A DNA stretch of 32,496 bases from Nanobdellota archaeon (GTDB lineage Archaea > Nanobdellota > Nanobdellia > Pacearchaeales > GW2011-AR1): the NCBI GenBank assembly GCA_018817405.1, contig JAHITZ010000035.1, positions 1 through 32,496 of the forward strand, read 5' to 3'. Positions within the stretch are counted from its first letter, which is position 1, and each line of letters starts with the position of its first letter. Positions 1 through 32,496 of the stretch are shown here, one piece after another. The notes under the pieces were generated by a model that worked only from the letters and a program-made list of their open reading frames with translations, was not told the origin of the DNA and did no database searches. A program made the position numbers and the translations under genes.

Positions 1-1
1 A

Positions 2-550
2 CTTTGGACGACGATAGTTGTTGCTGTGATTGCGGCTGTTGTGGCTTCGGTTATTACAGTGAGTGTGATGGGTAATGCTATGTTTAGTCCTGCTTCAAAG
101 ATTATTTCAGGGGTTAATGCGAATGCTTGTAGTGCTGATGACAATTGCGAAGCTAATAAGATAAATACCCCTCGTGTCAATACAGGTATAATCAAAGGTG
201 ATTTACATATAATCGGTGCTCCAAGTTTACTTCTAGATGCAGATCCTGTTGAAGTAACTGGCAGAATTAATATTGGCGAGAGAGTCAGTACACCTCGTGT
301 CGATACAGAATTTATTAAAGGTAACTTGAATCTAATTGGAACTCCTGATATCTTGTTAGATGCGCATGGCGGCGATGTTGATGTACAAGGCACTGCAATA
401 TTTAGTCATCCTTCTTTAGGTAGTCCAATAACCATAAACCCAATGGTAGAACTTCCGATACAAGTTAGTAGCTTTGTAGGAAATGGAACGGCTTACGCAT
501 GCATAAACAGTAACGGTAACTTCTTCAGAAGCTCAACCCCCTGCGTTTAA
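2..550 (+). CDS. secreted or membrane-anchored repeat protein, 5' end outside window
   Basis: The reading frame is open to the left edge, so the true start probably lies upstream; the first internal start is a GTG at 26. The visible N-terminus is a strongly hydrophobic segment (about residues 1-25), consistent with a signal anchor or pilin-like membrane helix. After a short Cys-containing stretch comes an imperfect tandem duplication of about 40 residues: both units carry T-P-R-V-[ND]-T, then I-K-G-[DN]-L, I-G-[AT]-P and L-L-D-A. The ending is Cys-bearing. I do not recognise a named family; repeats with regular beta-like hydrophobic spacing suggest an extracellular beta-rich protein. A T-rich terminator follows the TAA. 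Confidence 0.7.
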   Translation, partial: LWTTIVVAVIAAVVASVITVSVMGNAMFSPASKIISGVNANACSADDNCEANKINTPRVNTGIIKGDLHIIGAPSLLLDADPVEVTGRINIGERVSTPRVDTEFIKGNLNLIGTPDILLDAHGGDVDVQGTAIFSHPSLGSPITINPMVELPIQVSSFVGNGTAYACINSNGNFFRSSTPCV

Positions 551-555
551 ACAAT

Positions 556-578
556 CTTTTTTCTTTTTACTTACTTTT
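556..578 (+). terminator. T-rich archaeal-type terminator
   Basis: A run of T tracts separated by single C or A residues begins six bases after the stop of the upstream gene, with no hairpin. This is the usual look of intrinsic termination in archaea. It overlaps the TATA-like stretch at about 577-584 that probably drives the next gene (start 605). Confidence 0.55.
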
Positions 579-604
579 TTATATTCTTCTTTTTAGTTTA
601 TTAG

Positions 605-1699
605 ATGGTGAAAAAAGTAATCTTAGCAATGTCCGGCGGCGTTGACTCAAGTGTGGCGGCATTGTTGCTACAAGAACAAGGCTATGAAGTCTACGGCTTC
701 TTTATGAACGCAAGTCCTCTGGGAAAACCGCCCTGGCCGTCGACGATAAAATGGAAAGACGAAGAGAAAACCCTGAGGAAGATTTGTAAGAAGTTGGGGA
801 TAAAATTGATTGTTAAGAATTGCGAGAAGGGTTACGAAGAGAAGGTTATCGGACCAATGTTTAAAGATTATGAAAGGGGATTGACGCCGAATCCAGACAT
901 TCTTTGCAATAATGTTGGAAAGTTTCCATTGTTGTTGAAGTTGGCTAAGGAACATGGAGCAGATTTTATTGCGACAGGCCATTATGTTAGAGTTCGGAAA
1001 GGTAAGAAGGGATATGAATTGTTACGAGGGAAGGATAAGAAAAAAGATCAATCTTATTTTTTAGTTGGACTTGGTCAGAAATATTTGTCTCGGGTGATTT
1101 TTCCTGTAGGCGGTTTGACTAAGGAAGAAGTTAGAAACATTGCTCGCGAGGCAGGATTTGAAAATTGGAATAAAAGAGGTTCGCGGGGAATTTGTTATCT
1201 TGGAAAGATTGATATGAAGAAGTTTTTGAGAGAAAGGATTAAGGAAAAACATGGCAGGGTTTTGGATTCTGATGGGAATGTAATTGGAACACATCCTGGA
1301 ACTTGGTTTTTTACAATCGGGGAGAAGACTGGCGAGAGAAAAGGTTTTTTTCTGGAAAAGAAATTTAGAAAGAAATATGCGGGGAAGAAAATATATGTTG
1401 CTAGGAAGGAAAAAGGAAATGTTTTGGTTGTTGCGCCTTTTGGACACGAGATTTTGAAACTTAAGAAGATTTGGATTAAAGGATTGAAATTTGTTAATGT
1501 TAAGGAGAAAGTTAATGGAAAAAAGTTTAAGGCGAGGATTAGACATTTGGGTGAGTTGTACGGGGGAAAGTTGGGGAAATCTAAGGGAAGATGGATTTTT
1601 GAATTTTCTCAGGGGCAGGAAGGAGTTGCTGAAGGACAGTTTATTGTTTTGTATGATGGGGAGAGGTTGGTTGGGGGTGGGGAGATTCGATTGCGATAA
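605..1699 (+). CDS. mnmA: tRNA-specific 2-thiouridylase MnmA
   Basis: MnmA adenylates U34 of Lys, Glu and Gln tRNAs and replaces the 2-oxygen with sulfur. The 364-residue protein has the full-length family layout. The PP-loop S-G-G-V-D-S-S is at residues 10-16. The first catalytic Cys is Cys101 in T-P-N-P-D-I-L-C-N, and the second, which receives the persulfide, is Cys197 in R-G-I-C-Y-L-G. These correspond to Cys102 and Cys199 of the E. coli enzyme. The C-terminal beta-barrel ends in a Gly-rich strand. The ATG at 605 is preceded by a TATA-like TTTTTTATA about 25 bases upstream, suggesting a nearly leaderless message. MnmA is the bacterial route; most archaea thiolate U34 with NcsA-type enzymes, so this gene was probably acquired from bacteria. 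No sulfur-relay gene (iscS, tusA) is nearby. Confidence 0.95.
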   Translation: MVKKVILAMSGGVDSSVAALLLQEQGYEVYGFFMNASPLGKPPWPSTIKWKDEEKTLRKICKKLGIKLIVKNCEKGYEEKVIGPMFKDYERGLTPNPDILCNNVGKFPLLLKLAKEHGADFIATGHYVRVRKGKKGYELLRGKDKKKDQSYFLVGLGQKYLSRVIFPVGGLTKEEVRNIAREAGFENWNKRGSRGICYLGKIDMKKFLRERIKEKHGRVLDSDGNVIGTHPGTWFFTIGEKTGERKGFFLEKKFRKKYAGKKIYVARKEKGNVLVVAPFGHEILKLKKIWIKGLKFVNVKEKVNGKKFKARIRHLGELYGGKLGKSKGRWIFEFSQGQEGVAEGQFIVLYDGERLVGGGEIRLR

Positions 1700-1701
1700 T
1701 C

Positions 1702-1709
1702 TTTTATAC
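1702..1709 (+). promoter_or_regulatory. TATA box of the nitroreductase gene
   Basis: TTTTATAC lies just past the mnmA stop and about 25 bases before the ATG at 1730, the spacing expected for an archaeal TATA box with transcription starting at or next to the start codon. A C-rich stretch (1711-1719) separates box and start. Confidence 0.5.
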
Positions 1710-1729
1710 CTCCTCCCCCATCAAAATCC

Positions 1730-2305
1730 ATGGAACTTGCTCATGTTGTTCGGAAAAGGAAAAGTGTTAGGAGTTTTAAGAATAAGAAACCGAGCTGGAA
1801 AGATATTTTGGAAGCAATTGATTTGACGTTGCAGGGACCGTTTGCAGGGAATCACAATCATTTGAGATTTTTGATTGTTGAGAACATGGGTTTGATAAAA
1901 GAAATAGCAAAACTGTGTGAACAGAATTGGATTAAGGAGGCGAAGATGTTGATTGTTGTGTGTTCAGATGATACTCATCTTGAAAAAGTGTATGGGGAAA
2001 GAGGGTTGGTTTACTCGAGGCAACAGGCTGGGGCAGCGATACAAACTTTATTGTTGGGCCTGACAAGTTTAGGAATTGATTCGTGTTGGGTTGGTGCTTA
2101 TTCTGATGAGTTGATAAAAGAAAAGATGAACGTTCCGCAGCATGTTCAGATTGAGGCGATTGTGCCTGTTGGTTTTGAGCAAGGAAGGGAAAAGAAGGCA
2201 GAGAAAAAACCGTTGGAGAGAAGTTTGTATTGGGAGAAGTGGGGACAAGATAGAAAAAAAGGATTGTTTGAGGAAGAGGGGGAAGATTATCGGCCTGGGA
2301 GATAG
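1730..2305 (+). CDS. nitroreductase-family flavoprotein
   Basis: A 191-residue protein with the nitroreductase fold, an FMN-dependent family that reduces nitro compounds, quinones or flavins using NAD(P)H. Visible marks are the N-terminal R-K-R-K-S-V-R-S-F (residues 8-16), where Arg and Ser contact the FMN phosphate; the G-P-F-A-G-N-H-N-H active-site stretch near residues 36-44; A-G-A-A-I-Q-T-L-L-L near residues 101-110; and G-I-D-S-C-W-V-G near residues 115-122. The highly charged tail is poorly conserved in the family. The gene starts 30 bases after mnmA with its own TATA box. The substrate cannot be told from sequence; members of this size in anaerobes often act as general NAD(P)H oxidoreductases. 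Confidence 0.85.
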   Translation: MELAHVVRKRKSVRSFKNKKPSWKDILEAIDLTLQGPFAGNHNHLRFLIVENMGLIKEIAKLCEQNWIKEAKMLIVVCSDDTHLEKVYGERGLVYSRQQAGAAIQTLLLGLTSLGIDSCWVGAYSDELIKEKMNVPQHVQIEAIVPVGFEQGREKKAEKKPLERSLYWEKWGQDRKKGLFEEEGEDYRPGR

Positions 2306-2423
2306 TTTAGAATCAATTTATTTCATTGCCCCGAGAAAATTATTATGGTGAAGGCATCCTTCTGATGTATGTTTTGACTTTTGTAGATTCTCTTAGGTTG
2401 TGAGTTGTTTATTAATAACTTAA

Positions 2424-2495
2424 GATAAAAAAAAGAATAGAAAAATAAAAAAATACAAAAACAAAAAACAAAAAGTAAAAAAATAAAATTAAATA
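2424..2495 (-). terminator. T-rich terminator downstream of ftsZ
   Basis: The plus strand is almost pure A with single interruptions over about 70 bases, so on the ftsZ strand it is a long T-tract series starting seven bases past the TAA. There is no hairpin. It is the longest such tract in the window and fits strong archaeal intrinsic termination. Confidence 0.6.
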
Positions 2496-2501
2496 AGAAT
2501 T

Positions 2502-3581
2502 TTATCGGAAGACTTCAATGCCGAGTTCTGACATTTCGGGCTGTGGGTGTTCTTGTTCTTTTAGAGATGCTTTTCCAAGGACATACGGCGACTTTACTCC
2601 GGTCATGATTGTTATAACCCTGACTTTGTTAGCAAAGTCTTTGTTGACTCTTGCCCCAATGATTACCTGAGCATCTTGGCTTATGTTTTCAGTTACTAGT
2701 TCACCGACTCCTGCGAATTCTTCCAGTTTGAAATCTGGACCGCAGGTTATGTGCACTAATGCACCTGTTGCGCCGCGGTAGTCAACATCCAGTAATGGTT
2801 GTGTTAATGCTTGTCTGACAGCTTCGTCAACTCTTGATGTTGTGTCTGACTCTCCAACGCCTATGACAGCAACATCACCGTTTTTCATGATTGCAGAAAC
2901 ATCAGCGTAGTCTAAGTTAATCAATGACGGCAAAGTAATAGTCTCGACTATACCTTTAATCATTGTACTGACTAGCTCATTTGCAACTGCAAATGCCTGT
3001 TCCATTGGTAAGTTTCCCGCTATGTCTACTAACCTGTTGTTATCAATCAAAATTGCTGTATCGACAACCTCTGTTAATTCTTGCAAACCAAACTCAGCTT
3101 TGTCTTGCCTAACTTTCTCGCAGTCAAACGGCATTGTTGCCACTGCAGTCACAACTGCCCCTGCCTCTTTGGCAAGCTGTGCAATTATGGGAGCGCATCC
3201 TGTTCCAGTACCTCCACCTAATCCGACGAGAATAAACACCATGTCTGCTCCGCCTGTTGCTTTTTTTAAGTCTGAGAGTGATTCCTTAGCAGCCTCCATT
3301 CCGATTCTTGGTTTTCCTCCTGCGCCAAGGCCACGAGTGAGCTCTTTTCCTATGAGAATTTTTTCATCAGCCTTGCTAACGCTCAGATGCAATGCGTCTG
3401 TGTTAACTGCATAAACTGTAGCTCCAGTTAGGCCTTTGTTAAACAGCCATGTGACTGCATTATTGCCCATGCCTCCACAGCCTAGAACTTTGATGTTTGC
3501 CTTTCCTGCACGAAGTTCATCAAAATTAATACTGTGTTTTTCTGCGTTTTCAATAGCTTCTCTTGCAAAATCTAGTACCAT
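2502..3581 (-). CDS. ftsZ: cell division protein FtsZ
   Basis: FtsZ is the tubulin-like GTPase that forms the division ring. This 359-residue protein has the GTP-binding G-C-G-G-M-G-N-N motif near residues 34-41, the tubulin signature G-G-G-T-G-T-G at residues 122-128, and the T7 synergy loop N-L-D-Y-A-D at residues 222-227 whose acidic residues drive GTP hydrolysis in the neighbouring subunit. The linker is short and ends in a compact hydrophobic tail, L-G-I-E-V-F-R, probably the anchor-binding peptide. The ATG at 3581 is supported by an AAAGGAGGT Shine-Dalgarno site 12 bases upstream. The gene stands alone, with its own promoter and terminator. Archaea often carry two FtsZ paralogues; the other is not in this window. 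Confidence 0.97.
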   Translation of the reverse strand: MVLDFAREAIENAEKHSINFDELRAGKANIKVLGCGGMGNNAVTWLFNKGLTGATVYAVNTDALHLSVSKADEKILIGKELTRGLGAGGKPRIGMEAAKESLSDLKKATGGADMVFILVGLGGGTGTGCAPIIAQLAKEAGAVVTAVATMPFDCEKVRQDKAEFGLQELTEVVDTAILIDNNRLVDIAGNLPMEQAFAVANELVSTMIKGIVETITLPSLINLDYADVSAIMKNGDVAVIGVGESDTTSRVDEAVRQALTQPLLDVDYRGATGALVHITCGPDFKLEEFAGVGELVTENISQDAQVIIGARVNKDFANKVRVITIMTGVKSPYVLGKASLKEQEHPQPEMSELGIEVFR

Positions 3582-3593
3582 CTATTTTGTAGT

Positions 3594-3645
3594 ACCTCCT
3601 TTCAAAGTATACTTATCGTAAAGAGGAATTAAAGACTTTAAATAT
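3594..3645 (-). promoter_or_regulatory. ftsZ promoter and Shine-Dalgarno leader
   Basis: Read on the minus strand, AATATTTAAA (about 3637-3646) is a good TATA box. Transcription would start near 3612, giving a leader of about 30 bases that contains AAAGGAGGT (3594-3602), 12 bases from the ATG. Most genes here look leaderless, so this leadered, strongly matched site is unusual and may allow separate translational control of ftsZ. Confidence 0.55.
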
Positions 3646-3684
3646 TTGATTGTTTTGTAAGAGGGATAATGGAGATGGGGAGAA

Positions 3685-4734
3685 TTATAGGGATTTCAGT
3701 CTTTCTTTGACTTTTTCGAGGTCTTTCTTTAGGAAATGTCCGCCCGCGGCGGGTATGTGGCCTCCGGAGTTTGCGCCTCCAAGGCCAGAGAGTAGTTTTT
3801 TTAGTAGTTCAACCATGTTTTCTTCTTTGTCTTGTCTTCTTGCAGAGAGGACATACTTGTCTCCGTGCGGTCTTACGAGAATATGTGTTTTGTTTGGTTT
3901 TAGTTTACTGATTAAATTGTTGAGCTTTGATCCGATTCTAAACTTTGGTTCGAATAACCAAAAGTATCTGCCGTTGATTTCTTCTTTTTCTTCTTTGAAT
4001 TTTTCTATTGTTGTTTTGATTTCATTTTCTACTTCTTTTGCATTTTCTCTTAATGTTCCTATATCTGCGAATTTTTCTCCGATTTCGTCAAGGACTTTTT
4101 TCAAATTGCCTTTGGTTTTCCAGTAGACAATTGCGGAGTCGAGGTCGTTTTTTAAGTCGTTGAAGAGCGTATGTTCTGTACTTGTAGGATCAACAGGAGA
4201 GGGATCTCCATATTTTTTGTAGACCGATTCCATTAAGGGTTTGTTTTTCTCTGTCATGTAATCTGAGAGGGAGGCGCAAGCAACGAGCCAATCGTATTTT
4301 TCTAAATCTTGGGCTTTTGAGAAAAGATAATAACAAATATAGGTTGCGCAATATTCGCTGCCTGGGTTTAGGAAGATTGTTTTTTCTGTGTTGAAATCTT
4401 CTTGGAAGAGATGGTGATCTATCATTAAGATGTCCGCGAACTTCTCTGCTTTTTTTACGAATCCAGGCTCGGTTATTGAAATGTCTGTTATGATTAATTT
4501 GTTTATTTTGTTTTGTTTGAGTTCTTTTAACAATGAATCGTTTATTTCTGCGTAGTCTATAAATCTTAGGAAATCGGTTTTTACGACTTCGTTGACGATT
4601 TTAGCTGCGCCAACACCATCGAGATCTGTGTGGGTTATTAAGGCGATCTTGTCTTTATCGTTTAGTTTAGAGATGAATTCGAAGAATCTTTTTTCGTTGC
4701 CTGCAATGAATTGTGGCGGGATGATTTCAGACAT
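3685..4734 (-). CDS. DHH/DHHA1 phosphoesterase (RecJ/NrnA-like)
   Basis: A 349-residue member of the DHH superfamily of metal-dependent phosphoesterases, which includes RecJ exonucleases, nanoRNases and cyclic-dinucleotide phosphodiesterases. Motif I is H-T-D-L-D-G-V-G-A-A (about residues 34-43), the name motif D-H-H is near residues 106-108, and the C-terminal DHHA1 substrate-binding motif G-G-A-N-S-G-G-H-I-P-A-A-G-G-H is near residues 322-336. A charged, probably helical linker joins the two domains. The ATG directly abuts the stop of the upstream gene (TAG then ATG), so the two are co-transcribed and perhaps translationally coupled. Archaeal DHH proteins act in DNA repair, replication (GAN) or RNA turnover; sequence alone does not decide which. 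Confidence 0.88.
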   Translation of the reverse strand: MSEIIPPQFIAGNEKRFFEFISKLNDKDKIALITHTDLDGVGAAKIVNEVVKTDFLRFIDYAEINDSLLKELKQNKINKLIITDISITEPGFVKKAEKFADILMIDHHLFQEDFNTEKTIFLNPGSEYCATYICYYLFSKAQDLEKYDWLVACASLSDYMTEKNKPLMESVYKKYGDPSPVDPTSTEHTLFNDLKNDLDSAIVYWKTKGNLKKVLDEIGEKFADIGTLRENAKEVENEIKTTIEKFKEEKEEINGRYFWLFEPKFRIGSKLNNLISKLKPNKTHILVRPHGDKYVLSARRQDKEENMVELLKKLLSGLGGANSGGHIPAAGGHFLKKDLEKVKERLKSL

Positions 4735-5406
4735 CTAAATCCTCTCCAAAATCTTTGCCTTAACGTTTTTTTCTTTGCAAAGTTCCACAAACTTTTCTGC
4801 GTCTTTGATTGTTCCTGCGACGCCTGCGCCGTAATGCATGGGTATTGCCAATGATGGAGAAAGGAGAGATGCGATTTCTGAAGCTTCTTCTGCAGTCATG
4901 ACGAATTTTCCTGAAACCGGCAAGAGGGTGATGAATTCGTTTTCTTTTTTTCCGTAACCTGTGAGGTTTTTCATTTCTGGGATTTTGTCGCTGTCTCCTG
5001 AATGGTAAATTATTAGTTCTTTGAATTTTATTACATAACCCAGCCAGCCTTCTCTTTTCGGATGGAATTTTTTGTTTGTGTTGTAGGCAGGGATTGCTTC
5101 TATTTTTATGTTGCCTAGAGTTAATTCATCTCCTGGTTCGATGATTTGTATTTCTACATCGTTAACTTTTGTGATTTTGGACTGTGCATCTGCAGGGATG
5201 ACGATTGTTGTTCCTTGTCGAGCAATTTTTTGGATATCTTCAATGCTGCAGTGGTCATAGTGGCTGTGAGTTATTAAAATTAAGTCTGCCTGCGGAACCT
5301 TGTCAGATATTTTGTAAGGGTCAATTGCTATTTTTTTCCCAGTGCGGTTGGTAAATAGGAACCCTGAGTGGCCTAAAAATTCTATGTTAATGTCTTTTAT
5401 TTGCAT
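4735..5406 (-). CDS. metallo-beta-lactamase-fold hydrolase (UPF0173/UlaG-like)
   Basis: A 223-residue protein with a minimal MBL fold. The metal site is H-S-H-Y-D-H near residues 47-52, followed by conserved H-S-G-D-S-D near residues 135-140 and M-H-Y-G near the C-terminus, which supplies the last ligand. The start L-G-H-S-G-F-L-F and the compact size match the UPF0173 and UlaG-like branch of predicted metal-dependent hydrolases rather than RNase J or glyoxalase II. A TATA box (TTTATAAC on the minus strand, about 5428-5435) lies some 25 bases upstream of the ATG at 5406. It is the first gene of a two-gene operon with the DHH phosphoesterase, which hints at a joint role in nucleotide or phosphodiester turnover. 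Confidence 0.83.
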   Translation of the reverse strand: MQIKDINIEFLGHSGFLFTNRTGKKIAIDPYKISDKVPQADLILITHSHYDHCSIEDIQKIARQGTTIVIPADAQSKITKVNDVEIQIIEPGDELTLGNIKIEAIPAYNTNKKFHPKREGWLGYVIKFKELIIYHSGDSDKIPEMKNLTGYGKKENEFITLLPVSGKFVMTAEEASEIASLLSPSLAIPMHYGAGVAGTIKDAEKFVELCKEKNVKAKILERI

Positions 5407-5513
5407 TCTATCAGAAAATTTAGGAAAGTTATAAAGTTAATTGTTTTGTTAGGAATCTGCAGTATATAATTATTAATCTGTTTTTGTTACAACAGTAAAA
5501 TTGCATAATTCAT

Positions 5514-5764
5514 TACCCCTTTATCCCTCCAAAAATTAGTTGATAGTATTACGTCAAGAACAGTATTATTTGTTATGTCAAGATGCTTGCGAAAACTCCA
5601 CACTTAATTGTGGAGTTAGCATCTTGAGCATCCAAAAAACGAGTGCCATCAGACCGCACATTTTAAGGTGCGGTGGCGCATCGTTTTTCTGATATCCTTC
5701 TGATAAAGAGATTTCCTGAAAATCTCTAATTCCATTTTGGAAAAATAGCAAAGATAAAGGGGTA
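5514..5764. repeat. 12-bp long-range inverted repeat in a 457-base gap, with inner hairpins
   Basis: The gap 5407-5863 between two divergent genes contains no coding frame. TACCCCTTTATC (5514-5525) has its exact reverse complement at 5753-5764. Inside lie the 121-base repeat copy (5573-5693) and a hairpin AGAGATTT/AAATCTCT (5707-5714/5720-5727). A second 10-bp pair, ATTCCATTTT/AAAATGGAAT (5729-5738/5773-5782), straddles the right arm. This nesting looks like layered palindromic elements. The remaining right part holds the TATA-like AATATTTAATAA (5831-5842) that probably drives maf. Confidence 0.65.
5573..5693. repeat. 121-bp two-hairpin dispersed repeat, copy 1
   Basis: This segment matches 27963-28083 over 121 positions with about nine substitutions and no gaps. 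It folds as two consecutive hairpins. Hairpin 1 has a 9-bp outer stem CAAGATGCT/AGCATCTTG (5579-5587/5618-5626), a one-sided bulge TGCGAA, and a 9-bp inner stem AACTCCACA/TGTGGAGTT (5594-5602/5609-5617). Hairpin 2 has AAAAACGA/TCGTTTTT (5635-5642/5681-5688) outside and ACCGCAC/GTGCGGT inside. Between the copies the changes fall mostly in loops or leave G-U-compatible pairs, so the folded form seems to be kept. It could be a structured RNA or a REP/MITE-like mobile element. Confidence 0.8.
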
Positions 5765-5863
5765 TTAAACCTAAAATGGAATAAAACAGTAAACTGGTTT
5801 TTGTATACTATAGTTCTATTAGAAAGCAGTAATATTTAATAACTACTATTAAATTAGGAATTA

Positions 5864-6430
5864 ATGAAAAAAATAGTTTTAGCTTCAAGTTCAGAGAGAA
5901 GGGAGAGACTTTTGAGATTGACGGGTTTAGATTTTGTTGTTGATGCCAGTGATTGTCCAGAGAGTTTGCAGCAGGATCTTACGCCAGAACAACTCGCCAT
6001 GGAGCTTGCTTATGTAAAAGCAAGTGCTGTTGCTGCGAGGCATGAAGATGCGTTGGTTATCGGGGCGGATACGATTGTTGTCTTAGGGGAGAGGGTTTTA
6101 GGAAAACCTAAAGATGAGCAAGAAGCAGTGGAAGTTTTGATGAAATTAGGTGGTAGATGGAATAGAGTTGTCACTGGTTTGTGTTTGGTAGACAGAAGTA
6201 GAATAATTAGGGATTATTGTAAAACAGAAGTTAAATTTAGGCCGATAGGAGAAGAGGAGGCGAGGGGTTATGTTGCCATAGGAGAGCCTATGGATAGAGC
6301 AGGGGCATATGCAATTCAAGGGGGAGCGTGCTGGTTTGTTGAAGAGGTGAAAGGAGATTATCAGAATGTTATTGGCTTGCCGTTGAGGAAGTTGGGGAGA
6401 ATGTTATTTGATTTTAGGGTTGAGATTTGA
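5864..6430 (+). CDS. maf: Maf-family nucleoside triphosphate pyrophosphatase
   Basis: Maf proteins hydrolyse non-canonical or modified nucleoside triphosphates (dTTP/UTP or m7GTP depending on subgroup) to monophosphates, acting in nucleotide-pool sanitation and septum control. The 188-residue length is typical. Family marks are the N-terminal L-A-S-S-S-E-R-R-E-R-L-L (residues 5-16) that binds phosphate, G-A-D-T-I-V near residues 67-72 with the catalytic Asp, L-G-K-P near residues 78-81, and Y-Q-N-V-I-G-L-P near the C-terminus. The G-A-Y-A-I-Q-G-G loop is also present. The ATG at 5864 sits about 25 bases after a TATA-like AATATTTAATAA. It converges with the next gene, leaving a two-base gap. 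Confidence 0.92.
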   Translation: MKKIVLASSSERRERLLRLTGLDFVVDASDCPESLQQDLTPEQLAMELAYVKASAVAARHEDALVIGADTIVVLGERVLGKPKDEQEAVEVLMKLGGRWNRVVTGLCLVDRSRIIRDYCKTEVKFRPIGEEEARGYVAIGEPMDRAGAYAIQGGACWFVEEVKGDYQNVIGLPLRKLGRMLFDFRVEI

Positions 6431-6432
6431 GG

Positions 6433-6702
6433 TTACCACTCCACTTTCTCCATAGCAATCTCCTTGTAGATTATTTCAATTAACTCATAAAACTGTAAGC
6501 TGTTCTCTACGTTGTTTGAAAAGTATCTAAACTGATAATCTTTGTCGGTTTTTGGGTCAAAAAGTTCTATTGCCATTTCTTTTGTTGTGCCATGGTCTAT
6601 CATTACAACGTGGGCATCTACTTCTAAATTTAAAGAATCAACTTTTATTTTGTCTCCTTTCTTGATTTGCGAGATTGGTTTTGAGGAGATTATTTTTACC
6701 AT
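6433..6702 (-). CDS. small conserved-looking hypothetical protein, 89 aa
   Basis: A compact soluble protein with alternating beta-like stretches: an N-terminal K-I-I-S-S-K-P-I-S-Q-I-K-K-G-D-K-I-K-V followed by strands and a C-terminal helix ending in K-V-E-W. The G-D-K-I-K-V turn resembles small beta-barrel (SH3- or OB-like) proteins, but I cannot assign a family. A TATA-like AAATATAAAAAC lies on the minus strand near 6728-6738, about 25 bases before the ATG, so it probably has its own promoter although it lies directly downstream of the metallophosphoesterase. Confidence 0.7.
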   Translation of the reverse strand: MVKIISSKPISQIKKGDKIKVDSLNLEVDAHVVMIDHGTTKEMAIELFDPKTDKDYQFRYFSNNVENSLQFYELIEIIYKEIAMEKVEW

Positions 6703-6740
6703 GGTTTAAAATTTCAAACTTTGTTTTTATATTTTTCTCT

Positions 6741-7595
6741 TTAGTTAATAAATTTAACGTTTAATTTTCCCTTTTCAGAAATCTTAATAATCGCTGCCCT
6801 GCCTTCGTTAGCCGCCCCTGTGTTTACACAGAGAGTTTTTCTGATTTTGTCTTTGCCCCATGCTTCGTGAGTGTGGCCGCACAAATTCAAAATAGGTTGG
6901 TATCTTTCTATAATCCTTCTTGTTAATTTTGAACCGCGGTGTGTGCCTCTGACTTTTGGATGAGCTTTCATTCCTATTTTGTCTAATTTGGTGTTTAACG
7001 GAGGGATGTGAGAGACGAAAATTACTTTTTTCGCATTATTTTCTTTTTCGAATTTTTTGAAAAGATTGTCAAGAATTGCGCGATGCTTTTTGAAGGCTTT
7101 ACTTTTAACTTTTCCTTGAAATGTGTGACCTCTCATGCCGATAAAGACGAAGTCTTTGAATTTAGCAAATGTATAATCAAACCTTCTAATTTTTTTGTAT
7201 TTGTTTATTATTTTGGGGAATAAGAGATATGCTTCTCTAGACCATTTCCATTTGCTCTGGTTTTTTAAGTGGAAGTCTGCAATATCGTTTGAGAAGGGAT
7301 AGTCAATATTTCCTAAGACAGTAAAAACAGGAACAGGGAGTTTGTTTAATTTTTTAAGAACAGTTTCCCCTAGATTATGGTCTTTTATAACTAGTTTCTT
7401 ATACTTTGTTTTTCCAATCACTTCCCATAGTTCAACATTTTCTTTTCCAAAGCAATGTTTGAACCATATTTCCCTGTAATGAAATGGAGGGTAATCTCCT
7501 ACAGAAATAACTGCGTCAATCTTTTGTTTTTTTATTATCTTCTCAAACTTTTTTGGAAATTTTCCGTGGAAATCTCCAATTGCGAGTATTTTCAT
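6741..7595 (-). CDS. calcineurin-like metallophosphoesterase
   Basis: A 284-residue phosphoesterase. The five blocks of the calcineurin-like superfamily are all present in order: G-D-F-H-G (residues 7-11, metal ligands Asp and His), V-G-D-Y-P near residues 32-36, L-G-N-I-D-Y-P near residues 95-101 (the G-N-x-[DE] block), V-S-H-I-P-P in the middle of the C-terminal half, and C-G-H-T-H-E near the end. It resembles the YfcE/icc-type single-domain enzymes, which cleave phosphomono- or diesters with two metal ions. The middle part is very Lys-rich, with long basic helices. The physiological substrate cannot be inferred. Confidence 0.88.
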   Translation of the reverse strand: MKILAIGDFHGKFPKKFEKIIKKQKIDAVISVGDYPPFHYREIWFKHCFGKENVELWEVIGKTKYKKLVIKDHNLGETVLKKLNKLPVPVFTVLGNIDYPFSNDIADFHLKNQSKWKWSREAYLLFPKIINKYKKIRRFDYTFAKFKDFVFIGMRGHTFQGKVKSKAFKKHRAILDNLFKKFEKENNAKKVIFVSHIPPLNTKLDKIGMKAHPKVRGTHRGSKLTRRIIERYQPILNLCGHTHEAWGKDKIRKTLCVNTGAANEGRAAIIKISEKGKLNVKFIN

Positions 7596-7625
7596 ATTGA
7601 GAGGAGAAAAAGATGCTTTTTAAAA

Positions 7626-8114
7626 TTAAGCTTCTTGCTCTTTGACCCTGTCGGGAAATTTCAGACAGTAAAATATACAGAATCGCAGACCAGTTTGGTT
7701 TACACGGGCATCATCTTTTAATTCATTAGTAGTTGGAGGTCTTCCAAGTCTTCTTTCTAAAAGAGATATTTCTTCTTGTAACCAAAATTTCTCAAGCCTC
7801 AAATAATGCTCGCGGTCTTTAGGGTTAGTGACATGGTATCTGCTGTACGCATTTGCATCTTGCGGGGTGTATCTCATCATGTGCTCAACTCTTGCAAGTA
7901 CAAAATAATCTTCAACACCAATACCTTCTATGTTATCTACCTTAACATTTCTGTCTCTTAAAATAAAAGAGTATGTTTCATCAATAATCCTAAGTTGGTC
8001 TTCTTTAAGCATTGAAGCTATAAAATTTCTATGGGTGGTGTCATAACGTTTTCTTATTTGCGCAGCTCTTTCAGCTGACAAATGTGCAAGAGGATAGTCA
8101 GAGTGTCTTATCAT
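7626..8114 (-). CDS. hypothetical protein, 162 aa, helix-rich
   Basis: I do not recognise this family. The protein is charged, soluble and predicted mostly helical, with many Arg and Tyr residues. The C-terminal third contains R-R-L-G-R-P-P-T-T-N-E-L, which resembles the start of a sigma-like or MarR-like helix-turn-helix, where R-x-P-T-x-x-E-L often precedes the first helix; a complete helix-turn-helix is not evident. It begins 40 bases beyond palindromic element 8156-8290, which lies between it and the upstream asnS on the same strand. Confidence 0.68.
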   Translation of the reverse strand: MIRHSDYPLAHLSAERAAQIRKRYDTTHRNFIASMLKEDQLRIIDETYSFILRDRNVKVDNIEGIGVEDYFVLARVEHMMRYTPQDANAYSRYHVTNPKDREHYLRLEKFWLQEEISLLERRLGRPPTTNELKDDARVNQTGLRFCIFYCLKFPDRVKEQEA

Positions 8115-8155
8115 TTTCCAGTCTACTTTTTGAGAGAATAAAAATGTTTCTATGT

Positions 8156-8290
8156 TAAGCTTTGTTGAAAATCTTTTTTATAACTGCTCGCACCCTGCCC
8201 TCCCACCCTGATACTCTCGATTTGCCAAGTAAAAGAAAAGCAAATCGAGTCATTGTTAGCGAGCAATCTTGGTTTTTTCAACAAAGCTTA
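8156..8290. repeat. palindromic element family A, copy 1, with C-rich bulge and G4 motif
   Basis: Perfect 16-bp terminal inverted repeats TAAGCTTTGTTGAAAA (8156-8171 and 8275-8290) enclose a second stem TGCTCGC/GCGAGCA (8185-8191/8259-8265) and a third stem CTCGATTTGC/GCAAATCGAG (8216-8225/8240-8249). The 5' side between stems 2 and 3 is an unpaired C-rich tract with four CCC runs (8193-8208) separated by one or two bases; on the minus strand this is a canonical G-quadruplex motif. The opposite side is only about nine bases. The element carries no coding frame. Its right end contributes the TAA stop of asnS (8288-8290). Copy 2 lies at 17397-17530. Confidence 0.85.
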
Positions 8291-9589
8291 CGGGTAGGAC
8301 CGAGACATCGTCCTGGGAAAAGCAATTGCATCCTTGATTGTGTCTAAACCGCAAAGCCAGGCGATTAGGCGTTCAACGCCGAGACCGTAGCCGCCGTGGG
8401 GAACAGAGCCGTAGCGGCGTGTGTCGAAGTAAAAATCATACTTTTCGGGGTCTTCGCCTTGCTCTTTTAAATTTTTCTTTAATCTTTCAATACTTTCTTC
8501 TCTTTGAGATGCGCCAATTATTTCTCCGTAATGTTCTGGGGCAATCATGTCAAATCCGAGAACAGTTTTTCCTTCACTAGGATGTTTGTCGGATTCTTTC
8601 ATGTAAAAAGCTTTGACTTGTTTGGGATAGTCTGTAATGATGATTGGTGTGTCATAGAGTTCTGATAGTTTGTCTTCTTCGATTGTTCGGAGGTCTTTGC
8701 CCCATTCGATGTCTACTTTCTTTTTTGATTTTAGTAGTTTGAGGGATTCAGTATATGTCATTCTTGGGAATTTTTTCTTTAATGTTGCCTTTAATGTTGT
8801 TAAGTCTTTTTTTAGAAACTCTAATTCTGTTTTGTTTTTTTTCAATACAGATGAGACAACGTGTTTGATTGCTTGTTCTGCGTCGTCTTGTAAGTAGTCA
8901 AAGTTTTCCCAGGCAGCTTCCATTTCAGCCATCCATAGTTCTGTTAAATGTCTAGAAGTTTTTGATTTTTCAGCTCTGAATGCTGGTTGTATTGTGAAGA
9001 TTTTTTCTAATGCAAAGATTCCTGGCTCGGCGTGGAGCTGCCAGGTTTGTGAAAGAAACATTGGTTTGCTGAAGTAGTCAACCTTGAATAGTGTTGAGCC
9101 GCCTTCGCATTGCATGCCGATTAAAGTTGGAGAGTGGTATTCATAAAAACCTTTGTTATGCCAGTGTTCTCTTAGGGCTTGTAAAACTGTGGAGCGGATT
9201 TTTAGGATTGATGTCATTTTTCTGGAGCGAAGCCATAAATGTCTTCTATCGCCGAGCAGTTCTTCGTTAAGGTCTTTGTTAATTGGGAATTCATTGCTTA
9301 AACCAACAATGTTAATTTTATCTACATGGATTTCATGGCCAGTTGGCGCTCTTTTTTCTTTTTTAATAATTCCCTCAATTTCTAACGAGGCTTCGATTTG
9401 GAGTTTATCAATGTCAAGCCATTGTTTTTTGAATTTTTCTTGAGGAAGGAGGCATTGGATCATGCTGCTTTCATCTCTTAGAATTATAAACTTTAATTTG
9501 TTAGAGCCGCGTTCTCTATGGACCCATCCACGAACTGCGACTTTTCCTTTGCCTTTTGTGATTGCTTCTGCGATTGAGAGGAATTTCAT
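8288..9589 (-). CDS. asnS: asparaginyl-tRNA synthetase
   Basis: A class IIb synthetase of 433 residues that charges tRNA-Asn with asparagine. An N-terminal OB-fold anticodon-binding domain (G-W-V-H-R-E-R-G near residues 21-28) is followed by the catalytic core. Motif 2 reads F-R-A-E-K-S-K-T-S-R-H-L-T-E-L-W, where F-R-A-E-K-S and H-L-T-E-[FL]-W are typical of AsnRS; AspRS would have F-R-A-E-E-x-x-T-x-R-H-L-N-E. Motif 3 is G-Y-G-L-G-V-E-R-L-I near the C-terminus, ending in F-P-R-T-M-S-R-S-Y-P as in archaeal AsnRS. Its presence means tRNA-Asn is charged directly, so the GatE amidotransferase here is needed for tRNA-Gln. A TATA-like element near 9609-9616 on the minus strand fits a nearly leaderless start at 9589. 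Confidence 0.93.
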   Translation of the reverse strand: MKFLSIAEAITKGKGKVAVRGWVHRERGSNKLKFIILRDESSMIQCLLPQEKFKKQWLDIDKLQIEASLEIEGIIKKEKRAPTGHEIHVDKINIVGLSNEFPINKDLNEELLGDRRHLWLRSRKMTSILKIRSTVLQALREHWHNKGFYEYHSPTLIGMQCEGGSTLFKVDYFSKPMFLSQTWQLHAEPGIFALEKIFTIQPAFRAEKSKTSRHLTELWMAEMEAAWENFDYLQDDAEQAIKHVVSSVLKKNKTELEFLKKDLTTLKATLKKKFPRMTYTESLKLLKSKKKVDIEWGKDLRTIEEDKLSELYDTPIIITDYPKQVKAFYMKESDKHPSEGKTVLGFDMIAPEHYGEIIGASQREESIERLKKNLKEQGEDPEKYDFYFDTRRYGSVPHGGYGLGVERLIAWLCGLDTIKDAIAFPRTMSRSYP

Positions 9590-9667
9590 AGTGATAAGAA
9601 AGAAGAATGGTATAAATATGTTTTGTGGTATAGAAATTATTATAAATCCTCCGAGTTAACGTTTTTG

Positions 9668-10060
9668 ATGAGTGATGAAGATAGTCCGAATTTGTATGAT
9701 GGGTTTCCTAAGAGTAGTTCTGGAGGAGTTAGATTTATAATTGATGTTAGGGGGAAGGGAGAGAGGGAACATAGTTTGTGGGTTAACGGGAATAGAAAGA
9801 CAGGGCATTATGTTCCCTTGCCAAGAGGTGTTTTAGGAGAGCTTTCTGAGGCAAGCGCTGATGATATTGAGAGGAAGTTGGGCAATCTTACTGGAGGCTC
9901 TTTAGGATTTTATATGAGGGAAAACAGGATTAGCTACCTGGAGTTGACAACGGCTTTAGCTCAGGCAAGAATTGCCGAGCTTAACATGGAAATTGAAGAT
10001 CTTAATTATGATTTGGGTAGCTATGTTGAAGCCCGCAGAGATCCCCGCGATTGTCATTGA
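9668..10060 (+). CDS. hypothetical protein, 130 aa, with C-terminal coiled coil
   Basis: Family not recognised. The N-terminal part is polar with R-F-I-I-D-V-R-G-K-G-E-R-E-H-S-L-W, suggesting a small beta domain. The C-terminal half (about residues 75-120) has heptad-like hydrophobic spacing, A-Q-A-R-I-A-E-L-N-M-E-I-E-D-L, indicating a short coiled coil. I place the start at the ATG at 9668 rather than an upstream TTG at 9623, because ATTATAAATC (9641-9650) is a TATA box about 25 bases before that ATG, which would make the transcript leaderless. The gene converges with aspS, three bases apart. Confidence 0.68.
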   Translation: MSDEDSPNLYDGFPKSSSGGVRFIIDVRGKGEREHSLWVNGNRKTGHYVPLPRGVLGELSEASADDIERKLGNLTGGSLGFYMRENRISYLELTTALAQARIAELNMEIEDLNYDLGSYVEARRDPRDCH

Positions 10061-10063
10061 GGC

Positions 10064-11434
10064 TTATTTCTTCTTCCTCCCTTTTTCCTTGGGAAGATCT
10101 AAATTAACATGAACATCTTTTAGCTGTTCTGTTCCAGCGTAAGAAGGAGAGTCCATCATTAAATCCTTTGCTTCCTGGTTTTTTGGAAATGCAATAACCT
10201 CCCTGATAGAAGAGGCCTTTGCTAAGATTTGAAAAACTCTGTCAAGACCAAATGCGATTCCTCCGTGTGGCGGTGCACCGTAAGATAGTGCATTAAGCAA
10301 GAAGCCGAATTTTTGCTGTGCTTCTTTTTCTAAAATCCCCAAAGTCTTGAAAACTTTTGCCTGGGTTTCTTTGTCATGGATTCTTATGCTTCCTGAAGCA
10401 AGTTCTACTCCGTTGAGGACACAGTCATATGCTTTTGATTTTATTTTTTCAGGTTTTGAAAAATCAGCGCCTTTTTCTGATCCTGTAAATGGGTGGTGCG
10501 AGCTGACCAATTTCTTTTTTTCTTCACTCCATTCAAATAAAGGATAATCAACAACCCAAACAAAAGCAAATTCGCTGTTATCTTTTTTGTTTTTCCTCAA
10601 GTCTGGTTTGTCATGCCCAAACTTTTTTATGGATATTTCATAGGTCACTCTGGGAAAGGGTGTTTTTATTTCTATATTTAAAACTTTTTTGAAAATATAT
10701 TTAAACATTTCTTCCATTGCCGTAAAAATATCATCGGGTTCAGCAAAACTCATTTCCACATCAAGTTGGGTAAATTCTGGTTGCCTGTCAGCCCTAAGAT
10801 CTTCGTCTCTAAAGCACCTGGCGATTTGGTAGTATTTGTCGTAATTTGCAATCATCATCAATTGTTTAAATATCTGCGGCGATTGGGGCAATGCAAAAAA
10901 CTTGCCTGCGTTTACTCTTGAAGGAACAATATAATCCCTTGCCCCTTCTGGTGTTGTCTTTGCCAAGATCGGAGTTTCAACATGAATAAAACCATCTTTT
11001 TCCATATAATCATGGATTGCATTAATCAGCTTGCTCCTTAATGTCAAATTAGAAATCATTCGCTCTGTCCTCAAATCCAAATACCTGTATTTCAATCTCA
11101 AATCCTCGTCAACATTGCTGTCCTTTAAACCAAAAGGCAGGTTTGGACATTTGTTGAACACCTTGATTGTTTCAGCGATTATTTCAATGTCGCCTGTTGG
11201 CATATTTTTGTTTAGGTCTTTTCTTTTTACAACTTTTCCAGAAACTTGGATGCAGTATTCTTGTTTAAGATTTGATTTTTCTTTCAGGATAATTTGAGTC
11301 TTTCCATATCTGTCTCTTAAAACTAAGAACGTTACTTTTCCAAACTGTCTTATTGTATCAACCCAGCCGCAGAGCTTGACTTTTTTGTCAATGTCTTTAT
11401 TTCTTAATTCTCCACAAGTGTGTGTGCGTAGCAT
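10064..11434 (-). CDS. aspS: bacterial-type aspartyl-tRNA synthetase lacking the GAD domain
   Basis: A class IIb synthetase that charges tRNA-Asp. The sequence is clearly of bacterial type: N-terminal R-T-H-T-C-G-E-L, an OB fold, L-R-L-K-Y-R-Y-L-D-L-R (residues 112-122), T-P-E-G-A-R-D-Y-I-V-P-S-R (161-173), A-L-P-Q-S-P-Q-I-F-K-Q-L (181-192), and motif 2 C-F-R-D-E-D-L-R-A-D-R-Q-P-E-F-T (207-222). Motif 3 is G-G-I-A-F-G-L-D-R-V (391-400). Bacterial AspRS of about 590 residues carries a GAD domain of more than 100 residues between H-D-K-P-D-L-R and the next core strand. Here D-K-P-D-L-R (275-280) is followed after only ten residues by F-V-W-V-V-D-Y-P-L-F-E (291-301), so the GAD domain is absent and the protein is 456 residues. 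Archaea normally have the archaeal AspRS form. Confidence 0.93.
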   Translation of the reverse strand: MLRTHTCGELRNKDIDKKVKLCGWVDTIRQFGKVTFLVLRDRYGKTQIILKEKSNLKQEYCIQVSGKVVKRKDLNKNMPTGDIEIIAETIKVFNKCPNLPFGLKDSNVDEDLRLKYRYLDLRTERMISNLTLRSKLINAIHDYMEKDGFIHVETPILAKTTPEGARDYIVPSRVNAGKFFALPQSPQIFKQLMMIANYDKYYQIARCFRDEDLRADRQPEFTQLDVEMSFAEPDDIFTAMEEMFKYIFKKVLNIEIKTPFPRVTYEISIKKFGHDKPDLRKNKKDNSEFAFVWVVDYPLFEWSEEKKKLVSSHHPFTGSEKGADFSKPEKIKSKAYDCVLNGVELASGSIRIHDKETQAKVFKTLGILEKEAQQKFGFLLNALSYGAPPHGGIAFGLDRVFQILAKASSIREVIAFPKNQEAKDLMMDSPSYAGTEQLKDVHVNLDLPKEKGRKKK

Positions 11435-11476
11435 TACTAAAGAAGAATAAGGAGGTTTTTATTTGTTTTTATGCAT

Positions 11477-12547
11477 TTAATCTTCAGGCATTTGATAAAG
11501 ATTAGCACAAGAACATAATTCAGCACCATAACCAAATTTAAGCAAATGATCTCCCGGTCTCGCGTTTTTCAAAAATTGCCTATCTCTTCTGCCCTGTGAA
11601 GCAGTTGAATTATTAAAAAAATATTCATTTTCTCCATCTGAACTCAAACCACATTTCCTCAAGAATCCAGGATTCCCTCTTTCCAAAGCAGTTAGCATCC
11701 TAAGATTAGCCAAGTGCGGACTTATAAACGCTAACTCGGAAAAAGCAATTCCATTAGGATTCAATTTTCGATTATCTTTAAAACCCTTAATCAGTTGCAA
11801 CCATTCCTTTTCTACATACTTATAGACAGCTCTTCCATCCATGAGCAAAACTCTCCCCCTTGTTTTTACTGGCGCCCTCACTTCCTCTACCGCTCTAACA
11901 GCCTCTTCAAAAGTTACTTTTTCCATGTTTTCTTCACAACTAATAACTTCTCTGTCAACACCCTTCCCTCTGGCTTCATGTCCAACAAATCCCCCTCTTC
12001 CTTTATTACGCGTAACTGCATAAGCGATTGCTCCGTCACCAAATAAAACGCAAGTGCCCCTATCGCTATAATCTGTAATAGCTGACAATTTTTCAGTTCC
12101 AATGGCCAATACAGTTTCATAAAATCCTGAGCCTACCAATGCATCTGCATACATCAAAGCAATGTTTATCCCCCCGCAACCGGCATGAGGGTCTGATCCA
12201 GCTGCATTATGATCTATCATCCCTGAATGGCTCTTTATTAATTCGTCTTGCACTAATCCCGCAATATTCGGAAACATTCTTTCTGCAGAATTAGAGGCAA
12301 CAACAATATGTCCTATTGGAGGAATGTCTCTTTTCAACCTCTCCAAAGCATCTCTAGCAGCCTGCACTGCCATTGTCCCAGGAGTTTCATCCTTTCTTGC
12401 AATTCTCCTCTTAGTAATACCTGTTCTCTGAATCATCCATTCGTTCGAAGTTTCCTGTCCAGAAGCTGCCAAAATTCTTTCCAACTCAAAATTACCTAGC
12501 TCTCTTTTAGGAAAATAAATCCCAACAGATCTAATTCTCGAGCCCAT
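11477..12547 (-). CDS. beta-ketoacyl-ACP synthase III (FabH)-like thiolase-fold enzyme
   Basis: A 356-residue thiolase-superfamily protein. The Cys-His-Asn triad of KAS III is visible: Cys124 in H-A-G-C-G-G-I-N, His278 in S-P-H-L-A-N-L-R (matching H-Q-A-N-x-R), and Asn313 in F-N-N-S-T-A-S. Also typical are W-M-I-Q-R-T-G-I-T-K-R-R near residues 37-48 and S-D-R-G-T-C-V-L-F-G-D-G-A near residues 161-173. KAS III condenses acetyl- or acyl-CoA with malonyl-ACP. Archaeal HMG-CoA synthase shares the fold but uses a Glu-Cys-His triad and differs around these motifs, so I favour a FabH-like enzyme. Archaea lack a standard fatty-acid synthase, so the gene may be bacterial in origin. No acyl carrier protein or other fab gene is nearby. 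Confidence 0.82.
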   Translation of the reverse strand: MGSRIRSVGIYFPKRELGNFELERILAASGQETSNEWMIQRTGITKRRIARKDETPGTMAVQAARDALERLKRDIPPIGHIVVASNSAERMFPNIAGLVQDELIKSHSGMIDHNAAGSDPHAGCGGINIALMYADALVGSGFYETVLAIGTEKLSAITDYSDRGTCVLFGDGAIAYAVTRNKGRGGFVGHEARGKGVDREVISCEENMEKVTFEEAVRAVEEVRAPVKTRGRVLLMDGRAVYKYVEKEWLQLIKGFKDNRKLNPNGIAFSELAFISPHLANLRMLTALERGNPGFLRKCGLSSDGENEYFFNNSTASQGRRDRQFLKNARPGDHLLKFGYGAELCSCANLYQMPED

Positions 12548-12592
12548 TACAGATGGAAAAATAAATAGTTTAAAAGAATATGTGTTGGTTGG

Positions 12593-13114
12593 TTAATACT
12601 TCTTAACCAGCCTTTTGTATAATCTCCTGTAGACTATGATGATTGCTACGATTTCCATGAGAACGAGAGCTATGATGAGATTATTGTCTAGAGATGCTAG
12701 CTCTTCAAAAATTATTAAAGGACTTATTATGCTCTTGTAGTCATATTTTGGAGGAAGATCTGGGATTGGTCCTGATTTGTATTCGTGTGTTTCTTCGCTG
12801 TCTTCTCCGCCGGGTTCTCTTTCAAATTCTTTGCCGTCTTCGTGGTCTATGTCAAAGGAAACTTTTTTTCCTTCTTCTTGGTTTTCTTCGTGGATTTCAT
12901 CAAAAGAGGGTGTATTTGGAGGAGAGAATGAAACATCTAAGTCTTTGTTTGAAAAGAGTTGGATTGTTGTGTAAATGGTAACGATTGCGATGATTATTGC
13001 TGAGAAAAGTAGGATGGCTCTCACGATTTTTACTTTTGTTTTGTCCTTGTTTTCATCTTCTTGAGGAGCGGGTTCTTCTATCAGCTGTTCTTGTGGAGGT
13101 TGCATTTTAGTCAT
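12593..13114 (-). CDS. two-helix membrane protein with acidic outer loop, 173 aa
   Basis: The protein begins with a charged, Pro-rich cytoplasmic tail (1-30), then a first membrane helix (about 32-53, I-V-R-A-I-L-L-F-S-A-I-I-I-A-I-V-T-I). A very acidic hydrophilic segment of about 80 residues follows, and a second helix (about 143-162) leads into a basic tail with several Lys and Arg. By the positive-inside rule both ends are cytoplasmic and the acidic loop is outside. No family is recognised. It lies 41 bases downstream of the larger membrane hydrolase on the same strand and may be co-transcribed with it. Confidence 0.72.
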   Translation of the reverse strand: MTKMQPPQEQLIEEPAPQEDENKDKTKVKIVRAILLFSAIIIAIVTIYTTIQLFSNKDLDVSFSPPNTPSFDEIHEENQEEGKKVSFDIDHEDGKEFEREPGGEDSEETHEYKSGPIPDLPPKYDYKSIISPLIIFEELASLDNNLIIALVLMEIVAIIIVYRRLYKRLVKKY

Positions 13115-13155
13115 AATAAGAAATGATAAGATTATATAAATGTTTAATGATTTTC

Positions 13156-15117
13156 TTAGAATAATATATCTCTAATCGTTTTGTAGGTTTTTGGATATTC
13201 TTTTGGGTAGACAATCTTTGAGTGGAGATATTCAAATCCGTTGCAGGTTCCGTTGATTATGTAATTTGTTGTCCAGTTTAGTGTTGCGCTGTCCTTTTTT
13301 ACTATACCATCTCCATCTACTCCGTTTGTGTCGCAACCAACTCCAATGATGTTATGGACTTCAATTTTAGGGATTTGTTGATTTTTTAGTTTGTTAAGGA
13401 AAAGGCTATTTTCTTCCATATCGTCGCATTCTTTTGATTCGCCGAATGCTTTACATAGATTATAGGTCTTGCTTCCGATTCCGTGATTTGGGGAGGAGAC
13501 CATTATGATTTTGTGTATGTCTTGTTCTCCAAAGATTTGGATATATCGTCTTGCTACGAGTCCACCCATGCTGTGAGTTACTAAGGTGACTTCGTTTTTT
13601 CCTGTTCTTTTCTGGACGCTATCTATGATGTTCTTTAATCTGATTGCGTAAGTGTCAATGTTGTCTTTTTTTGTTTGGAGTATGCTTAGCTCTCCTTCTT
13701 CTCTTATCGAATCAAAGTAGTAGCTGGCTTTTATGCTTACAGGCCAGGGTATTTGACTTAATGTGTCTTGTTTAATTTCTTCTGGGACGTTGATTAGTAT
13801 TGTACCTGCGTTGAGTAGTCCGTCTTTTTCAAGAGATTTTTGCATTTTTCCGAAGAGGTTTAGGTTGTATTCTGCGGAAACTCTGGAACTGAAGTCGTGT
13901 CCGTGTAGGAATATCACAGGGTATAGGTCTTCCTTGTTGGTGCAGGTTTCACATTCTCCGAAGAGACAGCATTGGCTTTTTTGTTCAGAGAATTCTATCT
14001 CGGCGATTTCTGTTTTGTTGATTTGTATACTCTCTACGAATGTGATGTTTAATTCTATGTCTAGAGAATTGTTTAGGTCTGAGTTGTTAAGAGAGTCTTC
14101 TTGAAGCAGGACGTTGATTTTTGTGATGTTGTTTTCTAGAGAGATGAGTGTTTGGGTTTTTTCAGATATATTGCTTTTGTTGAGGAATGAATCTCGTATT
14201 GTTATTATTTGAGTTGCCAGGTTTCTAGCTTCGTTTATTTTTGAGTCTGAGAAATTTGTTTGGAGGATAGTAGAAGTATTTATCTGGAAGGAGTGGAACT
14301 TATCTAAGAGTTCGTTGAATTTGGATATTTGTTTTTCTGTATCGTTTTTTAAGGTTTGAAGTTCTAATGTTTCGTTTACGAATTTGGCTGATTGTTTTTC
14401 AAGAAGGTTCCAGACCGTGCGGTATTCTCCTAATTCCCAGAAATCTTTAATTTTTATGGCGTCGTTTTTAGTCGATAGTACCTTTGAGGTTGTTTCGTTG
14501 ATGTTTTTTATTTCTAACGAAGAACTGTTCAGTTCTGTTTGGACATTTGAAAAATAGCTTTCTAATGAGCCGAAGTTTTCTAGTAGTTTGGTTAATTCTT
14601 TTTGAGTTGTGTTTTTTATGATTGTTTCTTCGTCTGTCAGGTCGTATTCCAGAACGATTAGAGTGCTTTGGTAGAATGGATCTGGTTTTGTGCGGCAGAG
14701 GAATCCTTCTGAGCTGGCGCAGTTCATTTCGAATCGGTAAAATATTTGGCCAGTTCCTTTTGAAGGGGCTGTTAGCGGATATTTTTTTGAAAAGGGTTCA
14801 GAGTTTTTGAATATGAATTCTCCTTTTTCTACTGTGTTGTTTTTTGAAAGGTCTAAAAAACTGTATTCGCATGTTGTTTCGCAAAAAGGGTTTGTTAGGA
14901 TTTTTGATGATATTTCTATTTCTTCTTTATCTCCGTTTTTTAGCGAGAGAAATTCTTTGTCTACTGATAAACGGACTGCTACGTCGTTCCCGATTAGGAA
15001 ATTGAAGTACAGATAGACTTGAACTATGATTAGTGTTAGAATTAATATTCCTATCGTAATCAGAGGGATGATTACTTTTTTGTTTCTTTTTTTAGATTTT
15101 TTACCTCTTTTTTCCAT
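13156..15117 (-). CDS. membrane-tethered extracellular alpha/beta hydrolase (lipase/PGAP1-like)
   Basis: A 653-residue type II membrane protein. A Lys-rich cytoplasmic start is followed by one membrane helix (about residues 14-36). The next region holds Cys pairs, then a long Asn/Ser/Thr-rich segment (about 180-350) with heptad-like spacing, probably a stalk, carrying many N-x-[ST] sites. The C-terminal half is an alpha/beta hydrolase: V-I-F-L-H-G-H-D near residue 400 (oxyanion region), the nucleophile elbow T-H-S-M-G-G near residues 511-516, likely acid in G-V-D-G-D-G-I-V, and likely catalytic His in E-Y-L-H-S-K-I-V near residue 633. The M-V-S-S-P-N-H-G-I-G after the elbow matches lipase/PGAP1-type enzymes. 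Because the active domain is outside, it may cleave surface lipids or esters, possibly of neighbouring cells, though this is inference. Confidence 0.82.
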   Translation of the reverse strand: MEKRGKKSKKRNKKVIIPLITIGILILTLIIVQVYLYFNFLIGNDVAVRLSVDKEFLSLKNGDKEEIEISSKILTNPFCETTCEYSFLDLSKNNTVEKGEFIFKNSEPFSKKYPLTAPSKGTGQIFYRFEMNCASSEGFLCRTKPDPFYQSTLIVLEYDLTDEETIIKNTTQKELTKLLENFGSLESYFSNVQTELNSSSLEIKNINETTSKVLSTKNDAIKIKDFWELGEYRTVWNLLEKQSAKFVNETLELQTLKNDTEKQISKFNELLDKFHSFQINTSTILQTNFSDSKINEARNLATQIITIRDSFLNKSNISEKTQTLISLENNITKINVLLQEDSLNNSDLNNSLDIELNITFVESIQINKTEIAEIEFSEQKSQCCLFGECETCTNKEDLYPVIFLHGHDFSSRVSAEYNLNLFGKMQKSLEKDGLLNAGTILINVPEEIKQDTLSQIPWPVSIKASYYFDSIREEGELSILQTKKDNIDTYAIRLKNIIDSVQKRTGKNEVTLVTHSMGGLVARRYIQIFGEQDIHKIIMVSSPNHGIGSKTYNLCKAFGESKECDDMEENSLFLNKLKNQQIPKIEVHNIIGVGCDTNGVDGDGIVKKDSATLNWTTNYIINGTCNGFEYLHSKIVYPKEYPKTYKTIRDILF

Positions 15118-15218
15118 GTTATGAAAAGTGGATTGGGATATAAAAAGTATTGTAGGGTTTAGGGTTTTTATTTAATAATTATATGAACGTTTAAATAGAT
15201 AAGCAATATCAGAAAGAG

Positions 15219-15551
15219 ATGACCAATTACCCGTCATTACGTAAAGAGATGCGTTGGCTTCGAGATGGAGGTTACACGAGAGAAGAAAGGAGAGAGATTC
15301 TGGAAGATCCAGATGAGCGCGCATTTATATTTTTACCTTCCCAAGAGGAAAGAAAAAAAGAAGACGAAGAAATAAGATGGAACGTTTATCGATGGGTGTT
15401 TAGATTATCTGTTGCTTCTGGCGTGGGTGCAGCTGTTTGCACCGGGCAGTTACGATGGATTCCAATAGGCCTTGCTGTTGGAATTGGGGGTCCGATTGTA
15501 GGAGGAATATGCAATTATTTTGGAGAAGTAATATCAGAACCATGGGACTAA
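15219..15551 (+). CDS. small membrane protein, 110 aa
   Basis: A charged N-terminal half, rich in Arg and Glu and probably helical (residues 1-50), is followed by two hydrophobic segments (about 54-73 and 76-99) containing Gly-rich stretches such as G-L-A-V-G-I-G-G-P-I-V-G-G, which suggest a tight glycine-zipper hairpin in the membrane. Both ends would be cytoplasmic. I do not recognise the family. The stop overlaps the stop of the convergent gatE by three bases. TATA-like ATTTAATAATTATA lies about 35-50 bases upstream. Confidence 0.66.
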   Translation: MTNYPSLRKEMRWLRDGGYTREERREILEDPDERAFIFLPSQEERKKEDEEIRWNVYRWVFRLSVASGVGAAVCTGQLRWIPIGLAVGIGGPIVGGICNYFGEVISEPWD

Positions 15552-16999
15552 TTAACCAACTTCCCAATTATTTGCATGGCTTTCTTTGCGTCTAGTTTGC
15601 CTTTGAACTTAGCCATGACAAGGCCCATGTAGGCGTTTGGTGAGAGGCCGGGTTTGGACTTTACGATCTTTGTGATTTCTTCTTCGACTTCGTCATCTGA
15701 GACCTTTTCTATTTTAATTGCGTCTTGGAAGGGTTTGCCCTTTGTTAGGGCTTCCATGACTGGCTTTGCGTCTTCTTTTGAGATTTTCTTTTCATTAATG
15801 GCTTCTAGGATTTTTTCTAGAGAGGATTCTGGCAAAAGATCTTTGATTTTTTCTAAAGAAACTTTTTGTTTTGTTGCGAGTTCTTTTCTCCATAATGTGA
15901 TCATTTTTGCAACGAGGTTTGCGTCTTTTTCCTGGACTTTTATGAGGATTTCGAATTCGTCTAGGTTGTTGTCTAATACGAGATTGATTAGCTCGTTAGT
16001 GAGGCCTTTCTTTTTTAGTTCGTCCCTGATGTCTGATTTTAGTTTTGGCAGGGATTTTTTTACCTTGTTTATTCTTTCTCTTGAGATTTTTAACAAAGGA
16101 AGGTCTGTTTCAGGGTACATTCTTGAATGACCTGGCAAGGGTCTAAGAAATTTTGTTGTTGCGTCTGGATTTGCTCCGCGGACTTCTTGTTTGAGATCTT
16201 TTTTTTCTTTTGCTTTGAGATTTGCTTGTTGTCTTTCTATTTCTTTTTCAACTACTTTAACGAAGATTTTAGGGTCTTGGAAGCCTTTTATTTCTGCGCG
16301 AGGATGTTTTTTAATGCTGACATTGATGTCTTGTCTTATTGTTCCTATGCCTCGTTTGACTTTGCAAGCTCTGAGGATTTCTCCAATATGGAGAGCAACT
16401 TCTTTTGCTTGTTCTGGGGTTGTGATGTCCGGGGCTGTGACGATTTCAACTAATGGAATACCTAATCGGTCCAGTCTGTAAGTTGCTTTGTTTTTTTCTT
16501 TGGAAACTGAGCGAGCTGCGTCTTCTTCAAGGTAGACATACCAAATACCTACTTTTCCTGATGGCAGTTCTATAAAACCATCTTTAGCGATAAGAACAGT
16601 TCGTTGGAAACCAGACGTGTTGGAACCGTCAATAACTGTTTTTCTCATTATTTGTGATATTAGGACAATCTCGCAATTCAAAAGCAGAGAGATTTGCAAT
16701 GCAATGTCTAGGGCTTCAGGGTTGATTTCATGCGGTGGAGATTCGTCCAGTTCAACCAAGCAGGTTGTGTCGTTGTAGCATTGGTAAGTGAATTCTTTGT
16801 TTAGGTCTGACTCATAGAGTGCTGCAATATCTATCTCTCCTGTTTCACCTGCTACTTTGTGAAGTTTTCTTTTTACTTCAAAATCTGGTTTGTCTTTTCT
16901 TAGATAAGAAGGGCAATTGCAAAACAACTTGCCAGTGTTAGGGTCGAGTTGCTGATGTATTTCTAAACCTGCTTTTAGGCCTATTTTTACGTAGTCCAT
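15548..16999 (-). CDS. gatE: Glu-tRNA(Gln) amidotransferase subunit E without GAD domain
   Basis: GatE with GatD converts Glu-tRNA(Gln) to Gln-tRNA(Gln) in archaea. The start, I-G-L-K-A-G-L-E-I-H-Q-Q-L (residues 6-18), then K-L-F-C-N-C-P (24-30), M-R-K-T-V-I-D-G-S-N-T-S-G-F-Q-R-T and L-E-E-D-A-A-R, are GatE-like rather than GatB-like. R-P-L-P-G-H-S-R-M-Y-P-E-T-D follows near residue 290, and the C-terminal helical and YqeY-like domain (ending N-A-Y-M-G-L-V-M-A-K-F-K-G-K) is intact. Typical GatE is about 600 residues or more because a GAD domain is inserted before R-P-L-P-G. Here the region between the R-Q block and R-P-L-P-G is only about 25 residues, so the insert is missing and the length is 483, like GatB. 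The partner gatD is not in this window. Confidence 0.87.
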   Translation of the reverse strand: MDYVKIGLKAGLEIHQQLDPNTGKLFCNCPSYLRKDKPDFEVKRKLHKVAGETGEIDIAALYESDLNKEFTYQCYNDTTCLVELDESPPHEINPEALDIALQISLLLNCEIVLISQIMRKTVIDGSNTSGFQRTVLIAKDGFIELPSGKVGIWYVYLEEDAARSVSKEKNKATYRLDRLGIPLVEIVTAPDITTPEQAKEVALHIGEILRACKVKRGIGTIRQDINVSIKKHPRAEIKGFQDPKIFVKVVEKEIERQQANLKAKEKKDLKQEVRGANPDATTKFLRPLPGHSRMYPETDLPLLKISRERINKVKKSLPKLKSDIRDELKKKGLTNELINLVLDNNLDEFEILIKVQEKDANLVAKMITLWRKELATKQKVSLEKIKDLLPESSLEKILEAINEKKISKEDAKPVMEALTKGKPFQDAIKIEKVSDDEVEEEITKIVKSKPGLSPNAYMGLVMAKFKGKLDAKKAMQIIGKLVN

Positions 17000-17042
17000 A
17001 TAATTGGGAGAGAGAGGAGGTTATTAAAATTTGCTAATTTGG

Positions 17043-17236
17043 GGGTGTTGTCCGGAATAATAAGACCTTGGTGATTTAGTATTCCCACTTCGTAGGAAAC
17101 CAAGGTTTCCTAACAAGTCACCTTCCTTTACAATACTGCTCATGGCTGATATTCGACTGTCGTCGAAAACCCACCCTTGCCCCCCTCTTGCCCCGCCCCC
17201 AAATTTAGTGAAATCATTCTACTCCGGACAACGCCC
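17043..17236. repeat. palindromic element family B, copy 1, very C-rich
   Basis: The 585-base divergent gap 17000-17584 has no coding frame and holds two elements. This one has 14-bp terminal repeats of the form GGGYGTTGTCCGGA (17043-17056 and 17223-17236). Inside are TGATTT/AAATCA (17072-17077/17211-17216), a nested hairpin set that includes GGAAACC/GGTTTCC (17095-17101/17104-17110) within AGTATT/AATACT, and TTCGAC/GTCGAA (17152-17157/17162-17167). Five C runs of three to six bases lie at 17170-17200, a strong G-quadruplex motif on the minus strand. The TTCGAC hairpin, C-rich tract and right arm recur at 29657-29790; compared with that copy it carries roughly 60 extra bases after the left arm. 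Confidence 0.82.
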
Positions 17237-17396
17237 TAATTTTGGTTGTTTGAGCAGAGGTTTTTGAGAGGGTTACAACTGGGTAATAGCCTGATTAGTT
17301 GTAGCTAGTGTTATTGAATAGAGAAATGATATGTAGAAATATTTTTAGGATTGGATTTATTACTAATTGTTCTTTTGCGTTGTTTAATAAATCTGC

Positions 17397-17530
17397 AACG
17401 CTCTGTTGAAAATCTTTTTTCTGAATGTTCGCATCTCACCCACTCACCCAATTACCCAAGATTTGCTTCGCTTTGCTCAGCAAATCTAGTAATTGATAGC
17501 GAACAATTTCAGACTTTTTCAACAGAGCCG
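17397..17530. repeat. palindromic element family A, copy 2
   Basis: Terminal repeats GCTCTGTTGAAAA (17400-17412 and 17516-17528) and the next dozen bases match element 8156-8290 closely (29 of the first 36 positions). Stem 2 is TGTTCGC/GCGAACA (17426-17432/17499-17505), stem 3 is AGATTTGCT/AGCAAATCT (17459-17467/17479-17487), and an additional CAATTAC/GTAATTG pair lies between them. The 5' side holds C runs at 17439-17441, 17447-17449 and 17455-17457. Two base pairs differ from copy 1 by paired substitutions (one in the terminal repeat, one in stem 2), keeping the fold. No coding frame is present. Confidence 0.84.
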
Positions 17531-17539
17531 ACAAGAAAC

Positions 17540-17574
17540 CTTTAAATATGAGGTTCTTGTTTATTTAGCAAGAG
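17540..17574 (+). promoter_or_regulatory. promoter and Shine-Dalgarno-like site of the 909-aa surface protein
   Basis: CCTTTAAATATG (17539-17550) is a TATA box placed just past palindromic element 17397-17530. Transcription would start near 17568, leaving a short leader in which AAGAGGATT (17569-17577) lies about eight bases before the ATG at 17585. Confidence 0.5.
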
Positions 17575-17584
17575 GATTAACAAA

Positions 17585-20314
17585 ATGAGGTTATTTAGGG
17601 CAGCAAGTTTTGTTTTTGTGGTATTTTTGCTATTTTCATTATTAGGGGTTGTGAGCGCTAAGATGGTTAATGTTTATGTTACAGATGAATCTACAGGGGA
17701 TGGAATTGGGGGGGCGCAGGTTATTGCAACTATTCAAGGGCAGGGAGGAAATCCGGTTAATTTAACTCCGACAAATTCTGACGGATACACCCAGGAATAT
17801 AATTTTCCTTGGGAATCTACTTTCAGTGTTGAAGTTAGTGCAGAAGGATATGAAACTAAAACAACTGATGGGATATATGTTTTTGTGATTTCAACAGTTC
17901 CTGTTGAACTTGTTGCAACTGGGCCTGTAAGTGAATGTCCTAATGATATATGCGAAGCAGGGGAGAATGAATTTTCTTGTCCAGAAGATTGTCCTTTTGT
18001 TGAGGGAACTTCTTTTGTTTTAAATGTAGGATTAGAAAATGCAGAGTGCAGTGGGGATTATGTTGAAAGAGGGTCTTTTTTTGACCATCTTAGCACTGAG
18101 AGGCATCTTTGCGTAGAAAGGATAAGTACGTTTGATGAAAGTAAGCTTTATGTTAATGGTTCTTATTTTGAGTTTGATACTAGTGTGCCAGAAGAAGAGT
18201 GCAGCAAAGGTGGCTTAAAAGATGTAAGCTTTTCTATTGGTACTGCTTTAGTAAACCATTGTGTAAGTAAAGATGCAATACTTCAAGAACAGTTTGATGA
18301 TTATGAAAAACAAATTGTACTGGATGCAGCTGTTGTTAATACAAGCAGTTGTCCTTCAGGATATTCTCCTAGCGGACCTTTTTCGATAAGCACTGGCGAA
18401 ACAATTTTGTATTGTGTTAGATATCTTTTTGAACCTTCAGCAGGACAAGGGGGAGATTGCGAGATAAGCAATCCGAAGTGGGTTGACCCTGACAATATTC
18501 CTTTTGGTGTTGTAACAGGAGAGAGTGGTGCTGTTGGTCCTATTAATGGAACTTATGAAGGCATAGAAGGCAATGGTGCTTTTTTAGTAGTTGATACAAC
18601 AGTGGGATGTGTAAGTGATACGATAATTTTTGAGGTTAAGAAAGGACTGGATGAAGATTTTTGGAGTACTTATACTACGTTTACTGTGAGTGGTTTGGAT
18701 GAAAATAGGGCTTATGTTCAATGGTCTCCTGTGTGGTTTGAAAACCCTGCTCCTGGTGCAGAAGACGAGCCGGTTTATTATTCTTTTATTTCCAAGATTC
18801 AGGGTACAAGTGTTGAACTTCCGCGGTCTGAGTTTTTGAAAGTGGAAAAACCTGCTGAGGGATTTTCTGGAGATTGTGTTTTGTCTGGGGCAACATGGAA
18901 ACTGGGAAGCACAGATGTAACAAATGAAGATACTGTTTTTGGATGGGCACCTGATGACGAGCATCATGATGGTGATATAGTTAATTTACATGTAAGTGGA
19001 AACAGCAGGGAGGCGTGCGAAGGCAAAACAGTGATGTTTGAAATCTATGAATTAGACGCTTGGTTTGACCCTGATGACCCAATTGTTCAGTATGAGGGAA
19101 CCTATGGCACGACTCCAATTAATTTTTATAGGATGGGGTGGCAACCTCCATGGGTTCCTGATTTTATTGAAGATTTGTTGGGGTTAGAATTAAAGTATAA
19201 ATTTAAAGCATATATTGAGGGAGAAGAAGGAAATAAGGTTGAGACAGATATTGCGTTAAGGGTTGTAGAGCCAAGAGAAAGAGAGTGCGACCCTGGAGAG
19301 TGTCCAAGAGGGAGAACGTGCGTAGGTGGATTGTGTTTTGCTGAGTGCGACGGAAATGCAGATTGTGTTTCGCCGGAACGGATTTGCAATACTGAAACAG
19401 GGATGTGTGTTGAGTGTTTAACAGAAAATCATTGCACTAATCCGGAGAAAGGTTTGTGCAATGAGAATAGCACTTGTGTTGGATGTATTACAGATGATGA
19501 TTGTTCTGAAGAAGGGCTGTTAGCGTGTGAGGGAAACGATTGGGTGTGTGTTGAATGCACTTTAGATGCGCATTGTAATGAAGAAGGTCTGCCTGTTTGT
19601 GATACAGGGCCAAATACTTGTGCTGAAGACAGATGTGAGATAGAAAGCGCAGACTGGACTTCTTATGAAGTTGTAGGTTATGCAGATGGTTTTGCAGACA
19701 GCGTGTCAGTGGCTGCACACATGAGTGTTAGCATAAGCAATTTAGAGGGAGACCCTAACTTAAACTGTCGAAACACGCCGATAATGTTCACTTTATATGA
19801 ATCTGATTTTAGCAGGACTGGTCTTGACCCTGTGTGGAGTTCTGACCTGCCTTTGGCTGCAGATACAGAAGGTAATGCTTTGCTTTCAAGGTCACTTCGC
19901 TGGTTTGAAGAAGATGCAGGACATAGTGATTCAGATCCAGAGTATGTTTTCAAGGCGTGGGTAGATGGAAGTGACAGAGACACAGATTCTATGATGTCTG
20001 AGGAAGTTAGTGTGACAAGGCCCGAGTGTTCAAGCATTAGTGATTGTAGAGAAGGTTATGACTGTGTTGATAGTGATTGCGTTTTGATAGTTGAAGAGGA
20101 AGAAGAGGAAGAACCTGAGGAGGATTCCTGGACAGATTTTATAAAAGATATTATACCAAAAGTTATTGATGGTATCATCGGAGGGGCAGTAGGTTGGTTT
20201 ACAGGTGGTTTGGGGGGAGCGGCACTGGGTTTTATTAGTGGTTTTATGGGAGGAGGAGGAGGATTGGGTGATATTTTGGGAGGATTTTTTTCATATTTGG
20301 GTGTTATTTTTTGA
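17585..20314 (+). CDS. large secreted Cys-rich surface protein, 909 aa
   Basis: A signal peptide (residues 1-25, ending V-V-S-A) is followed by a beta-sandwich resembling carboxypeptidase-regulatory/PEGA domains (about 28-112: V-Y-V-T-D-E-S-T-G-D-G-I-G-G-A then V-S-A-E-G-Y-E-T). Next comes the motif C-P-N-D-I-C-E-A-G-E-N-E-F-S-C-P-E-D-C, common in archaeal surface proteins. Several similar Ig-like units follow. A dense Cys region (about 565-685) has repeated C-x5-C pairs such as C-V-E-C and C-N-E-E-G, probably disulfide-bonded. An acidic linker (run of Glu near 837) leads to a Gly-rich hydrophobic C-terminal tail (about 855-909) that may insert in the membrane. Role: surface structure or adhesion; no enzyme signature seen. 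Confidence 0.8.
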   Translation: MRLFRAASFVFVVFLLFSLLGVVSAKMVNVYVTDESTGDGIGGAQVIATIQGQGGNPVNLTPTNSDGYTQEYNFPWESTFSVEVSAEGYETKTTDGIYVFVISTVPVELVATGPVSECPNDICEAGENEFSCPEDCPFVEGTSFVLNVGLENAECSGDYVERGSFFDHLSTERHLCVERISTFDESKLYVNGSYFEFDTSVPEEECSKGGLKDVSFSIGTALVNHCVSKDAILQEQFDDYEKQIVLDAAVVNTSSCPSGYSPSGPFSISTGETILYCVRYLFEPSAGQGGDCEISNPKWVDPDNIPFGVVTGESGAVGPINGTYEGIEGNGAFLVVDTTVGCVSDTIIFEVKKGLDEDFWSTYTTFTVSGLDENRAYVQWSPVWFENPAPGAEDEPVYYSFISKIQGTSVELPRSEFLKVEKPAEGFSGDCVLSGATWKLGSTDVTNEDTVFGWAPDDEHHDGDIVNLHVSGNSREACEGKTVMFEIYELDAWFDPDDPIVQYEGTYGTTPINFYRMGWQPPWVPDFIEDLLGLELKYKFKAYIEGEEGNKVETDIALRVVEPRERECDPGECPRGRTCVGGLCFAECDGNADCVSPERICNTETGMCVECLTENHCTNPEKGLCNENSTCVGCITDDDCSEEGLLACEGNDWVCVECTLDAHCNEEGLPVCDTGPNTCAEDRCEIESADWTSYEVVGYADGFADSVSVAAHMSVSISNLEGDPNLNCRNTPIMFTLYESDFSRTGLDPVWSSDLPLAADTEGNALLSRSLRWFEEDAGHSDSDPEYVFKAWVDGSDRDTDSMMSEEVSVTRPECSSISDCREGYDCVDSDCVLIVEEEEEEEPEEDSWTDFIKDIIPKVIDGIIGGAVGWFTGGLGGAALGFISGFMGGGGGLGDILGGFFSYLGVIF

Positions 20315-20323
20315 GATAAGAAT

Positions 20324-20686
20324 TTATTCAGGAATTAATTCTCTTTTTGCAGAAATACCTTTAATACTAAGAACTTCTTCTAATGTTTTCAATTTTTCCA
20401 GCTGTTCAGTCGGTACAGAAACTTTATTTACAACATGATTCCCTACTCTAGTGTACAACGCTAGCGTATTCATATCATAATGTTCAAACATTCTCGTTTT
20501 AGAATTTATCTCTCCTAAGTGCCTAGTTCCATGTTGAGGAAAAATTGCCAACATAGCATATTGAACGTCTTGTCCATCTTTTTTAACTGGTTTAGAAATA
20601 TGCTCATATACTGAACATGCACACATAAAGTCCAGCCTAAATGCTCCTTCTAATTCCAATACTCTTTGAACTTCTAAAGGTATCAT
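20324..20686 (-). CDS. hypothetical protein, 120 aa
   Basis: Soluble protein of unknown family. It has a Cys pair in F-M-C-A-C-S-V near residues 20-26, a polar middle with T-R-H-L-G-E-I-N-S-K-T-R-M, and a C-terminal helix-rich segment. Its start is supported by CTTATAAAGC on the minus strand (20708-20717), a TATA box about 25 bases upstream of the ATG at 20686. It converges with the surface-protein gene and stops nine bases from it. Confidence 0.62.
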   Translation of the reverse strand: MIPLEVQRVLELEGAFRLDFMCACSVYEHISKPVKKDGQDVQYAMLAIFPQHGTRHLGEINSKTRMFEHYDMNTLALYTRVGNHVVNKVSVPTEQLEKLKTLEEVLSIKGISAKRELIPE

Positions 20687-20835
20687 ACAATTGAGAATTA
20701 ATTCACGCTTTATAAGCCTTTTGGTTTGTACTACTTTTAAGAGACGATAAAACTCCCTTCCTTGATGAAAATACTAAATTATCAAAATATAGAAATATAA
20801 TTGAAGTGGTTTAATAAAATATTGTAATATACTCT

Positions 20836-20959
20836 TTACAGCCCGTTTGAGTTAACAATCCTGATTTTGGATTGGGCTATCTTGGCTGTAATTATAACTT
20901 GGGTTGTCCTTTTCTAGTAACTCAGTATAAAAATGTTGCTAGTATTTATTTTGAGTTAC
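20836..20959. repeat. two imperfect hairpins in the 20687-21062 gap
   Basis: The 376-base gap holds no coding frame. TTACAGCC/GGCTGTAA (20836-20843/20884-20891) encloses CAATCC/GGATTG (20856-20861/20869-20874) with unequal unpaired sides. A second pair, GTAACTCA/TGAGTTAC (20917-20924/20952-20959), follows. No second copy is seen in the window, so whether this is an element or an RNA is open. The right part contains TATATATAAAG (about 21030-21040), a TATA box for the gene starting at 21063. Confidence 0.5.
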
Positions 20960-21062
20960 AGTTAATCACTTTTCAGGTGTTTGGTATATAAACTCTATTG
21001 GCTGGGGAAATATTTTTTGAGGTGTATCGTGTATATATAAAGATTAGCGGATTAAGTATAGG

Positions 21063-21311
21063 ATGAGGCAGGAAATGTGTATGTTGCCTGTGAGATGCAA
21101 GGGGTGTGAGGTTGTTTTTGACCTTTGGCATGTTTTGCAAGAACAGGAACAAAAAAGAGAGGTAAGGTTTTCACGAAACAATGAGTTTGAGAACTTTCTA
21201 AAACAGTCTTTATGCTGGAGGTGTCAGCAGATTATCTTAGAAGAGCCGACTGAAGAGCCTGATGAGGGAGGTGATGCTGAGGGATACCAAATGACCTTGA
21301 ATTTTGAATAA
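21063..21311 (+). CDS. small zinc-ribbon-like protein, 82 aa
   Basis: Two C-x2-C pairs are visible: R-C-K-G-C near residues 11-15 and C-W-R-C near residues 51-54, separated by about 36 residues, a spacing that fits a small treble-clef or zinc-ribbon domain. The tail is strongly acidic (E-E-P-T-E-E-P-D-E-G-G-D). Such proteins often bind nucleic acid or act as adaptors, but no family is recognised. A TATA box near 21030 gives an almost leaderless transcript. A T-rich terminator follows the stop directly. Confidence 0.7.
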   Translation: MRQEMCMLPVRCKGCEVVFDLWHVLQEQEQKREVRFSRNNEFENFLKQSLCWRCQQIILEEPTEEPDEGGDAEGYQMTLNFE

Positions 21312-21330
21312 TTTTTTCTTTTTGTTTTTT
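21312..21330 (+). terminator. T-rich terminator after the zinc-ribbon-like gene
   Basis: T tracts interrupted only by single C and G bases begin immediately after the TAA, with no hairpin. The same T6-C-T5-G-T6-7 pattern follows the gene ending at 22311. Confidence 0.55.
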
Positions 21331-21384
21331 ATTATTTAACACCATTAATTCTATATAGATATATCTGAAGTTATGAGATGAATG

Positions 21385-21396
21385 AAAGGAGGTGAT
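21385..21396 (+). promoter_or_regulatory. strong Shine-Dalgarno site deciding the start at 21400
   Basis: AAAGGAGGTGAT is a near-perfect match to the 16S rRNA 3' end and lies seven bases before the ATG at 21400. It would sit inside the coding region if the ATG at 21382 were used, so 21400 is the better start. Such a complete site is rare in this window, where most starts look leaderless, and suggests high expression. Confidence 0.75.
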
Positions 21397-21399
21397 AAA

Positions 21400-22311
21400 A
21401 TGGATAGAAGAGGAAAAATAACGCTGATTGCTGTTTTTTTAGTCATAGCGATTCTTGCTGTAGGTTTTGCTATTGCCAATCCAGGTGTGGGTGTAAAGAA
21501 AGCATGTATGGATGGTAGTGATAATGATGGTGATGGATATATAGACTGGCCTGACGATTCTGGGTGTGCTAATAAACAAGACGATAGTGAACTTAATCTT
21601 AATGTCGAATGTGATGATGGTAGTGATAATGATGGCGATAATGCAATAGATTACAACGATGCAGGGTGCTCTGGACCAACAGATAACGATGAAACAAACT
21701 GCGGGGACAGGGTTTGTGAAGGTGGAGAAGTTTGTGATGTTTGTGTAGATGATTGTGGTGTTTGTAATACTTGCTCTGATACAGATGGAGGGATATACTC
21801 TCTGGTATTTGGTACAACTTCAGGATACTATCTAGATGTATGGTATAGTCATGACGACTACTGCGTAGATTCTAGTAATCTCAATGAGTATTACTGTTCT
21901 GGAGATTATGAATATGGCCAGCAGATTTTCTGCGGAAATGACACATATGGGTCTCCATACTGTTCAGGAGGAGATGTATATATTGATTTTATAGATTATC
22001 TCTGTTCAAGCGGGGAATGTGACAGCACGACTGCTCAGGAACTGCTTGAGGAATGTGACTATGGATGTACATCAGGAGAATGTGATTCAATCCCAGATTC
22101 CTGTGATGATACAGACGGAGGATTTGTACTCACGTTACAAGGAACAGTAAGCGGTTACAGTGGCGGAAGTCCTTATAATTACACAGACTATTGTGTTAAT
22201 AATTCAACGGCAGTTCACGAATACTATTGTTCTGGTGCGAGTGTATACGGTTTTCCTGCTGGTTGTGTTGGTAACATAACAACTCAATGTCTAAACGGCG
22301 CCTGCGTCTAA
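21400..22311 (+). CDS. secreted Cys-rich protein with Ca-binding-like and DTDGG repeats
   Basis: 303 residues. After a short charged start comes a signal/anchor helix (about residues 6-27). Two repeats, C-[MD]-D-G-S-D-N-D-G-D followed by I-D and a closing Cys, carry D-x-D-x-D-G-like loops as in thrombospondin type-3 or dockerin-type calcium sites. Cys pairs follow (E-V-C-D-V-C, D-D-C-G-V-C). Then come two larger units, each beginning C-x-D-T-D-G-G, passing G-x-x-S-G-Y and D-Y-C-V, and reaching E-Y-Y-C-S-G; this pattern is familiar from DPANN surface proteins. Several N-x-[ST] sequons are present. The protein is probably disulfide-bonded and surface exposed, and well expressed given its Shine-Dalgarno site. 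No catalytic signature is seen. Confidence 0.78.
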   Translation: MDRRGKITLIAVFLVIAILAVGFAIANPGVGVKKACMDGSDNDGDGYIDWPDDSGCANKQDDSELNLNVECDDGSDNDGDNAIDYNDAGCSGPTDNDETNCGDRVCEGGEVCDVCVDDCGVCNTCSDTDGGIYSLVFGTTSGYYLDVWYSHDDYCVDSSNLNEYYCSGDYEYGQQIFCGNDTYGSPYCSGGDVYIDFIDYLCSSGECDSTTAQELLEECDYGCTSGECDSIPDSCDDTDGGFVLTLQGTVSGYSGGSPYNYTDYCVNNSTAVHEYYCSGASVYGFPAGCVGNITTQCLNGACV

Positions 22312-22329
22312 ATAAATGAAGTGTTTTGA

Positions 22330-22349
22330 TTTTTTCTTTTTGTTTTTTT
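22330..22349 (+). terminator. T-rich terminator after the DTDGG-repeat gene
   Basis: Three T tracts separated by single C and G bases lie 19 bases after the TAA, with no stem. They resemble the terminator at 21312-21330. Confidence 0.55.
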
Positions 22350-22486
22350 GATTCAAATACAGGAGAGAGTTTAGATATGCTGTTAAGAACTGTAGTAGAT
22401 AAAAATCAGCCGCCTGTTTTATCAGAAAGATTATAATAAACAATAGCTTAAACAGAATGATTCTAGATAATAATATCAAATAATTT

Positions 22487-22661
22487 TTTGGTGAGGCGGG
22501 TGAATGGTGGGCAATTAACTATGCAATTTTGATGTTGTAACAAACTCCTAATGTAATCTCTTCACACATTAAAACAACAGTCACGCGCTCGTTAATTGTC
22601 TGCTAGATTTTTTTATAATAACACTATATAATTGTTTGGTGTGGAGGGAGTGGGTGGGCAA
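22487..22661. repeat. G-rich direct repeats around a long imperfect hairpin
   Basis: The gap between 22311 and uppP has no coding frame. Two direct G-rich repeats starting TTTGGTG and ending GGTGGGCAA (22487-22514 and 22635-22661) differ by a few bases and one indel. The second contains GG, GGG, GGG, GGG (22643-22658), a quadruplex-prone motif on the plus strand. Between them is an imperfect hairpin: CAATTAAC/GTTAATTG (22512-22519/22591-22598), TGTTGT/ACAACA (22533-22538/22574-22579) and TAATGT/ACATTA (22549-22554/22566-22571). Its right arm contains CACGCGCTCG, similar to the palindrome at 23167 and 26583. It may be an insertion flanked by duplicated sites. Confidence 0.6.
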
Positions 22662-22745
22662 CAAATTAGACTATTTTATGTTACGTTGTAAACTAAATTT
22701 CCTTTTCTCAATTAACTTTATTAACTCTACATTTTAGTGAACTTC

Positions 22746-23663
22746 ATGGTATTTGAGAATGAGATTGTGAGTTCGTTGATTATTGCGATAGTTCAGGGTT
22801 TGACTGAATGGCTGCCTGTTTCGTCGTCTGGGCATCTAGTTTTGTTTGAGAAGATTTTACAGTATCGCGGGGGTTTGATGTTTGATGTTGCTTTGCATTT
22901 TGGAACGCTGATGGCTGTATTTGTTTATTTTGGAGCAGACATTGTTGATATTATCCGTGAGTTGTTGATGGGAAAATTGGAAAGTGAAAACGGCCGTTTA
23001 GGATTGTTGATAATTGTTGCAACAATTCCTGCAGCGTTGGTTGGGTTTTTATTGAAAAATGTTTTTGAACAGGCGTTTAGTAGTTTGGCGATTGTTGCAG
23101 TTGGTTTTGCTATTACTGGTGTTTTTTTGTTGATAGTTTCTATTGGTGGGAAAGGAACCAGCCCAACTCGCGGCCACGCGCGAAATAATTGGGAAGATAC
23201 TCGTCGCGCAACGCGCTCGCCCACCCAGAAATATCATAATAATAAATCTCGTTCAGTTTTGAGAGGTGATGGGATTATTGGCAAGGGAAAAAGGTTTGGA
23301 TATTTGGGAGCGTTGTTAGTTGGTATCGCGCAGATATTTTCACTTTTCCCAGGGGTTTCAAGAAGCGGGGCGACGATTGGTTCTGGATTGCTACTGGGTT
23401 TGAATGAAAAAAATGCTGTTAAGTTTTCTTTTTTAATGAGTATCCCAATAATTTTTGGAGCTAGTATTTTAACGATTGGTAATCAGACACTTCCTTCGAA
23501 CTTAATTTGGGCGACTTTGGTTAGTTTTATTGTGGGTTTGGGCACGATACACTTATTGTATGGTAAGATGTTGGCTAAGAGGAAGAATTTGAAGTGGTTT
23601 GCTGTTTACGCGTTGTTGTTGGCTGTGGGGATTGGAGTTTGGATGGTAGTGTTTAGGGTATAA
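22746..23663 (+). CDS. uppP: undecaprenyl-diphosphatase UppP/BacA with an in-frame palindrome insertion
   Basis: UppP dephosphorylates the polyprenyl-diphosphate carrier so that it can be reused for envelope glycan or glycoprotein synthesis. Family motifs are Q-G-L-T-E-W-L-P-V-S-S-S-G-H-L (residues 17-31), with the catalytic Glu and Ser-His, and F-P-G-V-S-R-S-G-A-T (residues 202-211). The membrane-helix pattern is otherwise complete. I use the ATG at 22746 rather than a GTG at 22737 because CTTTATTAAC (22716-22725) is a TATA-like box at the right distance. The 305-residue length exceeds the usual 265-275. The excess lies in one cytoplasmic-loop segment, T-S-P-T-R-G-H-A-R onward, encoded by the GC-rich palindrome at 23167-23219. 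In archaea it probably recycles dolichyl-type carriers for protein glycosylation. Confidence 0.92.
   Translation: MVFENEIVSSLIIAIVQGLTEWLPVSSSGHLVLFEKILQYRGGLMFDVALHFGTLMAVFVYFGADIVDIIRELLMGKLESENGRLGLLIIVATIPAALVGFLLKNVFEQAFSSLAIVAVGFAITGVFLLIVSIGGKGTSPTRGHARNNWEDTRRATRSPTQKYHNNKSRSVLRGDGIIGKGKRFGYLGALLVGIAQIFSLFPGVSRSGATIGSGLLLGLNEKNAVKFSFLMSIPIIFGASILTIGNQTLPSNLIWATLVSFIVGLGTIHLLYGKMLAKRKNLKWFAVYALLLAVGIGVWMVVFRV
23167..23219. repeat. GC-rich palindromic element inside uppP, copy 1
   Basis: CTCGCGGCCACGC (23167-23179) and GCGCAACGCGCTCG (23206-23219) recur as the same 13-mer and GCGTAACGCGCTCG at 26583-26595 and 26623-26636, with 26 or 27 unrelated bases between the arms. The arms are partly complementary (CGCG with CGCG, CGC with GCG), so each copy can fold. 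This copy is read through in frame within uppP and adds a polar, Arg-rich loop. Its GC content is much higher than the surrounding gene. Confidence 0.72.
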
Positions 23664-23712
23664 GTAACTGATATATCTCAGTAGCTAAGTAAAAAGTAGT
23701 TTATGTGTATTT

Positions 23713-23811
23713 CCCCTGCCTCGCAAATCCGCTCCTTACATCTCTCTCGCATTTGCTCCCCCTAGAACTAATTAGCAAGAAGAACCCCGTGTAGATTTTT
23801 AGTAGGTTCTA
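23713..23811. repeat. C-rich intergenic stretch with small inverted repeats
   Basis: The 217-base gap between convergent uppP and metG holds a G-poor, C-rich stretch (23713-23762) with a GCAAAT/ATTTGC pair (23723-23728/23751-23756). TAGAAC/GTTCTA (23763-23768/23806-23811) and AGAACC/GGTTCT (23781-23786/23805-23810) follow as alternative stems. It resembles the C-rich palindromic elements elsewhere but has no second copy in this window. It could serve as a bidirectional terminator region. Confidence 0.4.
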
Positions 23812-23880
23812 ATTATACTAATTAATTATTCATACATCAGATTATTTTAAAGAGGACATATGTTCCCTGCGTGATGAACT

Positions 23881-25323
23881 TTAATTTATTTTCCTAAACA
23901 AAATCTCACTCTTTTTTATCTTAGAGATTTTTAGAGGTTTGTCTAACTCTTTACTATCAATCTTGAAGTTAAATGTCTTGGCGATTTTTTCACAAGTTGA
24001 TGGGATGAATGGTGAGAGGAGGATTGTGAAATCTTTGATATCATTGGTTAGTTCGTAAAGAACCTTTTTATCTTGAGTTTCCCAGGGTTTTTTGTTTTGG
24101 ACGTATTCGTTGCATTTGTCGATGAATGCGAAGATTTCGTTTAGAGCTTTGTCGAACTCTAGGCCTTCAAAATATTTGGAAACTTTTTTGTAGGTTTCTT
24201 TTGAAGAAATGTTTTTTATTGGGGTTTTTTCCAATCCGTATTTTTCTGCTAGTGTTGAGACTCTGGAGATCAGGTTGCCGAGTTTGTTTGCTAGCTCGTT
24301 GTTGTGTCTATCTTTCAAAGCTTGTTCTGAGAAGTCGCCGTCGTCTCCGAAAGGGGTTGCCCTTAGGAGGAAGTATCTTACAGTGTCTGGCCCTGCGTAA
24401 CCAACTAATTGATTTATTTTTATTGCGTTGCCTGCAGATTTGCCCATTTTTTCATTGAGGATTGTCCACCAACCGTGTGCGAAGACTTCTTTAGGCAGTT
24501 TTATTCCTGCTGACTTTAACATAGCAGGCCAGTAAACTGTGTGGAACCAGATTATGTCCTTTCCGATTATGTGAACGTCTGCTGGCCAGAATTTTTCTTT
24601 TTTTGGAAGTTGGCATGCACTGTAGTAATTTAACAAAGCGTCGAACCAGACGTATGCGACGTGTTTTTTGTCGAATGGCAGGGGAACGCCCCAGTCAAAG
24701 CTTGTTCTGGAGATTGAAAAGTCTTTTAGGCCTTCTTTTACGCGGTTGATGATTTCGTTTTTACGTGTTTTTGGGGATATGAATTTAGGGTTTTTCTTGT
24801 ATAAATCTAGAAGAAAGTCTTGGTATTTGCTTAGCTTGAAGAAGTAAGATTCTTCTTTTAGGTTTTCTAGGGGTTTTTTGTGGGTTGGACAGGAGAAATC
24901 TGGTGCGTCTTTTTCTGTGTAGTAGGCTTCGCAATCTGTGCAGTATAGGCCGGAGTATTCGCCTTTGTAGATGTCTCCATTATCGAAGCATTTTTGTAAG
25001 ACTTCTTGAACGACTTTTTCGTGTTCAGGGTCTGTTGTTCTAATGAAGTGATCGTATTCGATTTCTAACTGAGACCAGGCTTTTTTGAATTCTGGAATCA
25101 AGGCATCTATAAATTCTTTTGGTTTCTTTCCAGCTTTCTTCGCTGTTTTTTCTATTTTTTTGCCGTGTTCGTCTGTTCCGGTGAGGAAGAAGACTTCCTT
25201 GCCTAAGAGTTTGTGCCAGCGTGCTAAAGCATCGGCTGCGATTGTTGTGTATGCGTGCCCTAAATGCGGGACGTCGTTCGGATAGTATATCGGTGTTGTT
25301 ATGTAGTATTTTTGTTTTGTCAT
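23881..25323 (-). CDS. metG: methionyl-tRNA synthetase, short form
   Basis: A class Ia synthetase of 480 residues that charges tRNA-Met. The HIGH motif is H-L-G-H at residues 20-23, after T-P-I-Y-Y-P-N-D-V-P. The connective domain holds one zinc knuckle, C-T-D-C and later C-P-T-H (about residues 124-144). The KMSKS motif is K-M-G-K-S near residues 293-297, a Gly variant. F-L-T-G-T-D-E-H-G-K-K near residues 46-56 is the methionine pocket region. The single knuckle and the sequence style match the bacterial MetG2-like branch. The helical anticodon-binding domain is present, but the C-terminal EMAP-like dimerisation domain is absent; in archaea that domain may be a separate gene. Confidence 0.93.
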   Translation of the reverse strand: MTKQKYYITTPIYYPNDVPHLGHAYTTIAADALARWHKLLGKEVFFLTGTDEHGKKIEKTAKKAGKKPKEFIDALIPEFKKAWSQLEIEYDHFIRTTDPEHEKVVQEVLQKCFDNGDIYKGEYSGLYCTDCEAYYTEKDAPDFSCPTHKKPLENLKEESYFFKLSKYQDFLLDLYKKNPKFISPKTRKNEIINRVKEGLKDFSISRTSFDWGVPLPFDKKHVAYVWFDALLNYYSACQLPKKEKFWPADVHIIGKDIIWFHTVYWPAMLKSAGIKLPKEVFAHGWWTILNEKMGKSAGNAIKINQLVGYAGPDTVRYFLLRATPFGDDGDFSEQALKDRHNNELANKLGNLISRVSTLAEKYGLEKTPIKNISSKETYKKVSKYFEGLEFDKALNEIFAFIDKCNEYVQNKKPWETQDKKVLYELTNDIKDFTILLSPFIPSTCEKIAKTFNFKIDSKELDKPLKISKIKKSEILFRKIN

Positions 25324-25353
25324 AGGAACTGTAAAGAAAAAGGGTATAAAAGA

Positions 25354-25722
25354 TTAACTAAATGTTCCCTTTCCGATGGCGTTTATGACGTAGTTTGCTA
25401 GGCCGTCGGGGGTTTCTCGCGGGCTGAGGTTTCTATCTCTTGTGACTTGGCCTTTGTATATTTTTCTCCAATCGACCTGATTCGGGGGGGTTCTGTATGC
25501 TGTTATTGTTACTAGTTTGAATTTTAATCCAGTTCCTGAGATGTTGCCTTCTGCAATTGTTGTGGGTTCGTCCGCAGGCATAAAATGTTCGCTTGCTCTT
25601 TGTAAGATTTGGCTGGTTTCTCTTCGCTGGTTTATAATTAAGATTGCATATTCGTGGGCTTCTGGTCTGTCTCGTGATCTTACCTCCCATCTTAACTGTC
25701 TTGGTATTTTTTGTTTTGGCAT
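25354..25722 (-). CDS. hypothetical protein, 122 aa
   Basis: Soluble, basic protein with mixed alpha/beta character: helix-like E-A-H-E-Y-A-I-L-I-I-N-Q-R-R-E-T-S-Q-I-L, then beta-like G-T-G-L-K-F-K-L-V-T-I-T-A-Y. I do not recognise the family. It sits 30 bases upstream of metG on the same strand, close enough for co-transcription. Its own upstream region leads directly into the palindromic element at 25792-25898. Confidence 0.65.
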   Translation of the reverse strand: MPKQKIPRQLRWEVRSRDRPEAHEYAILIINQRRETSQILQRASEHFMPADEPTTIAEGNISGTGLKFKLVTITAYRTPPNQVDWRKIYKGQVTRDRNLSPRETPDGLANYVINAIGKGTFS

Positions 25723-25791
25723 TCTAATCTAAATGAGAAAGGATTTATAATTATTGTTGAGTTACAGTATCTCTGCACAGAAATTTTAGAA

Positions 25792-25898
25792 GTGTTTTTT
25801 GCATCCCTCCCACCCTTCCAATTGGTCAGAGCAGTGTGCTTTTTCTGTGTTGCGTTTTTTCTTGCACATCGTTCTGATATGTTGGTTGCAAAAAACAC
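25792..25898. repeat. palindromic element family E, copy 1, with C-rich bulge
   Basis: Outer 12-bp repeats GTGTTTTTTGCA/TGCAAAAAACAC (25792-25803/25887-25898) are followed on the 5' side by a C-rich tract with CCC at 25805-25807, 25809-25811, 25813-25815 and CC at 25818-25819, a G-quadruplex-prone motif on the minus strand. Inner stems are TCAGA/TCTGA (25826-25830/25873-25877) and TGTGC/GCACA (25835-25839/25864-25868). The stretch TTTTTGC-[AG]-TCCCTCCC is shared with 26737-26765. It occupies the divergent gap between the 122-aa gene and rpl15e; no coding frame is seen. Confidence 0.8.
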
Positions 25899-25942
25899 AT
25901 AAAAGTTTTCAGCTTCTGCGGAGATAATGGGTTATTGGAAAG

Positions 25943-25951
25943 TTTTAAAAA
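25943..25951 (+). promoter_or_regulatory. TATA box of rpl15e
   Basis: TTTTAAAAA lies 26 bases before the ATG at 25973, the spacing of an archaeal TATA box for a leaderless or nearly leaderless transcript. It is downstream of the palindromic element, which therefore leaves the core promoter intact. Confidence 0.6.
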
Positions 25952-25972
25952 CCACATTCCTCTTTTCTCAAA

Positions 25973-26548
25973 ATGGTTAAGGGTTCAATGTATTATCTAA
26001 GACAAGCGTGGAAGAAGCCGAGCAAGGAGATGACTCGTGATAGACTTATTGAATGGCGGGCTTCTAATGCAATTGTAAAAGTTGAAAAACCGTTGAGGTT
26101 GGACAGGGCTCGGGCGCTTGGGTATAAGGCTAAGAGGGGATTTATTATATTGAGAGTTAGGTTGAATAGAGGTGGAAGGAAGAGAGAAAGAGCTGGAGTT
26201 AAAGGAAGGAAGACAAGGAAACAGACAAATAGGAAGACTTTGAAGATGAATTATCAGTGGGTTGCAGAAATTAGGGCTGCGAGGAAGTATCCATCGCTTG
26301 AGGTTTTGAATTCTTATAATATCGGAAAAGATGGGAAGCATTATTTTTATGAGGTTATTATGGTTGATACTTCAAAGCCTGAGATAAAGAAAGATAGGAC
26401 TACTAAGTGGATTACTAAAGGAGCGAATAAGAAAAGGGCTGAGCGAGGACTGACTTCGGCTGCTAAGAAATCTCGCGGTTTGCGAAGTAAAAGTCCGAAG
26501 ATGAAAGTAAGACCATCATTGAGGGCATGGGGAAGGAAGGGGAAATAG
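25973..26548 (+). CDS. rpl15e: 50S ribosomal protein L15e
   Basis: L15e is an archaeal and eukaryotic large-subunit protein absent from bacteria, binding 23S rRNA. The 191-residue, highly basic sequence matches the family throughout: M-Y-Y-L-R-Q-A-W-K-K-P near the start, W-R-x-S-N-A-I-V-[KR]-V-E-K-P-L-R-L-D-R-A-R-A-L-G-Y-K-A-K in the first third, R-G-G-R-K-R and the central N-Y-Q-W-V-A-E near residues 91-97, E-V-L-N-S-Y, and the Lys/Arg-rich end with A-K-K-S-R-G-L-R. It is the clearest single marker that the organism is an archaeon. It appears to be a stand-alone transcription unit. Confidence 0.97.
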   Translation: MVKGSMYYLRQAWKKPSKEMTRDRLIEWRASNAIVKVEKPLRLDRARALGYKAKRGFIILRVRLNRGGRKRERAGVKGRKTRKQTNRKTLKMNYQWVAEIRAARKYPSLEVLNSYNIGKDGKHYFYEVIMVDTSKPEIKKDRTTKWITKGANKKRAERGLTSAAKKSRGLRSKSPKMKVRPSLRAWGRKGK

Positions 26549-26578
26549 TTTTTGGAAAAAATAGCTTAAATAGTTGGC

Positions 26579-26647
26579 TCTGCTCGCGGCCACGCATCCT
26601 AATTTGGTATTAGTTTACTGATGCGTAACGCGCTCGTCGCTCGCAGA
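26579..26647. repeat. GC-rich palindromic element, copy 2 (intergenic)
   Basis: The 406-base gap 26549-26954 has no coding frame and holds two elements. This one starts TCTGC and ends GCAGA, with an inner stem ACGCATC/GATGCGT (26592-26598/26620-26626). Its arms CTCGCGGCCACGC and GCGTAACGCGCTCG match the element inside uppP (23167-23219). The central bases differ between the copies, but here they still form a stem next to the conserved arm. Confidence 0.72.
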
Positions 26648-26707
26648 TTAATGGATAAAACAAACTGAATATTTTTTATTGAACATTTTTAATTTGTTTG
26701 GTAACTC

Positions 26708-26873
26708 CTTAGCTTTCTGAAGTTCTCGTCAGCATCACATTTTTGCGTCCCTCCCTCCCTCCCTGTTACTGCAATCGCTGCACAGTTCTTTACTTTGCGT
26801 TCTCGACGGTGCAGCACGATTGCTTATTGATTGCAAAAATGTTATGAAGAATAAATCGCTTCAGAAAGCTAAG
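26708..26873. repeat. palindromic element family E, copy 2, with perfect G4 motif
   Basis: Perfect 15-bp terminal repeats CTTAGCTTTCTGAAG (26708-26722 and 26859-26873) enclose stem 2, ACATTTTTGC/GCAAAAATGT (26737-26746/26833-26842). The 5' bulge has four CCC runs at 26749-26763, each separated by a single T, so the minus strand has four GGG runs with one-base loops, the most stable class of G-quadruplex. Stem 3 is GCAATCG plus CTGCAC (26771-26783) pairing with GTGCAG and CGATTGC (26809-26814, 26817-26823). The architecture equals family A and 25792-25898. The TATA-like ATTTAAAAA just to the right (about 26889-26897) belongs to the next gene. Confidence 0.85.
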
Positions 26874-26954
26874 CAAATACTTTGTTTGGTAAGATTTAAA
26901 AATGGGAACGAGGCAAAGTTTATTAATTCTTAATTCTTAAATTAAAAGGTAAAA

Positions 26955-27821
26955 ATGGTATGGTATGATGGCGTTGTTAAGAGCTTAGTTGATGGATTTA
27001 AGAGAGTTAGGGAGAGTAGTGGAGCTTATCAGCGAGAGAGGACGAGAAATAAGTGGTTGGAAAAGAGGTTGCAGGGGCCTGTTAATCTTGTGATGCAACA
27101 TAGAGAAGAATTGGAACAGAGAGATGAACAGCTAGTTGGCAGGGATAGACAAATTGCTGATTTAACTGATCAACTTTCTGAACAAGAAATGGTCCATAGG
27201 GCTGAAGTTGATATGGCTGTAACTGAAGTAGAAAAGCGTCTTGGAAATCAATACAGAGAGAGGTTAAGAGAGATTAATAGTGAGATGGCAACAGATAGGA
27301 GGAGGCTGATGATGGTTTTGGATGTACAGAGAGAGATAAATAGAGACTTAAGGATTAACAAGGCATTTGTACCTTTGCTTAGGCTTTATGGAGCAACAAA
27401 CCCGGTATTTGCCAGGCTTAACGGTCTTTTTTTGGATGATAGGTTGAGTGTTAGGTATGTTACGCCTGCATTTGTAAACATGACACAGATTCCTGAGGAA
27501 AAGATATTGGAAGAAGGGGTTCCACAGTTAAGTGCTGCATTGCATGCTGAAGAGGGTGTAAGGATGAGGAGGCCAAGATTAAAATTAACTTTTGGAGGAA
27601 GAGATTATGAGGTAAGGCAAAGGTCTTATCAAATACCAGACGGAGAAGGCAATACCATTGGAGTATTTGTTCATATAACAAGAATTGATGAGGGTTTGTT
27701 TGGGGCCCTTAGAAATAAGAGGAACAGAGCGAGAAAGGAGTATGCTGCAGTAAGTGAGATTATTAAATTGATAAAAGAAAGTGTGGTTTTTGTATCTGGG
27801 AGAAATCCCTCAATGGCTTAA
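26955..27821 (+). CDS. coiled-coil protein with PAS-like domain, 288 aa
   Basis: The first part (about residues 30-135) is a long charged helix with heptad-like spacing (R-E-E-L-E-Q-R-D-E-Q-L-V-G-R-D-R-Q-I-A-D-L), a clear coiled coil. The second part (about 150-240) resembles a PAS sensor domain: G-L-F-L-D-D-R-L-S-V-R-Y-V-T-P-A-F, then F-G-G-R-D-Y-E-V-R-Q-R-S-Y, and I-P-D-G-E-G-N-T-I-G-V-F-V-H-I-T, the usual D-G-x-x-x-G-x-x-x-x-x-x-D-I-T ending. No histidine kinase, GGDEF or helix-turn-helix output domain is present. There is no membrane segment, so it is cytosolic. AAAAGGTAAAA before the ATG is a weak Shine-Dalgarno match. It may act as a signalling scaffold or partner-binding sensor; function uncertain. 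Confidence 0.72.
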   Translation: MVWYDGVVKSLVDGFKRVRESSGAYQRERTRNKWLEKRLQGPVNLVMQHREELEQRDEQLVGRDRQIADLTDQLSEQEMVHRAEVDMAVTEVEKRLGNQYRERLREINSEMATDRRRLMMVLDVQREINRDLRINKAFVPLLRLYGATNPVFARLNGLFLDDRLSVRYVTPAFVNMTQIPEEKILEEGVPQLSAALHAEEGVRMRRPRLKLTFGGRDYEVRQRSYQIPDGEGNTIGVFVHITRIDEGLFGALRNKRNRARKEYAAVSEIIKLIKESVVFVSGRNPSMA

Positions 27822-27834
27822 CTCAATTGACATG

Positions 27835-27945
27835 CCGAGGACATTGAAGCGCACGCTCCCTACTTCAGTTCGGAGTGAGCGTGCTGGTTCTCGGTCATGA
27901 TCAAGAACCCTGACACGCCCCGGACTTTAGTCCGAGGGTTCTTGA
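27835..27945. repeat. two GC-rich hairpins at the convergent gene ends
   Basis: Hairpin 1 has CCGAG/CTCGG (27835-27839/27890-27894) outside and GCACGCTC/GAGCGTGC (27851-27858/27877-27884) inside. Hairpin 2 has an 11-bp outer stem TCAAGAACCCT/AGGGTTCTTGA (27901-27911/27935-27945), a one-sided bulge GACACGCCC on the 5' side, and CGGACT/AGTCCG (27921-27926/27929-27934). The one-sided bulge repeats the plan of the other palindromes. The position between convergent stops would also suit a bidirectional terminator. The 121-bp repeat copy 2 follows 17 bases later. Confidence 0.7.
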
Positions 27946-27962
27946 CATTGTTTAATCACCTA

Positions 27963-28083
27963 TTATGTTAAGATGCTTGCGAAAACTCTACAATTAAGTG
28001 TGGAGTTAGCATCTTGAGCATCCAAAAAACGAGCGCTATCAAACCGCACATTTTAAGGTGTGGTGGCTCATCGTTTTTCTGAT
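27963..28083. repeat. 121-bp two-hairpin dispersed repeat, copy 2
   Basis: This is the same length as copy 1 at 5573-5693, with about nine substitutions. In the inner stem of hairpin 1, ACTCTACA still pairs with TGTGGAGT through a G-U-type pair, and in hairpin 2 ACCGCAC pairs with GTGTGGT in the same way. The right end overlaps the 3' end of the minus-strand gene 28068-28649 and supplies its last codons and TGA stop. Confidence 0.8.
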
Positions 28084-28649
28084 TTTCTCTTTTTCTTCAC
28101 TATCACAATTGCAAGAATAATTACAATGACTATTATTGCAATAATCACGATTAAAGAGGTTGATATTTTATCTTTTTCAGGAGGAGCTTCTTCTACAGAT
28201 AATTCTGGAACTACTAAAAAAGGAAGGGTTGTATCCATTGCAATTCCAATTGTTACTCCTCCATCAATTATATCACTAGTTATTTCTTTGAAAGATATAA
28301 CAACAAGGTATTCAGTGTCAATAGCAGCATCTTCTGGGATTTTATATTCTACAAGAACCTCGGTGTCTTTTGTTCCGATAGGGACTGTGTAATCCTTTTC
28401 AATGCTGTTGGTGTTTGTTACAATGTTTCCATCATCTGTTTTAACTTCAGCTCTGAAAATAACATCTTCGTCTCCAACCATGTTTTGTAATGTCAACTTA
28501 AGGGTTCCTTCTTCTCCGGTTTGAACGCTTTTAGGGTTGCCAACCCAGATAGAGGAAGAAACTCCTGCGGCGTTTACAGTGGCAAGTAAAAAAATACTTA
28601 CAGCTAAAATCGCTGCCATTATGCTGACTATTTGTTTTGTGTTTTTCAT
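28068..28649 (-). CDS. secreted Ig-like membrane-anchored protein, 193 aa
   Basis: A signal peptide (about residues 1-27, ending V-N-A-A) is followed by one beta-sandwich domain of S-layer or NEW3/COG1361-like character (G-E-E-G-T-L-K-L-T-L-Q-N near residues 46-57, V-L-V-E-Y-K-I-P-E near residues 98-106). A short Pro/Glu linker precedes a single C-terminal membrane helix (about 164-184, L-I-V-I-I-A-I-I-V-I-V-I-I-L) and a basic K-K-K-R-K tail, so the domain faces outside. The ATG lies one base after the stop of the upstream gene, indicating a shared transcript and probably coupled translation. The last codons come from the 121-bp repeat. Confidence 0.78.
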   Translation of the reverse strand: MKNTKQIVSIMAAILAVSIFLLATVNAAGVSSSIWVGNPKSVQTGEEGTLKLTLQNMVGDEDVIFRAEVKTDDGNIVTNTNSIEKDYTVPIGTKDTEVLVEYKIPEDAAIDTEYLVVISFKEITSDIIDGGVTIGIAMDTTLPFLVVPELSVEEAPPEKDKISTSLIVIIAIIVIVIILAIVIVKKKRKSEKR

Positions 28650-28650
28650 T

Positions 28651-29595
28651 TTATATCAAGGCTATTGTCCACGATTGTGGTGTGGAGTACAGCTGTGTTG
28701 AGGTAGTAGGAACAAGAGGTATGCAGTGATATAATTGTTCTTGTCCTGTGACGCCGTCATTTATACTATTATTTCCCCTATCTAGCAGTGCGCCAATTAT
28801 TTCTCTTGCTGTTTCATTTAAAAGAGTTCTTCCACTTACATCGGTGGTATTTACATGGCACTCTGGGTTAGCTCCACCAGTTTCAATATCCACTGTAAAG
28901 TTTGTAACATCAATCCAATAAGAGTTATCGGTTAGACCCATTAAGTTAACGCCTGTCACTGTGAGGTTTGTGATATTGTAATTTCCTGTGTTGTTTATTA
29001 ATGTTGGGTCATTGTTTGAAGTTTGATTGGTTAAGCCAGGACTTATTGTGTCCCATGTTAATGTATCTGGACCAACTATGATTGCTTGAAGTTGTTCATA
29101 GTCATAAGTTGTTGTTGTATTATAAATAATTGTTCCGTTCCCAGTATCGTTTCCCCAAGCATTTATTATCCATGCTCCTGGAGCATCAAAATACCACATC
29201 GTGACATTACATGTAAAGTTTTGAGTATATGTGGAATTTTCATCCCAAATAGCTGCACAGGTTGTGTTAAGTCTTAACTCTTCTCCTGTTTTTGAAAAGT
29301 TTGCTCCAACACTTGTATCGTCAATATCATCAACCCCATCTGTATCACGAAGTTGAACTGTAAATGTAACACCTAATGGACCATTTTCTGTAGGGGTTCC
29401 GTCACTTAGGGTTGCGTTATATACCACCACTGTTACAGCGCTTGCTCCAGTCACTGTTAGATTAACAACCTCAGTTCCTGATGTTGCTCTTCCTGTAATG
29501 CCTTTAATCCAGTCACCAAAACCTGCAGAAACAAAGTAGCTTAAAAGAACCAGCATTAAGAAAATCAGTATTCCGATATAAATTGGTTTTTTCAT
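28651..29595 (-). CDS. secreted sequon-rich surface protein, truncated paralogue of the LamG/HTH protein
   Basis: A signal peptide (about residues 1-24) is followed by a domain matching the membrane-proximal part of the protein encoded at 29796-32495. Shared landmarks in order are D-x-[DS]-I-[DN]-x-T-S-V, N-T-T-C-A, M-W-Y-F-D-A, P-T-L-I-N-N-T-G-N-Y-N, F-T-[VI]-D-I-[ED]-T-G-G, L-L-D-R-G-N and N-D-G-V-T-G-Q-E-Q, ending at S-W-T-I. In the large protein S-W-T-I begins the membrane helix and is followed by the cytoplasmic helix-turn-helix part; here the protein stops three residues later (A-L-I), so both are missing. N-x-[ST] sequons are very dense. It overlaps functionally with the next gene, one base apart. 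Confidence 0.8.
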   Translation of the reverse strand: MKKPIYIGILIFLMLVLLSYFVSAGFGDWIKGITGRATSGTEVVNLTVTGASAVTVVVYNATLSDGTPTENGPLGVTFTVQLRDTDGVDDIDDTSVGANFSKTGEELRLNTTCAAIWDENSTYTQNFTCNVTMWYFDAPGAWIINAWGNDTGNGTIIYNTTTTYDYEQLQAIIVGPDTLTWDTISPGLTNQTSNNDPTLINNTGNYNITNLTVTGVNLMGLTDNSYWIDVTNFTVDIETGGANPECHVNTTDVSGRTLLNETAREIIGALLDRGNNSINDGVTGQEQLYHCIPLVPTTSTQLYSTPQSWTIALI

Positions 29596-29656
29596 TTTCC
29601 TCTCTTTTAATTCACTTTGTATGATGTGCTTTCTTCTTTTTAAACATTGTTGTTTT

Positions 29657-29790
29657 TAGGGCGTTGTCCGGAGTCGCAGAAATAAACGCGATTTCGTTTC
29701 CCGCTAACTCGACTGTCGTCGATACCAGCCCTGGCCATCCCACACCAATCCCCCAAATTCTAGTGAAATCGCGTAACTCCTGACAAAGCT
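29657..29790. repeat. palindromic element family B, copy 2
   Basis: Left TTGTCCGGAGT (29664-29674) pairs imperfectly with ACTCCTGACAA (29776-29786). Next are CGCGATTTC/GAAATCGCG (29687-29695/29765-29773) and the TCGAC/GTCGA hairpin (29709-29713/29718-29722). The C-rich tract and the sequence CCCCCAAATT(C)TAGTGAAATC before the right arm match 17170-17216. Relative to that copy, stem 2 has lengthened and the nested hairpins are absent. The element fills most of the gap between two minus-strand surface-protein genes. Confidence 0.8.
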
Positions 29791-29795
29791 TCTTT

Positions 29796-32495
29796 TTACT
29801 TTCCTAATTTTCTTACTGCTCTTGAGTACAAAGTCCAGATGTTTCGGGGGTCTTTGTTTAGTAATTCAGCGACTTCTGCGTTCTTGAGGCCTTTTTCTCT
29901 TAGGTAATTTACAGCTGTTTCCAAGATACTGAGTCTTCTGTCTGTGAAGATATTTACTGGAATGTGCAGGGTTTTTCTGCTTACTTTGATTTTTGTTTCT
30001 TTCTTTCCAACAGCATTTCTGTAGTTTAGCCAGACTGTTCTGTCGTTTCTGTTTAAGGTGAGGGCGATTTCATGGTAAGTTAGGCCTTTGTTTTCTTTCA
30101 AGAACTTGCATAATGCCTCTGAAGGACCAATTGCTTGTTTGAATATGTCTATTGGGACTTTTATTTCTGGTTTGACTTTTATTGCTTCTGTTAATAGTTG
30201 CGAGATGGTTGTTCCATATTCTGCTCTTAGTTTTTCTTCAAGGGCTGTCAATTCGTCTAAACTTATCTTACGTTTCTTGAGTCTTTTTTCAAGAATTTCC
30301 AGTATGTTTTTCTTAGATTTCTTCCTCTTCCTTCTATTTCCTAGAACAAATGCTGCTGCAAGGATTGTTATTGTCCACGAGCCGCCAGCAGAGGTGGAAT
30401 ATGGCTGTGTGGGTACTGGAGGAACTTCTGGAATGCAGTAATAGAATTGTTCTTGTCCTGTAACTCCGTCATTTACGCTGTGGTTTCCTCTGTCAAGGAG
30501 AGAGTTGGTTATGTTTACAGCTGTTCCGTTTGTAAGGCTTGTTCCACCTGCACATTCTGCTGGAGGAGTTCCTCCTGTATCTATATCGATAGTGAAGTTT
30601 CCAACATCAATATAAAAAGAAGTATAGGTTTCTCCGTAAAGATTTATTGTTGTGAGTGAGATATTTGAGACATTGTAATTTCCAGTGTTGTTTATTAAGG
30701 TAGGTTCTGAAGGTGTTTGATTCATTGCACCAGTGGTTACTGTTAATGAAAGTGAGGGCGGGGAGATTACCATTGCTTTTAGCAAGTTGTATTGGAATGT
30801 TGTTGTGGTGTTTTGTGCAGAGTTTGCTTGCAGGTCTTCTGTATATACTGCGACATTCCAGTTGCCGTTTGCATCAAAATACCACATATCTACTGTGCAT
30901 GAGAAATTTTTAGAAGTTGTAGTATTTTGTCCGCTTATCTCTGCGCAAGTTGTGTTTTGTCTTAGTACTTCGCCAGTCCTTGTGAAATTTGTTTTTACAC
31001 TTGTTGTGTTTATGCTATCAGCGCCATCTGCATCAGTGACTATCGCAGTGAATATTACCGGAACAAAGGTATTTTCTAAAGGGTCCATACTTGCTATTGA
31101 TTGAACAAAAACTATAGCCGGAGCTGTATTTATCGTTAAATTGCCGCTAGCTCCCCAATCACTATAAAATGCTCCGTCAAATAATCTCATTGAGCAATTC
31201 CAAACTTCCCCGGCGGTTGTGTTCGCAGAATCTAAGGTTGCTGTGAAGAATGAATTATTCGCATAGCTGTTGTTGTAATCCATAGTTAAAACTAAAACAG
31301 AGTTATTATACCATTTGACTGTTACATTCATTGCATCTCCGTCTGCATCAACCAAAGTGTCAAAGCAATTCAAGTCCTGTGAGCTAGAATTTGTTCCGTC
31401 TGTTGAGTTTATTGATGGGGTGGGGGTTGTTGGGGTTGAATCAATTGTAACTGTTCTTTGTTCTGTTTCATTTTTATTCCCCGCAATATCAACTGCGTAA
31501 CCAGTAAATTCGTGAGTATCATAATCAAGATTAGTAAAGTTATTTTCATACTGGTTTGCAGAAGCATTGTACAATGCAGAGATTTCTGCAGCAGTCAAAG
31601 TCCTGTTAAAGATAAGGATTTCATCTATCATTGCATCAATCTGATTACCAGAACCAGTAGCTAATCGCTGATCTGCTATTCTGAATTTTCTCCCGGCATT
31701 AGAACTTATAGAATTAGGACCTATGTCTGGATTAGAAGCAACATCATCTACATAAAGTTTTGGTAAACCTCCACCAGAGCCAAAGACTGCTACAAAATGA
31801 TGCCAACTACTATCATTTATGTCAGTAGAATGGCTATAGCTTGTCTCTGCGTCTTTATCCCCAATAATTGCTGTAAATTTACTGCTTGATACCAATAATT
31901 CCCAGCCATAGTAATAGGTAGGAATGTCGCTATTATCAAAGTAGTAGTCAGAGATTATTGTGGGACTTGTAGTCTTATCTCCTGTTTTTATCCATCCTGA
32001 AACTGTGAAGCTTGAACTAAAAGAATTGTCCAATCCAGGAACTTCAATGTAATCTCCGTCGCCATCAAACTCAAATCCTTTTCCCCAATATCCTAAATCG
32101 GTTTGAACAGCATTTCCAAAGGCAGTTCCGTTGTTTGAGTAACTTGATAGGTCTATTGGGTCTCCGCTAGAATTAGTGTCGTCCATTCTCCACCAACCAA
32201 CCAAAGAATCGTCAAAATCAATAAAGGAATAATGGTCGCTTGTGTCTGATGATGTGACGTTTACATAAATGTCTGTATTAGATTGTGTCGAATCATTACT
32301 TGGGGTTGGGTTTGTGAAGTTGATGTCTGGGTTGAGCGTGTCAATCAAGAAGTTATAAGTGTCGCTGGTGTTGTAGTTGTTTGCAGTGTCGTTGCAGGTT
32401 GCTATGAATGTGTATGAACCATCTGCAATTGAGGAATTTGTGTAGTTCGCTCCTGTTCCTGAGGCATTAATCATCATGGTTTGGTTTGCTGCTCC
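29796..32495 (-). CDS. LamG-domain surface protein with membrane helix and cytoplasmic tandem HTH, 5' end outside window
   Basis: The frame is open at the right edge, so the N-terminus is missing; numbering here starts from the first visible Met (position 32477). Order of parts: an Ig-like repeat (about 1-85, with A-T-C-N-D-T-A-N-N-Y), a concanavalin/LamG-like domain (about 88-304; D-D-S-L-V-G-W-W-R-M-D, G-D-Y-I-E-V-P, W-H-H-F-V-A-V, Y-V-D-D), further Ig-like sequence, and the Cys-containing domain also found at 28651-29595 (about 460-695). A short membrane helix (about 697-713) is followed by a basic stop-transfer cluster G-N-R-R-K-R-K-K. The final 180 residues are cytoplasmic and contain two similar helix-turn-helix units, L-T-Y-H-E-I-A-L-T-L-N-R-N-D-R-T-V-W (about 798-815) and L-K-N-A-E-V-A-E-L-L-N-K-D-P-R-N-I-W (about 863-880). 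The layout suggests glycan or protein binding outside and DNA binding inside. Confidence 0.85.
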   Translation of the reverse strand, partial: GAANQTMMINASGTGANYTNSSIADGSYTFIATCNDTANNYNTSDTYNFLIDTLNPDINFTNPTPSNDSTQSNTDIYVNVTSSDTSDHYSFIDFDDSLVGWWRMDDTNSSGDPIDLSSYSNNGTAFGNAVQTDLGYWGKGFEFDGDGDYIEVPGLDNSFSSSFTVSGWIKTGDKTTSPTIISDYYFDNSDIPTYYYGWELLVSSSKFTAIIGDKDAETSYSHSTDINDSSWHHFVAVFGSGGGLPKLYVDDVASNPDIGPNSISSNAGRKFRIADQRLATGSGNQIDAMIDEILIFNRTLTAAEISALYNASANQYENNFTNLDYDTHEFTGYAVDIAGNKNETEQRTVTIDSTPTTPTPSINSTDGTNSSSQDLNCFDTLVDADGDAMNVTVKWYNNSVLVLTMDYNNSYANNSFFTATLDSANTTAGEVWNCSMRLFDGAFYSDWGASGNLTINTAPAIVFVQSIASMDPLENTFVPVIFTAIVTDADGADSINTTSVKTNFTRTGEVLRQNTTCAEISGQNTTTSKNFSCTVDMWYFDANGNWNVAVYTEDLQANSAQNTTTTFQYNLLKAMVISPPSLSLTVTTGAMNQTPSEPTLINNTGNYNVSNISLTTINLYGETYTSFYIDVGNFTIDIDTGGTPPAECAGGTSLTNGTAVNITNSLLDRGNHSVNDGVTGQEQFYYCIPEVPPVPTQPYSTSAGGSWTITILAAAFVLGNRRKRKKSKKNILEILEKRLKKRKISLDELTALEEKLRAEYGTTISQLLTEAIKVKPEIKVPIDIFKQAIGPSEALCKFLKENKGLTYHEIALTLNRNDRTVWLNYRNAVGKKETKIKVSRKTLHIPVNIFTDRRLSILETAVNYLREKGLKNAEVAELLNKDPRNIWTLYSRAVRKLGK

Positions 32496-32496
32496 T

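Follow-up and report, generated by a model that had tools for sequence, protein, structure and literature searches.

What does a tandem helix-turn-helix (HTH) module do at the C-terminal end of a giant archaeal surface protein? The question arises at one end of the window, which is the whole of contig C57 (32,496 bp) from an archaeal assembly of 1.07 Mb that is 82% complete. The open reading frame (ORF) at this end encodes 899 aa; it is truncated on its 5' side by the contig edge, and its start codon is outside the window. The ORF, its parts and two adjoining genes are as follows.

29796–32495, minus strand: partial ORF of the giant surface protein (3' 899 codons and the stop), open to the contig end
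31578–32066, minus strand: LamG domain (Laminin_G_3), residues 144–306, Pfam E-value 7e-19
30360–31127, minus strand: C-terminal Ig-like region, residues 457–712, last strand W-T-I-T-I-L (AlphaFold2 model)
30336–30377, minus strand: apolar segment of 14 residues, WTITILAAAFVLGN, the proposed membrane helix, its start modelled as a beta-strand (sequence, AlphaFold2)
30309–30335, minus strand: basic cluster RRKRKKSKK (sequence), which recurs in fused relatives
29799–30341, minus strand: C-terminal module of 181 residues, a three-helix unit and two HTHs (AlphaFold2 pLDDT 95.2; Sigma70_r4_2)
30003–30125, minus strand: HTH 1, recognition helix region NRNDRTVW (AlphaFold2)
29805–29927, minus strand: HTH 2, recognition helix region NKDPRNIW (Pfam and AlphaFold2)
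28651–29595, minus strand: cluster partner, a secreted Ig protein of 314 aa with homology to the Ig region that precedes the tail
28068–28649, minus strand: cluster partner, a 193-aa protein with N- and C-terminal hydrophobic segments and a basic end, with a counterpart in AR20

Pfam analysis of the window ORF shows Laminin_G_3, a weak Big_13 (bacterial Ig-like) match and Sigma70_r4_2; the LamG and Sigma70_r4_2 matches both exceed the Pfam cut-offs. The surface protein with LamG and Ig-like domains described in the initial annotation is thus borne out, by the LamG E-value given above and, for the Ig domains, by Big_13 together with the AlphaFold2 model. Both HTH units also carry the motif quoted there, L-N-[RK]-x-x-R-x-[VI]-W, as LNRNDRTVW and LNKDPRNIW.

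Structure prediction of the C-terminal tail, which had been proposed as a check, yields the two expected HTHs. The AlphaFold2 model was built on an 83-sequence alignment and has a mean pLDDT of 95.2. It displays tri-helical HTHs at tail residues 73–113 and 139–179, a three-helix unit in the N-terminal part, and a short strand-helix element at P-[IV]-x-IF before each HTH. The Sigma70_r4_2 (PF08281) match has an E-value of 8e-8 in the full ORF and 1e-9 with the tail alone, with scores of 32–38 bits against a curated cut-off of 25.7, and this family is matched at E ≤ 0.01 by 79 of the 83 module members. Foldseek comparisons of single HTH units match HTHs of sigma region 4, LuxR-type and archaeal factors (8hno, 0.7 Å over 44 columns; 5fgm, TMt 0.70), and 2h27 is also among the structures likened to single units. 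The whole tandem module has no equivalent solved structure among the best 50 Foldseek matches (TMq ≤ 0.30), and the whole Ig-plus-tail model gives chiefly generic beta-sandwich matches. The single units therefore resemble sigma-70 region 4, LuxR-type and archaeal-factor HTHs by HMM or fold, but the tail differs from the sigma-70 region 4 type in having two tandem units and a dedicated three-helix N-terminal part, without sigma region 2. Pfam and NCBIfam scans of the window protein gave no match to that core-binding domain.

A search for the same tandem module elsewhere, also proposed at the outset, found relatives across the phylum, in 124 of 279 genomes sampled evenly from it. A scan of genome contigs in the collection with a 19-sequence alignment located 158 loci that encode tail relatives, so the module is not a chance feature. 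The 79 loci listed carry the labels Pacearchaeota, Woesearchaeota, Nanoarchaeota/Nanoarchaeia or unnamed archaeon, apart from one labelled 'bacterium'. The module is single-copy in the window's own genome and present in seven of nine other genomes of the genus, and in 15 of 56 genomes overall. No tail relatives were found in viral contigs or phages, and there is thus no sign of a viral module.

Two architectures are seen. In Pacearchaeota, and at loci named only Nanoarchaeota, the module ends N-anchored surface proteins of up to 4,420 aa. These start with a lysine-rich coil of about 65–200 residues and a strong transmembrane (TM) helix, followed by a sequon-rich ectodomain and a final Ig domain with the last strand YST..G-W-x-I-x-I; then come a short apolar stretch, the basic cluster and the HTHs. 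Woesearchaeota encode the module in a gene of its own (~180 aa), which abuts a surface-protein gene. Of the 51 standalone HTH genes with a neighbour downstream, 45 share its orientation and lie within 30 nt of it, in most cases overlapping it. This neighbour encodes a membrane-anchored, sequon-rich protein in 36 of the 51 cases, compared with 34 of 645 control genes.

In a maximum-likelihood tree the fused modules form one clade (40 rows including one contig-edge copy, support 95/93). The fused copy in the complete genome of AR20 pairs with AR20's own standalone copy (support 100/98), which points to a second fusion. On this phylogeny, the fusion of the module to a surface protein is an event that arose at least twice. 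Some modules are doubled and have four HTHs; in L074 and L086 they terminate giant proteins, and in L162 and L163 they form a standalone protein of about 337 aa. Apparent N-terminal HTH fusions in G116 and G124 were dropped; their frames run through N-runs. An internal start producing a separate tail was likewise discarded, with no early ATG in the window tail and none conserved in the relatives read.

The fused gene is part of a conserved cluster. The recurring order is a giant HTH-tailed gene, a secreted Ig protein of ~315 aa and a ~190-aa protein with a TM segment and basic tail; it is present in the window, in several genomes of the same genus, at another Pacearchaeota locus and in AR20. 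One same-genus genome has a 417-aa gene inserted in the cluster. The Ig-like region before the tail has a homologous region in the neighbour at 28651–29595 and in relatives. That neighbour has SWTIALI as its terminal strand, with neither an apolar extension nor a basic cluster or HTH after it, and the tail-less Ig proteins beside fused genes in general end a few residues past the same tryptophan and lack the apolar and basic segment.

Positions 29620–29795, between the HTH-tailed and 314-aa genes, contain a GC-rich extended inverted repeat, GCGATTTC...GAAATCGC, with nested hairpins; the RNA fold has an energy of -46.7 kcal/mol and a z of -1.6. No Rfam family was matched in the window, including this repeat. 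At seven other loci (L075, L078, L080, L087, L088, L089 and L098) a second HTH gene abuts the gene of a coil and TM protein similar to the N-terminal region of the giants, and in several of these loci the HTH gene adjoins a topoisomerase-I-like gene. Upstream of the HTH and surface-gene pair in L075, L078, L088 and L089 are roughly 0.5–2 kb with few or no ORFs ≥70 aa, and part of these regions hold arrays of the operator-like motif described next.

A 17-bp near-palindrome, TACAYAYATARTAAGTA, is present upstream of both fused giants and standalone HTH genes. Often there are two copies, spaced by about 52 bp, that enclose a TATA-like box, and the second copy ends close to the start codon or directly at it. 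In some Woesearchaeota a related form is repeated in arrays every 21 bp. With two mismatches allowed, upstream regions of fused genes have 28 matches in 15 of 26 (shuffle mean 0.12) and those of standalone genes 31 matches in 20 of 50 (shuffle mean 0.33). A profile of 47 sites shows that C3 and G15 are near-invariant and that there is a dyad symmetry, TAC...GTA. Such a dyad is as would be expected if the two HTHs read two half-sites. The predicted target for the tail can be written out as TACATACATAATAAGTA, in which C3 and G15 would be the key positions.

The consensus was first picked by inspecting part of the data; an earlier guess, TACTTAYATAATAT, had a poor fit to the fused loci and was replaced by the 17-bp form. 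At no more than one mismatch, all 28 sites in 50 whole genomes are at HTH-operon promoters, among them the 18 sites of a first set of ten genomes. The same holds for the 20 held-out HTH-positive genomes, not used to define the motif, where nine of nine sites (in six genomes) are directly upstream of an HTH gene; the one site of G040, which belongs to the discovery set, is also so placed. No site at this stringency was found in 19 HTH-negative genomes. Together, the held-out genomes and G040 carry a site in seven of 21 cases, and therefore the motif drifts or is absent in the others. Most matches in 'control' promoters belong to divergent genes that share the intergenic region of an HTH operon. 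Five genomes carry only a fused copy of the module and have sites only at its promoter, which makes the fused tail the natural candidate binder.

These observations bear on the earlier proposal that the protein acts on DNA. Direct action is supported by the enrichment of the operator and its confinement to the promoters of the module's own genes, and we infer that it is this tail that binds. The fused tail probably binds the operator of its own gene, and as the probable binder it would be cytoplasmic and self-regulating. The data point above all to autoregulation of the own operon, which was absent from the earlier reading; it is proposed because the matching 17-bp sign is at the gene's own promoter and, in a high-stringency search of the genomes covered, at no other place. 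Sensing of the cell exterior, also put forward at the outset, would be a hypothetical further role.

The window itself has no operator within three mismatches, as expected with the promoter on another contig. A genus pattern, ACAYAHAWTAAGTA, occurs once per genome in six of seven same-genus genomes searched, the window's own included, and precedes the giant gene by about 180–560 nt. The copy in the window's own genome, at C39:7330, lies before an ORF of 2,955 aa, which is open to the contig end and carries an N-terminal coil and TM segment. This ORF is probably the missing 5' part of the window gene, because it shares its upstream neighbour and protein similarity with G002, where one ORF spans both N-terminus and tail. 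The link is by synteny only, and no sequence overlap joins C39 and C57. The window protein too probably has an N-terminal cytoplasmic coil and strong TM helix, outside the window; the strong N-terminal TM is seen in complete relatives and in the C39 ORF, and for the window protein it depends on the C39 link. The ORF of locus L158 (7606–16470), the presumed 5' half, has an in-frame multi-pass membrane stretch at codons of about 2155–2721 that matches UbiA prenyltransferase (E-value 6e-28). Sequon-rich ectodomain sequence flanks this stretch on both sides, and the G002 ORF has no such cluster of hydrophobic segments. It may be either a real insertion or an assembly artefact.

The leader in the window's genus has features of its own.

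L158 7346–7605, and the same region in L030, L031, L032, L034, L036 and L159: leader region

After the operator, the leader RNA begins with a sequence resembling CCTAGGGTGTGTG, which is the reverse complement of hairpin loops resembling CACACACCCTAGG. These loops are in strong hairpins just before the start codon and are followed by U-rich runs. Leader and loop variants covary (CTTAG/CTAAG in G002, CAGGG/CCCTG in G004). Of eight leaders, two have a longest pairing (21 and 20 bp) beyond that of every shuffle, three match or surpass most shuffles in this respect, and three are ordinary. An attenuator or leader switch is possible.

The K+R content is 22% in tails and 23% in N-terminal parts, compared with 5% in ectodomains; sequons are 2.3-fold over expectation in ectodomains and at expectation in tails. 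The tail thus has the composition of the cytoplasmic N-terminus and of the standalone proteins, unlike the ectodomain. The apolar-plus-basic segment is present only in fused forms. The distance from the tryptophan to the basic cluster has a median of 14 residues, and is 8 in AR20, where the segment before the tail is WSISIFFFRRR; longer apolar segments are found in some members (L054, L064, L070, L081, L094). In the Ig-plus-tail AlphaFold2 model WTITIL forms the closing strand of the last Ig domain, and the short linker after it has pLDDT < 50. Of the stop-transfer cluster and membrane helix initially proposed, the basic cluster stands, but the helix is doubtful, being 14 residues long and partly a beta-strand in the model. 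The cytoplasmic location draws on tail composition, lack of sequon enrichment and operator logic, against which stand the short apolar segment and the strand model. Given the composition, the operator logic, the restriction of the apolar-plus-basic segment to fused forms and the longer apolar segments of some members, the tail is judged to be very probably cytoplasmic. That it is stably tethered to the membrane is judged reasonably probable.

The tail is quite likely an autoregulator that binds DNA sequence-specifically and is part of the very surface protein that it controls. The protein would start with a cytoplasmic coil and strong TM helix, expose a huge glycosylated LamG/Ig ectodomain outside the cell, and have its tandem HTH on the cytoplasmic side, directly after the last Ig domain. 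Each HTH would read one half of TACAYAYATARTAAGTA, a site that is paired around the TATA box of the own promoter. By binding the paired operators at the TATA box and initiation region, the tail would repress its own operon; repression is suggested as the sign of regulation because the downstream operator copy lies between the TATA box and the start codon. Synthesis of the surface protein may in this way be tied, at the membrane, to the amount already made. The full model, in which completed copies inserted in the membrane stop further production and keep the gene that encodes them there, with an adjacent regulator fused at least twice, is offered tentatively, at somewhat less than even chances.

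The tail may instead regulate the operon as a released or never-tethered protein, cut near the Ig/linker boundary in a Notch-like manner. The weak membrane segment and its beta-strand model are in keeping with this, as are the soluble standalone versions in Woesearchaeota, which function without a tether; however, the diverged fused clade has retained both basic cluster and apolar stretch, no cleavage motif or protease partner was identified, and the linker must still be reached from the cytoplasm. This reading is considered unlikely. An exported tail, for example as the DNA-binding domain of an adhesin, would account for the strand that closes the Ig domain directly before the tail, after which the remaining 8 or so apolar residues would not suffice to cross a membrane, and for the AR20 segment. 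The cytoplasmic-type composition argues against export, as does the persistence of operators in genomes with the fused module as the only HTH copy, and this explanation is very improbable.

A similarly small chance is given to a tail that mainly anchors the chromosome, or its own gene, at the envelope so that the giant protein is made locally, and is not a switch. Sites confined to the protein's own promoter would suit such a tether, but they lie on either side of the TATA box, like those of a transcription regulator, and standalone modules lack any membrane part. The truncation of the window gene by the contig end could suggest an assembly or annotation artefact that joined a surface gene to a regulator gene. 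Dozens of independent assemblies share this fusion, which forms one supported clade, and the complete AR20 genome has another; the comparative data exclude an artefact, the chance of which is negligible. An autoregulatory, cytoplasmic tail is the reading carried forward here.

ToxR and CadC have their DNA-binding part at the N-terminus. Proteins of this type combine a DNA-binding domain, a transmembrane region and an extracytoplasmic part in one polypeptide (PMC10269533), as would the protein here. Demey et al. define a transmembrane transcription regulator by a DNA-binding domain and TM region in one protein (PMC10269533), and the present protein would count as one: Sigma70_r4_2 and the AlphaFold2 HTHs represent the DNA-binding domain, and at least one TM region is found in complete relatives and in the C39 ORF, the window protein depending on the C39 link. 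In contrast to ToxR and CadC, the DNA-binding part is C-terminal in an N-anchored, giant, structural-looking surface protein, there are two tandem HTHs, the putative target is the own operon, and the membrane crossing before the tail is uncertain. The nearest archaeal case found in function is ArnR/ArnR1 of Sulfolobus acidocaldarius, membrane-bound HTH regulators of surface-structure genes; ArnR has an N-terminal HTH, a HAMP and sensor domain and two C-terminal TM helices (PMC6396743). The architecture differs, with the HTHs here C-terminal and the strong TM N-terminal, so the ArnR layout is not reproduced. ArnR/ArnR1 also have no LamG/Ig ectodomain, and the regulator is separate from the structure it controls. 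Notch-type receptors would be alike in linking a large ectodomain to a cytoplasmic portion with action on DNA. Notch differs in that proteolysis sets its intracellular part free and that this part is no HTH binding an operator directly. A literature search of open-access papers found no earlier description of the module, operator or fusion.

Pacearchaeota and Woesearchaeota are a large part of DPANN diversity, and little is known about the control of giant proteins in these small, uncultured, probably symbiotic archaea, where such proteins may touch hosts. Regulator, operator and target together make up a unit that is open to experiment, its binding site being predicted base by base, and the split and fused forms of the module provide a natural comparison across two lineages. 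This would be an unusual case of a surface protein that doubles as the transcription factor of its own gene.
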